Of a stretch of DNA of 64,000 nt, positions 1-64,000 are shown in pieces. The notes below the pieces were generated by a model, which was not told where the DNA came from, made no database searches, and saw nothing but the letters and a program-made list of their open reading frames with translations. Both the position numbers and the translations under genes were made by a program. Every line of letters starts with the position of its first letter. Positions within the stretch are counted from its first letter, which is position 1. Source of the stretch: Pseudomonas chlororaphis subsp. piscium (lineage in GTDB: Bacteria > Pseudomonadota > Gammaproteobacteria > Pseudomonadales > Pseudomonadaceae); contig NZ_CP027707.1 of the NCBI RefSeq assembly GCF_003850345.1, positions 248,001 through 312,000 on the forward strand, in the 5' to 3' direction.

Positions 1-682
1 CGATGTCCACCACCCGCTTGATCCGGCCGGGGCGCGGCTCCATCACCACCACGCGGTCGGCGAGGAAGATCGCTTCCTCGACGTCATGGGTGACCAGCAC
101 CGTGGTGATCCTGGCCCGTTCGCGGATCGCCAGCAGCTCGTCCTGCATCTGCTGCCGGGTCAGCGCGTCGAGGGCGCCGAAGGGTTCGTCCAGCAGCAGG
201 ATGCGCGGGCTGGCCACCAGGCCGCGGGCGATGGCCACCCGTTGCGCCATGCCGCCGGACAGCTGGTGCGGGTAGGCGCGGGTGAAATCGGTGAGGCCCA
301 CCAGTTCGATGAAATCGGCGATGCGGGTTTGCCGTTCAGTGGTGCTCAAGGCTTCGTTGACCAGGCCCAGGCCGATGTTTTCCTCGACCGTCAGCCAGGG
401 GAACAGGCGGTGCTCCTGAAACACAATGCCGCGTTCGCCGCCGATGCCGTTGACGGCCTTGCCGTCGACGCGGATCTCGCCGCGAAACTGCGTGTCCAGG
501 CCGATCAGCAGGCGCAGCAGGGTGGATTTGCCGCAGCCGCTGGAGCCGACGATAGCGACGAATTCGCCTTCGGCGATCTCCAGGTTGAATTCGCGGATCG
601 CCTCCAGTTCGCCGCCGGCGACCTCGAAGGTCTTGCCCACCTGGTTGAAGCTGACGATGGGGGAAGGTACGAGTGCATTCAT
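1..682 (-). CDS. atsC: Sulfate-ester/sulfonate-type ABC transporter ATP-binding protein (partial, C-terminus outside window)
   Basis: The ATPase subunit energises import of an organosulfur compound at the inner membrane. The frame is open from an ATG at 682 to the window edge, giving 227 codons of an expected ~260-270. Visible motifs are Walker A (GSSGCGKST), Q-loop (FQEHRLFPW), signature (LSGGMAQR), Walker B (ILLLDEPF) and H-loop (THDVEEA), in the order of TauB/SsuB/NrtD-type ATPases. Its ATG overlaps the stop of the upstream double permease by ATGA, so the two are translationally coupled. The order permease-ATPase, divergent from the binding protein, matches the P. aeruginosa atsR / atsBC layout. 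The ats assignment is therefore by context; taurine or sulfonate transport remains possible. Confidence 0.85.
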   Translation of the reverse strand, partial: MNALVPSPIVSFNQVGKTFEVAGGELEAIREFNLEIAEGEFVAIVGSSGCGKSTLLRLLIGLDTQFRGEIRVDGKAVNGIGGERGIVFQEHRLFPWLTVEENIGLGLVNEALSTTERQTRIADFIELVGLTDFTRAYPHQLSGGMAQRVAIARGLVASPRILLLDEPFGALDALTRQQMQDELLAIRERARITTVLVTHDVEEAIFLADRVVVMEPRPGRIKRVVDI

Positions 683-2274
683 GCGTGTCTCCAGCGTGTG
701 GCGCGGGTTTCGAGCTGTTGGCCGATAAGGTTGAGCAGGGCGCCGGTGAGGCCCACCAGGAGCATGCCGGCCAGGATCAGGTCCATGCGCAGCAGCTGCT
801 GGGCGCCGATCATCTGGCTGCCGATGCCGCTGTTGGACGGCATGAAATATTCCGCGCCGATGGTTCCCAGCCAGGCGTAGATCAGGCTCAGGCGCAGCCC
901 GGCGAAGATCCCCGGCGCGGCGCCCGGCAGCACCAGGCGGTGCAGGCGTTGCCAGAGGTTCAGGCGCAGCACTTGCGCCGCCTCGGTCAGTTGCGGCGAC
1001 AGGTTGGCGACGCTGCGTTGGGTGGCGATAAACAGCGGGAAGAACGCAGCCAGCGCGACAAATACCCATTTCGCCAGCTCCCCGAGGCCGAACCAGGCGG
1101 TGAGCAGCGGCACCCAGGCGAAAATGGCGATCTGCCGGAGCGCCGCCAGGGTCGGTCCCAGAATACGTTCGCTCAGGTGCGACAGACCCAGCAGCAGGCC
1201 CAGGGCAAACCCCAGGCCGCCACCCAGCAGCAGGCCCCCGAGGGTGCGCCGCAGGCTCAGGCCCAGGCCGCCGGACAGGCTGCCGTCGAGCAGGCCGTTC
1301 CAGGTGGTTTGCAGCACCGCCAGCGGGCTCACCAGAATGTTGGCATCGACCCATTCCAACTGGTTCGCCACTTGCCACAGCGCCAGCAGGAACAGCGGTA
1401 GCAGCCAGGGTTGCAGGCGTTGCCAGCCCTGGTAGCGCGGGCCACGGCGGATCTGCGCGATGGCCGGGTGCGGCCAGTGCACCAGCGCCTTGTCCAGCAG
1501 GCCGATGCCGCGGTCCATGGCCACGCCGATCACCCCGATCACCAGGATGCAGACGAAGACGATATCCAGCATGAACAGCTGGCGCGCCCAGACCATCAGG
1601 TAGCCGATGCCTTCGCTGGAGGCCAGCAGTTCCACCGCCAGCAACGAGGTCCAGCCGGCGGCCAGGGCCAGGCGCACGCCGGCCATGAAGGCGGGCAGGG
1701 CGGCGGGCAGTATCAGCCGGCGGATCAACAGGTGCGGCGGCAGGCGCAGCACGGCGGCGGCTTCGCGCAATCTGGGCTGGGCGTCGCGCACGCCGACCAG
1801 GGTGTGCAGGGTCACCGGCACGATGATGGCCTTGACCAGGACCACCAGCTTGAGCAGTTCGCCGATGCCGAAAAACACCATGAACAGCGGGATCCAGGCC
1901 AGGGTCGGGACCTGGGCCAGGGCGGCGAAGGTCGGAAACACCAGGCGTTCCAGGCGCCGGCTGGAACCCAGTGCCGCGCCCAGCACGGCGCCGGCGCCGA
2001 TGCCCGCCAGCAGGCCCCAGGCCAGCCGTTGCAGGCTGATCGCCAGATGGCTCCACAACTCGCCGCCGGCCAGCTCGAGCGCGCTGCTCCAGACCAGCTT
2101 TGGCGCCGGCAGGATCTGCTCGCTCATCCAGGCATAACGGCTGGCCAGCCACCACAGGGCAAACAGGCTCAGGGGCAGCAGCCAGGGCAACAGCTGCCGG
2201 TGGACTCGCGGCCAGGACAGCGGCTTAGCGGAGGGCGCGGCCAACGGCAAGCTGAGAAGGGAAACACGGGCCAT
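679..2274 (-). CDS. atsB: Fused double ABC permease of a sulfate-ester uptake system (AtsB-like)
   Basis: This inner-membrane permease has 531 residues, about twice the ~250-270 of SsuC/TauC, and contains two consecutive BPD_transp_1 domains. Each domain has its own EAA loop (EAAAVLRLPPHLLIRRLILP in the first half, EAAQVLRLNLWQRLHRLVLP in the second), so one chain can supply both halves of the pore. I chose the ATG at 2274 because it has GGAGA upstream. Longer readings run back through a REP element and show its translation signature (SVGARLARD). It couples to the ATPase gene by ATGA and diverges from the binding-protein gene. A duplicated, fused permease is what I recall for AtsB of P. aeruginosa, which supports a sulfate-ester role. 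Confidence 0.85.
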   Translation of the reverse strand: MARVSLLSLPLAAPSAKPLSWPRVHRQLLPWLLPLSLFALWWLASRYAWMSEQILPAPKLVWSSALELAGGELWSHLAISLQRLAWGLLAGIGAGAVLGAALGSSRRLERLVFPTFAALAQVPTLAWIPLFMVFFGIGELLKLVVLVKAIIVPVTLHTLVGVRDAQPRLREAAAVLRLPPHLLIRRLILPAALPAFMAGVRLALAAGWTSLLAVELLASSEGIGYLMVWARQLFMLDIVFVCILVIGVIGVAMDRGIGLLDKALVHWPHPAIAQIRRGPRYQGWQRLQPWLLPLFLLALWQVANQLEWVDANILVSPLAVLQTTWNGLLDGSLSGGLGLSLRRTLGGLLLGGGLGFALGLLLGLSHLSERILGPTLAALRQIAIFAWVPLLTAWFGLGELAKWVFVALAAFFPLFIATQRSVANLSPQLTEAAQVLRLNLWQRLHRLVLPGAAPGIFAGLRLSLIYAWLGTIGAEYFMPSNSGIGSQMIGAQQLLRMDLILAGMLLVGLTGALLNLIGQQLETRATRWRHA

Positions 2275-2685
2275 GGACGATCTCCGTTGTCGGGTTGTGC
2301 TGCATCTTTTTTCTTCTGTTCTTTCTTCTTCTGTAGGAGCGAGGCTTGCCCGCGATGGCGACCTCAAGGTCGCAACAGGGCCACCACCGGCCTGCGGCCT
2401 ATCGCGGGCAAGCCTCGCTCCTACAGAATTGTTTTTGGTTATATAAAAAGTTATATCGATGCTATTGGGAGATAAGAGAGGCCATTTAAGGCCTCCAGGC
2501 ACGCTGCATCCAATGCATTTGGAGAATATTTTCGATGCTGTCCATGCATATGCCGCGCAGAGCCGCGTCCTGGCTGGTTTATTCATATTGGTTATTAAAA
2601 TGTGAACTTATAGTATTTAAAGCTTGGACCGCCTTGGGCCTACCTTCTGCTCCTCAATGCCCGTCGCAGCCAGGAGCCACACCTT
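2275..2685. promoter_or_regulatory. Divergent control region of the atsBC and atsR genes
   Basis: This 411-bp gap separates the permease operon from the binding-protein gene. It contains a REP inverted pair (2331-2426) and then an AT-rich stretch (about 2430-2625) with several ATA-rich segments suited to divergent promoters. In P. aeruginosa atsR and atsBCA belong to the CysB sulfur-starvation regulon. No exact CysB site can be defined by eye. Confidence 0.5.
2331..2426. repeat. REP pair (inverted)
   Basis: Two inverted copies of the Pseudomonas REP core (ctgtaggagcgaggcttgcc and its complement) lie at 2331-2355 and 2401-2426, separated by ~45 bp that itself contains a weak inverted repeat. 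They sit in the divergent ats intergenic region. Confidence 0.9.
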
Positions 2686-3708
2686 ATGAACCTTCCCTTC
2701 AAACGCGTCTTCAGTCTGTTCGCCGCGCCGGCCCTGGCGGGACTTCTGGGCTGCCTGCCACTGCTGGCCCAGGCGGATGAGCTCAAGCAGATCCGCATTG
2801 CCGTGCCGGACCTCAGCGCCGGTACCCAGCACAGCGGCGGCGGGGTGACGGACGTGTTGCGCCAGCAGCAGATCTTCGAAAAGGCCTTCGCCGACCAGGG
2901 CATCAGCATCCAGTGGAACTACTTCAAGGGCGCCGGCCCGGTGATCAACGAGGCCTTCGCCAACGGTCAGGTGGACCTGGCCTACCTGGGGGACCTGGCG
3001 GCGATCATCGGCAAGTCCAACGGCCTGGACACTCGCCTGCTCAGCGCCACCGCCCGTGGGGTCAAGCAGTACCTGGGAGTGGTGCCGGGGTCGGGGATCA
3101 AGACCTTGCAGGATCTCAAGGGCAAGCGGGTCGCGGTGTTCCGCGGCACGGCCACGCAGTTGTCGCTGGATGCCGCGCTGGCCAGCCAGGGCCTGAGCGA
3201 GAAGGACCTGAAGATCATCAACCTGGATTTCAACGCGGCGGTCGCGGCGCTGGCGGCGAAGCAGATCGATGCTACCTGGGGCGGTTCCAACTTGAATGCC
3301 TTGCAGGCCAAGGGCCTGGCCGAGGTGCCGCTGAACACCAAGGACCTGGGCGGCGCGGGTAGCGTGCAGGCGGTGCTGGTGGGCAGCGGCGCGTTCGTCG
3401 ACGCCCATCCCGAGGTGGTGGAGAAGCTGCTCAAGGCCCAGCAGCAGGCCGTGCAGTGGCTGACCCAGGACAGCAACAAGGACGCCTATATCGAGCTGGT
3501 GTCGGGGCTGGCCAGCTACCCGCCGGTGGTGCTGAAGCAGGACCTCAAGGATCAGCGCTTCAGCGAAATCTTCCCCTCGACCCTGGACCCGGTGTTCCTC
3601 GGCAAACTGCAGGACGCGGTGGACCTGGCCGCGCAGCAGCGGCTGATCCGCAAGCCGTTCAAGGTCAGCGAATGGGTGGCGCCGCAGTTGGCTGCCGCAG
3701 GGCTGTAA
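2686..3708 (+). CDS. atsR: Periplasmic binding protein for sulfate esters/sulfonates
   Basis: This 340-residue solute-binding protein of the SsuA/TauA/NMT1 type has an N-terminal signal peptide (hydrophobic stretch about residues 10-28, cleavage near AQA-DE). The mature part contains a two-lobe motif set: the lobe-1 FANGQVDLAYLGDLAAIIGKS segment, then LQDLKGKRVAVFRGTATQ around residues 140-160. It would deliver an organosulfur ligand to the permease-ATPase encoded divergently. The ATG at 2686 follows GGAGCC. Substrate cannot be read from sequence; the neighbouring alkylsulfatase and sulfatase favour sulfate esters (AtsR), with aliphatic sulfonates as the alternative. Confidence 0.85.
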   Translation: MNLPFKRVFSLFAAPALAGLLGCLPLLAQADELKQIRIAVPDLSAGTQHSGGGVTDVLRQQQIFEKAFADQGISIQWNYFKGAGPVINEAFANGQVDLAYLGDLAAIIGKSNGLDTRLLSATARGVKQYLGVVPGSGIKTLQDLKGKRVAVFRGTATQLSLDAALASQGLSEKDLKIINLDFNAAVAALAAKQIDATWGGSNLNALQAKGLAEVPLNTKDLGGAGSVQAVLVGSGAFVDAHPEVVEKLLKAQQQAVQWLTQDSNKDAYIELVSGLASYPPVVLKQDLKDQRFSEIFPSTLDPVFLGKLQDAVDLAAQQRLIRKPFKVSEWVAPQLAAAGL

Positions 3709-3731
3709 CACGGCGTTGGTCGGGCGTTTTT

Positions 3732-3801
3732 TCGCGGGCAAGCCTCGCTCCTACAGAAGAAGACCGTGAGCTTCTGTAGGAGCGAGGCTTGCCCGCGATG
3801 A
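3732..3801. repeat. REP doublet (REPIN-like)
   Basis: A near-perfect inverted pair of the REP core is separated by ~20 bp between the 3' ends of atsR and the convergent LysR gene. It could fold into a long hairpin and act as a bidirectional terminator. Confidence 0.9.
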
Positions 3802-3827
3802 GGCCCTTGAATCCACCGCTGCGCCCA

Positions 3828-4748
3828 CTAGGACGCAATGCTGACCTGCTGCCGATCCACCGCCACCAGCACTTCGATCATCTTGCGGGCTGCCGGCGAG
3901 AGGCGAAATCCCGTGCGGCTGACGATGCCGCAGCGGGCGTTCATGCTTTCGATGTTCTGCGGCAGGTTGCGCCAGTGCAGCAGCGCCAGCGAACCCTGCT
4001 CAATGTCCTCGATGAAGGCCTCTTCGGTGCCCACACCAATCGCATTGGACTGGCGCACGATCTTCACCAGCGCCGGGAAGTGCTCGGTCTGGATGGTCGG
4101 GGAAAAGTCGATGCGCCCGCTGAGATTGGCCAGCAGCTTGCGGATTCCCGGCGGGATCAGAGTAGTGGCCAGCGGGTAGTCGAACATGTCGTTGGTCGAC
4201 AGGCTTTCCTTGGCCAGCAGCGGGTGCCCCGGGCGGCAGAAGAACACCCCGCGCTTGGGCGTCAGGGGTTGGGTCTGGAAGTTCGGGTCGGCCTCGAAAT
4301 GGCGGATATCGGCGATGAAGAATTCGATCTCTTCGCGGCTCAGGCTGCGGCTGAGTTTTTCCCAGTTATCCACCTCCAGGCAGACGCGCACCTTGGGGTG
4401 GGTGCCGGTGAATTGCGCCACCGCGTCGGGCACCAGTTTCACCGCCGGCGCCGGGCCGCAACCGAAGCGCAACTCGCCGGCATCGAGCTTGGTCATCTGC
4501 GTCACTTCGCTGCTCAAAAGGGCCGCGCCCTGCACCAGGCTCAGGGCGTGCTGCAGCACCACCTGGCCTTCCGGGGTGGGGCGCAGGTCCTTGTTGCCAC
4601 GGTCCACCAGCACGCAGCCGAACTCCTGCTCCAGCCCCTGGATACTGCGGCTGAAGGCCGGCTGGGTGATGCCCATGGCATCGGCCGCGCGGACAAAACT
4701 GCGGTGTTCGTTGAGGGCGATGAAGTAACGCAACTGGCGAAGATCCAT
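3828..4748 (-). CDS. LysR-family transcriptional regulator
   Basis: This is a DNA-binding regulator of about 306 residues. The N-terminal winged HTH (MDLRQLRYFIALNEHRSFVR, then AADAMGITQPAFSRSIQGLE) is followed by a LysR effector domain. I chose the ATG at 4748 because it starts the canonical MDLRQLRYF and is preceded by GGGAAAG; an in-frame ATG 5 codons upstream is less likely. The gene is divergent from the alkylsulfatase gene with a 183-bp intergenic region, so that gene is its likely target. It resembles the second LysR at 7791-8735 in length and in motifs (GELRFGCGPAPA, EEIEFF/EEFEFFVAD), so the two look like paralogues. Ligand is unknown. Confidence 0.9.
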   Translation of the reverse strand: MDLRQLRYFIALNEHRSFVRAADAMGITQPAFSRSIQGLEQEFGCVLVDRGNKDLRPTPEGQVVLQHALSLVQGAALLSSEVTQMTKLDAGELRFGCGPAPAVKLVPDAVAQFTGTHPKVRVCLEVDNWEKLSRSLSREEIEFFIADIRHFEADPNFQTQPLTPKRGVFFCRPGHPLLAKESLSTNDMFDYPLATTLIPPGIRKLLANLSGRIDFSPTIQTEHFPALVKIVRQSNAIGVGTEEAFIEDIEQGSLALLHWRNLPQNIESMNARCGIVSRTGFRLSPAARKMIEVLVAVDRQQVSIAS

Positions 4749-4820
4749 ATGCTTTCCCGGCATCCGAAAAATAGCCCGAAGGCATTTGCGACGAGTGAGG
4801 AATGAGGTTTTAAATGCAAG

Positions 4821-4840
4821 CTCTTATTCCGTCAACGAAG
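4821..4840 (+). promoter_or_regulatory. Shared upstream motif (CTTATTCCGTCAACGAAG), candidate sulfur-starvation promoter element
   Basis: The element is 92 bp before the alkylsulfatase start. Closely related strings occur at 8801-8824 before the TonB-dependent receptor and at 34611-34632 before the small hydrolase. An AT-rich stretch (tgtatatatatta) follows at the distance of a -10 region. The shared sequence is seen directly; control by CysB or another sulfur regulator is inference. Confidence 0.45.
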
Positions 4841-4931
4841 CATGTGTATATATATTAGATCTAAAGTGAATATAGATAGAGCGTTGTTTCGCTGCCGCTC
4901 AACCCTAAGCAGTCAGACGAGGGTCTACCCG

Positions 4932-5837
4932 ATGAGCAATGCCGCACTAGCCGTTAAACCCGCTGTTCATGCGCTTGAGATCCACCCGGTGGCCGGCCGC
5001 ATCGGCGCCGAGATCCGTGGCGTGCAACTCTCCGGCGAGCTGGACGCCGCCACGGTCGAAGCCATCCAGCAGGCGCTGGTGGACTACAAGGTGATCTTCT
5101 TCCGTGGCCAGGCCCACCTCGACGACCAGAGCCAGGAAGCCTTCTCCCACCTGCTCGGCGAGCCGGTGGCGCACCCCACCGTGCCGGTGCGCGACGGCAC
5201 TCGTTACCTGCTCGAACTGGACGGCGCCGAGGGCCAGCGCGCCAACTCCTGGCACACCGACGTAACCTTCGTCGATGCCTACCCGAAGGCCTCGATCCTG
5301 CGTTCGGTGGTGGCCCCGGCCTCCGGTGGCGACACGGTCTGGGCCAACACCGCCACCGCCTACAACGAACTGCCGGCGGAGCTGCGCGAGCTGGCGGACA
5401 AGCTCTGGGCGGTACACAGCAACGAATACGATTACGCCGGGGCCAAGCCGGACGTATCGGCGGAGAAGCTGGAGCGTTATCGCAAGGTGTTCACCTCCAC
5501 CGTCTACGAGACCGAGCACCCGCTGGTGCGCGTGCACCCGGTGAGCGGCGAGAAGAGCCTGGTGCTGGGGCATTTCGTCAAACGCATCAAGGGTTATACC
5601 CAGGCCGATTCGGCGCACCTGTTCAACCTGCTGCAAAGCCATGTCACCCGCCTGGAGAACACCGTGCGTTGGCGCTGGACTGCCGGTGACGTGGCGATCT
5701 GGGACAACCGTTCGACCCAGCATTACGCGGTCGACGACTACGGCACCCAGGACCGCATCGTGCGCCGCGTGACCCTCAAGGGCGACGTGCCGGTGGGTGT
5801 GCACGGGCAGCGTAGCCAGACCATCAAGGGGGTGTGA
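4932..5837 (+). CDS. atsK: Alpha-ketoglutarate-dependent alkylsulfatase (AtsK-type, TauD/TfdA family)
   Basis: Cytoplasmic non-haem Fe(II) dioxygenase of 301 residues, the length I recall for AtsK of P. putida. It would oxidise an alkyl sulfate with 2-oxoglutarate and O2, giving an aldehyde, sulfate, succinate and CO2. The iron ligands are visible as WHTD (H108, D110) and distal H264 in DNRSTQHY, with R275 and R279 (DRIVRR) placed to bind 2-oxoglutarate. These are the positions reported for AtsK as I remember them. The start is the ATG at 4932, since upstream codons lie in the promoter region. The neighbours (atsRBC-like transporter, sulfatase, two LysR genes) fit sulfate-ester use as a sulfur source. 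A taurine substrate is less likely but not excluded. Confidence 0.88.
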   Translation: MSNAALAVKPAVHALEIHPVAGRIGAEIRGVQLSGELDAATVEAIQQALVDYKVIFFRGQAHLDDQSQEAFSHLLGEPVAHPTVPVRDGTRYLLELDGAEGQRANSWHTDVTFVDAYPKASILRSVVAPASGGDTVWANTATAYNELPAELRELADKLWAVHSNEYDYAGAKPDVSAEKLERYRKVFTSTVYETEHPLVRVHPVSGEKSLVLGHFVKRIKGYTQADSAHLFNLLQSHVTRLENTVRWRWTAGDVAIWDNRSTQHYAVDDYGTQDRIVRRVTLKGDVPVGVHGQRSQTIKGV

Positions 5838-5893
5838 CAGGCGTAGCCGTGAGATCGCATGGAGATGATCTTGTGGTCGCTAGCAAAATCGCT

Positions 5894-5962
5894 ATCGCGG
5901 GCAAGCCTCGCTCCTACAGAAGAATGCGCGTGCTTCTGTAGGAGCGAGGCTTGCCCGCGATG
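5894..5962. repeat. REP doublet (REPIN-like)
   Basis: Inverted REP cores with a ~20-bp spacer lie between the convergent atsK and sulfatase genes. Position and symmetry suit a bidirectional transcription stop. Confidence 0.9.
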
Positions 5963-5982
5963 AGGCCCTTGAAACCGCCGCC

Positions 5983-7599
5983 TCACCACACCCCGATCTG
6001 CACCACCTTCTCCGCCTCCGGTTCGCCATACCGAAACCGTTGTCCACGCAGATCGATCTCTTGGTGGCTGATGGTGGTCCGTCGCTTCAGCCCGCGCAGC
6101 CAGTCGAACAGATACCCCAGATGCTCCTCGCGCACCGCCGCATAAGCCGGGTCGGCGCCGAGGTCGTGGAGTTCCTGTGGGTCATTGAGCAGGTCGAACA
6201 GCTGCGGGCGGAAGCCGTCGTAGGCCAGGTATTTCCAGCGTTCGCTGCGCACCATGGTCATGCGGCAGCGGTCGATGGGCTGAGCCAGACGCTCGCGGGC
6301 CGGGGCCTGGAACGCGTAGTCGTATTCGCTGATGGCGTAGTGGCGCCAGTCGCCTGCCGTGCCGTGCAGCAGCGGGATCAGCGAGCGGCCTTCCAGCCGG
6401 TGTTCGGCGCCGGGCAGCCCCAGGGCGTCGAGAAAGGTCGGCAGGGCGTCGATGGTTTCCACCAGGCGCTCGTCCACCGTGCCGCGGCTGATATCCGCCG
6501 CCGCCCGTGGGTCGCGCACGATCAGCGGCACGCCCACTGCCGGTTCCAATAAAAACTCCTTTTCCCCCAGCCAGTGATCGCCGAGAAAGTCGCCGTGGTC
6601 GCTGGTGAACACAATCAAGGTGTCGTCCCAACGCCCGCTGCTCTGCAGGACATCGAACAGGCGCCCGAGCTGATCGTCCACCTGCTTGATCAGGCCCATG
6701 TAGGTCGGCACCACGTTCAGGCGCACCTCATCGCGAGAGAAATTCTGGCTCTCCTGATGCTGGCGAAAGGCGGCATACACCGGGTGGTCGCTGGCCTCGT
6801 CGGCGGCGCCGCGCACCGGGGCGATAACCTGCTCGGCCGTGTACAGCGCGTGGTAGGGCGCCGGCGCGATATAGGGCCAGTGCGGTTTGATATAGGACAG
6901 GTGCAGGCACCAGGGCTGCTCGCCCTGCTCCTTGATGAAGTCGAGGGCGCGGTCGGTGGTGTAGACGGTTTCCGAATGCTGCTCGGGGACGCGGGCCGGC
7001 AGGTGGGCGTTGCGCATTTTCCAGCCGCTGAGGATTTCACCCCGTTCACCTTCGGCCGCGTTGGCCCAGTCGTGCCAGGGGTTGCGCCCTTCGTAGCCCT
7101 GTTCGCGCAGGTAATGGGTGTAGGGCGCCGACTCGCGTTTGTCGTCGAACAGCGGGCTGTCGGGGAAGATCCCGTCGTGGCGCAGGTAGGGTTCGAAACC
7201 GACCTCGTTGAGGGCTTCGGCCTGCTGGCTCTCGGGGTCGATCGCCAGGCGTTGCAGGGCATCGAGGTTGGGCGTGGCGTGGGTCTTGCCCACCAGCGCG
7301 GTGCGGATGCCGTGGGGGCTCAGGTAGTCGCCGATGGTCAGCTCTTCCAGGGGCAGCGGCACGGCGTTCCACGCCACCTGGTGGCTGCTGACATAACGCC
7401 CGGTGTAGGCCGACATCCGCGACGGCCCGCAGATGGTGCCCTGGGTGTAGGCGCGGCTGAAACGCACGCCGGCGGCGGCCAGGCGGTCGATGTTCGGCGT
7501 GTGCAGATGGGGGTGGCCGTAGCACGACAGGTAATCGCGACGCAGCTGGTCGCACATGATGTACAGCACGTTGCGCACGGGTTGGAGGGGGGTGGACAT
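5983..7599 (-). CDS. Formylglycine-dependent sulfatase / phosphonate monoester hydrolase family
   Basis: The 538-residue hydrolase belongs to the alkaline-phosphatase superfamily. The sulfatase signature is TICGPSR with Cys57, which would be converted to formylglycine. Metal-binding Asp occurs in IMCDQLRRD near the N-terminus and in TSDHGDFLGDH towards the C-terminus. Starting at the ATG at 7599 puts the nucleophile at residue 57, the position known for phosphonate monoester hydrolases of this branch; a GTG at 7608 lies inside the probable ribosome-binding site. There is no signal peptide, so it should act in the cytoplasm after import by the neighbouring transporter. Substrate could be aryl or alkyl sulfate or a phosphonate monoester; the locus favours sulfate esters. 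Confidence 0.85.
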   Translation of the reverse strand: MSTPLQPVRNVLYIMCDQLRRDYLSCYGHPHLHTPNIDRLAAAGVRFSRAYTQGTICGPSRMSAYTGRYVSSHQVAWNAVPLPLEELTIGDYLSPHGIRTALVGKTHATPNLDALQRLAIDPESQQAEALNEVGFEPYLRHDGIFPDSPLFDDKRESAPYTHYLREQGYEGRNPWHDWANAAEGERGEILSGWKMRNAHLPARVPEQHSETVYTTDRALDFIKEQGEQPWCLHLSYIKPHWPYIAPAPYHALYTAEQVIAPVRGAADEASDHPVYAAFRQHQESQNFSRDEVRLNVVPTYMGLIKQVDDQLGRLFDVLQSSGRWDDTLIVFTSDHGDFLGDHWLGEKEFLLEPAVGVPLIVRDPRAAADISRGTVDERLVETIDALPTFLDALGLPGAEHRLEGRSLIPLLHGTAGDWRHYAISEYDYAFQAPARERLAQPIDRCRMTMVRSERWKYLAYDGFRPQLFDLLNDPQELHDLGADPAYAAVREEHLGYLFDWLRGLKRRTTISHQEIDLRGQRFRYGEPEAEKVVQIGVW

Positions 7600-7710
7600 G
7601 GGTTTCACCGATCGAAAGACAGGTGAGGGTTTTCGCTGTCGCGGGACGTTACGACAAGCGCATTTGGCGCATGGTTTTTATGCGGGTTGTGCATGGGGCT
7701 TGAGGGCCTC

Positions 7711-7781
7711 ATCGCGGGCAAGCCTCGCTCCTACAAAAGCACGCGCAATCTTCTTCTGTAGGAGCGAGGCTTGCCCGCGAT
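7711..7781. repeat. REP doublet (REPIN-like)
   Basis: Inverted REP cores lie between the LysR gene at 7791 and the start of the sulfatase gene. The LysR stop codon is only ~10 bp away, so the hairpin may end its transcript. Confidence 0.9.
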
Positions 7782-7790
7782 TGGGCTGGA

Positions 7791-8735
7791 TCAGACTGCG
7801 AAATTCTCCAGCGAACACACATCCTCATCCAGCGCATCGGTGCGCTTGATCTCCTCGATCATCGCCTCGGCCAGCGGTGACAGCCGATACCCGGCGCGGC
7901 TGACAATTCCGTAGCGGGTGTACAGCTCCTCCAGGTCGTCGGCCAGGCCTTCGATCTTCAGGCACACCAGCTCGCCCCGGGCGTTGTGCAGCGCATCGCT
8001 GTAGGCGCCGATGATGCCGATCGCATCCGAGCGCATCACCACGCCGAGCAGGCTGTAGCTGTTCTCGCATTCCACATTCGGGATGAAGTCCGGCCGGCCG
8101 CTGAGATCGACCACGACCTTGCGCAGGTTCGGCGGGCGGATGGTCGCGGCCAGTGGGTAGCTCATCAGCTCGGCGGCGCTGACGCTTTCCTGCCGGGCCA
8201 GCGGGTGCCCGGCACGGCAGCAGAAATGCCATTTGCGCGGGCGCAGGCGCTGGGTCAGGTAATCCGGGTTGGCTTCGAACTGCCGGGTGTCGGCGACGAA
8301 AAATTCGAACTCCTCGCTGAGCAGGCGCTTGCTCAGGGTTTGCCAGTCATCCACCTGGAATTGCACCCGGGCCTTGGGGTAACGCCCGATAAAGCTGCCG
8401 ATGGCCCGGGGGATCAAGCCCGCTGCCGGCGCCGGCCCGCAACCGAAGCGCAGCTCGCCCGCCTCCAGGCCATTGAACTGGCTGATCTCGTTGGCCAGTT
8501 GCTGCGCGCCGCTGACCAGCCGCCGCGCATGTTCGAGCAGCACCAGCCCCTGTTTGGTCGGCGCCAGGTCCTTGCGCCCGCGATCCACCAGTTGGCAGCC
8601 GACGCTGTGCTCCAGGGCCTGGATGCTGCGGCTGAAGGCCGATTGCGACAGGTTCACCGCCAAGGCGGCCGCGACAAAGCTGCGCTGTTCGGCGAGGGCG
8701 ATGAAGTGACGGAGCTGGCGCAGATCGATATGCAT
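7791..8735 (-). CDS. LysR-family transcriptional regulator
   Basis: This regulator has 314 residues, with an N-terminal winged HTH (MHIDLRQLRHFIALAEQRSF, then LSQSAFSRSIQALEHSVGC) and a LysR substrate-binding domain. It is divergent from the TonB-dependent receptor gene with a ~155-bp gap, making that receptor its probable target. It is similar along its length to the regulator at 3828-4748 (shared GELRFGCGPAPA and a YG-IVSR-G-RLSP motif near the C-terminus), suggesting duplication within the locus. The effector is unknown; an organosulfur compound or a sulfur-status metabolite is plausible from context. Confidence 0.9.
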   Translation of the reverse strand: MHIDLRQLRHFIALAEQRSFVAAALAVNLSQSAFSRSIQALEHSVGCQLVDRGRKDLAPTKQGLVLLEHARRLVSGAQQLANEISQFNGLEAGELRFGCGPAPAAGLIPRAIGSFIGRYPKARVQFQVDDWQTLSKRLLSEEFEFFVADTRQFEANPDYLTQRLRPRKWHFCCRAGHPLARQESVSAAELMSYPLAATIRPPNLRKVVVDLSGRPDFIPNVECENSYSLLGVVMRSDAIGIIGAYSDALHNARGELVCLKIEGLADDLEELYTRYGIVSRAGYRLSPLAEAMIEEIKRTDALDEDVCSLENFAV

Positions 8736-8800
8736 TTTTCACATTGAAAATATCGGGGAAATGCATTGGCTATGCATTAGGTCGACTCTTTATAAAGGCA

Positions 8801-8824
8801 ATCTCTTATTCCGTAAATCTTATT
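8801..8824 (+). promoter_or_regulatory. Shared upstream motif (CTTATTCCGTAAATCTTATT) before the TonB-dependent receptor
   Basis: The element lies ~70-90 bp before the receptor start and shares CTCTTATTCCGT with the sequence before atsK. A strongly AT-rich segment follows (8820-8860). See also 34611-34632. Shared sulfur control is inferred. Confidence 0.45.
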
Positions 8825-8889
8825 AAAAACATAAATAAATAACTTAAAAGAATATACGGATCAGTCTGTTTTTTGCCCAGGAGCCGCCC

Positions 8890-11259
8890 ATGAGCCCGTT
8901 GAACCTTGCGTCCCCCACTTCGCCCCGACGGCTCAAGCGCCTGCCGCTGGCCCTGCTGCTGGCCGGTAGCGCTGGCTGGTCCCATGGCTATGCCGCTGAA
9001 GCCGAAACGCCCGCCGAGGCCCCGGCCAAGGCCAATGCCGTCCGGCCCGCCGCCAGCGGCCAGTTGGAAACCGTGACCGTGACCGCGCGGCGTCGCGAGG
9101 AGAGCGCCCAGGACGTACCGACGCCGATGAGCGTGATCGGTGGCCAGGCCCTGGAGAGCCAGCGGATCTATCGCATCCAGGATCTGCAGCAGCTGGTGCC
9201 GAGCGTCAACGTCGCCTACATGCACGCGCGCCAGTCCAGCGTGTCGATCCGCGGCCTGGGCAACAACCCGGCCAGCGACGGCCTGGAAGGCAGCGTCGGG
9301 CTGTACATCGACAACGTCTACCTGGGGCGGCCGGGCATGGCGGTGTTCGACCTGATGGACATCGAGCAACTGGAGGTGCTGCGCGGTCCCCAGGGCACGC
9401 TGTTCGGCAAGAACACCACCGCCGGGGTGATCAACATCAGCACCCGCGCGCCGAGCTTCACCCCCGAGCGCAGCATCGAGACCTCGGTGGGCGAGGACGG
9501 CTACTTCCAGACCAAGGGCACTATTTCCGGGCCACTGAACGACGAACTGGCCGGGCGTTTTTCGGCCTATCGCACCCGCAGCGACGGCGATATCAAGAAC
9601 GAACACGACGGCCATGACCTCAACGGCGGCTCGCGCCAGGGCTTCCGTGGCCAGCTGCTGTTCAAGCCCAACGAGAACTTCAACCTGCGCTGGATCGGCG
9701 ACTACAACGAAGAGGATTCCAGCGCCGGCACCCGGGTGCTGTACAGCACCGGGCCGACCATCAATGGCGTCAACCAGTACCAGTCGCGGGCCACTGCGGC
9801 CGGCGCCACCCTGGTCGACGGCACGCACCGCAAGGTCAACCTGGACAACGATCAGCACGTCACGGTGTTCCAGGGCGGCACCTCGCTGGAGGCCAACTGG
9901 ACCCTGCCCAGCGACTTCACCCTGACCTCGGTCAGTTCCTACCGCTGGTGGGATTTCACCCCGCGCAACGACGACGGCCTCAACGTGCCGGCCAGCTATA
10001 ACGCCGGGGTCTCGGTGGAAGATAAACAGTGGTCCCAGGAGTTCCGCCTGGCCTCGCCCACCGGCGGTTTCTTCGACTACGTGCTCGGTGCCTATTACTT
10101 CGGCTCCGACCTGGACAACAAGTCCTTCAGCTATTACGGACCCAAGGCGGACATCTGGAACGGCACGCCCACCGGCGCCCTGAACAACGTCACCAGCATC
10201 GGCAACGGGCATATCCGTACCGACAGCTTCGCGCTGTTCGGCCAGGGCACCTGGCACCTCACCGAGCGCCTGGATTTCACCGCCGGCCTGCGCGGTACCT
10301 ATGAAGAGAAAAGCGCCTGGGTGACCCGTAACGCGCCGGTGGGAGGCGCCGCGGTGACCGGTGCCGCGGCCACTGCGCGGCGCGGGCGGGCCGGGGCCTA
10401 CGACTCCGGCGACCTCAACCAGTACAGCACCAGCCCCTCGGGCCTGCTCAACCTCAGCTACCGCTTCACCGATGATTTGCTGGGCTACGCCACCCTGTCC
10501 CACGGTGAGAAATCCGGCGGGGTCAACCTCGCGGTCGGCTCGGCGCCCACCGCCGGCGCCGACTCGCTGCTGATCGGCACCGAGCGCGCCAACAACGCCG
10601 AACTGGGTTTCAAGAGCACCCTGTGGGACAAGCGCCTGCAACTCAACGCCAACCTGTTCTGGACCCAGGTCAACGGCTACCAGACCAACGCCTACGACGC
10701 CAACAACCGCGTGCAATACCTGACCAACGCCGGTTCGGTGCGCTCACGGGGCGTGGAATTCGAAAGCACCCTGATCCCCCTTCGTGGCCTGACCCTGAAC
10801 TTCAACGGTTCCTACAACGACGTGCGCTACCTGTCCTACAAGGATGCGCCATGCCCGCCCGAAGTCAGCCTGCGCCCGGGCGCCCCGGCCTCTTGCGACC
10901 TCAGCGGCCACCAGGTGGTCGGCGCCTCGAAATGGATTGGTAACGCCAACGGCGAATACAAATGGAACCTGGACAACGGCCTCGAACCTTACGTCACCGG
11001 CAGCTACGCCTTCCGCTCCAAGGCCGTCGGCACCGTCGAGGACTCCGACTACGGCCAGATCCCCAGCTATGCAGTGGTCAACCTCTCCACCGGGCTACGT
11101 GGCAACTATGAGCAGGGACAGTGGGACGTGTCGCTATGGCTGAAAAACGCCTTCGACAAGACCTACTACACCACGCTGTGGTCGGGGGGGAATGGCGGCT
11201 ACGAAGGTTTGCTCGGCACCCCGCGGACCCTTGGCGTGACCGGCCGCTACGACTTCTGA
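8890..11259 (+). CDS. TonB-dependent outer-membrane receptor
   Basis: The 789-residue receptor would carry a specific solute across the outer membrane using TonB energy. It has a signal peptide (hydrophobic LPLALLLAGSAGWSHGYA, about residues 18-35), a TonB-box-like segment (LETVTVTARR, ~residues 59-68), a plug domain with SIRGLG and EVLRGPQGTLFGKNTTAGVIN, and a beta barrel ending in the aromatic GRYDF. The LRGPQGTLFGKN form is typical of receptors in the FecA/CirA superfamily used for organic compounds as well as siderophores. It sits at the end of the sulfate-ester locus, divergent from a LysR gene, so an organosulfate ligand is the best guess. A ferric chelate cannot be excluded. Confidence 0.88.
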   Translation: MSPLNLASPTSPRRLKRLPLALLLAGSAGWSHGYAAEAETPAEAPAKANAVRPAASGQLETVTVTARRREESAQDVPTPMSVIGGQALESQRIYRIQDLQQLVPSVNVAYMHARQSSVSIRGLGNNPASDGLEGSVGLYIDNVYLGRPGMAVFDLMDIEQLEVLRGPQGTLFGKNTTAGVINISTRAPSFTPERSIETSVGEDGYFQTKGTISGPLNDELAGRFSAYRTRSDGDIKNEHDGHDLNGGSRQGFRGQLLFKPNENFNLRWIGDYNEEDSSAGTRVLYSTGPTINGVNQYQSRATAAGATLVDGTHRKVNLDNDQHVTVFQGGTSLEANWTLPSDFTLTSVSSYRWWDFTPRNDDGLNVPASYNAGVSVEDKQWSQEFRLASPTGGFFDYVLGAYYFGSDLDNKSFSYYGPKADIWNGTPTGALNNVTSIGNGHIRTDSFALFGQGTWHLTERLDFTAGLRGTYEEKSAWVTRNAPVGGAAVTGAAATARRGRAGAYDSGDLNQYSTSPSGLLNLSYRFTDDLLGYATLSHGEKSGGVNLAVGSAPTAGADSLLIGTERANNAELGFKSTLWDKRLQLNANLFWTQVNGYQTNAYDANNRVQYLTNAGSVRSRGVEFESTLIPLRGLTLNFNGSYNDVRYLSYKDAPCPPEVSLRPGAPASCDLSGHQVVGASKWIGNANGEYKWNLDNGLEPYVTGSYAFRSKAVGTVEDSDYGQIPSYAVVNLSTGLRGNYEQGQWDVSLWLKNAFDKTYYTTLWSGGNGGYEGLLGTPRTLGVTGRYDF

Positions 11260-11273
11260 CCGGATAACCTGTG

Positions 11274-11360
11274 CTTCTGTAGGAGCGAGGCTTGCCCGCG
11301 ATAGCGCCCGCCCTGGCACACCACAGCGCCCGCATCGCGAGCAATCGAGCTCCTACAGAA
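11274..11360. repeat. REP element plus degenerate inverted copy
   Basis: A good REP core at 11274-11302 is followed by a decayed inverted copy (catcgcgagcaatcgagc...) at 11334-11360. They lie between the convergent receptor and lipoprotein genes. Confidence 0.8.
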
Positions 11361-11365
11361 GAGGG

Positions 11366-12034
11366 TTATTTGCAGCTGTAACCATCCGGCATGGTCACCG
11401 TGTAATTGCGCTGTACACGGTCGCGGAAATCCAGGTTCTGCAAACCCTGTTCAACCACAAAGGCCTCGACCTTGGCGTCCTGGCAATCGTCGTTCTGCGA
11501 CGACACCCGTAGCAGATAGACCGCACGCTTGCTGGCCTCGTCCCTGGCCGTCACGGTAAAGGTGGTCAGCCTGGCGTAACCGGTCCGCTCCGAAGTGCCC
11601 ACCGGGCCATAACTGGTGTTGGGCGTACTGGTGCAGACCAGCTTGTCCTTTTTCTTGCCATCCTTGCACACCGTGGAGGTGCTGTTCTGCACCTGCCCAT
11701 ACTCAGTGGCGGTATAGCGATAAGTCACCCGCTTGCTGCCGATATCCAGCGTCACCGTCATCTTGATCGGTGCATGCTTCTTCGGCAGCGTCGCCTCGGT
11801 AAACACCTCCCGAAACCCTTGGTCCTTCATCGCGTTGACCATGTCACGCAGGTAATACCGGGCATTGAGCGCATGCTCGTCATTGCCCTGGGTAACAGTC
11901 ACCAGCACCAACGCCTGCCGATCAAATTGATAGTCCGGATCCGGCGTGCCATTGAGCGCCACGTCGAGCTTGGTGGCGCAGCCAGTCAGCAGAATGGAAA
12001 GCAGGAACAGCGGGTAAAGCATGTATCGAGTCAT
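11366..12034 (-). CDS. Putative lipoprotein of unknown function
   Basis: The predicted protein has 222 residues. Its N-terminus is a lipoprotein signal (MLYPLFLLSILLTGCAT) with a lipobox LLTGC near residue 19, so it should be anchored in the outer or inner membrane facing the periplasm. The rest is soluble with two cysteines in TVCKDGKKKDKLVCTS that may form a disulfide. I recognise no domain. It is the last normal-GC gene before the AT-rich orphan array on its upstream side, and convergent with the receptor gene. A relation to the secretion island is possible but unproven. Confidence 0.75.
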   Translation of the reverse strand: MTRYMLYPLFLLSILLTGCATKLDVALNGTPDPDYQFDRQALVLVTVTQGNDEHALNARYYLRDMVNAMKDQGFREVFTEATLPKKHAPIKMTVTLDIGSKRVTYRYTATEYGQVQNSTSTVCKDGKKKDKLVCTSTPNTSYGPVGTSERTGYARLTTFTVTARDEASKRAVYLLRVSSQNDDCQDAKVEAFVVEQGLQNLDFRDRVQRNYTVTMPDGYSCK

Positions 12035-12252
12035 GGGATCTTCGTTGTGCAGCGGTGGATGGGATAGGGATTAGACGGATGAAGGCTGGGATAAACAAAT
12101 GCGGGGCGGGGAGAGCAGCGAGACCGCTGGCTTTACATTCGGCTTCTTCGTCGCTTATTAATCCTGTTTTGAAAGCTTTTCTTTGGATGTCTAATCGAGT
12201 ATTTCCTCGGCCTGACATGGTGTTGCTTTCGTGTATCTGGCTCCTATTGTAG

Positions 12253-12669
12253 TTACCAGTCTGCTGAATTCTCAAGACTTGCCTGGACTAGTTCTTCTTT
12301 CCAGTGTTTGTTTGCTAGCCTGAAGATCTCTTCAAAGAAACCCCTTAGGCTTTTCATCTCATCCCAGCCAGGTGGCAGTGAGGAATACTGTTCTGGATCG
12401 TCTTTGAGTAGCAAGCCAAAATCATATTTGCTATCAAGCAGGGCGGCTTCTAGTGATTTTAGAAGAGCGAATTTATGTCTGTAAGAAAGTTTTTCATACC
12501 TGTTCAGGCAGTAGTTTTCGATTAGTGTTGTACGATCTTTCGGGTCTTCTGGGTTGTATTGTTCAAGCTCAATACCTAATGTTTCCTCTCTGTCATAAAT
12601 ATCAAATCCACCTAAAAAGTATGCCGGTGTTGGACGGTATGGAGTTTCGGATTTTTCATCTATTAGCAT
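12253..12669 (-). CDS. Small AT-rich orphan ORF, immunity-like (138 aa)
   Basis: The acidic soluble protein has no signal peptide or membrane segment; it is rich in Asp/Glu and aromatic residues and contains LPPGWDEMKSLRGFFEEIF. I do not recognise a family. Base composition is clearly lower in GC than the flanking core genes, and codon use is atypical. It is the most distal gene of the minus-strand array downstream of rhs, where orphan immunity genes usually collect. The immunity function is inferred from location, size and composition only. Confidence 0.6.
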   Translation of the reverse strand: MLIDEKSETPYRPTPAYFLGGFDIYDREETLGIELEQYNPEDPKDRTTLIENYCLNRYEKLSYRHKFALLKSLEAALLDSKYDFGLLLKDDPEQYSSLPPGWDEMKSLRGFFEEIFRLANKHWKEELVQASLENSADW

Positions 12670-12748
12670 TTGGTTGGTTCTCTATTTTTGGCGCCATTGG
12701 TACCTGGATTATAGTGGCAGTGTCGCCAGTAATATAAAAGGTAGACTG

Positions 12749-12770
12749 GAAGCTATGAAGCTTCTTTTTT
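12749..12770 (+). terminator. Weak hairpin followed by T-run
   Basis: GAAGCT/AGCTTC with a 4-base loop is followed by TTTTTT. It reads as a terminator on the plus strand although no plus-strand gene precedes it. It is the only structure I see in the 295-bp gap 12670-12964. Confidence 0.25.
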
Positions 12771-12964
12771 CATGTTTAGAGAGTGATTGTTATTGGCGAG
12801 GCTGTGTGGTAGTTGTTGGGGACGATGTGGCGTGTAGTGAAAATTTATAAGGTGCGAAGGGTGTTTTAATACCGGATTTGTTATGGTTTCTGATATTGGT
12901 TAGAGAGCGTTTAGATCCCGCTCATAGTTGAGGTTGGCTAATGACGCGCTTGGGTGCGGGTGGG

Positions 12965-13396
12965 TTAAAAGGTTTCATGCTGAAATGTTTCTCCTGTCAT
13001 TATAAATTCAGAGTTTTTATAGTCTAGAGTATGTATTTTGTTTATTATTATTTTGGCTTCTTTTGTTGTTTTGAATAGGTGGTCAAATAGGTCGGCAAAT
13101 AAATAATCAGTCATAAGGTAGGTGGCCAGTTTAGGGGTGTCGTTGAGCAGGCTGAAAAAGTCTGGATATTTCAGTTCCTCTAAGTCGGGAATGTCAATGA
13201 AGCCTTGCTCAAGATCATCAATTCTGCACTGATCTATAAAGGAGTCGGCTAATATGATGAAGTCTGGTTTTAATTCGTCTAAAGTAAACTTTAGCTCAAA
13301 TTTTTTATTGTTCAGGTCTATGTCTCTGCCAAACTCAAAAGGTCTGTAGTGTACGATAGTCGCATCAACTAATTTTCCTTCTGACTTAAAAAGCAT
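12965..13396 (-). CDS. Small AT-rich orphan ORF, immunity-like (143 aa)
   Basis: This is an acidic soluble protein of 143 residues with a good ribosome-binding site (TAGGAGAAAA) before the ATG at 13396. Features are FTLDELKPDFIILADSFIDQ and a Leu/Phe-rich C-terminal half ending GETFQHETF. I recognise no domain. The low GC content and its place in the array behind rhs suggest acquisition together with a toxin module whose toxin part has been lost. A role as immunity protein is inference. Confidence 0.6.
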   Translation of the reverse strand: MLFKSEGKLVDATIVHYRPFEFGRDIDLNNKKFELKFTLDELKPDFIILADSFIDQCRIDDLEQGFIDIPDLEELKYPDFFSLLNDTPKLATYLMTDYLFADLFDHLFKTTKEAKIIINKIHTLDYKNSEFIMTGETFQHETF

Positions 13397-13603
13397 TTAT
13401 TTTTCTCCTAGTGGTATTAATATTTTGTACTCTTCTATGAAAGATTTCCACCTGCCGGGAGTGTTAGACGGGAGTGTTAGATGTGTAGTAGTGGTTTTTA
13501 AACCCTGCTCCGTCAGCTCGATTGGGTTCAGAGATAATAATTTCGGCATTGTAGGTCGATACTTGTGATCATTTAACTGGTGTTCAGATGACTGTTTGTA
13601 GGT

Positions 13604-13954
13604 TTAATTAATTCTCCAGCATTGTACGGCACCACTTTTCATCAGTTGACTGATTAATTTTTCTGATATGTCAATTTCTGGAAGGTCTGAGCTGTCGTCT
13701 ATAGAACTAACTAGTAGATTGAACTCGTTAGATGGTTCTTCGCGCAAATCATCTTCGGGGAGTGGAGTCCCTAGAAGTGCATATTTAAGGGTTGGCGTGC
13801 TTGCTAGAAAGGCAGGGTATTCGTCATACGTGCCTTCATTATCTTCCTTGAAGGTAATGCCAATAATATCTCCGAGAACAGTGGCCGTATTTTCCAATGA
13901 ACCGATTGGGGTTAAACCGATATCTGCGAACGCTCTATAGGCTTGGGTGCTCAT
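13604..13954 (-). CDS. Small AT-rich orphan ORF, immunity-like (116 aa)
   Basis: The open frame extends to 14011, but the ATG at 13954 (MSTQAYRAFADIG) has CAGGAAAG at the right spacing and is preferred. The protein is acidic and soluble, with GDIIGITFKEDNEGTYDEYP in the middle and a single Cys near the C-terminus (AVQCWRIN). No family is recognised. About 200 bp on its downstream side (13397-13603) contains nothing I can assign. Confidence 0.6.
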   Translation of the reverse strand: MSTQAYRAFADIGLTPIGSLENTATVLGDIIGITFKEDNEGTYDEYPAFLASTPTLKYALLGTPLPEDDLREEPSNEFNLLVSSIDDSSDLPEIDISEKLISQLMKSGAVQCWRIN

Positions 13955-14253
13955 GCTACTTTCCTGGTTTAATAAAAAATTGAGAGTCGGCTTTCGCTTG
14001 GAGCTTTTCAATTTTCTTCTGTGTAAATATACGGAAGGTAAATCGCTAATTTCTAAGTCCGGAGAACTCTGAACACTGTCTCAACTTGTTTTCAATTTGC
14101 TTTTGGGTTTTTGAAGCTTCACTAATACGAGAGCCACTCCTAAAATTCGCCAAAGATAAAAGCACCCTGCCTACTAGTGGCGGAAATATTGCATACAGGA
14201 CAGGCCTAAGCTTATAAGAGTCCGAATTGGGAGAGATTTTTAACGTTGCTAGT
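13955..14253. other. Intergenic AT-rich segment with no recognisable gene
   Basis: About 300 bp lie between two orphan ORFs. It carries the ribosome-binding site of the 116-aa ORF at its left end. The remainder has stops in all frames I followed, and I see no hairpin or repeat; it is probably decayed coding DNA. Confidence 0.4.
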
Positions 14254-14598
14254 TCATGCCTCTAACATGTAGCTCTCGACCTTGGTTATTAGCTCCACTT
14301 TATTTTTTGTTCTGAATTCACCTATATAATCTTCAGATTTTTTTATAGGCTTTCCATGGTTGTCATATTTTATGGTGAGGAAGTCAACTACGAACTCTCC
14401 GGATGGGTCTCCTTCTGGTTCTAGTCTTGCATCGAAACAATGACCTGTACTTCTTCGTACGCCGCCAATTAGTACTGAACTACTGTACCAGTCAGATGTG
14501 TTCTCTGTTAACTCGACTTCGAAAAGGTTATTTATAGTTATTGTCCATCCGCTTGGTACTCGAATGGCTTGAAGGTTATATTCTAGTTTTTCTCTCAT
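14254..14598 (-). CDS. Small AT-rich orphan ORF, immunity-like (114 aa)
   Basis: This 114-residue protein looks like a compact beta-rich fold (GWTITINNLFEVELTE, SVLIGGVRRSTGHCFDARL, FVVDFLTIKYDNHGKPI). Its ATG at 14598 overlaps by ATGA the stop of the decayed frame immediately upstream, indicating a former translationally coupled pair. It is intact, unlike its neighbour. Family unknown; an immunity role is inferred from array context. Confidence 0.6.
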   Translation of the reverse strand: MREKLEYNLQAIRVPSGWTITINNLFEVELTENTSDWYSSSVLIGGVRRSTGHCFDARLEPEGDPSGEFVVDFLTIKYDNHGKPIKKSEDYIGEFRTKNKVELITKVESYMLEA

Positions 14599-15006
14599 CT
14601 TACCGTTCCCATATGTTTTTGCACTTGTTCTGGAGGCTCAGGGAAGCTATGGATTACTGGTCTTCCTGTTTTGAGTTCAGTGGGTAATCACATCCCCAAG
14701 GAGGAGTAAATAGCTCAGGGGTAAAATGGTCTTCTTGAATAAAATGGTTGATCTCACCTTCAGATTCTAGTGTTTTTAGCTTTGTTATGACCACGTCGGA
14801 GCTGTCACTGCTGTCTTGTGTTTCGAGTGCTTTTTTCGGAATGGTGAACTTCTATAGCGACATAGTTTGAGCTTTTAGAGTCTTCTATGAGTTTGTAAAA
14901 ATGTCGGCCTAGACGTCGGTTTTCAAAGTTGAGTCCTTATTGTGACGTGAACAGTATCAAGGGCGTTGAATTGGGAGGGTATGGTCGCAGATAATTAACT
15001 TTTCAT
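14595..15006 (-). pseudogene. Frameshifted gene remnant in the orphan array
   Basis: Reading the minus strand in pieces gives coding-like segments in different frames: NFENRRLGRHFYKLIEDSKS around 14930-14870, FTIPKKALETQDSSDSSDVV around 14850-14790, EINHFIQEDHFTPELFTPPW around 14755-14700, and HSFPEPPEQVQKHMGTVR ending at a TGA that overlaps the next ATG. At least two to three small indels are needed to join them. The upstream end also overlaps the preceding ORF (ATGA at 15003-15006). It was therefore the middle gene of a coupled three-gene run and is now broken. Identity unknown; a toxin-tip or immunity fragment is possible. Confidence 0.6.
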
Positions 15007-15329
15007 GAATTTTGGTTATGCTTTTTTGCTTCATAACCTTTAGCGACTATTATTAATGCCGGGTTTGAACTCCATGCTGAAATGAAACTGTAGCTTTTTA
15101 TGGTGCCATCAATGTCTTCAATATTGATGTTTTTAAGGAGTATTTTTTCACTTTCTATTATTTCTGATATTTCCTCTCCTTCAGCCCCTATACTTTGGAA
15201 TGCTATCAGGTTTTCAAATATGATAGTCCAGCTTTGCTCTTTCCAGTCAGTAAAGTTAACTACTAGTACCCCTGGAGTGCTTGTTATTTTTTGGATGGTT
15301 CCATCTGCTGCAGAAAAAGAGTTCATCAT
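15003..15329 (-). CDS. Small orphan ORF directly after an rhs remnant, immunity-like (108 aa)
   Basis: This is a 108-residue soluble protein (two adjacent Met codons at the start). It is beta-rich at the N-terminus (VLVVNFTDWKEQSWTIIFEN) with an acidic middle (AEGEEISEIIESEK). The ATG overlaps the terminator codon of the truncated rhs frame (stop at 15326-15328), the usual geometry of an Rhs tip and its immunity gene. I do not recognise the fold. This is the best-placed candidate immunity gene for the deleted tip of rhs remnant 1. Confidence 0.62.
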   Translation of the reverse strand: MMNSFSAADGTIQKITSTPGVLVVNFTDWKEQSWTIIFENLIAFQSIGAEGEEISEIIESEKILLKNINIEDIDGTIKSYSFISAWSSNPALIIVAKGYEAKKHNQNS

Positions 15330-15557
15330 CTATGTTCCTGGGTGTTTTTCTCCCGGTATGAAACCTGCTCCATGTCCGGGTTGATAGTTATCTGGCTTCG
15401 CCTTTGAGATCTGTTCCTGTCTTTTGGCTTACCCCCGGTCAGTCGATGCTGGCAGTCGTACTGGTATTCAGTGACCAGCTTTTGCCCGGCGCCGCGGCGT
15501 CGCGGCTGAGGTTGCCGAAGGCGTCGTAGCGGTATTTGCATTGGTTGCCGTTGAAAG
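15326..15557 (-). pseudogene. Rhs core remnant 1, almost completely deleted
   Basis: About 100 bp of rhs core (15432-15557) is homologous to the tyrosine-rich region of the full-length rhs (KYRYDAFGNLSR ... GAGQKLVTEYQYDCQHRL). A one-base deletion in the string cgccgcggcgtcgcgg near 15500, compared with the other two copies, shifts the frame. The frame then runs into an unrelated 37-residue tail ending at 15326. The conserved DPLGL junction and most of a toxin tip are missing. It abuts the first copy of the 91-aa-ORF module on one side and an immunity-like ORF on the other. Confidence 0.8.
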
Positions 15558-15616
15558 ATCAGCGCAGTTCGTCACGCTGCGCTAATAGGGCATTGCTGAT
15601 TTTTTAAAGAACGGGT

Positions 15617-15892
15617 TTAAGCGTTCAGGACTTGATCCTGCAATCTGCGGCCGATGACGTCCATCAGGTCGCAACCATCACGGAGTGGGATAACGATCAC
15701 CCGCGACAAATCTTGTAGCAGTAGCGGGTCGTTGTTGAAGTTTTCGGTTAGAGAAATTGTTTCAAGTAGTTGGGTGACGCATCGAATGCGATATGCGGCG
15801 GTGTCATGCAGCACGTCCACAGGTGCCTGAGTATCAATCAGTAGCGAGGGAAAATTGTTGTCGATGCCGGTGATAGGCATGTATCGATTCAT
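15617..15892 (-). CDS. 91-aa conserved protein, copy 1 (DUF3077-like?)
   Basis: The 91-residue acidic protein has a strong ribosome-binding site (AAAGGAGCTCC) before the ATG at 15892. It is nearly identical to the protein at 18758-19033 (start MNRYMPITGIDNN versus MSRYMPITGIDNN; both end RRLQDQVLNA). The helical middle (APVDVLHDTAAYRIRCVTQL) resembles the small Pseudomonas DUF3077-type proteins, but I am not certain of that family. It is preceded by the structured leader at 15932-16018 and always lies at an rhs truncation here. Function unknown. Confidence 0.7.
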   Translation of the reverse strand: MNRYMPITGIDNNFPSLLIDTQAPVDVLHDTAAYRIRCVTQLLETISLTENFNNDPLLLQDLSRVIVIPLRDGCDLMDVIGRRLQDQVLNA

Positions 15893-15931
15893 GATGGAGC
15901 TCCTTTAGCAATTCGATGAACTGCCTTCTCA

Positions 15932-16018
15932 CTTCCACATGAGGGTGGCAGCTGTGCGCGGGTGTGGAAGACCGGGGCTAAAGGAACCCGGCGCACCCGA
16001 AGGTGCCCCGCGCACAGC
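15932..16018 (-). ncRNA. Candidate structured leader RNA upstream of the 91-aa ORF, copy 1
   Basis: A 12-bp perfect stem (15951-15962 with 16007-16018, GCTGTGCGCGGG/CCCGCGCACAGC) interleaves with an 8-bp stem (15932-15939 with 15963-15970, CTTCCACA/TGTGGAAG). An inner GCACC-CGAA-GGTGC hairpin lies at 15993-16006. The order of arms implies a pseudoknot or two mutually exclusive folds. In copy 2 the long stem keeps full pairing although several bases changed. It ends 40 nt before the start codon. Confidence 0.6.
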
Positions 16019-16111
16019 GGCCGCAACACAATAATGTAGGAACAGAAGAATGCCTACATTTGTTTTGGGACGCTTTAGCGCCTTTAGCTATAGAGCGGAC
16101 TTCCACATCCG

Positions 16112-16131
16112 ATCGCTGATTTCGCAGCGAT
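16112..16131 (-). other. Conserved hairpin upstream of the leader, copy 1
   Basis: ATCGCTG/CAGCGAT with a 6-base loop, preceded by a second CTTCCACA (16100-16107). The same arrangement is at 19229-19262. It may belong to the promoter region or be another part of the RNA. Confidence 0.45.
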
Positions 16132-16199
16132 TTGAAGATGCTATCTAGACGGACGCTATGGTACAAGTTGACGGAAGTCGATATCCCTGTAGGGGGATT

Positions 16200-16409
16200 C
16201 TGTATAAGTTGTAGGGGAATTCTAATGAATAATAATGAAATAGTTGCTCATAAAGATGTGGAGAAATCAAGGATGTACTGAGTAGCGACTCAGGATACTA
16301 AGGCCCAACCCCAATGGACTCGCCCACCCGTAGAACTAGGCCCGTACTGATAGTCGTTAAACTTTGATTTCTATGTAGTGGCAGCCACAAGAAGAATTGT
16401 TTTTATGGA
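16200..16409. other. Intergenic segment without recognisable gene
   Basis: About 210 bp between the end of the 209-aa ORF and module copy 1. It includes a short string similar to the end of rhs core (ctcgcccacccgtagaactaggcccgtactgatagt, resembling the GWVDPLG region, around 16320-16355), perhaps a further rhs scrap. Confidence 0.35.
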
Positions 16410-17039
16410 TTATGATTTTAGGTAAATGTTGTAGCCTTTGTCTAATTCGGATTTAGTATGGTTCTTTATCACCTCTATATCAAAAAGCGTTGCAGGTGTT
16501 GATGATGTTTTGTTTTTTATTTCTTGATTGGCTTTTTCTATTTCGTGGGTAAGGTCTGTGTAGGAGTCTATAATTATTGAGTCGTTGGTAGAGTAAGTTA
16601 ATTTTATCTTTTTGGAGGTTATAAGGCATAGTTTTATGCTGATATCTGGATTGAATAAGAGTCTTCCTCCTATGTCATAAATTTTGTCGTTGTTTTGAAG
16701 TTCTCTCCCCCAGCTACTTTGCGTTGTATGCTTGCTGTCTCCGGTTTGTATTGAGATCTCCGACTCCAGCCTGTCTAACCCTTCAAATTCAATAAGCGCG
16801 CTTTTCACCAGGATGAAGCCGTCACTTATAATGTTTTCAGGGATTGCTGAAGAAGCTTGATTCGTTAATTGTTCTATTATTGGGTCGTCAATTGTGTTGA
16901 GGATGAAGTTTGTTATTTTTATTTTTGGTGTCTCGTAGAATTTTTCAGTTAATGCCACATCTAGATAGCTTATAAGCCCTCCAGCATTGTCATAGTCTAT
17001 AGCGCCAAATGCTTCCTCTATGTTAAGTGTTATTTTCAT
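16410..17039 (-). CDS. Putative immunity protein of the methyltransferase-like Rhs tip (209 aa)
   Basis: The soluble acidic protein of 209 residues starts 2 bp after the stop of the truncated rhs tip (17042), the classic effector-immunity spacing. It is AT-rich and unlike core genes in codon use. Beta-rich segments alternate with acidic loops (IKITNFILNTIDD, EGLDRLESEISIQTGD, RLLFNPDISIKLCLITSKKIKL). I recognise no known immunity family. Its function as antidote to the adjacent tip is inferred from position. Confidence 0.65.
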   Translation of the reverse strand: MKITLNIEEAFGAIDYDNAGGLISYLDVALTEKFYETPKIKITNFILNTIDDPIIEQLTNQASSAIPENIISDGFILVKSALIEFEGLDRLESEISIQTGDSKHTTQSSWGRELQNNDKIYDIGGRLLFNPDISIKLCLITSKKIKLTYSTNDSIIIDSYTDLTHEIEKANQEIKNKTSSTPATLFDIEVIKNHTKSELDKGYNIYLKS

Positions 17040-17041
17040 TG

Positions 17042-18668
17042 TTAATCTGCTCTCTTAATGACAAATTGATCAAGCTGCCTGGATTGAATGTCTCGCCCGT
17101 CAACAGTCTTAAATCCTTGAGTTGATATTTTTTCATGGGAAACAATTTTCAATCCAAGTGATTCAATTCTCTTGATCGCCTTTTTTAAATAACCATTTGC
17201 GTTGGCGCTGCCTGTTAAAGTTATTTGGCCATCTTTCGATAGGACTCTCAATATTTCCGGGTTTAATGGATCATAGCCATAGGGGTTATCAATATTGATC
17301 CGGCTTTGGGAACCATCTTTGATTCCCGACAAATTGGTTGCATCACCAGCATGTACACCAGGGACCTTTGGATCAATGTCCAGGTTATAATAACCCTCTA
17401 AAGGATTTGTACCTGCTCCAATATTTAACGAGCCATTTGCATCTGCTGGCTTAGGACACTCCCCAGTCAACCCCAACGGATCCACCCACCCCGTAGGATT
17501 AGGCACATACTGGTAGTTATTCAACCCACCCGCCAGCTTGACTGGGTCCGGGGTCAAAAACCGTCCAGAGTTCGGATTGTAGTAGCGATGACGGTTGTAG
17601 TGCAGCCCGGTTTCCGTATCGAAATACTGCCCCTGAAAGCGCAGCGGGTTGTCGATTTCGGACACGTCCAGCGCTGCTAGATTGCCATACGCCCGGTACT
17701 TGGCCGACCACATGATCTCGCCGCTGTAGGCGGTCAATTCCTGCGGCGTGCCAAGGTGGTCGAGCTGGTAGTAGAACGGCGTAGCCTGGGCCGGGCCTTC
17801 GCCATCGAGCATGGCCAGGGGACGAAAGGTGCCGGGTTCGTAGATGTAAGTGCGATAGCGATTTTCAGCGCTCTCGGCGATCAGCCGTTCGCCTTGCCAC
17901 AGGAACTCGGTAGTACGGCCATCGACAGTTTTGGCAATGCGGCGGCCGAAGGCGTCGTACTTGTAGGTGGCAGTGCTTCCGCCCGGCAAGCTGACGCCGA
18001 TCAGGCGGTGCTGGCAGTCGTATTGGTATTCGGTGACCAGTTTCTGACCGGCGCCGCGGCGTTCGCGGCTGAGGTTGCCGAAGGCGTCGTAGTCGTAGTG
18101 ACGGTCGCCTTGCATCAGCAGGCGGTTACCTTTGACGTTGGCCAGGTTGGCGGCGGGCTGGTCACCCTGGCCGAGCAGGTTGCCGGCCGGGTCGTGGGCG
18201 AAGCTCTCTGGTGTGGCACCCCGTACGTTGATCAGGCGATCCAGCGGGTCGTAGTGATAACGCAGGTTGCCCTTGCGGCTGTCGTCGATGCCGGCGAGGT
18301 TGCCGTTGGCGTCGTAGGCATAGGCGCGGCGGTAGAGGTTGTGCTGCTGGCCGTGCTGTTGCTGGCTGACGCTGTGGGCCTGCAGGCGGCCTTGATCGTC
18401 GTACTGGTACTGGCTGAGCAGCAGGCCCTGTTGGCGCTGCTGTTCGCGGCCGGCGTTGAACTGGTGGCTGGTCAGGCGCGAGCCGTTGAGGTCGATGCTG
18501 CTGAGCTGGCCGCCAGGGGCATGGCGGTAGTCGAGGTTGCTGCCATCGGGCAGGCGGCAATGGCTGAGCTGGCCGAGCTTGTCGTATTCGTAGCGCAGGG
18601 TGCCCCAGCCCTGGTGTTCGGTAATCAGGCGGTCTTGCAGGTCGTATTCGTAGGCCAGCGGCCGTCGT
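17042..18668 (-). pseudogene. 5'-truncated rhs (orphan tip) with methyltransferase-like C-terminal domain
   Basis: The rhs core from 18660 down to 17478 is colinear with 21674-20492 of the full-length rhs, with no net indel. The N-terminal two thirds are missing, cut at a junction with module copy 2, and no proper start codon exists (first in-frame ATG at 18115). After the conserved PTGWVDPLGL junction the 141-residue tip differs completely from that of the main rhs. The tip contains LNIGAGTNPLEGYYNLDID, GDATNLSG, NIDNPYGYDP and EILRVLSKDGQITLTGS. These fit motifs I, II, IV and post-IV of class I S-adenosylmethionine methyltransferases. It is probably silent in this position but usable as a donor for tip exchange. 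Confidence 0.75.
17478..18660. repeat. 1.18-kb direct repeat of rhs core, copy A
   Basis: Matches 20492-21674 at a constant offset of 3014 bp with scattered substitutions only. It spans core repeats and the DPLGL junction; homology stops at the tip. Confidence 0.9.
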
Positions 18669-18757
18669 AGCGGATTTTTCGTTGGCCGCCGTCGGAAGAT
18701 CAGCGCAGTTCGCCACTCTGCGCTGATAAGGCATTGCTGATTTTTTAAAGAACGGAT

Positions 18758-19033
18758 TTAAGCGTTCAGAACCTGATCCTGCAATCTACGGCCGATGACA
18801 TCCATCAGGTCGCAGCCGTCGCGGAGTGGGATGACGATCACTCGCGACAAATCTTGTAGCAGTAGCGGGTCTCTGCTGATGTTTTCTGTTAGAGAAATCG
18901 TTTCAAGTAGCTGGGTTACACATCGGATGCGGTATGCGGCGGTGTCATGCAGCACATCGATGGGGGCCTGTGTGTCGATCAGCAGCGAAGGAAAGTTGTT
19001 GTCGATTCCTGTGATGGGCATGTAGCGAGACAT
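18758..19033 (-). CDS. 91-aa conserved protein, copy 2 (DUF3077-like?)
   Basis: Ninety-one residues, nearly identical to the copy at 15617-15892; differences are mainly conservative (VDVLHD/IDVLHD, ENFNNDP/ENISRDP). The ATG at 19033 has AGGAAGA upstream; longer readings run through the structured leader and are rejected. Purifying selection is suggested because both copies keep an open frame and the same termini. It is located between SUKH-type immunity gene and truncated rhs. Function unknown; family assignment tentative. Confidence 0.7.
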   Translation of the reverse strand: MSRYMPITGIDNNFPSLLIDTQAPIDVLHDTAAYRIRCVTQLLETISLTENISRDPLLLQDLSRVIVIPLRDGCDLMDVIGRRLQDQVLNA

Positions 19034-19074
19034 AGATGATCTTCCTGGGTCAGTTTCAGAAACTGCCTGCATCA

Positions 19075-19162
19075 CTTCCACATGAGGGGTGGCAGTTGTA
19101 CACGGGTGTGGAAGACCGAGGATCCAAGAACCCGGCGCACCCGAAAGTGCCCCGTGTACAAC
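19075..19162 (-). ncRNA. Candidate structured leader RNA upstream of the 91-aa ORF, copy 2
   Basis: Same topology as copy 1. The long stem is GTTGTACACGGG (19095-19106) with CCCGTGTACAAC (19151-19162), and the interleaved stem is CTTCCACA (19075-19082) with TGTGGAAG (19107-19114). Relative to copy 1 three base pairs of the long stem change on both sides, keeping Watson-Crick pairing. The stem's inner hairpin is GCAC/GTGC. Confidence 0.6.
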
Positions 19163-19335
19163 CGCCATAATTTAAAAGCATGTAAAAAGCATGCTCAATG
19201 GAGGTTCTTTGACTTGGATCTCAAAGGGCTTCCACACCCTTATCGCTGATTTTTGCAGCGATCTGAAGATCCTATCTGGGTAAAGGGTGGGCTACAAGCT
19301 GGCGGAAGTCGATGTGATCTGTAGGAAAATTCTCT

Positions 19336-19504
19336 AAAAATACTAACAGAAAATTATCTTGCGTTTGGCTAATAGACAAGTGCTGTTTTGGTTTTGCTAC
19401 TGTGCATTTGAGGGGCTTTATAAATCACCCCTCTCCCCCAAAATTATCAATTTCTTGTCGCGTAGAAGGCACGCCAATAGTTGGGATATTTTATTTCGTA
19501 ATTT
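19336..19504. other. Intergenic AT-rich segment
   Basis: Between module copy 2 and the end of the SUKH-like gene. It holds no open frame or clear hairpin that I can support. Confidence 0.35.
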
Positions 19505-20023
19505 TTAAAAGTTGAATTCGGCGCTGACTATTCCGTCGTCGTCATTTTTTGAGTTGTTTTCTTCATTGTCAGGTACGAGGTGTTCAAAGAAATTAGTAAA
19601 GGATGGAGCAATTAGGAAAAGTGAAGATGCATCATCTTTCGCTTCGTGATACCAGTAATATACTTCTTCCGTTTTTTTGCTAATGCAAAATTGATCTCCT
19701 CCCCCTGACTCTCCAAATGTATAAAAATCACCGCTTATTTGGTTTGAGTACATTTCATTTTTATAGTAGATGTTGTTTGAGTCTTGGTTTAGTCCGTAGA
19801 TTATATCTAGGAATACGAAGCCGTTTCTGTCGCCGATAGGCATCTTTTTAGGGGTTTTGAATTTTGCACCATTTGAGAAAACTATGGCTGTTTTGAACTT
19901 TTTTAGAAGTTTCTTCAGATCTTCTGAAATTTCGCTACCATCCTGCAAGCTATTGCGGGACTGTTTTGTCTCGAAGGACATTGACTCGGCACCGAGCTCA
20001 TTTAAAACCTTGTCATATGACAT
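19505..20023 (-). CDS. SUKH (SMI1/KNR4)-like immunity protein
   Basis: This 172-residue soluble protein would neutralise the HNH-like tip of the upstream Rhs protein in the cytoplasm. The middle and C-terminal parts carry the SUKH pattern: NGFVFLDIIYGLN, then GDFYTFGESGGGDQFCISKKTEEVYYWYHE and SLFLIAPSFTNFFEHL. It begins 2 bp after the rhs stop, as expected for a toxin-immunity pair, and is much more AT-rich than the rhs core. SUKH immunity proteins are often paired with HNH-superfamily nuclease toxins, which fits. The exact SUKH subgroup is not determined. Confidence 0.75.
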   Translation of the reverse strand: MSYDKVLNELGAESMSFETKQSRNSLQDGSEISEDLKKLLKKFKTAIVFSNGAKFKTPKKMPIGDRNGFVFLDIIYGLNQDSNNIYYKNEMYSNQISGDFYTFGESGGGDQFCISKKTEEVYYWYHEAKDDASSLFLIAPSFTNFFEHLVPDNEENNSKNDDDGIVSAEFNF

Positions 20024-20025
20024 AT

Positions 20026-23000
20026 TTAATTCCTCATGTCCGAGGCAGAGCCAATATGGGGGATATTTCCATGTAGGCCTGACGGGATCAGCTGTATGGT
20101 CTCTTTATCAAGATGGTGTGGTGTGAGCCCAGCCTTTCGTAATAATAGTCTAGCTGCATTGGCGCTTCTTAGATTTTTTTCTTTTTTTAGTCTTTCATAA
20201 ACTTTTTTGAAATCTTGATCTGTACCATCTAGTACGCCAGGCTTGAATTTAACAGTACCTTTTGACCACTGTGAAAAGTCGGGGCGACCATTGATGAAAG
20301 GAATAGGCTGTCCTTTGGTTACTTCGTTTACCTCAGGAATATCAGAATACCAAGGACTTTCTCCTGGCTTCCCCTTCCCATCTGTCCCCCAGCGACCTTG
20401 GTTCCTCGGAAGTCGCGTACGGGAATTCTGACCTGTCTCCAGCGTTTGGGATTTGCCCCCAGTTGCTCCTGGGCACTCATCTAGACCTAATGGATCCACC
20501 CAACCCGTTGGGTTATGCACATATCTGTAGTTGTTCAACCCCCCCGCCAGCTTGATCGGGTCCGGCGTCAAGAACCGTCCCGAGCTTGGATTGTAGTAGC
20601 GATGACGGTTGTAGTGCAGCCCGGTTTCCGTGTCGAAGTATTGACCCTGGAAACGCAGCGGGTTATCGATTTCGGAGATGTCCAGCGCGGCCAGATTGCC
20701 GTATGCCCGGTACTTGGCGGACCACATGATCTCGCCGCTATAGGCGGTCAGTTCCTGTGGCGTGCCCAGATGGTCGAGCTGGTAGTAGAACGGTGTGGCC
20801 TGGGCCGGGCCCTCGCCATCGAGCATGGCCAGCGGGCGGAAGGTGCCGGGTTCGTAGAGGTAGGTGCGATAGCGATTTTCAGCGCTCTCAGCGATCAGTC
20901 GTTCGCCTTGCCAGAGGAACTCGGTGGTGCGGCCATCGACGGTCTTGGCGATGCGGCGGCCGAAGGCATCATACTTGTAGGTCGCGGTACTGCCACCCGG
21001 CAGGCTGACACCGATCAGGCGGTGCTGGCAGTCGTATTGGTATTCGGTGACCAGCTTCTGGCCTGCGCCGCGGCGTTCGCGGCTGAGATTACCGAAAGCG
21101 TCGTAGTCGTAATGACGGTCGCCCTGCATCAGCAGGCGGTTACCTTTGACGTTGGCCAGGTTGGCCGCAGGTTGATCGCCTTGACCGAGCAGGTTACCGG
21201 CTGGGTCGTGGGCGAAGCTTTCTGGGGTGGCACCCCGTACGTTGATCAACCGATCCAGCGGGTCGTAGTGATAACGCAGGTTGCCCTTGCGGCTGTCGTC
21301 TATGCCGGCCAGGTTGCCGTTGGCGTCGTAGGCATAGGCGCGGCGGTAGAGGTTGTGCTGTTGGCCGTGCTGTTGCTGGCTGACGCTGTGGGCCTGCAGG
21401 CGGCCTTGATCGTCGTACTGGTACTGGCTGAGCAGCAGGCCCTGTTGGCGCTGCTGTTCGCGGCCGGCGTTGAACTGGTGGCTGGTCAGGCGCGAGCCGT
21501 TGAGGTCGATGCTGCTGAGCTGGCCGCCAGGGGCATGGCGGTAGTCGAGGTTGCTGCCATCGGGCAGGCGGCAATGGCTGAGCTGGCCGAGCTTGTCGTA
21601 TTCGTAGCGCAGGGTGCCCCAGCCCTGGTGTTCGGTGACCAGGCGGTCTTGCAGGTCGTATTCGTAGGCCAGCGGCCAGTGGCCGTCGTCGACATTGACC
21701 AGACGCCCGAGGGCGTCGTAGCTGTAGTGAATTTCTTCGCCATCGGCCAGGGTTTTCACCAGCAGGCGGCCAGCGGCATCGCGCTGGTATTCGGTGACCA
21801 GTTCGCTGCCGTCGTCGCCGAATTCGGTTTTCTTCAGCAGGTTGCCGTTGAGGTCGTAGGCGTAGGCGGTGCTGCGCCCGTCGAAACCGGTTTCCTGCTG
21901 GATCAGGCCGTTGGGGTAGTAGTCCAGGTGGTACTGCTCGCCGCGCTCGTTTTCGATATCGGTCAGCAGCAGGCGTGCGTTGTCGTAGCGATAATGCAAC
22001 TGGCTGCCGTCCGGGTTGATGCGGCGGCTGACCAGGTGCAGGTTGTCGGCGTATTCGTAGCGGGTGATGCGGCCCAGTTCGTCACGCTCGGCGGTGACTT
22101 TGCCGTAGGCGTTGTAGCTGAAGGCCCGGGTCGCGCCGCCGGGCAGGGTGATCTGCGCCAGGCGGTTGGCGGCGTCCCACTGGTACTGGGTGATGGCGCC
22201 GCTCTCGTCCTGGCGGGTGATCTGCCGGCCCAGGGCGTCGTAGCGGTACTTACGTTGGCCACCGTCTGGCAGGCGTTCCTCCAGCAGTTGGCCGAGACCG
22301 TTCCAGCCCAGTTGATGGCGGCTGCCGTCGGGGTGGCTGATTTCTAGCAGGCGACCCTGGCGGTCGTAGCGGTAGTGGGTTTCGTTGCCGTGTGGGTCGG
22401 TTTGCTGGGTTATGTCGCCCTGGAGGTTGCGCTGGTATTTCCAGGTGGCCTTGCCGCGACGTACCACCCGTACGAAACCGTTGTGGTGCTGGTAGGTGGT
22501 CGGTTCGTCTTCGGGAGGGATGATTGCGACCAGGCGCCCGGCTTCGTTGTACTGATATTCGGTGATGGCGCCGAGCGGGTCTTTCTCGGCGATCAGCCGA
22601 CCTTTTTCATCGTAGGCATTTTGTGTTTCTGCGCCGTCAGGGTCGGTCTGGCTGACCAGTCGTGCATTTTCGTCATGTACGTAAACCTGCTCGCTGCCAT
22701 CGACGTTGATGACAGTGACTGTGCCTTGGTCGTCCCACACATACCGGGAATCGATTTGCGAAAGGTTGGACCACTGGCGGATACAGCGGGCCGCCTTGCC
22801 TTCGCGCTCCCACTCCCAGAAAAAGCTCGCACCACCGGCCAGTTGGCGTTGCTGAATGACATGCTGCTCGTCATAGCGATAGCGTTCGATTTCACCCACG
22901 GCATTGGTGGCGCTGATCAGTTGATTGCGCTCGTTGTATTGGTAGCTGACCAGGGTCTGTACCGTCAGCCAGGGCTCCTGACGTTCACCTCGTTCGTCGT

Positions 23001-24879
23001 ACTCGGGGCGGCGCTGCTGATAGTCCACCGCGGCGATATGGCTGTCGTCATAGCGCACGAGCAGGGAGCGCCCGGCGCCATTGTCGATGCGCTGGATCCG
23101 ATCGACCAGGTCATAGCTGATGTGCAGTTGATTGTCGTAGGCGTCGCTGATGGTGGTCAGGCGACCGGCACGGAAGTGATAAAAGCGCGAGCCTTGACCG
23201 GCTTGCGTCAAGATCAACTCGCCGGGCGCATCGCCCAGGAAAATCGCCGCCTCGGCCAGGCTGTTGGTGATGTTCGGGCGTTGTTCGGTCGGCAGCGGAA
23301 ACTGGGTCTGGCGGTTTTCGTTATCGGTCCACAGCACGCCTTCATCGTTGATTTGCAAACGATGGGACAGCGAGTGGCTCCAGCCGAAACCCAGGCGGTT
23401 GTCGATTTCCACCGCGCTGGTGCGATACAGCCGCGTCCATTCCAGGGGCAACAGACCGTCGAGTTCACCGTCGGTGAGGGTCAGCAGTTCCTCACCGGTA
23501 ACCATCGAGATCGGGTCGCCTTCGCAGCGGGTGTTCTTTGTGCACTGCGTCGGTTGATTCGCCGGGTTCTTGGATTGCTTGGGTACGTCATTAACCGGTT
23601 CTTGTTTGACCAGCAGAGTTTGCGGCTCTGTTTTCTTCCGGGCAAACACCGAGGCGTTCGCCTCCATCAGCGTGGGGGTATCGGCGGTCTTGGGCAGAGG
23701 CTTAGGCAGAGGCTTGGGGCCACCGCCCGCGTCGATGAGGATAGGGGCTTTTTTGCTCGCATCCAGTGGAGCGTTCTTGGCCTGGAGCATTACCGGTTTG
23801 GACAGCTCGGTATGGCCTGGAAGGCTATGTTTGCTGCTGGCCATCATCAGTTGCTCGGCCAGCCCCTCAAGGTATTTGAGCGCTCCCCCGGGCTTCATTT
23901 TGCTCAGGGCCTTGGTCCCCAGGCGCACGGCCAGGCCGGCCCCGCCGGTAAGGCAGATGCCGATGAGCACGTTGATCAGGAATTCGACGCCGATGCTCGC
24001 GATCACACTGACGATCATTTGCGGCGGCAACATGCCGACCCAGGCCACGATCGCCGAGATGTAGATAAACATCAGCGGTTCGTCGTTGAGTATCAATAAG
24101 GCAGAGGCGATGGCGTCTTTGGAAGTGGCGTAGAGCTTGTCGATTTCGAGGTCCGATAAGTAATCGCCAAGCTGTTTGGCCTTGCCTATCGGGTCGGCCA
24201 ACAGCTCCATAAAGTCTTTCAAGTCATCCCACAAATTGAGCAGCGCCTGCTCGAAGCTATCGAGCGCCTCTTGCAGCAGAATCCTCGCGCGACCTGAACG
24301 ATCGGCCGCGGAGTAGGTGCTCCATTGCGGTTGGAACTTGCTCGCCCACTCGCTTTTCAGCCAGCCGTCGAGGTCGCTGATCACGCTTTTGTAAGAGCCA
24401 TAAAGGGCTTTGACATCGCTTTCCGAGACGTCCGGAAAAAAGGTGATGCGATAGAGTTTCCCCGGGATGCACTTGTCGATGGTCTCGATGCCGCTAGGAC
24501 CGATCTTTTTATTGATCGGGGCTCCTACCACGGAGTAACCGATCATTGCCTTTTCGACCTGTTCGAGACGTACCGGGGTATTGCCGATGGGCACGTAACG
24601 CGCGGTTTCGAACGTATGGATCAGGGTGAACTTGCCGTCCTTTGGACACACGGCAAAGGTCTCGACGGCCCCTTTCTTGGTCTTGCGCTGGGTGACGCTG
24701 ACCTCGTTGCCGACCTTGAATTTCTGGTCGACGTCCATGGCCCAACCCGTCCAGAAACCGTCCGCCCAGTTCTGGTAGTCACTCAGGCAATTATTGAAGT
24801 CCTTGAGGATCAGGTTCACGTCAGGTGCTTTGGCGTCCAGTACCCGAAGGACCAAGGTTCCCAGTGGGCTGCTAATCAT
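20026..24879 (-). CDS. Rhs-family type VI secretion effector with C-terminal HNH-like nuclease tip
   Basis: The 1617-residue protein would be loaded on VgrG and injected into rival cells. Residues 1-260 are a soluble N-terminal region of unknown fold with no PAAR domain. Residues ~268-318 are strongly hydrophobic (probable membrane segments). A Pro/Lys linker runs to ~450, and a DUF6531-like start (CEGDPISMVTGEELLTLTD) opens the shell of YD repeats (YRYDALGR, YSYDALGR and similar) from ~460 to 1460. The conserved HNPTGWVDPLGL junction precedes a 151-residue tip with PDFSQWSKGTVKF and LTPHHLDKETIQLIPSGLHG, then PHIGSAS. This is the colicin-DNase/WHH-type HNH pattern. The start overlaps the DUF4123 gene by 4 bp. 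Confidence 0.88.
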   Translation of the reverse strand: MISSPLGTLVLRVLDAKAPDVNLILKDFNNCLSDYQNWADGFWTGWAMDVDQKFKVGNEVSVTQRKTKKGAVETFAVCPKDGKFTLIHTFETARYVPIGNTPVRLEQVEKAMIGYSVVGAPINKKIGPSGIETIDKCIPGKLYRITFFPDVSESDVKALYGSYKSVISDLDGWLKSEWASKFQPQWSTYSAADRSGRARILLQEALDSFEQALLNLWDDLKDFMELLADPIGKAKQLGDYLSDLEIDKLYATSKDAIASALLILNDEPLMFIYISAIVAWVGMLPPQMIVSVIASIGVEFLINVLIGICLTGGAGLAVRLGTKALSKMKPGGALKYLEGLAEQLMMASSKHSLPGHTELSKPVMLQAKNAPLDASKKAPILIDAGGGPKPLPKPLPKTADTPTLMEANASVFARKKTEPQTLLVKQEPVNDVPKQSKNPANQPTQCTKNTRCEGDPISMVTGEELLTLTDGELDGLLPLEWTRLYRTSAVEIDNRLGFGWSHSLSHRLQINDEGVLWTDNENRQTQFPLPTEQRPNITNSLAEAAIFLGDAPGELILTQAGQGSRFYHFRAGRLTTISDAYDNQLHISYDLVDRIQRIDNGAGRSLLVRYDDSHIAAVDYQQRRPEYDERGERQEPWLTVQTLVSYQYNERNQLISATNAVGEIERYRYDEQHVIQQRQLAGGASFFWEWEREGKAARCIRQWSNLSQIDSRYVWDDQGTVTVINVDGSEQVYVHDENARLVSQTDPDGAETQNAYDEKGRLIAEKDPLGAITEYQYNEAGRLVAIIPPEDEPTTYQHHNGFVRVVRRGKATWKYQRNLQGDITQQTDPHGNETHYRYDRQGRLLEISHPDGSRHQLGWNGLGQLLEERLPDGGQRKYRYDALGRQITRQDESGAITQYQWDAANRLAQITLPGGATRAFSYNAYGKVTAERDELGRITRYEYADNLHLVSRRINPDGSQLHYRYDNARLLLTDIENERGEQYHLDYYPNGLIQQETGFDGRSTAYAYDLNGNLLKKTEFGDDGSELVTEYQRDAAGRLLVKTLADGEEIHYSYDALGRLVNVDDGHWPLAYEYDLQDRLVTEHQGWGTLRYEYDKLGQLSHCRLPDGSNLDYRHAPGGQLSSIDLNGSRLTSHQFNAGREQQRQQGLLLSQYQYDDQGRLQAHSVSQQQHGQQHNLYRRAYAYDANGNLAGIDDSRKGNLRYHYDPLDRLINVRGATPESFAHDPAGNLLGQGDQPAANLANVKGNRLLMQGDRHYDYDAFGNLSRERRGAGQKLVTEYQYDCQHRLIGVSLPGGSTATYKYDAFGRRIAKTVDGRTTEFLWQGERLIAESAENRYRTYLYEPGTFRPLAMLDGEGPAQATPFYYQLDHLGTPQELTAYSGEIMWSAKYRAYGNLAALDISEIDNPLRFQGQYFDTETGLHYNRHRYYNPSSGRFLTPDPIKLAGGLNNYRYVHNPTGWVDPLGLDECPGATGGKSQTLETGQNSRTRLPRNQGRWGTDGKGKPGESPWYSDIPEVNEVTKGQPIPFINGRPDFSQWSKGTVKFKPGVLDGTDQDFKKVYERLKKEKNLRSANAARLLLRKAGLTPHHLDKETIQLIPSGLHGNIPHIGSASDMRN
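20492..21674. repeat. 1.18-kb direct repeat of rhs core, copy B
   Basis: Partner of 17478-18660 (offset 3014 bp). It lies within the full-length rhs and gives a substrate for homologous exchange of tips. Confidence 0.9.
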
Positions 24880-25622
24880 GCGTTGACTTCCTTTGTCAGC
24901 TGGGCGGCGAGGCGCTCTGCCAAATCTTCTGTAGGCGGTTGGTTGCGGACGAAGCGTTCGACTTTGTGGCGCAGGTTGTTTTCAGGAAAGGCGAAATACA
25001 GCTCGGGACAGTCTTCGCTCAGCCACTGCATCAGGTTGTCGATAACGGTGCTCGGGTCGTCCTTGGCGAGTTTCTTGACCAGTGCTTCTGGCACCTCCCA
25101 CCAGGGAAATGCCTTGGGCGGCTTGACCACTCCCTGGCCGGTTTTCAGAGCCTGGCCATTGACGAGATAGCGATCGAATACCGGCAGGACTTGCGTTGCG
25201 TCTTGGCCCAGGCCGGTGAGAATCGGATAGATATGCCGCCCATCCCAATACCTGAAAAACACCTCCGCCCCATCCGGCATCTTCACCTGGGTCAGGCTGC
25301 GCAAGTGTTCGAACACCACATCCGCTTCGCAGTTGGAGACGGCCAGCCAGCCCCAGTCGTCGGCGTCGGTGCTGGCGATCCAGTCGAGGAAGGGCGCGTT
25401 CGGCTTGAGTTCGATCAGGTAGGGCATGACCGGCTGCCAGTCGGCGTAGGGCGTGCCGCTCCAGATCGGGGTCAGGCCGCTGGCGCCCTGGGTCTGGTAG
25501 AAGTCCTTGAGCGGGTCGGCGTCGCTGGCGTTGCTGATGACCAGGTACAGGCGTTCGTCGGTTTGCAGGGGCTGCTGGGCGAGCCAGGCTTGGGGTGTCA
25601 GGCGATCAGATGGCACAGGCAC
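24876..25622 (-). CDS. DUF4123 protein, type VI effector adaptor/chaperone
   Basis: This cytoplasmic adaptor of 248 residues or slightly fewer would load the Rhs effector onto VgrG. DUF4123 character is seen in RLYLVISNASDADPLKDFY at the N-terminus, YLIELKPNAPFLDWI (around residues 67-81) and GRHIYPILTGL. Two in-frame GTG codons (25622 and 25616) are possible starts; both overlap the 3' end of vgrG, and no ATG fits. Its stop overlaps the rhs ATG by 4 bp. Tight packing vgrG-DUF4123-rhs-immunity is typical of a type VI cargo operon. Confidence 0.85.
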   Translation of the reverse strand: MPVPSDRLTPQAWLAQQPLQTDERLYLVISNASDADPLKDFYQTQGASGLTPIWSGTPYADWQPVMPYLIELKPNAPFLDWIASTDADDWGWLAVSNCEADVVFEHLRSLTQVKMPDGAEVFFRYWDGRHIYPILTGLGQDATQVLPVFDRYLVNGQALKTGQGVVKPPKAFPWWEVPEALVKKLAKDDPSTVIDNLMQWLSEDCPELYFAFPENNLRHKVERFVRNQPPTEDLAERLAAQLTKEVNA

Positions 25623-27648
25623 CGTCCTTGCACTTTTCGCACTCTTCGCAGAAAGGCGCGTTGCGTTTGAGGGTGTTGATCTGCGCCGGGGTCAGCAGGG
25701 CGCCGGCTTTGTCGGCATCCGCTTGCTTCAACACGCCGGGCATCAGCGCTGCGGCGCCGGAGCCGCTGCCCGGCGCGCCGCCGGAGTTGACCTTGACCTG
25801 CGGGCCGCTGATGGTCACGCCGCCAGCGTCGAGCTTGATAAAGCTGCCGCCGCCCTTGAGGGTCAGCTCGCTGCCGGCTTCCATCACGACCTTCACCCCG
25901 GCATTGAGGTGGATCTCCTGGCCGGCTTCGATGAACTGCCCGGTGCCGATCTTGATGTGCTGGTTTACGCCGACGGTGAGGTGGTCGCTGGCGCGGGCTT
26001 CGACCTTGCGGTCGGCGTGCACGGTGTGGTGTTCCTCGGCCTTGAACTCGCTGTAGCTATTGGCCTCGACCGTGTCGTGGCGTTCGTTGCCGACGCGGAT
26101 CTTCTGGTCGTGTTCGACGTTCTCGTCCCAGTCGCGCTGGGCGTGCAGGAAGATCTGTTCCTGGCCCTTCTTGTCCTCGATGCGCAGCTCGTTGTAACCG
26201 CCACCGCCAGGGGAACTGAGGGTCTTGAAGGTGCTGCGGGTCTTGTTTGCCGGCAGCTCGTAGGGGACGACGTTTTCCTTGTGGTACAGGCAGCCGCTGA
26301 TCAGCGGCTGGTCGGGGTCGCCCTCGAGGAAGGTCACCAGTACTTCCATGCCGATCCGCGGGATGGCGATGCCGCCGTACTGCGCCCCGGCCCAGGCCGA
26401 GGACACGCGCAGCCAGCAGCTGGTCTTGTCGTCCGACTGGCCTTCGCGGTCCCAGTGGAACTGCACCTTGACCCGGCCGTACTGGTCGCAGTGGATTTCT
26501 TCGCCCTTGGGCCCGGTGACCACCGCGCTCTGGCTGCCGAGGATGCGCGGCTTGGGATGCAGCAGAGGCGGCCGGTTGGGCACGTCCCAGGGCGTGGCCT
26601 GGAAGCGGTTGCGGTAACCCTGGTGGAAGTCGTCCTTCAAGGCCGTGGTGTCGCTGGTCACCGACTCTTCCAGCACCTGCGGCTGCTTGCCTTCGTGGAT
26701 GATCTCGGTGAGCAGCCAGAGGTCGTTCCATTGCGCTTTCGGGTGTTCGCTCAGGGCCAGGAAATGCCCGCTGACCAGCAGCGGCTGGTCGCTTTTGCCC
26801 TCGGCCAGGCGGTAGTCGCTGCGGTGGCGTTCCAGGGCGCGCTTGGCCAGGTGCTTGCCGCGCTCGCGATCGACGAAGCGGCCGGGGTAGTCGTAATCCT
26901 CGAGGTCCGGCTTGAGCTCGCTCTTGGCGTCGCTCTCCAGGGTCAGGCGCGGTTTCTCGAAGTCGTAGTCGCGGCGCGTGGTGCGGCTGGTACGGGCTTC
27001 CAGGCGCAGGTCGAAGCGCTTGATCACCGGGTCGTTGGCGACCATGCCGGAGTCTTGTTGATAGGCCACTGGCGCCAGTTTCGGGAACACCGTCTGGTCA
27101 TCGCCGAAGACGATGGTGTGGCTGTCGGCGCTGTGCTGGAAGTGGTAGTGGATACCTTCTTCCTCGCACAGGCGCTGGATGAAATGCAGGTCCGATTCGT
27201 CGTACTGCACGCAGTAGATGCGCTCGGGATAGATCGAACCCAGCTGGAACTGGTAGGCATTGCTTTGGATGCCGTGTTCTTCGAGGACCTGGCCGATGAT
27301 TTTCGGCACCGTGAGGTTCTGGAAGATACGTTGGTTGATGCGGTGCGCGAGGTAGGCCAGGTGCGGGCGCACGGTCACCGAGTAGCGGGTCAGGCGCTTG
27401 CCGGAATCGCCCTGGGCGACGCGGTAGATCTGCCCGTGGATGCCGGTGCCGTTCTGCGCCAACTGCAGGAAGGCCGGTTTGTGCAGCAGGCTTTCCAGGT
27501 CCAGGGCGGCCTGGGCGCTGACCAGCTCGACCTCGAAGGCAAAGGGCTGGCTGATGGCTTCCCGTCCGGTGAAGGACAGTACCTGGAGGTCGTTGGAAAG
27601 ACCTTCGACGGTCAGGCTGAAGTGGGTCTGATTGGCCGGCGCGAACAT
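25606..27648 (-). CDS. vgrG: VgrG (TssI) type VI secretion spike protein
   Basis: The 680-residue spike protein trimerises at the tip of the Hcp tube. The N-terminal gp27-like half starts HFSLTVEGLSNDLQVLSFTGRE, followed by the gp5-OB part (GPKGEEIHCDQYGRVKVQFHW, QYGGIAIPRIGMEVLVTFLEGD) and a repetitive beta-helix with VGNERHDTVEANSYSEF and HHTVHADRKVEA. The C-terminus is short and Cys-rich (CEECEKCKDGACAI) with no extra effector domain. The ATG at 27648 follows GAGGAACAAGGG. It lies 134 bp after hcp and overlaps the DUF4123 gene. No baseplate or sheath genes are in the window, so this is a satellite island using a main T6SS encoded elsewhere. Confidence 0.95.
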   Translation of the reverse strand: MFAPANQTHFSLTVEGLSNDLQVLSFTGREAISQPFAFEVELVSAQAALDLESLLHKPAFLQLAQNGTGIHGQIYRVAQGDSGKRLTRYSVTVRPHLAYLAHRINQRIFQNLTVPKIIGQVLEEHGIQSNAYQFQLGSIYPERIYCVQYDESDLHFIQRLCEEEGIHYHFQHSADSHTIVFGDDQTVFPKLAPVAYQQDSGMVANDPVIKRFDLRLEARTSRTTRRDYDFEKPRLTLESDAKSELKPDLEDYDYPGRFVDRERGKHLAKRALERHRSDYRLAEGKSDQPLLVSGHFLALSEHPKAQWNDLWLLTEIIHEGKQPQVLEESVTSDTTALKDDFHQGYRNRFQATPWDVPNRPPLLHPKPRILGSQSAVVTGPKGEEIHCDQYGRVKVQFHWDREGQSDDKTSCWLRVSSAWAGAQYGGIAIPRIGMEVLVTFLEGDPDQPLISGCLYHKENVVPYELPANKTRSTFKTLSSPGGGGYNELRIEDKKGQEQIFLHAQRDWDENVEHDQKIRVGNERHDTVEANSYSEFKAEEHHTVHADRKVEARASDHLTVGVNQHIKIGTGQFIEAGQEIHLNAGVKVVMEAGSELTLKGGGSFIKLDAGGVTISGPQVKVNSGGAPGSGSGAAALMPGVLKQADADKAGALLTPAQINTLKRNAPFCEECEKCKDGACAI

Positions 27649-27782
27649 CCCTTGTTCCTCGTGCAGTACTGCCGCGTGGGTCGAGCCCGGGGCCGGGCGC
27701 CGACGAACGCAAGAAATCCCTTATGGCGTAAACAACATCGACCAGCAGAGCTGGCCGATGTTGGTGTAACGGTCGGCCGGAC

Positions 27783-28301
27783 TTAGCCCGCGACCGGGGA
27801 ACGCCAGTCGTCGGAACCGGAAGTACCGGAGACTTCGTGGGTCCAGGTGATTTTGCGGTAGGTGAAGTGCACGTCTTCCAGGTGGGTGAAGTGCGAGTTC
27901 GATGGGTCCTGGCAGTTGTGCATGTAGTCTTTGATGTCGACGATGATCGCGTCTTCCAGGGTGGTGGTGTAGTAGTGCTCCTGGGTGCCGGCAGCGGAGG
28001 TGCGGTACCACTGGATTTCGATCTTGGTCAGACGCTCACCGGAGGTCAGGGCAGCCAGCAGCAGTGGCGAAGCCTTGTCGAATACTTTGGTGATGACTAC
28101 GGGTTTGTGCACGCGCTGGCCGGTTGGCTGGCCGGACTGCGGGTCACGCGGGATGATCACTTCGTGCTGGAAACCCTGAACCATGACCTGGTCTTCGTGG
28201 CCTTCCTGATAGGTGTTGCCAACGGAGTCAGCGGTGAAGGCACCGGCGGTGATCAGACCTTGTTTGGTGCCGGTGATGGACATATACGCTGGTGTAGCCA
28301 T
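27783..28301 (-). CDS. hcp: Hcp type VI secretion tube protein
   Basis: This 172-residue Hcp-family protein forms the hexameric inner tube. Typical features are MATPAYMSITGTKQGLITAG at the start, then HEVIIPRDPQSGQPTGQRVHKPV and the ITWTHEVSGTSGSDDWRSP end found in Hcp of the Hcp1-2 type. The ATG at 28301 has AGGAGAG upstream; a longer reading starts in the untranslated leader. It is the first gene of the minus-strand operon hcp-vgrG-DUF4123-rhs-immunity. A sigma-54-like promoter lies 70-86 bp upstream. Confidence 0.95.
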   Translation of the reverse strand: MATPAYMSITGTKQGLITAGAFTADSVGNTYQEGHEDQVMVQGFQHEVIIPRDPQSGQPTGQRVHKPVVITKVFDKASPLLLAALTSGERLTKIEIQWYRTSAAGTQEHYYTTTLEDAIIVDIKDYMHNCQDPSNSHFTHLEDVHFTYRKITWTHEVSGTSGSDDWRSPVAG

Positions 28302-28370
28302 GGATGCTCTCCTTGCTAAAAAATAAAGGTGCCCGGTGGGACGAATCGCCCGGTTGGGTGCCCAGGTAGA

Positions 28371-28387
28371 TATCAAGGAGCGTGCCA
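28371..28387 (-). promoter_or_regulatory. Sigma-54-like -24/-12 promoter of hcp
   Basis: The minus-strand string TGGCACGCTCCTTGATA matches the RpoN consensus TGGCAC-N5-TTGC except for A in place of the final C. It is 70 bp before the hcp start, leaving a ~60-nt leader. RpoN control of hcp-type operons is known in pseudomonads. Confidence 0.65.
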
Positions 28388-28472
28388 GGAGCTGGAAGCG
28401 CCTTATGGATCAAGGGCTTCAGGTGATTTTGGAAATCGGTGAAAGGATTTCCCGGGCGAAAGCCGCTGAAAG

Positions 28473-28595
28473 TGCGCAACTTCTTGCGCAGTGCTGTGCA
28501 AGAAGTTGCGCACTCGGCTGTATGGCATGGTTTATAAGGCCCTTGAGCATCTGCTCACAGAGTTATCCACAGTCCAGTGCGCAAGAAGTTGCGCA
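28473..28595. promoter_or_regulatory. Three 18-bp palindromes, candidate enhancer sites for a sigma-54 activator
   Basis: TGCGCAACTTCTTGCGCA at 28473-28490, TGTGCAAGAAGTTGCGCA at 28495-28512 and TGCGCAAGAAGTTGCGCA at 28578-28595 share TGCGCAA-N4-TTGCGCA. Centres are 22 and 83 bp apart, close to whole helical turns, and 85-225 bp upstream of the -24/-12 element, as for bacterial enhancer-binding proteins. No T-run follows, so a terminator is unlikely. Confidence 0.6.
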
Positions 28596-28613
28596 TAATG
28601 GCCATGGGCCTTG

Positions 28614-29843
28614 TCAGGCGGAGGTCGAGGTGCTTCCCGTGGGTATCGGTTGTGGCGCCACGGTTGTCGACTGCGACTCCCGGTAGCTGGAGGGGCTGAA
28701 TACCCGGGTCAGCACCAGCATGGCCAGCACGGTCAGGATCAGTACCCACCAGGCGCTGATGAAGCTGCCGGTGAGTTCCCGCAGCCAGCCGGTCATCCAC
28801 GGCGACACGGCGTTGATCAGGAACCCCACCCCTTGCACGAAGGCCGTCAGTTGCCCGGCTTCCCGTGGGTCGCGACGGTGGTCGAGGGTAAGGATCAGGC
28901 TCAGGGCGAAACAGGCGCCGAGGCCGAAGCCGATCAGCGCCACCCACAGCTGTGGGGCCTGCAGCGGCCACAGCACCAGGCCGCCGAAACCCAGGGCCTG
29001 GGCGCTCAGGCTGATGGCGAGCAATGGCCGGCGGTCGTTCTGGCGCTGCGCCAGGGCAGGCATCAACAGCGCGGCGATGACCTGGAAGATGGTCATGAAC
29101 GCCAGCAGCGAGCCGCTCTGGGTCGCGCTCCAGCCCAACTGCAGGTAATAGGCCGGCAGCCAGGCGACCATGCTCATGTAGCCGCAGTTGACCAGGCCGA
29201 AGTACAGCGCCAGCAACCAGGCCCGACGGTTGCGCCACAGGCTGATGGAAGGGGCGTTGAGGCGCTGCCCCGGCCCGGCGAAAGGCAGCAGCCACCACAA
29301 CAGCAACGCCGCCAGCGCTGGCAGCAACCACACGCCGAGCCCCGCCTGCCAGTGGGCGAAGTGCGTGGCCACATGCGGGCTGAGCAGCGCCGCGAGGCCG
29401 CCACCGCCCATCAGCGAAGCCGAATAAATGCCCATGGCCAAGGCCACCCGCTGCTGGAACTGGCGCTTGATCAGCGCCGGCACCAGCGCCTGGATCAAGG
29501 CCACGCCGGCACCGCCAAGCAGGGCGGTAGCGAGCAGGGCGCTGGCCTGGTTGCAGAGCAACCGCGCCAGGCAGGCGCAGAGGATCATCAACAGGCCGAG
29601 GGCGACGCCGCGCCGTTCTCCCAGGCGGGCTTCCAGGCGCACCCCGAGCAAGGCCACCAGGCCCATGCAGACCACCGGCAGGCTGGTGAGCCAGGCACTG
29701 CTCTGGAAGCTCATGCCGGTGGCGCCACGAATCTCCATCAGCAACGGGCTGATGGAACTGATGATCGGCCGCAGATTGAGCCCCAGGGCGATCAGCAGGG
29801 CCCAGCCGCCGAGGCGGCGCAGGCGCGACTCAGCGAGCGGCAT
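28614..29843 (-). CDS. MFS transporter of the CynX/NimT family
   Basis: This inner-membrane carrier has 409 residues and about 12 hydrophobic segments. The N-terminus LIALGLNLRPIISSISPLLMEI is characteristic of the CynX/NimT branch (cyanate or nitroimidazole transport annotations), and GVRLEARLGERRGVALGLLM gives the loop 2-3 motif. It overlaps the upstream deaminase gene by 14 bp and so is co-transcribed with it. The substrate is unknown; a purine, pyrimidine or their degradation products would fit the neighbour. Confidence 0.85.
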   Translation of the reverse strand: MPLAESRLRRLGGWALLIALGLNLRPIISSISPLLMEIRGATGMSFQSSAWLTSLPVVCMGLVALLGVRLEARLGERRGVALGLLMILCACLARLLCNQASALLATALLGGAGVALIQALVPALIKRQFQQRVALAMGIYSASLMGGGGLAALLSPHVATHFAHWQAGLGVWLLPALAALLLWWLLPFAGPGQRLNAPSISLWRNRRAWLLALYFGLVNCGYMSMVAWLPAYYLQLGWSATQSGSLLAFMTIFQVIAALLMPALAQRQNDRRPLLAISLSAQALGFGGLVLWPLQAPQLWVALIGFGLGACFALSLILTLDHRRDPREAGQLTAFVQGVGFLINAVSPWMTGWLRELTGSFISAWWVLILTVLAMLVLTRVFSPSSYRESQSTTVAPQPIPTGSTSTSA

Positions 29844-30291
29844 GACGGGCCTGCCAGTCGCGGTAGATCTCGTTCATCGCCGCTTGTGGCAGGTGTTGCA
29901 CCGGCAAGCGCTGGGCCGTCAGGGGCTGGGCCAATTGTTCGTAGATCGCCGCCGTGGACAGGCCGAAGGGCGCGGCGCTGGCGTTGTCCGCGGCGAACAC
30001 CGCGCGCGCCACACCGCACAGATACATGGCGCTCAAACACATGGGGCAGGGTTGGCCGCTGGCATAGATCACGCAGCCGTCCAGGCGTGGGCCGAGCTGC
30101 TGGCTGGCGACCCGGATGGCCAGCAGTTCGGCGTGGGCGGTGGGGTCCTGGCTCAGGTGGATCTGGTTGACCGTTTCGGCCAGCACCTGGCCGTCGTGCA
30201 CCAGTACCGCGCCGAATGGCCGGCCACCGGCCGCGACGTTTTGCCGGGCCAGTTCGACGGCGCGTTGCAGGTAATCCTGATCGTCTTTCAT
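29830..30291 (-). CDS. Nucleoside/guanine deaminase-family protein
   Basis: The 153-residue zinc enzyme has the cytidine-deaminase fold. Zinc-binding and catalytic motifs are clear: HAELLAIR (HAE) and PCPMCLSAMYLCG (PCxxC). Length and the GGRPFGAVLV start resemble guanine deaminase (GuaD type) and related deaminases rather than TadA. It is cytosolic. The ATG at 30291 follows AAGGAGCCCCC. It is co-transcribed with the MFS gene, suggesting joint handling of a nitrogenous base. Exact substrate cannot be assigned. Confidence 0.85.
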   Translation of the reverse strand: MKDDQDYLQRAVELARQNVAAGGRPFGAVLVHDGQVLAETVNQIHLSQDPTAHAELLAIRVASQQLGPRLDGCVIYASGQPCPMCLSAMYLCGVARAVFAADNASAAPFGLSTAAIYEQLAQPLTAQRLPVQHLPQAAMNEIYRDWQARHAAR

Positions 30292-30312
30292 GGGGGCTCC
30301 TTGAGGCAGAAG

Positions 30313-30972
30313 TCAGGACGCGCCGGCGTCCCGCAGCAGTTTGGCGATGGCGGTCTGGCCGCGTTTTTCCGCCTGTTGCAGAGGGCTCAGGCCAGCGTTG
30401 TCCGGCAGGTTCAGGTCGGCGCCGGCGGCGATCAACTGAGCGACTATCTGCTGGTGCGCCGGGCCGCCATCGGCCAGCACTATGGCTTCCATCAGGCAGG
30501 TCCAGCCCAGGCGATTGACGTGGTCGAGGTCGACACCGGCCTTGATCAGCAGGCGCACGGTGTCGACATGCCCACGCTCGCAGGCCGGGATCAGCGCGGT
30601 GCCGCCGTAGCGATTGGTGCTTTTCAGGTCGGCGCCATGGGCCAGGGTCAGTTGCAGGATCGCATTACGTCCGCTGGCGCCGGCCAGCAGGTAGGGGCTG
30701 TCGTGGATCAGGTTCTTCTGGTTGACGTCGGCGCCGGCCTCGATCAGCGCCCGGGCGATCTCGACCTGGTTGGCGGCGGTGGCCAGCAGCAACGGGCTGC
30801 TGCCGTCCAGGCCGCGCACATTGACGTCCGCGCCTTGCCGCAGCAGCGTCTGCACCTTGGGCAACTGCCCGTCGCGGACCGCTTCGAGCAGCTCGTTATC
30901 CTTTGCCATCACCACCCCCACCACGAACAGACAGATCGCCAGGACAGCGTGTTTGCAAGACAGGTAACGCAT
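30313..30972 (-). CDS. Exported ankyrin-repeat protein
   Basis: This 219-residue protein has a signal peptide (MRYLSCKHAVLAICLFVVGVVMA) and five or so ankyrin repeats: GADVNVRGLDGSSPLLLATAAN, GADVNQKNLIHDSPYLLAGASG, GADLKSTNRYGGTALIPACERG, GVDLDHVNRLGWTCLMEAI and GADLNLPDNAGLSPLQQAEKRG. It probably acts in the periplasm as a protein-binding scaffold. The start at 30972 (MRYLSCKH) is supported by AGGGAGCC upstream; the longer frame crosses the divergent promoter. It is 21 bp upstream of the deaminase gene and divergent from a LysR gene. Confidence 0.82.
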   Translation of the reverse strand: MRYLSCKHAVLAICLFVVGVVMAKDNELLEAVRDGQLPKVQTLLRQGADVNVRGLDGSSPLLLATAANQVEIARALIEAGADVNQKNLIHDSPYLLAGASGRNAILQLTLAHGADLKSTNRYGGTALIPACERGHVDTVRLLIKAGVDLDHVNRLGWTCLMEAIVLADGGPAHQQIVAQLIAAGADLNLPDNAGLSPLQQAEKRGQTAIAKLLRDAGAS

Positions 30973-31081
30973 GGCATCAGGCTCCCTGTGCGGTAAATGA
31001 ACGCCGAGTATGGTCAGGTCCTGATGTATTCTGAAATTAAATATAATCATGCCAATCAGTGGCATTAAGAATGGTACTGCC

Positions 31082-31939
31082 ATGTTCGATCCTGTGCTGC
31101 TGCGCAGTTTTGTCGCCGTCGTCGATTGCGCCAACTTCACCCGCGCCGCCGAGCGCCTGCACCTCACCCAGTCCACCGTCAGCCAGCAGGTGCGTCGGCT
31201 GGAGGAGAGCCTGGACTGCCAGTTGCTCGACCGCGACCAGCGCCGGGTGGTGGCCACCGCCGAGGGTGAACGTCTGCTGGGGTATGCGCGGCGCATCCTG
31301 GCCCTCAACGAAGAGGCCAGCGATGTCTTGCTGCATCAGCAGAGCGAAGGCGTGTTGCGCCTTGGAGTGCCGGAAGACTTCGCCGCCGAGCGGCTGATGC
31401 CGTTGTTGTCGCGCTTCGGCCAGGACCATCCCGGCGTGCGCCTGGAGGTCACCAGCGGGCTGGGGCCGGAATTGACCCGTCTCTATCGACGTGGCGAATT
31501 CGACTTGTTGCTGGTCAAGCAGATGGGCGCCAGCGACGACTGCCTGGCGTCCTGGCCGGAGCCCCTGTGCTGGGTCGACAGCCGCGCCACCCCGGCCTTC
31601 GGCCGCGATCCATTGCCGCTGGTGGCCTTCCCGGTGGGCGGGCTGTATCGCCATGAAATGCTCCATCATCTCGAAGTCGGTGGCTGGCGCTGGCGCATCG
31701 GTTACTCCAGCGCCAGCCTGGCCAGTGTCTGCTCGGCGGTGGCGGCGGGGCTGGGCATCAGCCTGCTGCCGGTGCGGGTGGTGGCCGCCGGGCACCGCAT
31801 GCTCGATGGCGCAAGCGGTTTGCCAGACATCCAGGGCGTGCGCCTGGCGCTGTACGGCCGCAGCGGCCTGAGCCGCGCGGGCAAGGCCCTGGAAAACCAG
31901 CTGCTGGCGCTGTGCGAGAGCCAGGCACTGAAGCTCTGA
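31082..31939 (+). CDS. LysR-family transcriptional regulator
   Basis: The 285-residue regulator has an N-terminal HTH (LLRSFVAVVDCANFTRAAERL, then HLTQSTVSQQVRRLEESL) and an effector-binding domain with VLRLGVPEDFAAERLMPLL. The start is the ATG at 31082 (MFDPVLLRSF). It is divergent from the ankyrin-deaminase-MFS operon (109-bp gap), its likely target. Sequence resembles regulators of the IciA/ArgP-type subgroup only loosely; effector unknown. Confidence 0.88.
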   Translation: MFDPVLLRSFVAVVDCANFTRAAERLHLTQSTVSQQVRRLEESLDCQLLDRDQRRVVATAEGERLLGYARRILALNEEASDVLLHQQSEGVLRLGVPEDFAAERLMPLLSRFGQDHPGVRLEVTSGLGPELTRLYRRGEFDLLLVKQMGASDDCLASWPEPLCWVDSRATPAFGRDPLPLVAFPVGGLYRHEMLHHLEVGGWRWRIGYSSASLASVCSAVAAGLGISLLPVRVVAAGHRMLDGASGLPDIQGVRLALYGRSGLSRAGKALENQLLALCESQALKL

Positions 31940-32314
31940 ACACCCTGTCCAGGGTTCGCCGAGCAGGCGCGCTTTACCGGGTGCGCCTGGTCCCTTGATC
32001 GACGTCTGGTTGGTCTCTTTTATTTCGCCATTGCTATCGCATCGCCCCGGTTTTGCCGTGGCGATGCAATGCCTTTGACGAATATTTTCAATGCTCGCAA
32101 AGCATGGCCTTTTGACTCCTTCCCTGCAGCCCTTGATCCGCGCGGCCTGGCGCGAGATGGCGGCTTTAAATATGCGATTTCGATCTATCCATAACTTCAA
32201 AGATTACTTTCGGAGATAAGTGTCTGGCGCCAATCATTCAGCCCTCGACGCTGCTCCAGGGGAGTTCGCAGGTGCGGGTCGGGTTATTCGCTAAAGACTG
32301 TAGGGAGTTAATCA
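31940..32314. other. Intergenic region upstream of tonB
   Basis: 375 bp without a gene. It contains AT-rich strings (acgaatattttcaatgctcgc near 32080; ttaaatatgcgatttcgatc near 32165) that could hold the tonB promoter, and the ribosome-binding site TAGGGAG at 32302. No Fur box can be claimed by eye. Confidence 0.4.
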
Positions 32315-33124
32315 ATGGGCAATGTCCAGACCGCCGCCAGTGCACATGAGGTGCTGTGGCGTCAGGCACCGAGCGGCGATTTGGTCGATCTCGGCCGGCC
32401 GCATCGCTTGCCGTTGGGCCAGTTGCGTTTGCAGAAGGCACCCAAGGCCGGGCTGCGGCGGCGCGAGGCGATCGCCCTCGGGGTGATCGCCCTGGTCTTG
32501 CACGGTGCGGTGATCTACTGGATCAGTCAGAAGCCGACCCCGGTATTGCCGATCGTGCCGCCGGAAATTCCGCCGATGACCATCGAGTTTTCCCGGCCGG
32601 CGCCGCCGGTGGTCGAACCGCCGCCACCGCAGCCGGTACAACCGGTGGTGGAGCCGCCACCGCCGGTGGAGGACGAACTGGCGGTCAAGCCGCCACCGCC
32701 CAAGCCGATCCCCAAGCCGAAACCGGTCCCCAAGCCTGAGCCCAAGCCGGCGCCGAAACCGGTCCAGCAACAGCCCGCGCCGCCACAACCGGCCGCGCCT
32801 GTCGCCGCTCCGGCACCGCCCGCGCCACCGGCCCCGGCGCCCGTGACCCCGGCTTCGGCGAACGCCGCGTACTTGAAGAACCCGGCGCCGGAATATCCGT
32901 CGCTGGCCCAGCGTCGCGGTTGGGAAGGCACGGTGCTGCTGCGGGTGCATGTACTGGCCAGTGGCAAGCCCGGCGAGATCCAGATTCAGAAAAGCAGCGG
33001 TCGCCAGCAACTCGACGACGCCGCGTTATCGGCAGTCAAGCGTTGGAGCTTCGTGCCGGCCAAGCAGGGTGATGTCGCCCAGGACGGCTGGGTCAGCGTA
33101 CCCATCGATTTCAAGATTCATTGA
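32315..33124 (+). CDS. tonB: TonB energy-transducing protein
   Basis: This 269-residue inner-membrane protein spans the periplasm and passes energy to outer-membrane receptors. It has one membrane segment (~residues 52-69, AIALGVIALVLHGAVIYWIS), a long Pro-rich spacer (PPPPQPVQPVVEPPPP and KPIPKPKPVPKPEPKPAPKP, ~85-185), and a C-terminal TonB domain (NPAPEYPSLAQRRGWEGTV, then SSGRQQLDDAALSAVKRWSF). The start follows TAGGGAGTTAATCA. It heads an operon with exbB and exbD. A ~50-residue cytosolic N-terminal extension before the membrane helix is typical of Pseudomonas TonB. Confidence 0.93.
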   Translation: MGNVQTAASAHEVLWRQAPSGDLVDLGRPHRLPLGQLRLQKAPKAGLRRREAIALGVIALVLHGAVIYWISQKPTPVLPIVPPEIPPMTIEFSRPAPPVVEPPPPQPVQPVVEPPPPVEDELAVKPPPPKPIPKPKPVPKPEPKPAPKPVQQQPAPPQPAAPVAAPAPPAPPAPAPVTPASANAAYLKNPAPEYPSLAQRRGWEGTVLLRVHVLASGKPGEIQIQKSSGRQQLDDAALSAVKRWSFVPAKQGDVAQDGWVSVPIDFKIH

Positions 33125-33137
33125 GCCTGCGCCAGGC

Positions 33138-33165
33138 GCTATCGCGAGCACGCTCGCTCTTACAA
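33138..33165. repeat. Degenerate REP element
   Basis: ctatcgcgagcacgctcgctcttac lies between tonB and exbB and resembles the REP core with several changes. Confidence 0.5.
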
Positions 33166-33187
33166 GGGTTATACAGAGGGACACATC

Positions 33188-33913
33188 ATGAGTTTATTGG
33201 CATCTCCACTCGAATCCATCGAAAGCGCGGTGATCTGGCTGCTGGTGGTGTTTTCCGTGGCCACCTGGGGCCTGGCCTTGCTCAAGGGCGCGCAGTTCGC
33301 CCGTCTCAAGGCCCAGGATCGCAAGTTCCATAAACAGTTCTGGGCCGCCTCCAGCCTCGACTCGGCGGCCGAATTCAGCGAAACCCAGCCCGGCGCCGCC
33401 GCTCGCGTGGCCCAAGCCGGTTATGCGGCGATCCAGGTCGGCGAGGCGCCCCATGCGGCGGACCTGAGCCAGGCGATCAATCATCAGGACCGCCTGGAGC
33501 GCGCCCTGCGCCAGCAGATCGTCCGTGAGCGGCGTTCGCTGGAAACCGGCCTGGCGGTGGTCGCCAGTATCGGCAGTACTTCGCCCTTCATCGGCCTGTT
33601 CGGCACCGTGTGGGGGATCATGGAAGCCCTGAAAGGCATCAGCGCGGCGGGCTCGGCGAGCCTGGAAACCGTGGCCGGGCCGATCGGTGCGGCATTGGTC
33701 GCCACCGGCGTGGGGATCGCCGTCGCGGTACCGGCGGTGCTGGTTTACAACTACTTCCTGCGGCGCCTGAAGCTGACCGCCGCCGACCTGGATGACTTCG
33801 CCCATGATTTCTACAGCCTGGCGCAGAAGAGTTCGTTCCGCGTGCTGATCCACCCGGCCGCGCACAAGGCCGCGGCCCAGGGCAGCGCACAGAAAGTGAA
33901 GGAGGCGTCCTGA
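33188..33913 (+). CDS. exbB: ExbB proton-channel subunit
   Basis: The 241-residue membrane protein of the MotA/TolQ/ExbB family forms the proton channel with ExbD. Three membrane helices are seen: VIWLLVVFSVATWGLALLKG (~15-34), GLAVVASIGSTSPFIGLFGTVWGIM (~120-144) and VATGVGIAVAVPAVLVYNYFL (~175-195). The conserved GLFGTVWGIMEAL motif is present. A 63-bp gap with a decayed REP copy separates it from tonB, and 1 bp separates it from exbD. Confidence 0.93.
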   Translation: MSLLASPLESIESAVIWLLVVFSVATWGLALLKGAQFARLKAQDRKFHKQFWAASSLDSAAEFSETQPGAAARVAQAGYAAIQVGEAPHAADLSQAINHQDRLERALRQQIVRERRSLETGLAVVASIGSTSPFIGLFGTVWGIMEALKGISAAGSASLETVAGPIGAALVATGVGIAVAVPAVLVYNYFLRRLKLTAADLDDFAHDFYSLAQKSSFRVLIHPAAHKAAAQGSAQKVKEAS

Positions 33914-33914
33914 T

Positions 33915-34316
33915 ATGGCCTTCTCGACCCAGGACAGCGATGAGGTACTCAGCGAGATCAACGTCACGCCGCTGGTGGACGTGATGCTGGTACTGCTGGT
34001 GGTGTTCATCGTCACCGCGCCGCTGCTGACCAACGCGATTCCGATCAACCTGCCCAAGACCGAGGCCGTGGCCCCGGTGGAGCAGAAGGACCCGCTGGTG
34101 GTGAGCATCGACGGCGCCGGCAAACTCTTTATCAACAAAGACGAGATCCAGCCGGACCTTTTGGAAACCAATCTTCAGGCGGCCAAGGCCAAGGACCCGG
34201 AAGTGCGCGTGCAGCTGCAGGCGGACGACGGGGTCAACTACGGCGAAGTGGCCCGTGCCATGGCCTCCATTGAGCGTGCCGGTATCACCAAGCTGTCGGT
34301 GATCACCGCCCGCTGA
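33915..34316 (+). CDS. exbD: ExbD proton-channel subunit
   Basis: This 133-residue ExbD/TolR-family protein has one N-terminal helix after the typical EINVTPLVDVMLVLLVVFIVTAP, in which the Asp of LVDVML is the proton-carrying residue. The periplasmic domain ends in the usual GITKLSVIT. AAGGAGGC precedes the ATG, overlapping the exbB end, so it is coupled to exbB. A rho-independent terminator follows at 34342. Confidence 0.93.
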   Translation: MAFSTQDSDEVLSEINVTPLVDVMLVLLVVFIVTAPLLTNAIPINLPKTEAVAPVEQKDPLVVSIDGAGKLFINKDEIQPDLLETNLQAAKAKDPEVRVQLQADDGVNYGEVARAMASIERAGITKLSVITAR

Positions 34317-34341
34317 CCCAGTGTTGTAGCCACGACTTTTC

Positions 34342-34376
34342 AGGCCGTCTCCTTGGCAGGGTGCGGCCTTTTTTTT
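34342..34376 (+). terminator. Rho-independent terminator after tonB-exbB-exbD
   Basis: Stem AGGCCG/CGGCCT with a 16-base loop, followed by eight T residues, 26 bp after the exbD stop. Confidence 0.75.
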
Positions 34377-34418
34377 GCCTGCGATTTGGCCAGGCGCGGT
34401 TGCCTGGACGGCCGCCAT

Positions 34419-34506
34419 CGCGCGCAAGCTGCGCTCCTACAGGTCCGTTGCCGCCCCCACCACCACGCCATCCCCGCTTCCGTAGGAGCGAGCGGGCGGC
34501 GATCCG
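34419..34506. repeat. Degenerate REP pair
   Basis: catcgcgcgcaagctgcgctcctac (34419-34443) and an inverted cgtaggagcgagcgggcgg (34481-34500) are decayed REP cores in the gap between exbD and the hydrolase gene. Confidence 0.6.
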
Positions 34507-34610
34507 ACGTGCCCGCGATGCCGGAGCCGCGGTCTGCCGGCCTGAATCCCAATGTTCGTACAGGCAGGGTACAGGTGAGATTTAATATTCTTTATGGGTC
34601 TTAATAAATA

Positions 34611-34636
34611 GCTTCTTATTCCTTAACGAATATAAC
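34611..34636 (+). promoter_or_regulatory. Shared upstream motif (CTTATTCCTTAACGAATA)
   Basis: Lies ~50-75 bp before the hydrolase start and matches the elements before atsK (4821) and the TonB-dependent receptor (8801). Here the string is partly symmetrical (TATTCCTTAACGAATA). A -10-like CCTATACT follows at about 34643. Sulfur-starvation control is inferred. Confidence 0.45.
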
Positions 34637-34683
34637 TCTCGTCCCTATACTCGATCGGGAACAGACACGCAGGAGAGCTCCCC

Positions 34684-35265
34684 ATGCGCAACGAATCAAT
34701 TCGCTACCTGATTGTGCCGGGCTGGCAAGGATCGCCAGAAGATCATTGGCAAAGCCACTGGCAGAACAGCCTGCCGAACAGTGCGCGGGTGGAGCAGGCC
34801 GACTGGCTGACGCCCCGGCGCGAAGACTGGGTCGCGGCGCTGGCCGAGGCGATTGCCGCCGACAGCACCCCGGTGATCCTGATTGCCCACAGCCTGGGCT
34901 GCATCACCGTCGCGCACTGGGCCGCCCACGCGCCGGTCAGTGCCTTGCGCCAGGTGCGCGGTGCGTTGCTGGTGGCGCCGGCGGATGTCGAGCGTCCGGC
35001 CTGCGCGCCGGCGCTGCGCAATTTCGCGCCGATCCCCAGTGACCTGTTGCCGTTCCCGAGCCAGGTGGTCAGCTCCGACAACGACAGCGCCATCAGCGCG
35101 CCGCGGGCCCTGGAGCTGGCCCGCCACTGGGGCGCCGAGGCGGGGATCCTGTCCGGTGCCGGGCATATCAACGTCAAGTCCGGTCACCAGCGCTGGGAGC
35201 AGGGTTTCGCTTATCTCTATCGCCTGCAAAACCGCATGGAACAGCATTCCCTGCGACGCGCCTGA
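34684..35265 (+). CDS. RBBP9/YdeN-family serine hydrolase
   Basis: Small alpha/beta hydrolase of 193 residues in the cytoplasm. The nucleophile elbow is AHSLGC, the catalytic Asp probably lies in SSDNDSAIS and the His in GAGHINVKSGHQ. The GWQGSPEDHWQSHWQ start is diagnostic of the RBBP9/YdeN family. It has AGGAGAG upstream and a sulfur-type motif in its promoter. It may be co-transcribed with the sigma-54-activator-like gene 56 bp downstream. Substrate unknown. Confidence 0.85.
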   Translation: MRNESIRYLIVPGWQGSPEDHWQSHWQNSLPNSARVEQADWLTPRREDWVAALAEAIAADSTPVILIAHSLGCITVAHWAAHAPVSALRQVRGALLVAPADVERPACAPALRNFAPIPSDLLPFPSQVVSSDNDSAISAPRALELARHWGAEAGILSGAGHINVKSGHQRWEQGFAYLYRLQNRMEQHSLRRA

Positions 35266-35321
35266 TTTTTTCTTTTTGTTAAACGCCCCCGCCTGCAAGC
35301 GGATTTGGGCGGGAGTCTGCC

Positions 35322-36254
35322 ATGAGTCTGCATGAGTCTTTCGGTCAGCCGTTGCTGACCTTTCCCGATGCTGAAAAAAGCCCGTTGAGCATCCGCGCCA
35401 AGGCGCTGGTGTTCGTCGATCCCCGTTCGCGGCAGTTGCGCCAGGAGCTGGAACAGCTGGCGCCGCGTTCGATCTCGGTGTTGATCCGCGGTGAAACCGG
35501 CAGTGGCAAGGAGCTGCTGGCCCGGCATATCCACCGCGCCAGCGACCGCAGCGGCCTGTTCGTCTCGGTCAACTGCGGGGCCATCAGCCCGACCTACGCC
35601 GACGCCGAACTGTTCGGCTACGCCGCCGGCACCTTCAGCGGTTCGGCCAGCAGCCGCGCCGGCTGGTTCGGCTCGGCCAACGGCGGCACCCTGTACCTGG
35701 ACGAGATCGGCGACTTGCCGCTGCCGATCCAGATCAAGCTGCTCTCGGCCCTGGAAAACCATGAGGTGACCCGGGTCGGCGCCCATCAGCCGAGCCCGGT
35801 GGATGTGCGCCTGGTGGCGGCCACCAGCATCGACCTGGCCCAAGCGGTGGCGGCGGGCAAGTTCCATGAGCGGCTGTATCACTACCTGGGCGAGGGGCAT
35901 CTGGAACTGCCGGCGCTGCGCGAGCGAGTCGGCGACATCCTGTCGTTGGCCGAATACTTCCTCGGCATCTACAGCCAGCGCCTCGACCTGCCGGTACCGC
36001 TGATCAGCGAGGCCGCGCAGCAGGTGCTGGAGCAGCACGGCTGGCCAGGCAACACCCGCGAGCTGGAGAACGTGATTCACTTTGCCCTGCTGGTGAGCAG
36101 TGGCGAGGAGATTCTGCCGGAGCACCTGAACCTGCCGCCGCAGCTGTCGCGGCTGGAGCTGGTGGACCAGCAATTGAAGGGCCTGATCGCGGACGGTTCC
36201 GCCGCCGAATTGCAGGCGCTGAAACACCTGCTCAAGCAGCACGGCGTGATCTGA
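35322..36254 (+). CDS. Sigma-54-activator-like AAA+ protein, no evident DNA-binding domain
   Basis: The 310-residue protein contains the central AAA+ domain of bacterial enhancer-binding proteins: Walker A GETGSGKELLARHIH, NCGAISPTYADAELFG, Walker B GGTLYLDEIGDLPL, and HGWPGNTRELENVIHFALL. The sigma-54-contacting GAFTGA loop is replaced by GTFSGS. The C-terminus (after LPPQLSRLELVD) is about 40 residues and lacks the Fis-type HTH; the N-terminus is too short for a sensor domain. SfnR-type activators of sulfur genes are similarly short, but keep an HTH. It may act with another activator, or be a degenerate regulator. Confidence 0.75.
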   Translation: MSLHESFGQPLLTFPDAEKSPLSIRAKALVFVDPRSRQLRQELEQLAPRSISVLIRGETGSGKELLARHIHRASDRSGLFVSVNCGAISPTYADAELFGYAAGTFSGSASSRAGWFGSANGGTLYLDEIGDLPLPIQIKLLSALENHEVTRVGAHQPSPVDVRLVAATSIDLAQAVAAGKFHERLYHYLGEGHLELPALRERVGDILSLAEYFLGIYSQRLDLPVPLISEAAQQVLEQHGWPGNTRELENVIHFALLVSSGEEILPEHLNLPPQLSRLELVDQQLKGLIADGSAAELQALKHLLKQHGVI

Positions 36255-36618
36255 AGTCCCCTCCCATTCCTGATTCGTGCAGCGGGCTGCTTTCTGTAGC
36301 CGCTGCCGCAGGCTGCGATCGGCTGCGCAGCGGCCGCCCATACGACTCCGCAATCTCTTTGAAGGCAGCCTGGAAACCTGGCGAGCGCTGCGCGCTCGTT
36401 CGCAGCCTGCGGCAGCGGCTACAAGGGCATGCGCAGCGCCTCAGATGCGAGCTAGAGCGGTTCGATTCTGTATGAACAAAATGGAATATCAACGTGAATA
36501 AAAGATATTGTTAAGGCATAAAAAATCCCGGTATTGTCCGCTCCACGCCAGAGATAGCACTTCGCTGGCACCTTCATTACAAAAAGCCGTCGTCACTGAC
36601 GACTCATAAGGACACTGC
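36255..36618. other. Intergenic region with repeat pair and metQ promoter
   Basis: The 364-bp gap holds an inverted pair of the second repeat family (36295-36423; tgtagccgctgccgcaggctgcgatcg type) and an AT-rich stretch at 36475-36530 (ggaatatcaacgtgaataaaagatattgttaa) that should contain the promoter of the following metQ. Confidence 0.5.
36295..36423. repeat. Inverted repeat pair, second Pseudomonas family
   Basis: gtagccgctgccgcaggctgcgatcg and its complement gttcgcagcctgcggcagcggctac flank ~75 bp. Related pairs are at 42263, 50737, 57671 and 60396. Confidence 0.85.
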
Positions 36619-37401
36619 ATGAAAAAGGTTCTGTTGTTCACCGCACTGGCGGCTGCCCTGACTGCCGGTCTGGCCCAGGCTGGCGAGAAGCTGGTAGTGG
36701 CGGCCACCCCTGTGCCGCACGCTGAGATTCTCGAGCTGATCAAGCCAACCCTGGCCAAGGAAGGCGTGGACCTGGAAATCAAAGTCTTCACCGACTACGT
36801 GCAGCCGAACGTGCAGGTCGATCAGAAGCGTCTGGACGCCAACTACTTCCAGACCCTGCCGTACCTGAAGAGCTTCAACGAAGGCAAAGGCACCAACCTG
36901 GTGACCGTGATCGGCGTGCACGTCGAACCCTTCGGCGGCTACTCGAAGAAAGTCAAAAGTCTGGCCGAGCTGAAAGACGGCGCGACCATCGCTATTCCGA
37001 ACGAAGGCAGCAACAGCGGCCGCGCCCTGATCCTGTTGCAGAAGGCCGGCCTGATCGAGCTCAAGGACCCGAAAAACGCACTGGCGACCCCGAAAGACAT
37101 CGCCAAGAACCCGCACAACTTCAAGTTCAAGGAACTGGAATCGGCCCTGCTGCCACGCGTGCTGGACCAGGTTGACCTGGACATGATCAACACCAACTAC
37201 GCCCTGGAAGCCGGCCTGAACCCGGCCAAGGATGCGCTGGTGATCGAGGGCGCCGATTCGCCTTACGTGAACTTCCTGGTGGCCCGCCCGGACAACAAGG
37301 ACAGCGCCGCCATCCAGAAACTGGCCAAGGCCCTGACCAGCCCGCAAGTGAAAGAATTCATCGAGAAGAAATACAGCGGCGCGGTATTGCCAGCGTTCTG
37401 A
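36619..37401 (+). CDS. metQ: MetQ/NlpA-family methionine-type binding protein (orphan)
   Basis: This 260-residue periplasmic binding protein has a signal peptide (MKKVLLFTALAAALTAGLAQA) without a lipobox cysteine. Family motifs are VVAATPVPHAEILELIKP, GVDLEIKVFTDYVQPNVQV, DANYFQTLPYLKSFN and TIAIPNEGSNSGRALILLQKAGLI. It would bind methionine or a related organosulfur compound. The gene is alone: metN and metI lie 14 kb away beside another metQ, so it may serve that transporter with a different ligand. AAGGACACTGC precedes the ATG and a strong terminator follows. Confidence 0.88.
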   Translation: MKKVLLFTALAAALTAGLAQAGEKLVVAATPVPHAEILELIKPTLAKEGVDLEIKVFTDYVQPNVQVDQKRLDANYFQTLPYLKSFNEGKGTNLVTVIGVHVEPFGGYSKKVKSLAELKDGATIAIPNEGSNSGRALILLQKAGLIELKDPKNALATPKDIAKNPHNFKFKELESALLPRVLDQVDLDMINTNYALEAGLNPAKDALVIEGADSPYVNFLVARPDNKDSAAIQKLAKALTSPQVKEFIEKKYSGAVLPAF

Positions 37402-37440
37402 TGAACTACGCTTAAGTCGTACAAACCCCTTCAAGGTTTA

Positions 37441-37475
37441 AACGCCGATGGCTCCTACAGCGTCGGCGTTTTTTA
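37441..37475 (+). terminator. Rho-independent terminator after the orphan metQ
   Basis: Perfect 8-bp stem AACGCCGA/TCGGCGTT with a 14-base loop and a T-run, 40 bp after the stop codon. Confidence 0.85.
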
Positions 37476-37505
37476 TTGCCCGCGTTACAGCGACATTCGC
37501 CCATC

Positions 37506-37535
37506 TTCTGTAGGAGCGAAGCTTGCTCGCGATCC
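37506..37535. repeat. Single REP element
   Basis: cttctgtaggagcgaagcttgctcgcgatc, one REP core with two changes, no inverted partner nearby. Confidence 0.75.
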
Positions 37536-37565
37536 AGGCGCCGCGGTATCGGCAGGGCCGTATAT

Positions 37566-37655
37566 TCAGGAAGGCTTCATGGCCCGGCACAGCGCCTTCA
37601 GCCATTTGACGATGTCCTGCGGATCGAGGGGTTGCGGGGAGTCGAGGTCGGTCAT
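37566..37655 (-). CDS. Possible 29-residue small protein
   Basis: A short frame (MTDLDSPQPLDPQDIVKWLK then ALCRAMKPS) starts at an ATG at 37655 with AAGGACG 12 bases upstream. It ends in a basic amphipathic segment. It is the only coding candidate in the 536-bp gap 37402-37937, which otherwise holds the metQ terminator, one REP element and an AT-rich promoter region (37800-37860). There is no comparative evidence. Confidence 0.25.
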   Translation of the reverse strand: MTDLDSPQPLDPQDIVKWLKALCRAMKPS

Positions 37656-37937
37656 TGTTCTTATCGTCCTTGTAAGTGTCTGGCCCGTTGAGGTCGGGTG
37701 CCGGTTGTCCGTTCCATGGAGGAGGATCAGAAAGATCCCTGACGGCGTCAGAAAAGTAGCCGGCCCAGGCGCGCATGGCAAACCCCGCAGGTTAGTTTTT
37801 TGGGTGATATCAATATGCTTTAACGGTATTTAAATTATTGTTTTTATAGCTTTAAAGTCGACGCCTGCCGGGTGGTTTACCCACCGCCCAATGGACTGCA
37901 TCACCGCCGCTGTACCCCAGTGGCGTCCAGGATTGCC

Positions 37938-38603
37938 ATGACCCTCGACTACGCCTTTATCCTCAGTACGCTGCCGGCTTTTCTCAAGGCTGTGGGCGTG
38001 ACCTTGCAGGTCGGCCTGATCGCCATCGCCACCTCCCTGCTGGTGGCCCTGATCAACGCCACTATCCTGGTGTTCCGCACCCCTTACCTGCAGCGCCTGA
38101 TCGGGCTGTACGTGGAGCTGGCGCGCAACACCCCGCTGCTGATCCAGCTGTTCTTCGTCTACTTCGCCCTGCCGGCGCTGGGGCTGAAGATTTCCGGGTT
38201 TGCCGCGGCGATCATCACCATGACTTTTCTTGGCGGTGCCTACCTCACCGAGGTGCTGCGGGCCGGCGTCGAAGCGGTGCCGACGGCCCAGTTGGAGTCG
38301 GGCCGCTCCATCGGCCTGTCGCACTGGCAGCTGCTGCGCTACGTGATCCTGCCGCAGGCGGGGATCCTCAGCCTGCCGTCGCTGTTCGCCAATTTCATCT
38401 TCCTGCTCAAGGAAACCACCGTGGTCTCGGCGGTGGCGGTGCCGGAGATTCTCTACACCACCAAGAGCTACATCGCCCTCTACTACAAGACCTACGAAAT
38501 GCTCGCCGTGCTCACGCTGATCTGCGTGCTGCTGTTCTTGCCGCTGTCGCTGTTGCTCAGCCGTCTGGAAAGGAGGTTGCAGCATGGCCAGTTCGGGTCT
38601 TGA
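37938..38603 (+). CDS. Polar amino-acid ABC transporter permease, first subunit
   Basis: The 221-residue HisM/GlnP-type permease has hydrophobic segments throughout and an amino-acid permease EAA-type loop (GVEAVPTAQLESGRSIGLSH, then YVILPQAG). The ATG at 37938 begins MTLDYAFILSTLPAFLKAVG, the usual N-terminus. It overlaps the next permease gene by 20 bp. With the following genes it forms a complete importer of the PEB1/glutamate-glutamine class. Confidence 0.9.
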   Translation: MTLDYAFILSTLPAFLKAVGVTLQVGLIAIATSLLVALINATILVFRTPYLQRLIGLYVELARNTPLLIQLFFVYFALPALGLKISGFAAAIITMTFLGGAYLTEVLRAGVEAVPTAQLESGRSIGLSHWQLLRYVILPQAGILSLPSLFANFIFLLKETTVVSAVAVPEILYTTKSYIALYYKTYEMLAVLTLICVLLFLPLSLLLSRLERRLQHGQFGS

Positions 38604-39243
38604 GCTGCTCTGGGTGTCCTTGCCGCAACTGGGCAAGGGCGCCGCGCAGACGTTGTCGATCTCCCTGCTGAGCATCGCCTTCAGCACCGTCGGCGGCGTG
38701 CTCTACGGCGTGCTGCGGACCCTGGACAGCAAATGGCTGAACGCCGTGCTGCGCCTCTACCTGGAGCTGTTCCGGGCGATCCCGGTGCTGGTCTGGCTGT
38801 ACCTGCTGTTTTTCGGTTTTCCGATTTTCTTCGGCATCAGCATCCCGAGCTTCACCTGCGCGGTGCTGGTGCTGTCGCTGTGGGGCGCCAGCGAAGTCGG
38901 CGAGGTGGTGCGTGGCGCCCTGCATTCGCTGCCCCGTGGCCAGCGCGAGGCGGGGCTGTCGATCGGCCTGTCCGACCCGCAGCTGTACGGCTACGTGCTG
39001 CTGCCCCAGGCGCTGAAGCGCATGACGCCGCCGACCATCAACGTCTACACGCGGATCGTCAAGACCAGCTCGCTGGCGGTGCTGATCGGCGTGGTGGACG
39101 TGATCAAGGTCGGCCAGCAGATCATCGAGCGCACCTACGAGTCGGTGCTGATCTACGGCGCCCTGTTCCTGTTTTTCTTCTTTATCTGCTACCCGCTGTC
39201 GGCCGCCTCGCGCGTGCTGGAGCGGCGCTGGACGCAAGCATGA
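38584..39243 (+). CDS. Polar amino-acid ABC transporter permease, second subunit
   Basis: This 219-residue HisM-type permease is paralogous to the preceding gene; it has GALHSLPRGQREAGLSIGLS then YVLLPQALKRMTPP as its cytoplasmic coupling loop. It would pair with the first permease as a heterodimer. The stop overlaps the ATPase ATG by 4 bp (ATGA). Substrate is an amino acid; a sulfur-containing one is suggested by the surroundings only. Confidence 0.9.
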   Translation: MASSGLELLWVSLPQLGKGAAQTLSISLLSIAFSTVGGVLYGVLRTLDSKWLNAVLRLYLELFRAIPVLVWLYLLFFGFPIFFGISIPSFTCAVLVLSLWGASEVGEVVRGALHSLPRGQREAGLSIGLSDPQLYGYVLLPQALKRMTPPTINVYTRIVKTSSLAVLIGVVDVIKVGQQIIERTYESVLIYGALFLFFFFICYPLSAASRVLERRWTQA

Positions 39244-40022
39244 GCGCACTGATCGAGTTCCAGGGTTTCAACAAGTTTTTCGGCGAGCAGCAGGTGCTCA
39301 AGGACGTCGACCTCAAGGTCGCCCAGGGCGAAGTGGTGGTGATTCTTGGCCCCAGCGGCTGCGGCAAGTCCACCTTGCTGCGCTGCCTCAACGGCCTGGA
39401 AAAAGCCCACAGCGGCCACCTGAGATTCGCCGGCCGCGAGCTGCTGGACAAGGCCACCGACTGGCGCCAGGTGCGTCAGGACATCGGCATGGTGTTCCAG
39501 AGTTACCACCTGTTCCCGCACATGAGCGTGCTCGACAACATCCTGCTCGGCCCGCTCAAGGTGCAGAAGCGCGACCGTCGCGAAGCCCGCGCCCAGGCCG
39601 AGGCGTTGCTGGAGCGGGTGGGCCTTCTGGACAAGCGCGATGCCTTCCCGCGTCAGCTCTCCGGCGGCCAGCAGCAACGCATCGCCATCGTCCGTTCGCT
39701 GTGCATGAACCCGCAGGTGATGCTGTTCGACGAGGTCACCGCGGCGCTGGACCCGGAGATGGTCAAGGAAGTGCTGCAAGTGATCCAGGGCCTGGCCCGG
39801 GACGGCATGACCCTGCTGATCGTCACCCACGAAATGGCCTTCGCCCGCGCGGTGGCCGACCGCATCGTGTTCATGGATGCCGGGCGCATCCTCGAACAGC
39901 ACCCTCCCGAGACCTTCTTTACGAACCCGCGGACCGCACGAGCGCAGCAGTTCCTGGAGAAATTCTCCTTCGTTGAAGCATTGCCCAAAAAAGCACCTAC
40001 AAAGGAACTGGAGCTCTTATGA
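39240..40022 (+). CDS. Polar amino-acid ABC transporter ATP-binding protein
   Basis: The 260-residue ATPase is of the GlnQ/HisP type: Walker A GPSGCGKST, Q-loop FQSYHLFPHM, signature [11 protein letters not shown], Walker B VMLFDEVTAALDPE, H-loop THEMAFA. The Walker B neighbourhood has DEVTAALDPE instead of the commoner [10 protein letters not shown], and VRSL replaces ARAL after the signature. A C-terminal tail (VEALPKKAPTKELELL) extends beyond the core. It overlaps both neighbours by 4 bp. Confidence 0.92.
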   Translation: MSALIEFQGFNKFFGEQQVLKDVDLKVAQGEVVVILGPSGCGKSTLLRCLNGLEKAHSGHLRFAGRELLDKATDWRQVRQDIGMVFQSYHLFPHMSVLDNILLGPLKVQKRDRREARAQAEALLERVGLLDKRDAFPRQLSGGQQQRIAIVRSLCMNPQVMLFDEVTAALDPEMVKEVLQVIQGLARDGMTLLIVTHEMAFARAVADRIVFMDAGRILEQHPPETFFTNPRTARAQQFLEKFSFVEALPKKAPTKELELL

Positions 40023-40900
40023 AAACTGCCAAGTCTTCGCTACTGCTACTCCCGCTGTTCGGCCTCGCGCTGCTGGCCGGCTGCGATAAATCCGCCGAGG
40101 CGCCCAAGCCCGCGGCCACAGCCAGCGCCGCGCCGGCGGCCGGCTACCTGGACAAAATCAAGGCCCGCGACAAGCTGATCGTCGGCGTGTTCACCGACAA
40201 GCCGCCGTTCGGTTTCGTCGACGAGACCGGCCGTTACGTGGGCTTCGATACCGATATCGGGCGGCAATTCGCCAAGGACCTGCTGGGCGACGAGAACAAG
40301 GTGGAGTTCGTCGCGGTGGAGCCTGCCAGCCGCATTCCGTTCCTGCAGAGCGACAAGGTCGACCTGATCCTGGCCAACATGACCGTCACCCCGGAGCGCA
40401 AGGAAGCGGTGGAGTTCACCAACCCCAACCTCAAGGTCGCGGTGCAGGCTTTGGTGCCTAACGGCAGCGAAGTGAAGAACCTGGATGACCTGGCGAGCCG
40501 CACCACCATCGTTACCACCGGCACCACCGCCGATATCTGGCTGACCAAGAACCACCCGGACTGGAAACTGCTGAAGTTCGAGAAGAACTCCGAGTCCCTG
40601 CAAGCCCTGGCCAATGGTCGTGGCGATGCCTATGCCCAGGACAACCTGATCCTGTTCAGCTGGTCCAAGCAGAACCCGGGCTACCGCGTACTGCCGCAGA
40701 CCCTGGGGGAGCAAGCGCCGATCGCGCCGGCGGTGAAGAAGGGCAATATCGAGTTGCGTGACTGGGTCAACGCCGAGCTGGCCAAGCTGGGCGAAGACAA
40801 GTACCTGCTCAAGCTCTACGACCAGTACGTGCGCAAGGAACTGAGCGACGACACCAAGCCGGAAAGCGTGATTGTCGAAGGGGGCAAGTGGCAGGGGTGA
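40019..40900 (+). CDS. Amino-acid ABC transporter substrate-binding lipoprotein
   Basis: The 293-residue protein of the bacterial extracellular SBP family 3 starts with a lipoprotein signal (LLLLPLFGLALLAGC, lipobox LAGC). Family signature segments are DKPPFGFVDETGRYVGFDTDIGRQ and ILANMTVTPERKEAVEFTNPN. In Gram-negative bacteria SBPs are usually soluble, so lipid anchoring is a notable feature. It is PEB1a-like in overall pattern. It is last in the four-gene operon and followed by a REP doublet. Confidence 0.9.
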   Translation: MKTAKSSLLLLPLFGLALLAGCDKSAEAPKPAATASAAPAAGYLDKIKARDKLIVGVFTDKPPFGFVDETGRYVGFDTDIGRQFAKDLLGDENKVEFVAVEPASRIPFLQSDKVDLILANMTVTPERKEAVEFTNPNLKVAVQALVPNGSEVKNLDDLASRTTIVTTGTTADIWLTKNHPDWKLLKFEKNSESLQALANGRGDAYAQDNLILFSWSKQNPGYRVLPQTLGEQAPIAPAVKKGNIELRDWVNAELAKLGEDKYLLKLYDQYVRKELSDDTKPESVIVEGGKWQG

Positions 40901-40932
40901 TTTAGCCTGAACGATTGAGGCGCTCTTGAGTA

Positions 40933-41003
40933 CGTCATCGCGGGCAAGCCTCGCTCCTACAGACACATGCGTATGCTGTAGGAGCGAGGCTTGCCCGCGA
41001 TGC
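40933..41003. repeat. REP doublet (REPIN-like)
   Basis: Perfect inverted REP cores with a ~20-bp spacer between the convergent binding-protein and ATPase genes. Confidence 0.9.
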
Positions 41004-41014
41004 TTTGAGGCTGC

Positions 41015-42211
41015 TCAATCCGGCCAATACCACGCCGGTTCGTCGAGCATCCCCTGGCCGACGATTTCGGTCTGGCCGAAATTCTTCTCCAGCACGATGG
41101 CGTTGCATTGCGGGTCCTGCTGCAACGCCGCGATCAGCCGGCTGGCATGGGACACCACCCACACCTGGCACTGCTGCGAAGCCCGGATGATCAGGCGCGC
41201 CAAGGCCGGCAGCAGGTCCGGGTGCAGGCTGGTTTCCGGTTCGTTGAGCACCATCAGGGTCGGTGGCCGTGGCGTCAGCAGGGCGGCGACCAGCAGCAGG
41301 TAACGCAGGGTACCGTCCGACAGCTCCGCCGCCGACAGCGGCCGCAGCAAACCGTCCTGATGGAACTGCACGCCGAACAGCCCGCCCGGCACCGCATCGA
41401 TCTCCAGCCGCGACCCCGGAAAGGCGTCGCTGATGGTCTCGCGCAGCGCCTGCTGATCGCCCACCTCGATGATGGTCTGTAACGCCGCCGCCAGGTCCCG
41501 GCCGTCGTGGTGCAGTACCGGCGTGCGGGTGCCCAGCTGCGGCCGGCGCGCGGGGGCCTGGCTGTCGGTGCGGAAGTGATCGTAAAAACGCCAGCCACGG
41601 ATCTGCTCGCGCAAATGCAGGACCTCGGGCGACGAACGCAGGTTGCCGACCTGGTCGAACAGGCTGTCGCCGCTGGAGGTGTGCTGCGCCAGCACCTCCC
41701 ACTGCCGCCCCTCGCGGGCCCGCACCATCGGCCCCTGGCGATCCACCAGCACGCTGGCCGGGCGATACACCGGCCCGCTCCAGATGCTCTCGCGCTTGAT
41801 CCGCGGGTCGAGGGTGAAGCGCGACGGAATCGGCGTGCTGTGCCCGGGCAGCATGAAATGGCCGCTCGAGTCCGGCAGCCCCAGGCCGATCGAGTAACCG
41901 AAGTCCTCGCCGGCAAAGCCCAGTTGCAGGCGCTTGACGGTTTTCCGTGGCCCACCCTGGATCGCCACCTCGCCACGGCTCATGCGCCGGCTGATCTGTT
42001 CCGGTCCGGCCCAGAAGGTCGACTCCAGGCCGCCTTCGCTGGCCAGCGCGTTGACCACCCCGCCCTGGGCGGTTTCCGCCAGCAGGCGCAGGGCCTTGTA
42101 CAGGTTGGACTTGCCGCTGCCGTTGGGGCCGGTGATCAGGTTCAGCCGCTCCAGCGGAATCACCAGTTTGTTGATCGAGCGGTAATTGGCCACTGCCAGG
42201 GTCTTGAGCAT
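41015..42211 (-). CDS. AAA family ATPase of the RecF/SMC-like (AAA_21) type
   Basis: Stand-alone cytoplasmic ATPase of 398 residues. Walker A is TGPNGSGKSN close to the N-terminus (MLKTLAVANYRSINKLVIPL), the signature-like region is LSAAELSDGTLRYLLL, Walker B is PTLMVLNEPETSLHPD, and the distal His is in WVVSHASRL. This is the OLD/RecF-like architecture without a TOPRIM domain or a partner nuclease. Such proteins are sometimes parts of defence or repair systems, but no second component lies here. The ATG at 42211 gives the conserved N-terminus; upstream codons lie in a repeat. Confidence 0.82.
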   Translation of the reverse strand: MLKTLAVANYRSINKLVIPLERLNLITGPNGSGKSNLYKALRLLAETAQGGVVNALASEGGLESTFWAGPEQISRRMSRGEVAIQGGPRKTVKRLQLGFAGEDFGYSIGLGLPDSSGHFMLPGHSTPIPSRFTLDPRIKRESIWSGPVYRPASVLVDRQGPMVRAREGRQWEVLAQHTSSGDSLFDQVGNLRSSPEVLHLREQIRGWRFYDHFRTDSQAPARRPQLGTRTPVLHHDGRDLAAALQTIIEVGDQQALRETISDAFPGSRLEIDAVPGGLFGVQFHQDGLLRPLSAAELSDGTLRYLLLVAALLTPRPPTLMVLNEPETSLHPDLLPALARLIIRASQQCQVWVVSHASRLIAALQQDPQCNAIVLEKNFGQTEIVGQGMLDEPAWYWPD

Positions 42212-42262
42212 CCCGGGGCTCCTTGTGCATGAAGGCGCAGTGTGCCTGATCGGTGCCGATTT

Positions 42263-42354
42263 TGTAGCCGCCGCGACAGCTTCCCAGGGCTTCCTGCGTT
42301 CGCTGGAACAGCGCCCGCGTTGCGCTCGATCGCAGCCTGCGGCAGCGGCTACAG
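42263..42354. repeat. Inverted repeat pair, second Pseudomonas family
   Basis: tgtagccgccgcgacagcttcc and gatcgcagcctgcggcagcggctac flank ~45 bp in the divergent region between the ATPase and the efflux operon. Confidence 0.75.
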
Positions 42355-42450
42355 GGTTTGTGAGCACCGCGGCGTGCAGCGCTGGAACCCTGTTCTAAGC
42401 TCACAGTCGTATCGTCACCTGTACGATGGCATCGGCGCCAAGGAGCCTGC

Positions 42451-43545
42451 ATGGCTGGTCTCGAATCGAAGTGGATCGTGGGTTTGATGCTGGCTGCGCT
42501 ACTGAGCGGTTGTGGCGCGGAAAAGCCCACCGAAAAGGACCGGTCGCGGGTGCGCGTGCAGCAAGTGCAGACTCGCGATTTCGCCGCGCAGGTGACCCTG
42601 ACCGGCGATGTGCAGGCGCGGGTGCAGACCGAGTTGTCGTTCCGCGTCGGCGGCAAGATCATCCAGCGCCTGGTGGATGTCGGCGACCGGGTCACGGCCA
42701 AACAGGTACTGGCCCGGCTCGACCCGAAAGACCTGCAGACCAATGTCGATTCCGCCGCCGCCTCGGTGTTCGCCGAGCAGGCACGGGTCAAGCAGACCAG
42801 CGCGGCCTTCGTCCGCCAGCAGAAACTCCTGCCCAAGGGCTACACCAGCCAGAGCGAATACGATGCCGCCCAGGCGGCGCTGCGCAGCAGCCAGAGCGCC
42901 CTGAGCGCGGCCCAGGCGCAGTTGGCCAACGCCCGCGAGCAACTGAGCTACACCGCGCTGATCGCCGATGCCCCGGGGGTGATTACCGCGCGCCAGGCCG
43001 AGGTCGGCCAGGTGGTGCAGGCCACGGTGCCGATTTACAGCCTGGCCCGCGACGGTGAGCGTGACGCCGTGTTCAACGTCTACGAGGCGTTGCTGGTGGC
43101 CCCGCCGGAGGATGGCGTGATCAACGTCAGCCTGCTGGACAACCCGAATATCAAGACCACCGGCAGGGTGCGGGAAGTCACCCCGGTGGTGTCGGCGCAA
43201 AGCGGCACGGTGCAGGTCAAGGTGGCCCTCGACGGCTTGCCGGCGGGCATGGACCTGGGCTCGGTGGTCGGCGCCAGTGCCCATGTGCCCGGCAAGGCCA
43301 GTGTCGAGCTGCCCTGGGCGGCGCTGACCAAGAACCTCAACGAACCGGCCGTGTGGCTGGTGGGCGAGGACGGCAAGACCAGCCTGCACAAGGTCACCGT
43401 GGGGCGCTACCAGACCGGCAAGGTGATCATCAGCGACGGCCTCGAGGGCGGCGAAAAAGTGGTGATCGCCGGCGGCCAGTTGCTGCACCCGGGGATGCTC
43501 GTCGAGATCGTTTCCGAGACCGGCGCCCAAGGAGCCAAGCCATGA
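42451..43545 (+). CDS. triA: RND efflux periplasmic adaptor, first (TriA-like)
   Basis: This 364-residue membrane-fusion lipoprotein (signal GLMLAALLSGCGA) would link the RND pump to an outer-membrane channel. It contains the HlyD/AcrA pattern: barrel-sandwich half GDVQARVQTELSFRVGGKI, coiled-coil hairpin with SVFAEQARVKQTSAAFVRQQ, and second half ADAPGVITARQAEVGQVVQ. It is followed by a second adaptor (ATGA overlap) and an RND pump, the organisation of TriABC in P. aeruginosa. No outer-membrane channel gene is present. Symbol by gene order and family, not by close match. Confidence 0.8.
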   Translation: MAGLESKWIVGLMLAALLSGCGAEKPTEKDRSRVRVQQVQTRDFAAQVTLTGDVQARVQTELSFRVGGKIIQRLVDVGDRVTAKQVLARLDPKDLQTNVDSAAASVFAEQARVKQTSAAFVRQQKLLPKGYTSQSEYDAAQAALRSSQSALSAAQAQLANAREQLSYTALIADAPGVITARQAEVGQVVQATVPIYSLARDGERDAVFNVYEALLVAPPEDGVINVSLLDNPNIKTTGRVREVTPVVSAQSGTVQVKVALDGLPAGMDLGSVVGASAHVPGKASVELPWAALTKNLNEPAVWLVGEDGKTSLHKVTVGRYQTGKVIISDGLEGGEKVVIAGGQLLHPGMLVEIVSETGAQGAKP

Positions 43546-44612
43546 AGCGCCTGTCCCTGCTGTTATGCGCCGGCCTGACGCTGGGCGCCTGTTCCAAGGA
43601 AGAGCCGGCGCCCGAGCCGGTGCGCCCGGTGCTGTCGTTCGAGGTGCGCGCCGAGTCCGAGGAAAGCCTTGGGCGGTTCGCCGGCAGCATCCAGGCCCGT
43701 TATGAAACCAACCTCGGTTTCCGGGTGCCGGGGCGCATCGCCAATCGCAACGTCGATGTCGGTGCCGAGGTGGGCAAGGGTGCCTTGCTCGCCACCCTCG
43801 ACCCCACCGACCAGCAGAACCAGTTGCGCTCCGCCCAGGGCGACCTGGCCCGGGTCGAGGCGCAATGGATCAATGCCCAGGCCAACGCCCGGCGTCAGCA
43901 GCAATTGTTCGATCGCGGCGTGGGCGCCCAGGCGCAGCTGGACATCGCCCAGACCGACCTGAAGACCACCCGCGCCTCCCTGGAACAGGCCAGGGCCGCG
44001 GTCAACCAGGCCCGCGACCAGCTGGCCTACAGCGAACTGCGCACCGATCACGGCGGCGTGGTCACCGCCTGGATGGCCGAGGCCGGCCAGGTGGTCAGCG
44101 CCGGCCAGCAGGTGGTGACCCTGGCCCGCCCGGATATCAAGGAGGCGGTGATCGACCTGCCGGCGAGCCTGGTGGACCAGTTGCCGGCCGACGTGGTGTT
44201 CAAGGTCGCCTTGCAGCTGGACCCGAGCGTCAACACCACCGCCGTGGTACGCGAGATCGAGCCCCAGGCGCAGAGCGCCACCCGGACCCGGCGTTCGCGC
44301 CTGACCCTGACGGAAACCCCACCCACCTTCCGCCTCGGCACGGCCATCAGCGTGACCCTCAGCTCCGCCATCGTCCCGCGCACTGAAGTGCCGCTGTCGG
44401 CCCTGCAGGAGGTGGACGGCCAGACGCGGGTCTGGATCGTCGACCCACAGGCGCGGACCGTGGCGCCGCGAGAGGTCACGGTGCTCAGCCGCGACCATGA
44501 TTCGGCGTTGATCAGCAGCGGGATCAAGATCGGCGAGCGGGTGGTGAGCGCCGGTGTGAACAGCCTCAAACCGGGGCAGAAAGTCAAAATCGACGAGGAC
44601 AGCCCACGATGA
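43542..44612 (+). CDS. triB: RND efflux periplasmic adaptor, second (TriB-like)
   Basis: The 356-residue adaptor has its own lipoprotein signal (LLLCAGLTLGACSK). Adaptor motifs are SIQARYETNLGFRVPGRI, then a coiled-coil hairpin (RVEAQWINAQANARRQQQLF) and RTDHGGVVTAWMAEAGQVV. It is only distantly similar to the first adaptor, so the pair probably forms a hetero-assembly as in TriA-TriB. It overlaps both neighbours by 4 bp. Confidence 0.8.
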   Translation: MKRLSLLLCAGLTLGACSKEEPAPEPVRPVLSFEVRAESEESLGRFAGSIQARYETNLGFRVPGRIANRNVDVGAEVGKGALLATLDPTDQQNQLRSAQGDLARVEAQWINAQANARRQQQLFDRGVGAQAQLDIAQTDLKTTRASLEQARAAVNQARDQLAYSELRTDHGGVVTAWMAEAGQVVSAGQQVVTLARPDIKEAVIDLPASLVDQLPADVVFKVALQLDPSVNTTAVVREIEPQAQSATRTRRSRLTLTETPPTFRLGTAISVTLSSAIVPRTEVPLSALQEVDGQTRVWIVDPQARTVAPREVTVLSRDHDSALISSGIKIGERVVSAGVNSLKPGQKVKIDEDSPR

Positions 44613-47600
44613 CGCCGGCCACGAAAGGGAGCTTCAATTTATCCGAGTGGGCCATCAAGCATCAGTCGTTCGTCTGGTACCTGATGTTCGTCGCCCTGCT
44701 GATGGGCGTGTTCTCCTACATGAACCTGGGGCGCGAGGAAGACCCGTCCTTCACCATCAAGACCATGGTCATCCAGACCCGCTGGCCAGGCGCGACCCAG
44801 GAGGAAACCCTCAAGCAGGTCACCGACCGCATCGAGAAAAAACTCGAAGAGCTGGACTCCCTCGACTACGTGAAAAGCTACACCCGTCCCGGCGAATCGA
44901 CGGTCTTCGTCAACCTGCGGGACACCACCAGCGCCAAGGACATCCCCGAGATCTGGTACCAGGTGCGCAAGAAGATCAACGACATTCGCGGCGACTTCCC
45001 CCAGGGCCTGCAAGGGCCGGGGTTCAACGACGAGTTCGGCGATGTGTTCGGTTCGGTCTACGCCTTTACCGCCGACGGCCTGAACATGCGCCAGCTGCGC
45101 GACTACGTGGAGCAGGTGCGCGCCGAGATCCGTGAAGTGCCGAACCTGGGCAAAGTGGAAATGGTCGGCGAGCAGGATGAAGTCATCTACCTGAACTTCT
45201 CCACCCGCAAGCTGGCGGCGCTGGGCATCGACCAGCGCCAGGTCCTGCAAAGCCTGCAAGCGCAGAATGCGGTGACCCCGGCGGGGGTGATCGAGGCCGG
45301 GCCGGAGCGGATTTCCGTGCGTACCTCGGGGCAGTTCGCCTCGGAGAAAGACCTGGCCACGGTCAACCTGCGGCTCAACGAACGCTTCTATCGCCTGGCG
45401 GATATCGCCGAGATCAGCCGCGGCTACGTCGACCCTTCGACGCCGCAGTTTCGCTATAACGGCCAGCCGGCCATCGGCCTGGCGATCGCCATGAAGAAGG
45501 GCGGCAACATCCAGGACTTCGGCAAGGCCCTGCACGCCAAGATGGACCAGCTCACCGCCAACCTGCCGGTGGGCGTAGGCGTACACACGGTGTCGGACCA
45601 GGCCGAGGTGGTGGAAAAAGCCGTCGGCGGCTTTACCAGCGCGCTGTTCGAGGCGGTGGTGATCGTACTGGTGGTGAGTTTCGTCAGCCTGGGCGTGCGC
45701 GCCGGGCTGGTGGTGGCGTGCTCGATCCCGCTGGTGCTGGCGATGGTCTTCGTCTTCATGGAGTACAGCGGCATCACCATGCAGCGGATTTCCCTCGGCG
45801 CATTGATCATCGCCCTGGGCCTGTTGGTGGACGACGCGATGATCACCGTGGAGATGATGGTCACGCGCCTGGAGATGGGCGAGACCAAGGAGCAGGCGGC
45901 GACCTTCGCCTACACCTCCACGGCCTTCCCCATGCTCACCGGGACCCTGGTGACGGTCGCCGGCTTCGTGCCCATCGGCCTCAACGCCAGTTCCGCCGGC
46001 GAGTACACCTTCACCCTGTTCGCGGTGATCGCCGTGGCCATGCTGGTGTCGTGGATAGTCGCCGTGCTGTTCGCCCCGGTGATCGGCGTGCATATCCTCA
46101 GCACCAACGTCAAACCCCACTCCGAGGAACCGGGCCGCATCGGCCGCGCCTTCAACGGCGGCCTGCTGTGGGCCATGCGCAACCGCTGGTGGGCCATCGG
46201 CATCACCGTCCTGGTGTTCATGCTGTCGGTGCTCGGCATGCGCTTCGTGCAGAACCAGTTCTTCCCGTCCTCGGACCGGCCGGAGATTCTCGTCGACCTC
46301 AACCTGCCGCAGAACGCCTCGATCGCCGAGACCCGCATGGCGGTGGATCGCCTGGAGGCCACCCTCAAGGACGACCCGGACATCCTGCGCTGGAGCACCT
46401 ATATCGGCGAAGGCGCGATCCGTTTCTACCTGCCGCTGGACCAGCAACTGCAGAACCCCTACTACGCGCAGCTGGTGATCGTCAGCAAGGGCCTGGAGTC
46501 GCGCACCGCGTTGACCGAGCGCCTGAAAAAACGCCTGCGCGACGACTTCGTCGGCATCGGCAGCTACGTCCAGGCCCTGGAAATGGGCCCGCCGGTGGGG
46601 CGGCCGATCCAGTACCGGGTCAGCGGCAAGGACATCGACCAGGTGCGCAAGCACGCCATCGAGCTGGCCACCGAACTGGACAAGAACTCGCACATCGGCG
46701 AGATCATCTACGACTGGAACGAGCCGGGCAAAGTGCTGCGCATCGACATCGCCCAGGACAAGGCCCGCCAGTTGGGGCTGTCTTCGGAGGACGTGGCGCA
46801 GTTGATGAACAGTATCGTCAGCGGCTCCACCGTGACCCAGGTGCATGACGACATCTACCTGATCAACGTGGTCGGCCGGGCCGACGACAGCGAGCGCGGC
46901 TCCCCGGAAACCCTGCAGAACCTGCAGATCGTCAACCCCAACGGCACCTCGATTCCGCTGCTGGCCTTCGCCACCGTGCGTTACGAACTGGAGCAGCCGC
47001 TGGTCTGGCGGCGCGACCGCAAGCCGACCATTACCATCAAGGCCTCGGTGCGTGACGAAATCCAGCCGACCGACCTGGTCAGGCTGCTCAAGCCGGATAT
47101 CGACAAGTTCGCCGCCGGCTTGCCGGCCGGTTATTCGGTGGCCACCGGCGGTACGGTGGAGGAGAGCGGCAAGGCCCAGGGGCCGATCGCCAAGGTGGTG
47201 CCGTTGATGCTGTTCCTCATGGCGACCTTCCTGATGATCCAGCTGCACAGCGTGCAGAAGCTGTTCCTGGTGGCCAGCGTCGCGCCCCTGGGGCTGATCG
47301 GCGTGGTCCTGGCCCTGGTGCCGACGGGCACGCCCATGGGCTTTGTGGCGATCCTCGGGATCCTCGCGCTGATCGGCATCATCATCCGCAACTCGGTGAT
47401 CCTGGTGACCCAGATCGACGAATTCGAGCGCGCCGGTCATTCATCCTGGGATGCGGTGGTGCAAGCCACCGAGCACCGTCGCCGGCCGATCCTGCTGACC
47501 GCCGCGGCCGCCAGCCTGGGCATGATCCCCATCGCCCGGGAAGTGTTCTGGGGGCCGATGGCCTACGCCATGATCGGCGGCATCATCGTCGCCACCCTGC

Positions 47601-47674
47601 TGACGCTGCTGTTCCTGCCGGCACTGTATGTGGCCTGGTACAAGATCAAGGAGCCGCGCAAGGAAGCCGGTTGA
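44609..47674 (+). CDS. triC: RND multidrug efflux transporter (TriC-like)
   Basis: This inner-membrane proton-driven pump has 1021 residues, the normal RND length, with twelve membrane helices in two repeats each followed by a large periplasmic loop. Visible family motifs are GREEDPSFTIKTMVIQTRWPG near the N-terminus, the helix-4 charged signature LGLLVDDAMITVEMMV, and the helix-10/11 region FVAILGILALIGIIIRNSVI. In this LGREEDP branch (HAE1 subgroup that includes TriC and VexF-like pumps) the substrates are biocides or detergents. Substrate here is not known. Confidence 0.85.
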   Translation: MTPATKGSFNLSEWAIKHQSFVWYLMFVALLMGVFSYMNLGREEDPSFTIKTMVIQTRWPGATQEETLKQVTDRIEKKLEELDSLDYVKSYTRPGESTVFVNLRDTTSAKDIPEIWYQVRKKINDIRGDFPQGLQGPGFNDEFGDVFGSVYAFTADGLNMRQLRDYVEQVRAEIREVPNLGKVEMVGEQDEVIYLNFSTRKLAALGIDQRQVLQSLQAQNAVTPAGVIEAGPERISVRTSGQFASEKDLATVNLRLNERFYRLADIAEISRGYVDPSTPQFRYNGQPAIGLAIAMKKGGNIQDFGKALHAKMDQLTANLPVGVGVHTVSDQAEVVEKAVGGFTSALFEAVVIVLVVSFVSLGVRAGLVVACSIPLVLAMVFVFMEYSGITMQRISLGALIIALGLLVDDAMITVEMMVTRLEMGETKEQAATFAYTSTAFPMLTGTLVTVAGFVPIGLNASSAGEYTFTLFAVIAVAMLVSWIVAVLFAPVIGVHILSTNVKPHSEEPGRIGRAFNGGLLWAMRNRWWAIGITVLVFMLSVLGMRFVQNQFFPSSDRPEILVDLNLPQNASIAETRMAVDRLEATLKDDPDILRWSTYIGEGAIRFYLPLDQQLQNPYYAQLVIVSKGLESRTALTERLKKRLRDDFVGIGSYVQALEMGPPVGRPIQYRVSGKDIDQVRKHAIELATELDKNSHIGEIIYDWNEPGKVLRIDIAQDKARQLGLSSEDVAQLMNSIVSGSTVTQVHDDIYLINVVGRADDSERGSPETLQNLQIVNPNGTSIPLLAFATVRYELEQPLVWRRDRKPTITIKASVRDEIQPTDLVRLLKPDIDKFAAGLPAGYSVATGGTVEESGKAQGPIAKVVPLMLFLMATFLMIQLHSVQKLFLVASVAPLGLIGVVLALVPTGTPMGFVAILGILALIGIIIRNSVILVTQIDEFERAGHSSWDAVVQATEHRRRPILLTAAAASLGMIPIAREVFWGPMAYAMIGGIIVATLLTLLFLPALYVAWYKIKEPRKEAG

Positions 47675-47767
47675 GGCCGGGCCCCTTGCGTCTGGCGCGG
47701 GGGGCTTGGCGCAGGCCGGCGGTGCTTTGCTTTACACTCTCGCCCTTCATTCGAGAAGGGATTGCTC

Positions 47768-50023
47768 ATGTCCTGCATTGCCCGGCCTCTACGTGGCCTG
47801 CTGCTTGCCGTCATCTGCCTGCTGTCGCCCTGGGCCCTGGCCCAGCCGTCGCTGGAAAACCCGCTGTGGCAGGTCGAGATCGACCCGGCGACCCTGGCGA
47901 TTCGCGTGACCCCCGCTGGCCAGCCGGCCGTGCAAGCCTCGGCGGGCGTGGACAGCCATCGGGTCAGCGCCCTGCAACAGACGCCGCAACGGCTTAGCTG
48001 GCAATGGGACGAGGGCGCCTGGAGCCTCAGCGCCACCCTGCGACAGCGCGACCTGGTGCTCTCCATCCAGGCCCGGGAGCCGGGGGCGCTGACGTTTCTG
48101 CGTCAGCCTGCCGGTGCCATGGGCAAGGGGCTGGTCTGGCCTTTGGCCGAGGGACATTACGTTCCGACGGGGGACCTGCGCTGGCAGCGGTTCCTGCTGG
48201 ACCAGGGCGAGGTCAACACAACCCAGGACCTGAGCCTGCCGCTGTGGACCCTGGATCACGGCGCCTTCACCCTGAGCTGGCTGCTGACCCGCCCCTACAA
48301 CAATCGCCTGAGCCTGAGCGCCGCAGGGCCGGCCATGGCGCTGACGGCGCAGCATCAGTTCACCCGCCTGGAACCCGACGCGCCGCTGACCATGACCTTG
48401 TACCTGGGGGACGCCGACTTGCTCGCGGGGGCCAAGCGCTATCGCCAGTGGCTGCTGGACAACGGGCGCTACGAGACCCTGGAGGCCAAGCTGGCGCGCA
48501 CGCCGCAAGGCAGCAAGTTGCTCGGCGCCAGCCATGTCTACCTGTGGGGCAACGACCTGCTGGGGGCGGACGATGTGCGCAGCTGGCCGCAGCTGCTGCG
48601 GGGGCTGCGGGGCAACGAGCCGCTGGCGGTGAAGCTGCGGGCCGGCCTAGACAAGGAAAGCGCGAAGATCCTCGAGGTGCCCGCGGCCAAGCTGGATGCC
48701 TATCAGCGCACCACCCTGCTGCGCAGCCTCAACAGCGCGCTGAATCAGCAGGCGCGCCTGGGCTGGCAGGGCGCGCAAGAGCCGGACATGCAGGCCCTGG
48801 CCCAGGGCTACGGCGAGCTGCGGGCGCAACTGGCCAAGGTCTTTGCCCTGGCCCTGAGCGCCGATCCGGCGAGTTGGGGCAGCAGCCTGTCGCTGGCGAC
48901 CATGGAGCGCTTGCGGGCAGCCGGTCTGGAACGTCTGTGGCTGGGCCTCGGCGAGGGTTGGGAAGGCGGGCTGTGGCACCCCGAGGCAGTGCGGGCCGCC
49001 GTCGCCGCCGGTTATCTGGTGGCGCCCTACGACTCCTACGAGACTGCGCTGCGCAGCGACGAGAACCCCGATTGGAGCACCGCCCACCTGGGTTCGCGGG
49101 CCAACCGCGAGTGCGCGATCGTGTTGGAGAACGGCCAGTTGAAAAGCGGTTTCCAGCAGTCCGGGCACTACACCGATCCTCGTTGCGTCCGGCCATTACT
49201 GGAGGCCCGGGTGAAGGCCGTGCAGGCCCGGGTCGGGTTCAACAGTTGGTTCCTCGATGCCTACGCCACCGGCATGCTGTTCGACAGCTACCGCGCCGAA
49301 AGGCCGATGACCCAGGCGCAGAACGCCGAGGGCAATGTCGCCGCCTCGCGCTGGATTGCCGAGCAGCAGCAACTGGTCAGCGGTTCCGAAGACGGCAATG
49401 GGGTGACGGCCGGCGGCGTGTTGTTCGCCCATGGTATGCAGACCCCGGTCATGGGCTGGGGCGATGCGCAGATGAGCAAGGAGCCGAAGTCGCCCTATTA
49501 CCTGGGCAACTGGTACCCGCCGGAGCAGCCGGCGATGTTCTTCAAGAGTGTGCCGCTCAAGGAGCCTTACCGCACGGTGTATTTCGCGCCGGCGACACGC
49601 TTGCCGCTGTACCAGACGGTGTTCCACGGCTCGCTGGTGACCAGCCACCACTGGCTGTTCGACAGCCTCAAATTGAGCAATGTGCGGGTCGAAAATGAAC
49701 TGGCCCAACTGCTCTACAACGTGCCGCCGCTGTATCACCTGAGTGCCGCCACCTTGCGCGGGCGCCTGCCGCTGATAGCCCGCCAGGATGCATTTTTCCG
49801 GCCTCTGCACCAGCGCCTCGGCACCCAGGCCCTCACGGATTTTCGCTGGTTGACGGCGGACCGCCAGGTGCAGCAGACCACCTTTGCCGACGGCTCGCGG
49901 CTGCTGGCGAATTTTGATGCCCGGCCCCGCGAGGTGGAAGGCGCGATGCTGGCGGCGCAGAGCATCAGGGCCGTACTGGCGGATGGCGAGGTGCGTGAGT
50001 ATCAGGTCGCGCGCCAGCCCTGA
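47768..50023 (+). CDS. Secreted glycoside hydrolase, GH101/GH129-like
   Basis: Exported protein of 751 residues with signal peptide (LLLAVICLLSPWALA-QP). An N-terminal beta-sandwich precedes a TIM-barrel region with WLGLGEGWEGGLWHPEAV, VGFNSWFLDAYATGMLFDSY (probable nucleophile Asp in FLDA) and GVTAGGVLFAHGMQTPVMGW. This pattern recalls proteins labelled glycosyl hydrolases related to GH101/GH129 (endo-alpha-N-acetylgalactosaminidase fold). The ATG at 47768 with AAGGGA is preferred over a TTG two codons upstream. Its link to the neighbours is unclear. Substrate unassigned. Confidence 0.6.
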   Translation: MSCIARPLRGLLLAVICLLSPWALAQPSLENPLWQVEIDPATLAIRVTPAGQPAVQASAGVDSHRVSALQQTPQRLSWQWDEGAWSLSATLRQRDLVLSIQAREPGALTFLRQPAGAMGKGLVWPLAEGHYVPTGDLRWQRFLLDQGEVNTTQDLSLPLWTLDHGAFTLSWLLTRPYNNRLSLSAAGPAMALTAQHQFTRLEPDAPLTMTLYLGDADLLAGAKRYRQWLLDNGRYETLEAKLARTPQGSKLLGASHVYLWGNDLLGADDVRSWPQLLRGLRGNEPLAVKLRAGLDKESAKILEVPAAKLDAYQRTTLLRSLNSALNQQARLGWQGAQEPDMQALAQGYGELRAQLAKVFALALSADPASWGSSLSLATMERLRAAGLERLWLGLGEGWEGGLWHPEAVRAAVAAGYLVAPYDSYETALRSDENPDWSTAHLGSRANRECAIVLENGQLKSGFQQSGHYTDPRCVRPLLEARVKAVQARVGFNSWFLDAYATGMLFDSYRAERPMTQAQNAEGNVAASRWIAEQQQLVSGSEDGNGVTAGGVLFAHGMQTPVMGWGDAQMSKEPKSPYYLGNWYPPEQPAMFFKSVPLKEPYRTVYFAPATRLPLYQTVFHGSLVTSHHWLFDSLKLSNVRVENELAQLLYNVPPLYHLSAATLRGRLPLIARQDAFFRPLHQRLGTQALTDFRWLTADRQVQQTTFADGSRLLANFDARPREVEGAMLAAQSIRAVLADGEVREYQVARQP

Positions 50024-50047
50024 ACCGCCTGGCGGCAGGCTGTGGCC

Positions 50048-50674
50048 TCAGGCCTTGCGCCACACACTCGCCAGCCACGGCTGCTGCTCGCGCGGCAGCC
50101 CGGCGGGCCGGTAGTAATGCTCCAGCTCGACAAACCCCGCCGCTGTCAGCAAGTGCTGCCACGCCGCCAGGTCGTGGTAGGCGCCATAACGCGGGCCGTT
50201 CCAGCCTTCGCGGTTGTCGCCGCGCGGGTTGGAGCTGAACAGCACGCCGCCGGGTTTCAGCGTGGCGTGCAGCTGGCGCAGCACCCGCGGTAACTCCTGC
50301 GAAGGGATATGAAACAGCACGGCGTTGGCGAAGATGCCGTCGAAGCGTTCGGCGGGCAGGCCGAGCTTGAGGAAGTCCTGCTGCCAGACCTCGCAACCGC
50401 TGTCGTCGCGGGCCATCTGGGCAAAACGCTCGGAGCCGTCGAGGCCGATGGCGATATGACCGAGGCGGGTGAAGGTCTGCAGGTCGCGCCCGGGGCCGCA
50501 GCCGAAGTCCAGCAGGGTGAAGGGCGCCGCGCCCTGGATATGCCGCAGCAGCGCGTCGATGTTCTGGCTGACATCGTGGTCGCGGGTGCCTTCGCGGAAG
50601 TCTTCGGCCACCTGGTTGTAGTGGCCCAGGGTGGTGGAGGTGATCTGGTCGAGGTCGGCGGGAGCGAGTTTCAT
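50048..50674 (-). CDS. Class I SAM-dependent methyltransferase
   Basis: The 208-residue soluble enzyme shows motif I LLDFGCGPGRDLQTF, motif II IAIGLDGSERF, motif IV ERFDGIFANAVLFHIP and post-motif LKPGGVLFSSNPRGDN. It resembles Methyltransf_11/25-type small-molecule methyltransferases, including some annotated for tellurite or unknown substrates. It is convergent with the glycosidase gene (24-bp gap) and lies upstream of the met genes on the same strand, separated by a repeat pair. Substrate unknown. Confidence 0.85.
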   Translation of the reverse strand: MKLAPADLDQITSTTLGHYNQVAEDFREGTRDHDVSQNIDALLRHIQGAAPFTLLDFGCGPGRDLQTFTRLGHIAIGLDGSERFAQMARDDSGCEVWQQDFLKLGLPAERFDGIFANAVLFHIPSQELPRVLRQLHATLKPGGVLFSSNPRGDNREGWNGPRYGAYHDLAAWQHLLTAAGFVELEHYYRPAGLPREQQPWLASVWRKA

Positions 50675-50736
50675 GGCGGGCTGCGTTGGCTGGGGTGGTG
50701 TGCCGAATATACCCCATGCCGGTCACCCCGGCCCTC

Positions 50737-50838
50737 TGTAGCCGCTGCCGAAGGCTGCGATCGGCTGCGAAGCGGCCGTGCTCTTGAGAGCGTCGAAGGC
50801 CCTTCGGGCCTTATCGCAGCCTGCGGCAGCGGCTACAG
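50737..50838. repeat. Inverted repeat pair, second Pseudomonas family
   Basis: tgtagccgctgccgaaggctgcgatcg and cttatcgcagcctgcggcagcggctac surround ~35 bp, 10 bp beyond the metI stop; it may end the metQNI transcript. Confidence 0.85.
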
Positions 50839-50848
50839 GGGGGAGTCC

Positions 50849-51493
50849 TCAACGTTTGTTGAGCACCCGCGCCAGGCGGTCGCCGCCCAGTTGGATCGCC
50901 GCGACGAGGATCACCAGCAGCACGATCACCGTGAGCATGATCTGGCTGTCGAAACGCTGGTAGCCATAGCGATAGGCAATGTCCCCCAACCCACCGGCGC
51001 CGATGGCCCCGGCCATGGCCGAGGAGTTGATCATGGTCACCAGGGTGATGGTGAAACCGCCGACGATGCCTGGCAGCGCTTCCGGCAACAGCACATGCCA
51101 GACGATGTGCCAGCGCCGGCAGCCCATGGCCTGGGCCGCTTCGATCAGGCCGTGGTCGACCTCGCGCAGGCTGACCTCGGCGATCCGCGCGAAGAACGGC
51201 GTGGCGGCGATGGTCAGTGGCACCACCGCTGCCCAGACGCCGTAGGTGGTGCCGACGATCAGCCGGGTGAAGGGGATCAGCGCCACCATCAGGATCAGGA
51301 ACGGGATCGAGCGGAACAGGTTGACGAAGGCCCCCAGCACGCTGTTCAGCCTGGGTGCTTCATAGATCCCGCCCTTGCCGCTGGTGACCAGGATCACCGC
51401 CAGCGGAATCCCCGCCAGCAAGGCGATCAGCGACGACACGCCGACCATCAGGAAGGTATCGATAACGCCCTGGAGCAAGCGATCAAACCACAT
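50849..51493 (-). CDS. metI: Methionine ABC transporter permease
   Basis: This 214-residue inner-membrane permease has five or so helices. The MetI pattern is clear: [43 protein letters not shown], and the coupling loop [20 protein letters not shown]. It overlaps the 3' end of metN by 11 bp. It is the last gene of metQ-metN-metI on the minus strand. In this sulfur cluster it may import methionine, its sulfoxide or another organosulfur compound. Confidence 0.93.
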
Positions 51494-52631
51494 AACCCAG
51501 CACCTCTACCTGTTGTGTCCATTGCTTCTGCAAAAAGTGCTGCGCGCGCAGGCGTTGTTCCTCGGCGCCCAGGGACGAGCCGCTGACCGCCAGCAGCAGT
51601 TGCCCCAGGGCATGCCCCTGAATCCGTTCCACGCCGCCGTGCAGCAGCCGCACGCGCCCGCCCAGAGTGCTGAACAGCGCGGCCAGGTCCGGTTCGTCGC
51701 TGGTCCTGCCGGTGAACTGCACGCGCAATACCACCGCCGCGTCCGAAGACTTCGGCTGGCTTTGCAGGCGGTTTTGCAGCTCCTCCGGCAAACCGTGCTG
51801 CAAGGGCGCCAGCAGGGTCTTGCTGACCTCGTGCTGCGGGTTGCCGAACACTTCCCAGACCGGCCCCTGCTCGACGATATGCCCGTGCTCCAGCACCACC
51901 ACGTGGTCGCAGATATCGCGGATCACCGCCATCTCGTGGGTGATCAGGATGATGGTCAGGCCCAGGCGCTGGTTGATCTGTTTGAGCAGGCCGAGGATCG
52001 ACTGGGTGGTCTCCGGGTCCAGCGCCGAGGTGGCCTCGTCGCACAGCAGGATCGCCGGGTCGTGCACCAGCGCCCGGGCGATGCCCACCCGCTGTTTCTG
52101 CCCGCCCGAGAGCTGCGCCGGGTAGGCCTTGTGCTTGTCCTTCAGGCCCACCAGCTCCAGCAGTTCGCGCACCTTGCGCTCGCGTTGTTCCTTGGGCACG
52201 CCGGCCACTTTCAGCGGCAGCTCGACGTTCTGCCACACGGTCTTGGCCGACATCAGGTTGAAGTGCTGGAAGATCATGCCGATGCGCCGGCGCAGCTCCA
52301 CCAGGCGGTCCTCGTCGAAGTCGCCGATGTCCACCTGATCGATCAGCACCCGGCCGCCCGAAGGCTGTTCCAGGCGGTTGATGGTGCGGATCAGCGACGA
52401 CTTGCCGGCGCCGCTGCGGCCGATGATGCCGAACACTTCACCGCGCTGGATCGCCAGGTCGATACCGTGCAGGGCCTGTACCGGGCCTTGCTGGCCCTGG
52501 TAGGTCTTGGTCAGGCCGATGAAGCGCACATGGGCCCGGTTCAATTCCGGGTGCAGTTCGGCCTGCTGTGCGTTTTGCGGCTGTTCGGGTGGCTGCTTGG
52601 AGGCCTTGTGCGGGAGATAGGCGACGCTCAT
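51483..52631 (-). CDS. metN: Methionine ABC transporter ATP-binding protein
   Basis: The 382-residue ATPase has Walker [11 protein letters not shown]-loop [13 protein letters not shown], signature [15 protein letters not shown], Walker [15 protein letters not shown] and H-loop THEMAVI. A C-terminal NIL-type methionine-sensing domain (~residues 300-375) contains [20 protein letters not shown]. An N-terminal extension of about 33 residues rich in Gln/Pro ([20 protein letters not shown]) precedes the core, unlike E. coli MetN. It starts 1 bp after the metQ stop. Confidence 0.93.
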
Positions 52632-52632
52632 C

Positions 52633-53442
52633 TCAACCTTCCCAGCCGGCTTGGTAGAGCTTGCCGTGGGCTTTATCCAGGGCGGCGCGCACAGCCGGCG
52701 AATGCTGGTAGATGTCGACGAACTTGATCAGCCGCGGGTCGGTCTTGCTCTTGGGCTGGATCACGAACTGGATCACGTATTCCTTGTGGTCGAGGCCGTC
52801 GAACAGCAGCGCCGAACCGGCATCGAAGGTCTTGGCCAGGCGGATATAGGCCGGGTAGCCCTGCACCAGGTCGGCGTCGTCATAGGCGCGTACCAGTTGC
52901 ACGGCCTCGACCTGGAGGATCTTCAGTTTCTTCGGGTTGGCGACTATGTCGTCCTCGGTGGCCTTGTAGCCGACGCCCGGCTTGAGGCTGATCAGGCCGG
53001 CCTTGGCCAGCAGCTGCAAGCCGCGGCCGCTGTTGATCGGGTCGTTGGCGATGGCCACGGTGGCGCCTTCGGGCAGCTCGTCGAAGCTTTTGTATTTTTT
53101 CGAGTACAGGCCGACGTTGTTGATGATCCCCGGGGCGAACGGCACCAGGTCGAAACCGGCGGCGGCCTTGGCGTTTTCCAGGAACGGGATGTGCTGGAAG
53201 TAGTTCACGTCGATATCGCCGGCGGCCAGGCTGACGTTCGGCGCGATCCAGTCGCTGAACTCCACCAGTTCGACTTTCAGGCCCTGTTTGCCGGCCTCTT
53301 CGACGGCGGCCTCCAGGGGAATGGCGAAGGCGGCGGTGGTGCCGACTTTCAGCGGCGCGTCGGCGGCGAATACCGCGCTGCCGAACAGTCCGAGGGCGAG
53401 GGCCAGTGCTTTGACTGGGTGGCTGAGGCGTTTGCTTTTCAT
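52633..53442 (-). CDS. metQ: Methionine-type ABC transporter binding protein
   Basis: This 269-residue NlpA-family periplasmic binding protein has a signal peptide ([20 protein letters not shown]) and no lipobox. Motifs are [59 protein letters not shown]. The ATG at 53442 is chosen; the longer frame begins inside a REP element. It shares only family-level similarity with the orphan MetQ at 36619, so the two may differ in ligand. First gene of the metQNI operon. Confidence 0.92.
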
Positions 53443-53489
53443 GGTGTTGGTTCCAGTCAGTGCATGAAGTGTTGGGGTGTTTGTGCCGG

Positions 53490-53564
53490 CCTCATCGCGG
53501 GCAAGCCTCGCTCCTACAGAAGCGGAATGCATGAGTCTGTAGGAGCGAGGCTTGCCCGCGATGC
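53490..53564. repeat. REP doublet (REPIN-like)
   Basis: Inverted REP cores with a ~25-bp spacer between metQ and the flavin monooxygenase gene; the latter's stop codon is 2 bp away. Confidence 0.9.
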
Positions 53565-53565
53565 T

Positions 53566-54933
53566 TTAGCGGCGGTAGTCCGCGCCAGTGTGTTGCTCCG
53601 GCAATTGCGCTTCGTGCTGGAACAGCTTTTCGCGCAGGGTGCCGTTGTCATAGGCGGTCTTGTACGAGCCGCGACGTTGCAGCTCGGGGATCACCAGGTC
53701 GATGAAGTCGACATAACTCTCCGGGGTGACGATGCGGGTCAGGTTGAAGCCGTCGAGGCCGGTTTCGGCGATCCAGGATTCGAGGTCGTCGGCCACCTGT
53801 TGCGGCGAGCCGACCACAGTGATGTAGCGCCCGCCGAGGGCGTGCTGGTCGAGCAGCTTGCGCCGGGTCCAGTCGTTGTTCTGCAGGTTCCGGGTGGCCG
53901 ACTGGATGGCGTTGCTCTTCACGTACTGGATAGGTTCGTCGATCTCGTACTGGGAAAAGTCGATGGCGGTGGACGCCGAGAAATGCGCCACCCCGGCCTC
54001 GGCGCTGGCATGGCTGCGGTACTCGGCGTGTTTCTTCCAGGCCAGTTCCTCGGTCTCGGCGACTATCACGTTGAGCCCCATGAACACCTTGATGTCCTCG
54101 GGGTTGCGCCCGGCCGCCACGGCGCTGGCGCGGACCTTGTCCACCTGGGCCTTGGTCGAGGGCTTGTTCTGCCCGCTGATGAACACGCATTCGGCGTGGC
54201 GCCCGGCGAACAGCAGGCCGCGATCCGAGCTGCCGGCCTGGAACAGCACCGGCGTGCGTTGTGGCGAGGGCTCGCACAGGTGATAGCCCTCGACCTGATA
54301 GAACTCGCCCTTGTGCTCGACCTTGTGCACCTTCTCCGGCCGGGCGTAGATCCGCTGTTCGCGGTCGTTGATCACCGCGTCGTTTTCCCAGCTGCCTTCC
54401 CAGAGCTTGTAGAGCACTTCCAGGTATTCGTCGGCCTGGTCGTAGCGCCGGTCATGCTCAGCCTGTTCGCTCAGGCCCATGGCCTTGGCGGCGCTGTCGA
54501 GGTAGCCGGTGACGATGTTCCAGCCGACCCGGCCACGGCTCAGGTGGTCCAGGGTGGACATGCGCCGGGCGAACAGATACGGCGGCTCGTAGGTGAGGTT
54601 GGCGGTGAGGCCGAAACCGAGGTTGCGGGTCACCGCGGCCATGGCCGAGACCAGCAGCAGCGGGTCGTTGACCGGCAGCTGGATCGACTCCTTGAGCGTC
54701 ACGTCCACCGAGTTCTGGTAGACGTCGTAGACCCCGACGATGTCGGCGATGAACAATCCGTCGAACAGCCCGCGCTCCAGCAGCTGCGCCAGCTCGGTCC
54801 AGTATTCGAGGGTCTTGTACTGGGTCGAATTGTCCCGGGGATGGGTCCACAGGCCGTGGTTGATGTGCCCGATGCAGTTCATGTTGAAGGCATTGAGCAG
54901 GATCTTTTTTTTGCCTTTCTCAAGAGCACTCAT
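53566..54933 (-). CDS. LLM-class FMN-dependent monooxygenase (NtaA/SnaA/DszA family)
   Basis: The 455-residue soluble bacterial-luciferase-like monooxygenase would use FMNH2 and O2 to cleave a C-S or related bond. Family markers: ILLNAFNMNCIGHINHGLWTH at the start, FDGLFIADIVGVYD, LSRGRVGWNIVTGYLDSAAK, PVLFQAGSSDRG. The start at 54933 overlaps the upstream gene's stop (TGATG). Two DszC-type genes precede it in the same operon, giving a dszC-dszC-dszA-like set. No flavin reductase gene is nearby, so reduced flavin must come from elsewhere. Substrate could be an aliphatic or aromatic sulfur compound. Confidence 0.88.
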   Translation of the reverse strand: MSALEKGKKKILLNAFNMNCIGHINHGLWTHPRDNSTQYKTLEYWTELAQLLERGLFDGLFIADIVGVYDVYQNSVDVTLKESIQLPVNDPLLLVSAMAAVTRNLGFGLTANLTYEPPYLFARRMSTLDHLSRGRVGWNIVTGYLDSAAKAMGLSEQAEHDRRYDQADEYLEVLYKLWEGSWENDAVINDREQRIYARPEKVHKVEHKGEFYQVEGYHLCEPSPQRTPVLFQAGSSDRGLLFAGRHAECVFISGQNKPSTKAQVDKVRASAVAAGRNPEDIKVFMGLNVIVAETEELAWKKHAEYRSHASAEAGVAHFSASTAIDFSQYEIDEPIQYVKSNAIQSATRNLQNNDWTRRKLLDQHALGGRYITVVGSPQQVADDLESWIAETGLDGFNLTRIVTPESYVDFIDLVIPELQRRGSYKTAYDNGTLREKLFQHEAQLPEQHTGADYRR

Positions 54934-56138
54934 CAGATGGTCCCCCGCAGTGGCGGGTTCGTCTGGTTGAGGTAGTAGTTGCCCACCGCGTGGTACTTCC
55001 AGCGCACCGGGTCGTGCAGGGTGTGCACCCGGGCGTTGCGCCAGTGCCGGTCGAGGCCGTGTTCGGCCAGGGTCGCCTGGCTGCCGGCCAGCTCGAACAG
55101 GGTGCTGCCGGCGGCCAGGGAGATTTCGGTGCTGATGGCGCGGGCCTCGGCGACTGCGATGGAGGCGGCGGCCACGGTCTCGGCGTTGGGTTCGGCCTGG
55201 GCCGCGTCGAGGAACTCCCCGGAACGCTCCAGCAGCGCCTCGGTGGCGTGCAGGCGAATGCTCAGGTGGCCGAAGCTCTTGAGGGTCAGCGGATCTTCGG
55301 TGGCCTTGTCGTTGCCGGAGTCGATCCACGGTCGGGTCTTGGTGCGCACGAAATGCAGGGCGTCTTCATAGGCGGCGCGGGCGATACCGGTGTCGATGGC
55401 GGCGTGGAGAATCTGCGCCAGCGGGCCGACGGTGGTCGGGCGCTCGAAGGCGTTTTGAAAGGGAATCACGTCCTCGGCGGCGACGAACACATCCTCGAAC
55501 ATCACCGAGCCGCTGCCGGTGGTGCGCTGGCCGAAGCCGCTCCAGTCGTCGATCACGTTCAGGCCCTGGCTGTCCGCCGGGACGAAGGCCAGTTGCTGCA
55601 CGCCGTGTTCATCCACCACCGAGGTGGGGATGCGCTGGGCGTAGATAGCGCCGGTGGAGTAGAACTTGCGGCCGTTGATGCGATAGCCGTCGCGTCCTTG
55701 CTGTACGTCACGGGTCAGGCGAGTGGTGCGGTCGTGGGCGGTCTTGGTGCCCAGCTCGGCCAGGGCATTGCCGAAGCGCTGGCCGGCCAGGACCTCGGCG
55801 TACAGGCGTTTTTTCTGCGCCGCGCTGCCGTTCACCCGCAGCACTTCGAGGGCGTAGAAATGGTTCTGTGGGATTTGCCCGAGGGAGGCGTCGGCCTGGG
55901 CGATCAGGGCGATGACCTTGGCCAGGGTGACGTTGGACACGCCGGCGCCGCCGTATTCCCTGGGCACGCTGATGCCCCACAGGCCTGAGCGGGAAAAAGC
56001 TTCGAGTTCGGGGTGGGGCAGGCGGCGTTCGCGGTCGCGCAGGGCGCTGTCGCGCTTGAAATCTTCGGCCAGGTCGCTGGCGACGATCAGGGCTTGCTCA
56101 TCGCTGGTTATGACCGCGACGTGTTGAGAAAGAGTCAT
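54933..56138 (-). CDS. Acyl-CoA-dehydrogenase-fold flavin monooxygenase (DszC/SfnB-type)
   Basis: This 401-residue enzyme has the acyl-CoA dehydrogenase fold used by DszC-type FMNH2-dependent monooxygenases. Segments seen: LPHPELEAFSRSGLWGISVP, DASLGQIPQNHFYALEVL, DGYRINGRKFYSTGAIYAQR, DWSGFGQRTTGSGSVMFEDV and RVHTLHDPVRWKYHAVGNYY. The glutamate base of true acyl-CoA dehydrogenases is not evident, fitting an oxygenase. The ATG at 56138 follows CTGGAGAAAC. It is paralogous to the upstream gene, with very high DNA similarity in the last ~70 codons. Confidence 0.87.
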   Translation of the reverse strand: MTLSQHVAVITSDEQALIVASDLAEDFKRDSALRDRERRLPHPELEAFSRSGLWGISVPREYGGAGVSNVTLAKVIALIAQADASLGQIPQNHFYALEVLRVNGSAAQKKRLYAEVLAGQRFGNALAELGTKTAHDRTTRLTRDVQQGRDGYRINGRKFYSTGAIYAQRIPTSVVDEHGVQQLAFVPADSQGLNVIDDWSGFGQRTTGSGSVMFEDVFVAAEDVIPFQNAFERPTTVGPLAQILHAAIDTGIARAAYEDALHFVRTKTRPWIDSGNDKATEDPLTLKSFGHLSIRLHATEALLERSGEFLDAAQAEPNAETVAAASIAVAEARAISTEISLAAGSTLFELAGSQATLAEHGLDRHWRNARVHTLHDPVRWKYHAVGNYYLNQTNPPLRGTI

Positions 56139-56161
56139 GTGTTTCTCCAGAGGTCTGGTCG

Positions 56162-57403
56162 TTAAATCCAGGAATGGCGAGCCGGCAACGTGCCGTTCAG
56201 GTGGTAGGTGCCGACGGCGTGGTATTTCCAGCGCACCGGATCGTGCAGGGTGTGGACCCGGGCGTTGCGCCAGTGCCGGTCGAGGTTGAACTCGGCGAGG
56301 GTGGCGCGGCTGCCGGCCAGCTCGAAGAGTTTTTCGCTGGCCTGCAGCGAGATCTCGGTGGTCAGCACCTTGGCTTCGGCCACGGCGATCGAGGCGCGGG
56401 CGGCGGATTCGGCGCTGATCGGCGCGACGCTGACCTGGTCCAGCACCTGGCCGGCCTTGCGCAGCAGGGCCTCGGCGGCGTGCAGTTCGATTTTCAGCTT
56501 GCCGATATCGGCGATTACATAGAGGTCGTCGCTGGCCCGTTCGACGTTGGCGTCGACCCACGGCCGCGAACGTTCCCGCACGAAGCTGATGGCGTCGTCG
56601 ATGGCCGCGCGGGCGATGCCGGCGTCGATCGCTGCCTGGATCAGCTGCGAGATCGCGCCCTGGATATTCGGCGATTCGTTGATGCGCCAGCTGTCCACCA
56701 CCAGGTCGGCATCGACCCGCACGTTGTTGAGCAGAATGGTGCCGCTGGCGGTGGTGCGCTGGCCGAAGCCCGACCAGTCGTCGACGATGCGCAGCCCCGG
56801 GGTGCCGCGCCGGACGAAGGCCAATACCTGCTTGCCGTCGTCATTCAGCGCCTTGACCGCCACCCAGTGGGCGAACAGGGCGCCGGTGGAATAGAACTTC
56901 TGGCCATTGAGCAGATAACCGTCGCCGTCGGCGGTGATCCGCGCCTTGAGTTCCAGGGTGTTTTTGGTCCCGCGTTCCGGGCCGGCGTTACCGATGCGCC
57001 AGCCTTCCAGCACGCTTTGGAACAGCTGCTTTTTCTGCCGTTCGGTGGCGCTGCCGAGAATCAGGTGGAGAATGCCGAACTGGTTCTGCGGGATCTGTCC
57101 CAGGGCCGGGTCGGCCGCGGAAATGATCGCGAAGACTTCGGCCAGGGTCACGAAGGAAACCTGCGGGCCACCGAATTCACGGGGGATGGCAATACTGCCC
57201 AGGCCACTGCGGGTGAAGTGTTCGATTTCCGCCCACGGCAGCTTGCGCTGCTGGTCGCGCCGGGCCGCCTGCTGGCGGGCGACGGTGGCCAGTTCATGGG
57301 CGGCTTGAAGGGCTTCTGCGTCGTTCAGCAGAACCCGTGCGGGCAACAACAGGGGGGCGATATCCAGATCGCTCTGGACATTTGCATCGGCCAGATTGGA
57401 CAT
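56162..57403 (-). CDS. SfnB-family sulfur acquisition oxidoreductase (acyl-CoA dehydrogenase fold)
   Basis: The 413-residue protein is paralogous to the next gene in the operon: LPWAEIEHFTRSGLGSIAIP, DPALGQIPQNQFGILHLIL, DGYLLNGQKFYSTGALFAHW, DWSGFGQRTTASGTILLNNV, RVHTLHDPVRWKYHAVGTYH. This pattern corresponds to the SfnB family found in pseudomonad sulfur-starvation clusters. The ATG at 57403 is preferred because AAGGAG lies 8 bases upstream; a GTG at 57412 directly follows that site and is rejected. First gene of the three-gene monooxygenase operon. Confidence 0.87.
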   Translation of the reverse strand: MSNLADANVQSDLDIAPLLLPARVLLNDAEALQAAHELATVARQQAARRDQQRKLPWAEIEHFTRSGLGSIAIPREFGGPQVSFVTLAEVFAIISAADPALGQIPQNQFGILHLILGSATERQKKQLFQSVLEGWRIGNAGPERGTKNTLELKARITADGDGYLLNGQKFYSTGALFAHWVAVKALNDDGKQVLAFVRRGTPGLRIVDDWSGFGQRTTASGTILLNNVRVDADLVVDSWRINESPNIQGAISQLIQAAIDAGIARAAIDDAISFVRERSRPWVDANVERASDDLYVIADIGKLKIELHAAEALLRKAGQVLDQVSVAPISAESAARASIAVAEAKVLTTEISLQASEKLFELAGSRATLAEFNLDRHWRNARVHTLHDPVRWKYHAVGTYHLNGTLPARHSWI

Positions 57404-57669
57404 CAGTGCCACTCCTTGGCTGCACGCAATGCCCTGGCGATTTGCACTGGGGTGATTGTGTTCCGGACCATACCTACCTCACATCTTTGGAAGTGCCGCG
57501 TCATGAGCGGCGAAATCGGGTTCAAGAATGTCCGGTGGTCCGGTGCATATACCCTATGCGCGTATAAAAATTAAATAAACTAACTTTTAGGAATATGTAT
57601 AGAAGGGGTTTACGTATACGGCAGGCACGGTGGGATCAGGGGCAACAGGGCTTGGATCAGGGGGATTTT
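57404..57669 (-). promoter_or_regulatory. Promoter region of the flavin-monooxygenase operon
   Basis: AT-rich stretch at 57555-57610; the minus strand reads ATATTCCTAAAAGTTAGTTT at 57574-57593, partly like the CTTATTCC-type motif found before atsK. The rest up to 57669 holds no gene. Confidence 0.4.
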
Positions 57670-57670
57670 T

Positions 57671-57835
57671 TCGCCGCTGCCGCAGGCTGCGAACGGCTTC
57701 GAAGAGGGTGTGTTTGTGGTTCCGGCGGAAGGCCCTGCGGGCCTTGTCGCAGCCTCGCGTTGCTCGGCAGCGGCTACAGGAACACGGTTTGTAGCCGCTG
57801 GCGTAGCCTGCGCTCGGCGGCGCAGCCGTCGTAAA
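57671..57835. repeat. Cluster of second-family repeats
   Basis: Three units: cgctgccgcaggctgcgaacgg (57674-57696), cgcagcctcgcgttgctcggcagcggctac (57748-57778) and gtagccgctggcgtagcctgcgctcggcggcgcagc (57791-57826). They lie downstream of tcyN and upstream of the monooxygenase operon. Confidence 0.75.
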
Positions 57836-57906
57836 ACCAGGATGTGTCAGGTGGCGGGTCAGCGTTCGCTGCACAGCCCATCCTGGGCTCGGCAGCGAGG
57901 CACAGG

Positions 57907-58668
57907 TCAGGCCTGGGGATGGCCCGAGGTGAGGAACTTGCTGAGGAATTGCCGGGTGCGTTCTTCCCTGGGGTTGGCGAACAGCGCCTTGGCTTCGCCC
58001 TGTTCGACGATCACGCCCTTGTCGAAGAAAATCACCCGGTTGGCCACGTCGCGGGCGAAGCCCATTTCGTGGGTGACGATGACCATGGTGCGCTTCTCCT
58101 CGGCCAGGCCGCGGATGGTCGCCAGCACTTCGCCCACCAGCTCCGGGTCGAGGGCCGAGGTCGGTTCGTCGAACAGGATCACCTCCGGCTCCATCGCCAG
58201 CGCCCGGGCAATCGCCACGCGCTGTTGCTGCCCGCCGGAAAGGCGCCGCGGGTAGGCGTCTTCCTTGCCCGCCAGGCCGACCTTGGCCAACAGTCCGCGG
58301 CCCAGGGCCAGCGCCTGCTCGCGGGGCGTCTTCTTCACCACCAGGGGGCCTTCGATAACGTTTTCCAGCGCGGTGCGATGGGGGAACAGGTTGAAGTTCT
58401 GGAACACGAAACCCACCTGCTGGCGCAGTTGCCGCACCAGGCCCTGCTGCTGGGTCAGCGGCCGGCTGCCATCGATTTCGATATTGCCGACCTTGATCCG
58501 GCCGCTGGTAGGCTCTTCGAGGAAATTCAGGCAGCGCAAAAAGGTGGTCTTGCCCGAGCCGCTGGGGCCGATGATGGCGACCACTTCGCCTTCCGCCACC
58601 GTCAGGTCGATGCCATTGAGGACGGTCTGACCCTTGAACTGCTTCGTCAGTTTTTCAACCACAATCAT
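57907..58668 (-). CDS. tcyN: Cystine ABC transporter ATP-binding protein
   Basis: This 253-residue ATPase has Walker [11 protein letters not shown]-loop [11 protein letters not shown], signature [15 protein letters not shown], Walker [15 protein letters not shown] and H-loop THEMGFA. It follows the permease and binding-protein genes (order tcyJ-tcyL-tcyN, minus strand, 4-bp gap), the same order as in other Pseudomonas and E. coli sulfur loci next to dcyD. It energises import of L-cystine and possibly D-cystine or related diamino acids. Confidence 0.92.
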
Positions 58669-58672
58669 GGGT

Positions 58673-59389
58673 TCAGGACTCCTGGTCGTGCCGATTGACC
58701 CGCTCTTCCAGTCGGTTCTGCAGGTGCGCCAGCACGCTGGCCAGAACCCAGTAGATCAGCGCGGCGGCAAGATACATGGTGAAGACTTCGAAGGTCCGGG
58801 CGGTGATCAGTTGCGCCTGGCGGAACAGTTCCGGGACCTGGATGGTGGCGGCCAGGGCGGTGTCCTTGACCAGTGAGATAAAGCTGTTGCCCAGGGGCGG
58901 CAGCGCCGTGCGCATGGCTTGCGGCAGGATCGCCCGGCGCAGGGTCTGGGCCCGGGTCATGCCGATGCTGGCCGCCGCTTCCCACTGCCCGCGCTCGATG
59001 GAGCCGATGGCCGCGCGCAGGATCTCGCAGGCATAGGCCGCCATGTTCAACGAGAAGCCGATCAGCGCCGCCGGCAGCGGGTCAAGCTCGATACCCAGCT
59101 GCGGCAGGCCGTAATAGATCACGAACAGTTGCACCAGCAACGGCGTGCCGCGAAAGAACGACACATAGACGCGGGCGATCCAGCTCAGCAGCTTGAAGCG
59201 CGACAGGCGCATCAGCGCCAGGGCGAACCCCAGCGCCAATCCGAAGAACATGCCGCCGAGGCTGAGGATCACCGTGAAATACGCGCCCTGGAGCAGGAAG
59301 GGCGCGGAATTCAGCAACAGCTGCGTGGTTTCGGCGATTTGCTGGCTCAACTGCGGAAAATACAGTTCGAACTGAAAACCTGCTTCCAT
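58673..59389 (-). CDS. tcyL: Cystine ABC transporter permease
   Basis: This 238-residue amino-acid permease has about five hydrophobic helices. Typical features are [44 protein letters not shown] and the coupling loop [20 protein letters not shown]. The ATG at 59389 overlaps the binding-protein stop (TAATG). Length and motifs match TcyL (YecS). It would form a homodimeric pore with TcyN. Confidence 0.92.
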
Positions 59390-60186
59390 TATTGAGTGAC
59401 GTCAGCGTTGAAGTATTTTTCCGAGAGCTTTTTCAGCGTGCCATCAGCGCGCAGTTCCTCGATCGCCTTGTTCACCGCGGCCAGCAGTTCGGGTTCACCT
59501 TTGCGCAGGGCCACGCCGGCTTCCTGGCGGGAGAAGGGTTCGCCGGAAACGGCCAGGGTGTTGTTGGTTTTCTTGATCAGTTCGAAGGCGGCCAGGCGGT
59601 CCACCAGGATCGCGTCGATACGGCCTACGCGCAGGTCCTGGTACTTGGTCGGATCATCGTCGTAGGTCTTGATGATGGCTTTCGGTACGTTGTCCTTGAG
59701 CCATTGTTCGTAGTTGGTGCCCAGGCCGACACCGACCTTGTGCCCGGCCAGGTCGGCGGCGTTCTTGAACTTGCCTTCGTCCTTCTTCTGGGTCAGGGCC
59801 TGGATGCCGGAAACGGTGTAGGGGGTGGAGAAGTCGTATTTCTTCTTGCGCTCATCCGAGATGGTCACCTGGTTGATCACCGCGTCCAGGCGCTTGGACT
59901 CCAGGGCGGCGAGGATGCCATCCCATTTGGTCGGCTGCAGTTTGACCTTCACGCCCAGCTTCTGCGCCAGGGCTTCGGAGAACTCCACCTCGAAGCCGGC
60001 CAGCTTGCCGCTTTCGTCGACGTAGCTGAACGGTGGGTAAGTGCCTTCCAGGCCGACGTTGATGGTGCCGGCGTCCTTGATCTTCTGCAGTTGCTCACCG
60101 GCAACCGCTTGCCCCAGCAACCCGACACCCAGTGCCAGACCCAGCGAGCCAACGAGGATATTTCGACGTAGTGCGGAAAAAATCAT
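59389..60186 (-). CDS. tcyJ: Cystine-binding periplasmic protein
   Basis: The 265-residue SBP family 3 protein has a signal peptide (ILVGSLGLALGVGLLGQAVAGEQ) and no lipobox. Signature segments: LEGTYPPFSYVDESGKLAGF, KWDGILAALESKRLDAVINQ, YDDDPTKYQDLRVGRIDAIL. It is strongly FliY/TcyJ-like. The ATG at 60186 (MIFSALRR) is chosen over longer readings. First gene of tcyJLN, 363 bp from dcyD, which is on the same strand. Confidence 0.92.
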   Translation of the reverse strand: MIFSALRRNILVGSLGLALGVGLLGQAVAGEQLQKIKDAGTINVGLEGTYPPFSYVDESGKLAGFEVEFSEALAQKLGVKVKLQPTKWDGILAALESKRLDAVINQVTISDERKKKYDFSTPYTVSGIQALTQKKDEGKFKNAADLAGHKVGVGLGTNYEQWLKDNVPKAIIKTYDDDPTKYQDLRVGRIDAILVDRLAAFELIKKTNNTLAVSGEPFSRQEAGVALRKGEPELLAAVNKAIEELRADGTLKKLSEKYFNADVTQ

Positions 60187-60549
60187 GACAAGCCCCTGTG
60201 TTTTCTTATGAAGATGCAGTTGGGAAGTGCAGGTCAATCGGTGAGCGGGAACGAGCGCCTTATCCTGCACTAAATGCAGCGTATGCGTCTCTTGGCAAAT
60301 TCGCCTGCGGCGCGACTATAAGTGGCTGCTTATAGATGTAAAAATAATATAAATTCACATTGTTATTCTTTTTATAAATATACGTTTTCGGTCCCTGTAG
60401 CCGTTGCCGCAGGCTGCGATCGTTTTGGGCGGCATTCCGACGTAGCAGGCGCAAATCCGGCGAACGCGTCTCTTCCGATACGCCGCATATGCAGGTTTAC
60501 GACGGCTGCGCCGCCGAGCGCAGGCTGCGCCAGCGGCTACAGGCATTTG
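60187..60549 (-). promoter_or_regulatory. tcyJ promoter region with repeat pair
   Basis: An AT-rich segment at 60318-60390 (taaaaataatataaattcac on the plus strand) should hold the tcyJ promoter. A second-family inverted repeat pair at 60396-60543 lies just past the dcyD stop codon. No gene is seen. Confidence 0.5.
60396..60543. repeat. Second-family repeat units
   Basis: ctgtagccgttgccgcaggctgcgatcg (60395-60422) and gctgcgccgccgagcgcaggctgcgccagcggctac (60504-60540), in opposed orientation. Confidence 0.75.
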
Positions 60550-61545
60550 TCATGCAAAGGATCCGGCATAAGCGAACAACGCCGGCGCGCCGCCGGTGTG
60601 CAGGAAGATGATCGGGCCGTCGTCGAAGCGCTGGCGGCCAATGCCGTCGAGCAGGCCGGCCATGGCCTTGCCGGTGTAGACCGGGTCCAGCAGCAGGCCT
60701 TCCTGGCTCGCCAGCAGCTTCACCGCGGCCAGGGTACCGGCATTCGGCTCGCCATAACGCGGGGCGAAATACTCGTCCCACAACTCCACCTTGAAACTGT
60801 CCGGCAGCGCCACCCCGAGCAGTTCGGCGGTGCGTTCGGCCAGGCCCTGGACCTTCGGCCGCTGCGCTTCGTCGGTGCGCGACACGGTGACGCCGATCAC
60901 CGGCAACTGCGGCAGCGCTTCGCTCAAGGCCAGGGCCAGGCCGCTGTGGGTGCCGGCGCTGCCCGAGGCCAGGACCACGGCGGCGAAGTCGAGCCCGGTG
61001 TTGTTGATCTGCTCCGCCAGCTCCAGGCCGGCGCGCACGTAACCCAGCGCGCCGAGGGCGTTGGAGCCGCCAATCGGCACCAGGTACGGCTGTTTGCCGC
61101 TGCTGCGCAGGCGTTCGGCCAGGGCCTGCAACTGCTCGTCGGCGTTGTCCAGGTTGTCCACCAGCTCGACCTTGGCGTCGAACAGGTCGAGCAGCAGGCG
61201 GTTGCCGTTGCCCAGGTAATTGCGGTCATCGGTGCCGATGGGGTTTTCCAGCAGGGCGACGCAGCCCAGGCCCAGCTTGGCGGCCAGGGCCGCGGTCTGG
61301 CGCACGTGGTTGGACTGGATGGCGCCCGCGGTAATCAGCGTGTCCGCGCCTTGGGCCAGCGCATCGGCGGCCAGGTATTCGAGTTTGCGCAGCTTGTTGC
61401 CGCCCATGGCCAGTGGCGTGGTGTCGTCACGCTTGACGTAGACATCGCGGCCCAGCCAGGTGGACAGGCGTTCGAGTTTTTCCAGGGCGGTGGCACCGCC
61501 CAGCAGGTCGAGACGGTTAAAACGGTCGAGCTGTCGTTTGATCAT
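60550..61545 (-). CDS. dcyD: D-cysteine desulfhydrase
   Basis: The 331-residue PLP enzyme of the ACC-deaminase/D-cysteine desulfhydrase family converts D-cysteine to pyruvate, ammonia and sulfide. The PLP lysine is in [13 protein letters not shown]; other motifs are [48 protein letters not shown] and [19 protein letters not shown]. The ATG at 61545 gives the length of E. coli DcyD (328); a TTG at 61605 is a poorer start. It is next to the cystine transporter, as in E. coli, and divergent from the serine acetyltransferase. Confidence 0.9.
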
Positions 61546-61736
61546 GAGGCCGCACGGGTTGTCAGAGGTGTCAGGGACTATAGGCAGCGATATTTGCCGG
61601 GGCAACCGTCAATCGCTTATGCCAAAAGGTGCTTAGGCCAGCACAATTAGTTCTTAATTTGGCCTGGGGCGCATACCGTAAAGTGGCGTCGTTTATTCGG
61701 CCAGACAGTCCGGCCGCCTGAGTGAGGAGTCCTATC

Positions 61737-62663
<927 letters not shown>

Positions 62664-62687
62664 GAGTCTTCTGCGCCTGTTCGATTT

Positions 62688-62753
62688 TTCGCGGGCAAGC
62701 CTCGCTCCTACTGGTTGCACGTACTCGTAGGAGCGAGGCTTGCCCGCGATGCT
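62688..62753. repeat. REP doublet (REPIN-like)
   Basis: Inverted REP cores with a ~15-bp spacer after the serine acetyltransferase gene. Confidence 0.9.
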
Positions 62754-62893
62754 TTTCAGCGGCTCGCATGCCTGATGGCCATTCGCTTATTTAGCGCTGA
62801 ACGATTCCCTCCGCGACACATCAGACCTTTCCTAAAACCTGTGAAATCAGGCGACCGCCGAGCCCGGCGATTAGTCCTTGCGCGCCTAACCGT

Positions 62894-62923
62894 GTTTAAC
62901 TTGAACGCTTGTTCAAGTTAAAC
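62894..62923. promoter_or_regulatory. Perfect palindrome, BetI-like operator upstream of the BCCT gene
   Basis: Arms GTTTAACTTGAAC and GTTCAAGTTAAAC pair perfectly over 13 bp with a 4-base centre. The TTGAAC...GTTCAA core matches the type of site bound by the choline-responsive repressor BetI. It is ~90-120 bp before the transporter start. No T-run follows, so it is not a terminator. Confidence 0.6.
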
Positions 62924-63014
62924 CGGCAGCTCGCTGCCCGCTCACAACAGGAGGCTTACCTTTGCTGAGTCCGATCTTTTCAGCCGCGTTTTACCCCCTC
63001 GAGGTGCACCGTTC

Positions 63015-64000
63015 ATGAGTGCATCGTCCATTCCCGCCAGCGGCCTGATCCGCATGAATCCGCCGGTGTTCTACTTCGCCGCGAGCTTTATCCTGGCCTT
63101 CGGCCTGGTGGTCATCGCCCTGCCGGAACAAGCCGGCGCCTGGTTGCTGGCCGCGCAAAACTGGGCGGCCAATACGGTCGGCTGGTACTACATGCTGGCC
63201 ATGACCCTGTACCTGGTCTTCGTGGTGGTCACCGCCTTGTCCGGCTACGGCAAGATCAAGCTCGGTGCCGACCACGACGAACCCGAATTCAGTTACCTGT
63301 CCTGGGCCGGCATGCTGTTCGCCGCGGGGATCAGCATCACGCTGTTTTTCTTCTGCGTCTCGGAACCTCTGACCCATATGCTGCAACCGCCCCAGGGCGA
63401 GGCCGGGACCGCGGACGCGGCGCGCCAGGCCATGCAGATTCTCTTCCTGCACTGGGGCCTGCATGGCTGGGGCGTGTTCGCCTTCGTCGGCATGGCCCTG
63501 GCGTATTTCGCCTACCGGCATAACCTGCCGCTGGCCCTGCGTTCGGCGCTGTACCCGCTGATCGGCAAGCGCATCAACGGCCCCATCGGCTACGCGGTGG
63601 ATGGCTTCGGCATCATCGCCACGGTGTTCGGCCTTGGCGCCGACATGGGCTTTGGTGTGCTGCACCTCAACTCCGGCCTAGACTACCTGTTCGGCATCGA
63701 CCACACCCAGTGGGTCCAGGTGGGCCTGATCACCCTGATGATGGGCGCGGCGATCATTGTCGCGGTGTCCGGCGTCGACAAGGGCGTGCGGGTAATGTCC
63801 GACATCAACATGCTGCTGGCCTGTGCGCTGCTGCTGTTCGTGTTGTTCGCCGGCCCCACCCAGCACCTGCTCAATACCCTGATCCAGAACCTCGGCGATT
63901 ACCTTGGCGCCTTGCCGACCAAGAGCTTCGACCTCTACGCCTATGACGAACCCAGCGATTGGCTGGGTGGCTGGACCGTCTTCTACTGGGCCTGGTGGAT
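63015..64000 (+). CDS. betT: BCCT-family choline/glycine-betaine transporter (partial, runs off window)
   Basis: The first 328 residues are inside the window. A hydrophobic helix near the N-terminus (FYFAASFILAFGLVVIALPE) precedes further helices. BCCT markers include LSWAGMLFAAGISITLFFFCVSEP, FLHWGLHGWGVFAFVGMALAYFAYR and GADMGFGVLHLNSGLDYLFG. The aromatic segment WTVFYWAWWI (binding-site helix of BCCT carriers) is at the window edge. The ATG at 63015 has GAGGTG upstream. The palindrome at 62894 suggests choline-dependent control by BetI; that supports choline or betaine as substrate. Confidence 0.88.
   Translation, partial: MSASSIPASGLIRMNPPVFYFAASFILAFGLVVIALPEQAGAWLLAAQNWAANTVGWYYMLAMTLYLVFVVVTALSGYGKIKLGADHDEPEFSYLSWAGMLFAAGISITLFFFCVSEPLTHMLQPPQGEAGTADAARQAMQILFLHWGLHGWGVFAFVGMALAYFAYRHNLPLALRSALYPLIGKRINGPIGYAVDGFGIIATVFGLGADMGFGVLHLNSGLDYLFGIDHTQWVQVGLITLMMGAAIIVAVSGVDKGVRVMSDINMLLACALLLFVLFAGPTQHLLNTLIQNLGDYLGALPTKSFDLYAYDEPSDWLGGWTVFYWAWW

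Follow-up and report, generated by a model that had tools for sequence, protein, structure and literature searches.

The window, that is, the whole stretch of 64,000 nucleotides that was analysed, carries two units that form a duplication with 78% identity (15522-16207 vs 18663-19339), each consisting of a structured leader and an ORF for a 91-amino-acid (91-aa) protein. The start of the ORF in copy 2, which has other in-frame starts upstream, was set at 19033 because a Shine-Dalgarno-like sequence lies there. The leaders had first been taken for a probably new cis-regulatory RNA with no known family. A covariance-model search of Rfam, the check proposed along with that original prediction, identified both leaders as C4 antisense RNA (RF01695; curated cut-off 45 bits) on the minus strand, with scores of 73.3 and 76.4 bits and full-length matches (model positions 1-87 of 87). 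A new RNA family was thus ruled out, since RF01695 covers both copies. The parts of the two units are collected in Table 1.

Table 1 Parts of the two C4 units on the minus strand (copy 1, locus L019; copy 2, locus L015)
Feature	Position	Strand	Sequence	Basis
Copy 1 promoter-like pattern	16138..16166	-	TTGTAC-N17-TAGCAT	pattern scan; missed by stricter consensus scan
Copy 1 a1/b1 region, c4-a1b1-like (RF03163)	16092..16144	-		41.9 bits, below cut-off 46.7
Copy 1 a1	16100..16107	-	TGTGGAAG	sequence match
Copy 1 b1	16081..16088	-	GCTAAAGG	sequence match
Copy 1 C4 antisense RNA	15941..16028	-		RF01695, 73.3 bits
Copy 1 a' antisense	15963..15970	-	CTTCCACA	sequence match
Copy 1 b' antisense, P3 loop	15977..15985	-	TCCTTTAGC	sequence match
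Copy 1 a2 target	15932..15939	-	TGTGGAAG	sequence match
Copy 1 b2 target, over Shine-Dalgarno AGGAG	15901..15909	-	GCTAAAGGA	9-nt match to b'
Copy 1 91-aa ORF, F91 family, without Pfam match	15617..15892	-		ORF, Pfam search
Copy 2 promoter-like pattern	19269..19297	-	TTGTAG-N17-TAGGAT	pattern scan; missed by stricter consensus scan
Copy 2 a1/b1 region, RF03163-like	19221..19275	-		36.7 bits, below cut-off 46.7
Copy 2 a1	19229..19236	-	TGTGGAAG	sequence match
Copy 2 b1	19213..19220	-	GATCCAAG	sequence match
Copy 2 C4 antisense RNA	19085..19172	-		RF01695, 76.4 bits
Copy 2 a' antisense	19107..19114	-	CTTCCACA	sequence match
Copy 2 b' antisense	19121..19128	-	CTTGGATC	sequence match
Copy 2 a2 target	19075..19082	-	TGTGGAAG	sequence match
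Copy 2 b2 target, weak	19042..19048	-	CCAGGAA	by eye: 7 pairs, one G-U
Copy 2 91-aa ORF	18758..19033	-		ORF; other in-frame starts upstream

The long stem described originally is the C4 stem P1, which reads GCTGTGCGCGGG...CCCGCGCACAGC in copy 1 and GTTGTACACGGG...CCCGTGTACAAC in copy 2 on the minus strand. The three compensated differences noted between the copies were found at pairs 7, 11 and 13 of 17, each changed on both sides with pairing kept, and copy 1 has two mismatches in P1 (pairs 1 and 5). The stem interleaved with it consists of the antisense a' plus its target a2 before the 91-aa ORF (CTTCCACA/TGTGGAAG); it is the same in both copies, as had been stated, and ends some 40 nt upstream of the start codons. 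The view of the leaders as structured, covarying regulatory RNA extends well past the two window copies. Across 85 C4 loci, 25 in the genome of the window and 60 elsewhere in the genus, P1 was paired in 1422 of 1445 cells, and the maximum among 1000 shuffles of the 3' letters, which ignore relatedness, was 1338. The original description did not include another antisense with its target, b' and b2, which match over 9 nt in copy 1 and weakly in copy 2, or the upstream sites a1 and b1; the interleaved pairing itself is that of an antisense with a target. Since interleaving with a target just downstream is the known C4 layout, the pseudoknot or mutually exclusive folds that the original prediction took it to imply need not be assumed, although such folds may still form in the unprocessed transcript.

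Matching between each C4 and its own gene was scored as exact-match length in the loops at 24 of the 25 C4 loci of the genome, with the decayed locus L020 left out. The a2 of the same locus was matched by a' over at least 7 nt at 23 of the 24 loci compared with 3.6% of other pairs, and the match is 8 nt in both window copies. The corresponding b2 was matched by b' at 17 of 24 loci compared with 2.7% of other pairs, and the combined a2 and b2 of the same locus were strictly best at 20 of 24. None of 20000 permutations was as good as own matching, for each of a1, a2, b1 and b2. This measure was adopted after the outcome of a duplex-energy test was known: with stem bases included, the own target came first at 6 of 24 loci, while the mean was still above all 20000 permutations, and exact-match lengths replaced the energies because energies with stem bases are noisy. 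At the loci of other genomes (n=60), a2 was matched at 56 and b2 at 45. Where both a b2 (6 nt or longer) and a start preceded by a Shine-Dalgarno sequence could be called, b2 overlapped that sequence at 59 of 62 loci. In the window, b' of copy 1 forms a duplex of -19.0 kcal/mol with its own target vs -7.3 with that of copy 2; b' of copy 2 has a longest exact match of 4 nt to its own b2, and its duplex with that target (-11.0 kcal/mol) is barely better than that with the copy 1 target (-10.0). In P. chlororaphis PCL1601, a gene 98% identical to the 91-aa gene has a different address, TTGACAG, which all of a1, a' and a2 show where the window copies have TGTGGAAG. Since the loci each combine an address with a target that fits it, these results suggest that a C4 acts mainly to silence the gene at its own locus. 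Selection against cross-talk was also considered and rejected: no double match in a and b occurred among 552 cross pairs of the genome, and since about 0.5 would be expected (0.036 x 0.027 x 552, with a and b independent), this near-chance count gives no evidence of selection for orthogonality.

A promoter pattern, TTGnnn-N16-18-TAnnnT, was present just 5' of a1 at 74 of 81 loci, with 1.3 expected from shuffles. A terminator scan recognised none between b1 and C4 in either window copy. Known C4 RNAs are cut out by RNase P, and both copies have GG at the place expected for a putative RNase P cut, the 5' end of P1. It is very probable, judging by the family, the fold, own-target matching, the position of b2 on the Shine-Dalgarno sequence and the common promoter pattern, all of which are read from the sequence, that both copies are C4 antisense switches of the P1 immI type, each placed before a 91-aa gene and mainly silencing that gene; control of the 91-aa gene, as claimed at the outset, thus most likely holds. 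We infer the processing, the repression and the decoy role described below, as well as the function of the 91-aa protein. From a single promoter, an RNA would be made in the order a1-b1, C4, a2-b2 and ORF. C4 would fold into three stems, P1, P2 with a tetraloop and P3, and would probably be excised by RNase P like known C4 RNAs. Pairing of a' with a2 and of b' with b2 would block translation of the ORF, because b2 overlaps the Shine-Dalgarno site. The upstream a1/b1 is a copy of the target that could also bind C4 and is probably a decoy or activator, comparable to the short IsrK of Salmonella Gifsy-1. Alternatively, the stems might act purely in cis, through a pseudoknot or exclusive folds in the mRNA leader, as a riboswitch or attenuator. 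The interleaving of a' and a2 on one transcript and the intrinsic T-runs (at least four T) found 5' of C4 at 59 of 81 loci are consistent with this, but it does not account for the upstream sites a1 and b1, which match as a third copy, and the phage members of the family are antisense RNAs according to the available part of PMC5320573, so that we regard a purely cis-acting leader as improbable.

The genes found after C4 encode DUF3077/DUF6124 proteins, the 91-aa family, phage-type proteins, Bro-N antirepressors and QslA-containing operons. Bro-N genes followed C4 at 7 of the 85 loci of the genus set and at none in the genome of the window, and no antirepressor gene was found after C4 in the window, where the genes are of the 91-aa family and have no Pfam match. 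In searches that started from the protein, C4 lay upstream on the same strand at 27 of 29 DUF3077 loci and at 49 of 80 loci of the 91-aa protein; it was absent upstream of the other 31 of these 80 relatives and, within the genome, of 7 of 18. Such paralogues without a C4 of their own, together with the multi-copy occurrence and the variable a', would fit orphan small RNAs with main targets elsewhere, as suggested for the Group 1 RNAs of A. baumannii. This explanation is nevertheless very improbable, given that a2 and b2 of the own locus are matched far beyond chance and that C4 was directly upstream in the protein-first searches.

The genome contains 25 C4 RNAs, among which locus L020 is decayed and locus L023 has a broken gene. 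In a same-genus sample, 1011 C4 RNAs were found in 59 genomes, with a maximum of 54 per genome. An expansion confined to the genus proved too narrow a description, given that C4 was found in 66 of 99 sampled genomes of the wider family; of the 89 that lie outside the genus, 59 have C4, with a maximum of 24 copies. At class level, C4 was present in at least 18 of 274 genomes, the present one included, when 15 candidates were scored per genome, a procedure that showed 15 of the 25 C4 RNAs known here. Relatives also occur in phages, as in phiAH14b. The 91-aa protein had no tblastn match in a phage or a plasmid collection, and one DUF3077 protein had none among phages and one among plasmids. On the other hand, DUF3077 matches a PHROG (1e-14), and in IMG/VR contigs, where there were at least 80 C4 loci and 7 of 80 were not parsable, a DUF3077/DUF6124-type ORF was present at 45 of the 73 parsed loci among the matches listed; the DUF3077/DUF6124 families are therefore not absent from phage-derived DNA. 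That the units are neutral prophage debris, copied around with no present function, is scarcely credible despite the phage relatives and the two damaged loci, in view of the changes that are compensated across a1, a' and a2 and between b' and b2, the P1 covariation, the promoter pattern at 74 of 81 loci and the abundance across the genus.

The C4 fold and family are known; what would go beyond the family is the multi-copy chromosomal occurrence with own-gene address matching. Many Pseudomonas chromosomes carry the same predicted switch in dozens of copies, usually with a guide that fits the switch's own gene, a pattern suggestive of an extensive RNA control network with private addresses. If matching means the same as in phage P1, about two dozen mostly orthogonal antisense switches with one fold would operate on one chromosome. 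This would amount to a naturally occurring collection of programmable repressors of translation, and to a case in which host genes have co-opted a phage immunity RNA. A bolder view, which we consider rather unlikely, is that in Pseudomonas and its relatives domesticated phage immunity switches make up an antisense network with barcode-like addresses throughout the genome, and that an invading phage's RNA with the same address could spring such a switch. A single cell would then contain dozens of switches, each adjusted to a small regulator gene of its own (from DUF3077/DUF6124, the 91-aa family or QslA operons), with addresses changing faster than proteins; phage RNA with the same address could titrate the resident C4, so that the loci would act as sensors of phage immunity RNA. 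The pair counts do not support springing by phage RNA: in a small sample, a double match in a and b was seen for 1 of 1351 pairs of phage-type C4 with chromosomal targets and for 2 of 1351 pairs in the opposite direction. If the matching has this meaning, the link to C4 would also give access to DUF3077 and DUF6124, whose function is unknown. In the open-access literature, DUF3077 appears in a furfural tolerance study (PMC9630843, as far as its available text goes), and nothing was found on DUF6124. It would also point to a possible RNA layer over QslA-type genes; in P. aeruginosa, a QslA protein serves as an anti-activator of quorum sensing, according to the accessible part of PMC5767178. C4 antisense RNA and Pseudomonas occur together in open-access papers (for example, in the available portions of PMC2864571 and PMC8198154), and no description of multi-copy address-matched C4 switches was found in that literature.

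The units share with C4 of phages P1 and P7 (RF01695) the fold, the a'/b' antisense, a1/b1 upstream, a2/b2 at the ribosome-binding site and a small protein gene first downstream, which in phage P1 is icd. The phage P1 C4 work is reportedly that of Citron and Schuster. In contrast to P1/P7, the units here are chromosomal and multi-copy, with addresses differing between loci of one genome, and they precede the 91-aa family or, elsewhere, DUF3077/DUF6124 or QslA operons. The c4-a1b1 RNA (RF03163) has the same upstream position and content, and both window copies score below its cut-off of 46.7 although the a1 and b1 target sequences are present. According to PMC4825925, the IsrK/STnc1160/orf45-anrP region of Salmonella Gifsy-1 likewise has one promoter, a short upstream RNA followed by a processed RNA, and a translationally silent small ORF last. 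The window matches to isrK (RF01394) are weak, 30.5 and 23.3 bits against a cut-off of 50, and an activator role of the upstream RNA would apply here by analogy only. The CI RNA of phage P4 also lies between two target copies, seqA and seqC, and acts by transcription termination, whereas the target here is a Shine-Dalgarno site (PMC4825925). The Group 1 sRNAs of A. baumannii are likewise chromosomal multi-copy C4-like RNAs (21) with variable a'; the accessible part of PMC5320573 assigns no targets to them, whereas here a matched target and gene lie directly downstream, which would offer a concrete model for the Acinetobacter RNAs, with targets to be sought directly downstream.

Both stretches contain, on the minus strand, the stems reported upstream of the two 91-aa ORFs, and 3 of the 17 long-stem pairs have changed on both sides with pairing kept, as the original prediction held. 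Its proposal of a new RNA family gave way, since both stretches matched the C4 antisense RNA of Rfam (RF01695) over the full model length, with 73.3 and 76.4 bits against a cut-off of 45. The long stem is C4 stem P1, and the interleaved pair is a', an antisense segment within C4, together with its target a2 preceding the ORF. The published description states that a' provides target specificity, that the antisense segment b' covers the ribosome-binding site and that RNase P makes the 5' end of C4 (PMC5320573). Upstream of C4, where the targets a1 and b1 lie, a permissive search gave matches below cut-off to c4-a1b1 (41.9 and 36.7 bits, cut-off 46.7) and isrK (30.5 and 23.3 bits, cut-off 50). 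A SUKH-type (PF09346) gene was found between the window Rhs stretches.

Positions of features in the window and at two loci elsewhere
Feature	Location	Position	Remark
C4, copy 1	window, minus strand	16028-15941	
C4, copy 2	window, minus strand	19172-19085	
Duplicated unit, copy 1	window	15522-16207	78% identity to copy 2; amid repeated Rhs pieces
Duplicated unit, copy 2	window	18663-19339	starts at exact end of an Rhs stretch
Rhs stretch	window	17472-18663	92.6% mutual identity
Rhs stretch	window	20486-21677	92.6% mutual identity
Range given alongside Rhs stretches	window	19505-20023	
DUF3077/DUF6124 gene without C4	L141 (with adjoining PrrF RNA), own genome	1501-1689 and 1812-1960	
Four C4 matches	G319, contig C9	1700-3092	

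The 7.07-Mb genome carrying the window (own genome) contained 25 C4 over the cut-off. C4 over the cut-off was present in 53 of 59 genus genomes, this one included, with 1011 matches (median 17, maximum 54, at least 10 in 37 genomes); C4 was also present in 66 of 99 genomes of the wider family and in 18 of 274 at class level, where fewer candidates were scored. In a 1.5-Mb genome of the class set (G319), six C4 matches occurred, four of which lie on contig C9, some about 350 nt apart, and form a tandem array.

To the 25 own loci we added 60 hand-picked from roughly 150 best-scoring places in the genus search, a set that leans to the model consensus because of this origin. The first gene in these 85 loci was of DUF3077/DUF6124 type in 45, a short phage-type ORF (52-57 aa) in 15, of the 91-aa family in 12 and Bro-N in seven (one broken); the other six were QslA operons (L009, L128), DUF3077 further downstream (L113), a contig end (L120), a decayed locus (L020) and a broken 91-aa relative (L023). 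Example proteins matched Pfam DUF3077 (1.2e-31), DUF6124 (3e-21), Bro-N (3e-10) and QslA (3.5e-9 and 8e-23), the Bro-N piece also matching phage anti-repressor Ant families. The 91-aa protein had no Pfam match, and the named ones among its best 120 homologues were all from Pseudomonas. The 91-aa family protein L024 and the DUF6124-type proteins L011, L014, L021 and L025 have the N-terminus MKK(L/V)VPDPP in common and no match outside it, a pattern that would fit joint movement of the RNA leader with the start region. At L087, L092, L093, L094, L098 and L104, the last codons of the short phage-type ORF form the Shine-Dalgarno of the overlapping next gene (GGAG/GGGGGTGC...ATG), and the two genes are likely translationally coupled.

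Loci were also found via the protein, independently of the C4 search. Twelve of 13 own-genome DUF3077 matches lay directly behind C4; the single DUF3077/DUF6124 gene without C4 adjoins a PrrF small RNA (RF00444, 170.1 bits). DUF3077 was present in 45 of 59 genus genomes and in none of the five that are C4-free, C4 and DUF3077 counts per genome had a rank correlation of 0.68 (59 genomes), and a model built from own-genome C4s (R1) found C4 upstream on the same strand in 27 of 29 fetched DUF3077 loci. For the 91-aa family, 80 of 442 loci in named genomes were kept, every one titled Pseudomonas; C4 lay upstream in 49, with a spacing of ~50 nt in some 23 and another ORF intervening in many others. 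Of the family's 18 own-genome members, 11 lie behind C4, and an unfiltered search found no C4 near the seven other relatives (L167-L174; best 17.6 bits). QslA gave 12 matches across 9 of 59 genomes, eight of them behind C4 (L145, L149, L150, L151, L153, L154, L155, L156); three of these eight loci also have the radC RNA motif (RF01754).

Address matching (a' plus b') was measured by the longest stretch of exact complementarity that C4 loops form with their own locus or with other loci. Matches of at least 7 nt occurred at the own a2 in 23 of 24 own-genome loci (3.6% of other pairs), b2 in 17 (2.7%), a1 in 19 (3.1%) and b1 in 13 (3.6%); none of 20000 permutations, which ignored relatedness, reached the observed means for a1, a2, b1 and b2. 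The 60 other loci gave 56 own matches for a2 (11.2% of other pairs), 45 for b2 (6.5%), 39 for a1 (5.4%) and 33 for b1 (4.7%). Consistent with this, in later sets all of 46 distinct 91-aa loci matched at a2 and 31 at b2, as did 24 and 15 of 27 DUF3077 loci; 44% of other pairs in the 91-aa set also matched at a2, because many orthologues have one address in common. Over 84 loci there were 32 different a-strings, some overlapping. The paralogous pairs L008/L010 and L001/L005 have a common a' and different b', every b' fitting its own b2, and in a P. chlororaphis PCL1601 relative of copy 1 (98% identical, similar Rhs setting) TTGACAG replaces TGTGGAAG at a1, a' and a2. Own-genome cross pairs matching in both a and b numbered 0 of 552, about chance level.

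In 71 of 84 loci b2 was 6 nt or longer; 62 of these had a callable start with Shine-Dalgarno, which b2 overlapped in 59. Among 81 loci with a findable a1, TTGnnn-N16-18-TAnnnT lay directly upstream of a1 in 74, versus 1.3 expected from mononucleotide shuffles, and T-runs of four or more lay between b1 and C4 in 59; a strict scan named no promoter or terminator at the window C4 units. At several loci a short leader ORF runs into the main start codon, an arrangement resembling icd-ant of phage P1.

We propose that a1-b1, C4, a2-b2 and the ORF would share one transcript, and that C4 would be cut out of it and repress its own gene at the Shine-Dalgarno, with a1/b1 probably serving as a decoy. The decoy idea derives from the weak isrK matches and from Gifsy-1, where the short terminated RNA IsrK turns on the silent mRNA made by read-through, with a processed RNA positioned downstream of IsrK (PMC4825925). 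Copy 1 is the clean case in the window, its b' duplex reaching -19.0 kcal/mol with its own target versus -7.3 with that of copy 2; copy 2 is looser (-11.0 own versus -10.0 with the copy 1 target). Since a' is common to copy 1, copy 2 and L021, partial cross-talk among them is possible.

The 91-aa protein was predicted to form a beta-hairpin and a helical hairpin (57 sequences, pLDDT 92.0, pTM 0.81), and the DUF3077 model has the same element order (pLDDT 76.0); structure comparison (VIA-align) returned generic helical matches only. Our guess, taking QslA, Ant and Icd as analogues, is that the 91-aa protein may be a small protein binding a regulator.

The RNA itself is a known family, reportedly predicted in Pseudomonadales by Weinberg et al. 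in 2010 (cited in PMC5320573). As far as the open-access literature was searched, the scale of C4 in Pseudomonas, the locus-by-locus matched addresses and the association of C4 with DUF3077/DUF6124, 91-aa family genes and QslA operons are new. Pseudomonas phage phiAH14b (KU708005) carries C4 (89 bits), an isrK-like stretch (48.8 bits, below cut-off) and the short ORF in order, and an IMG/VR locus (L232) has C4, then a short ORF, then Bro-N, which is the order in phage P1.
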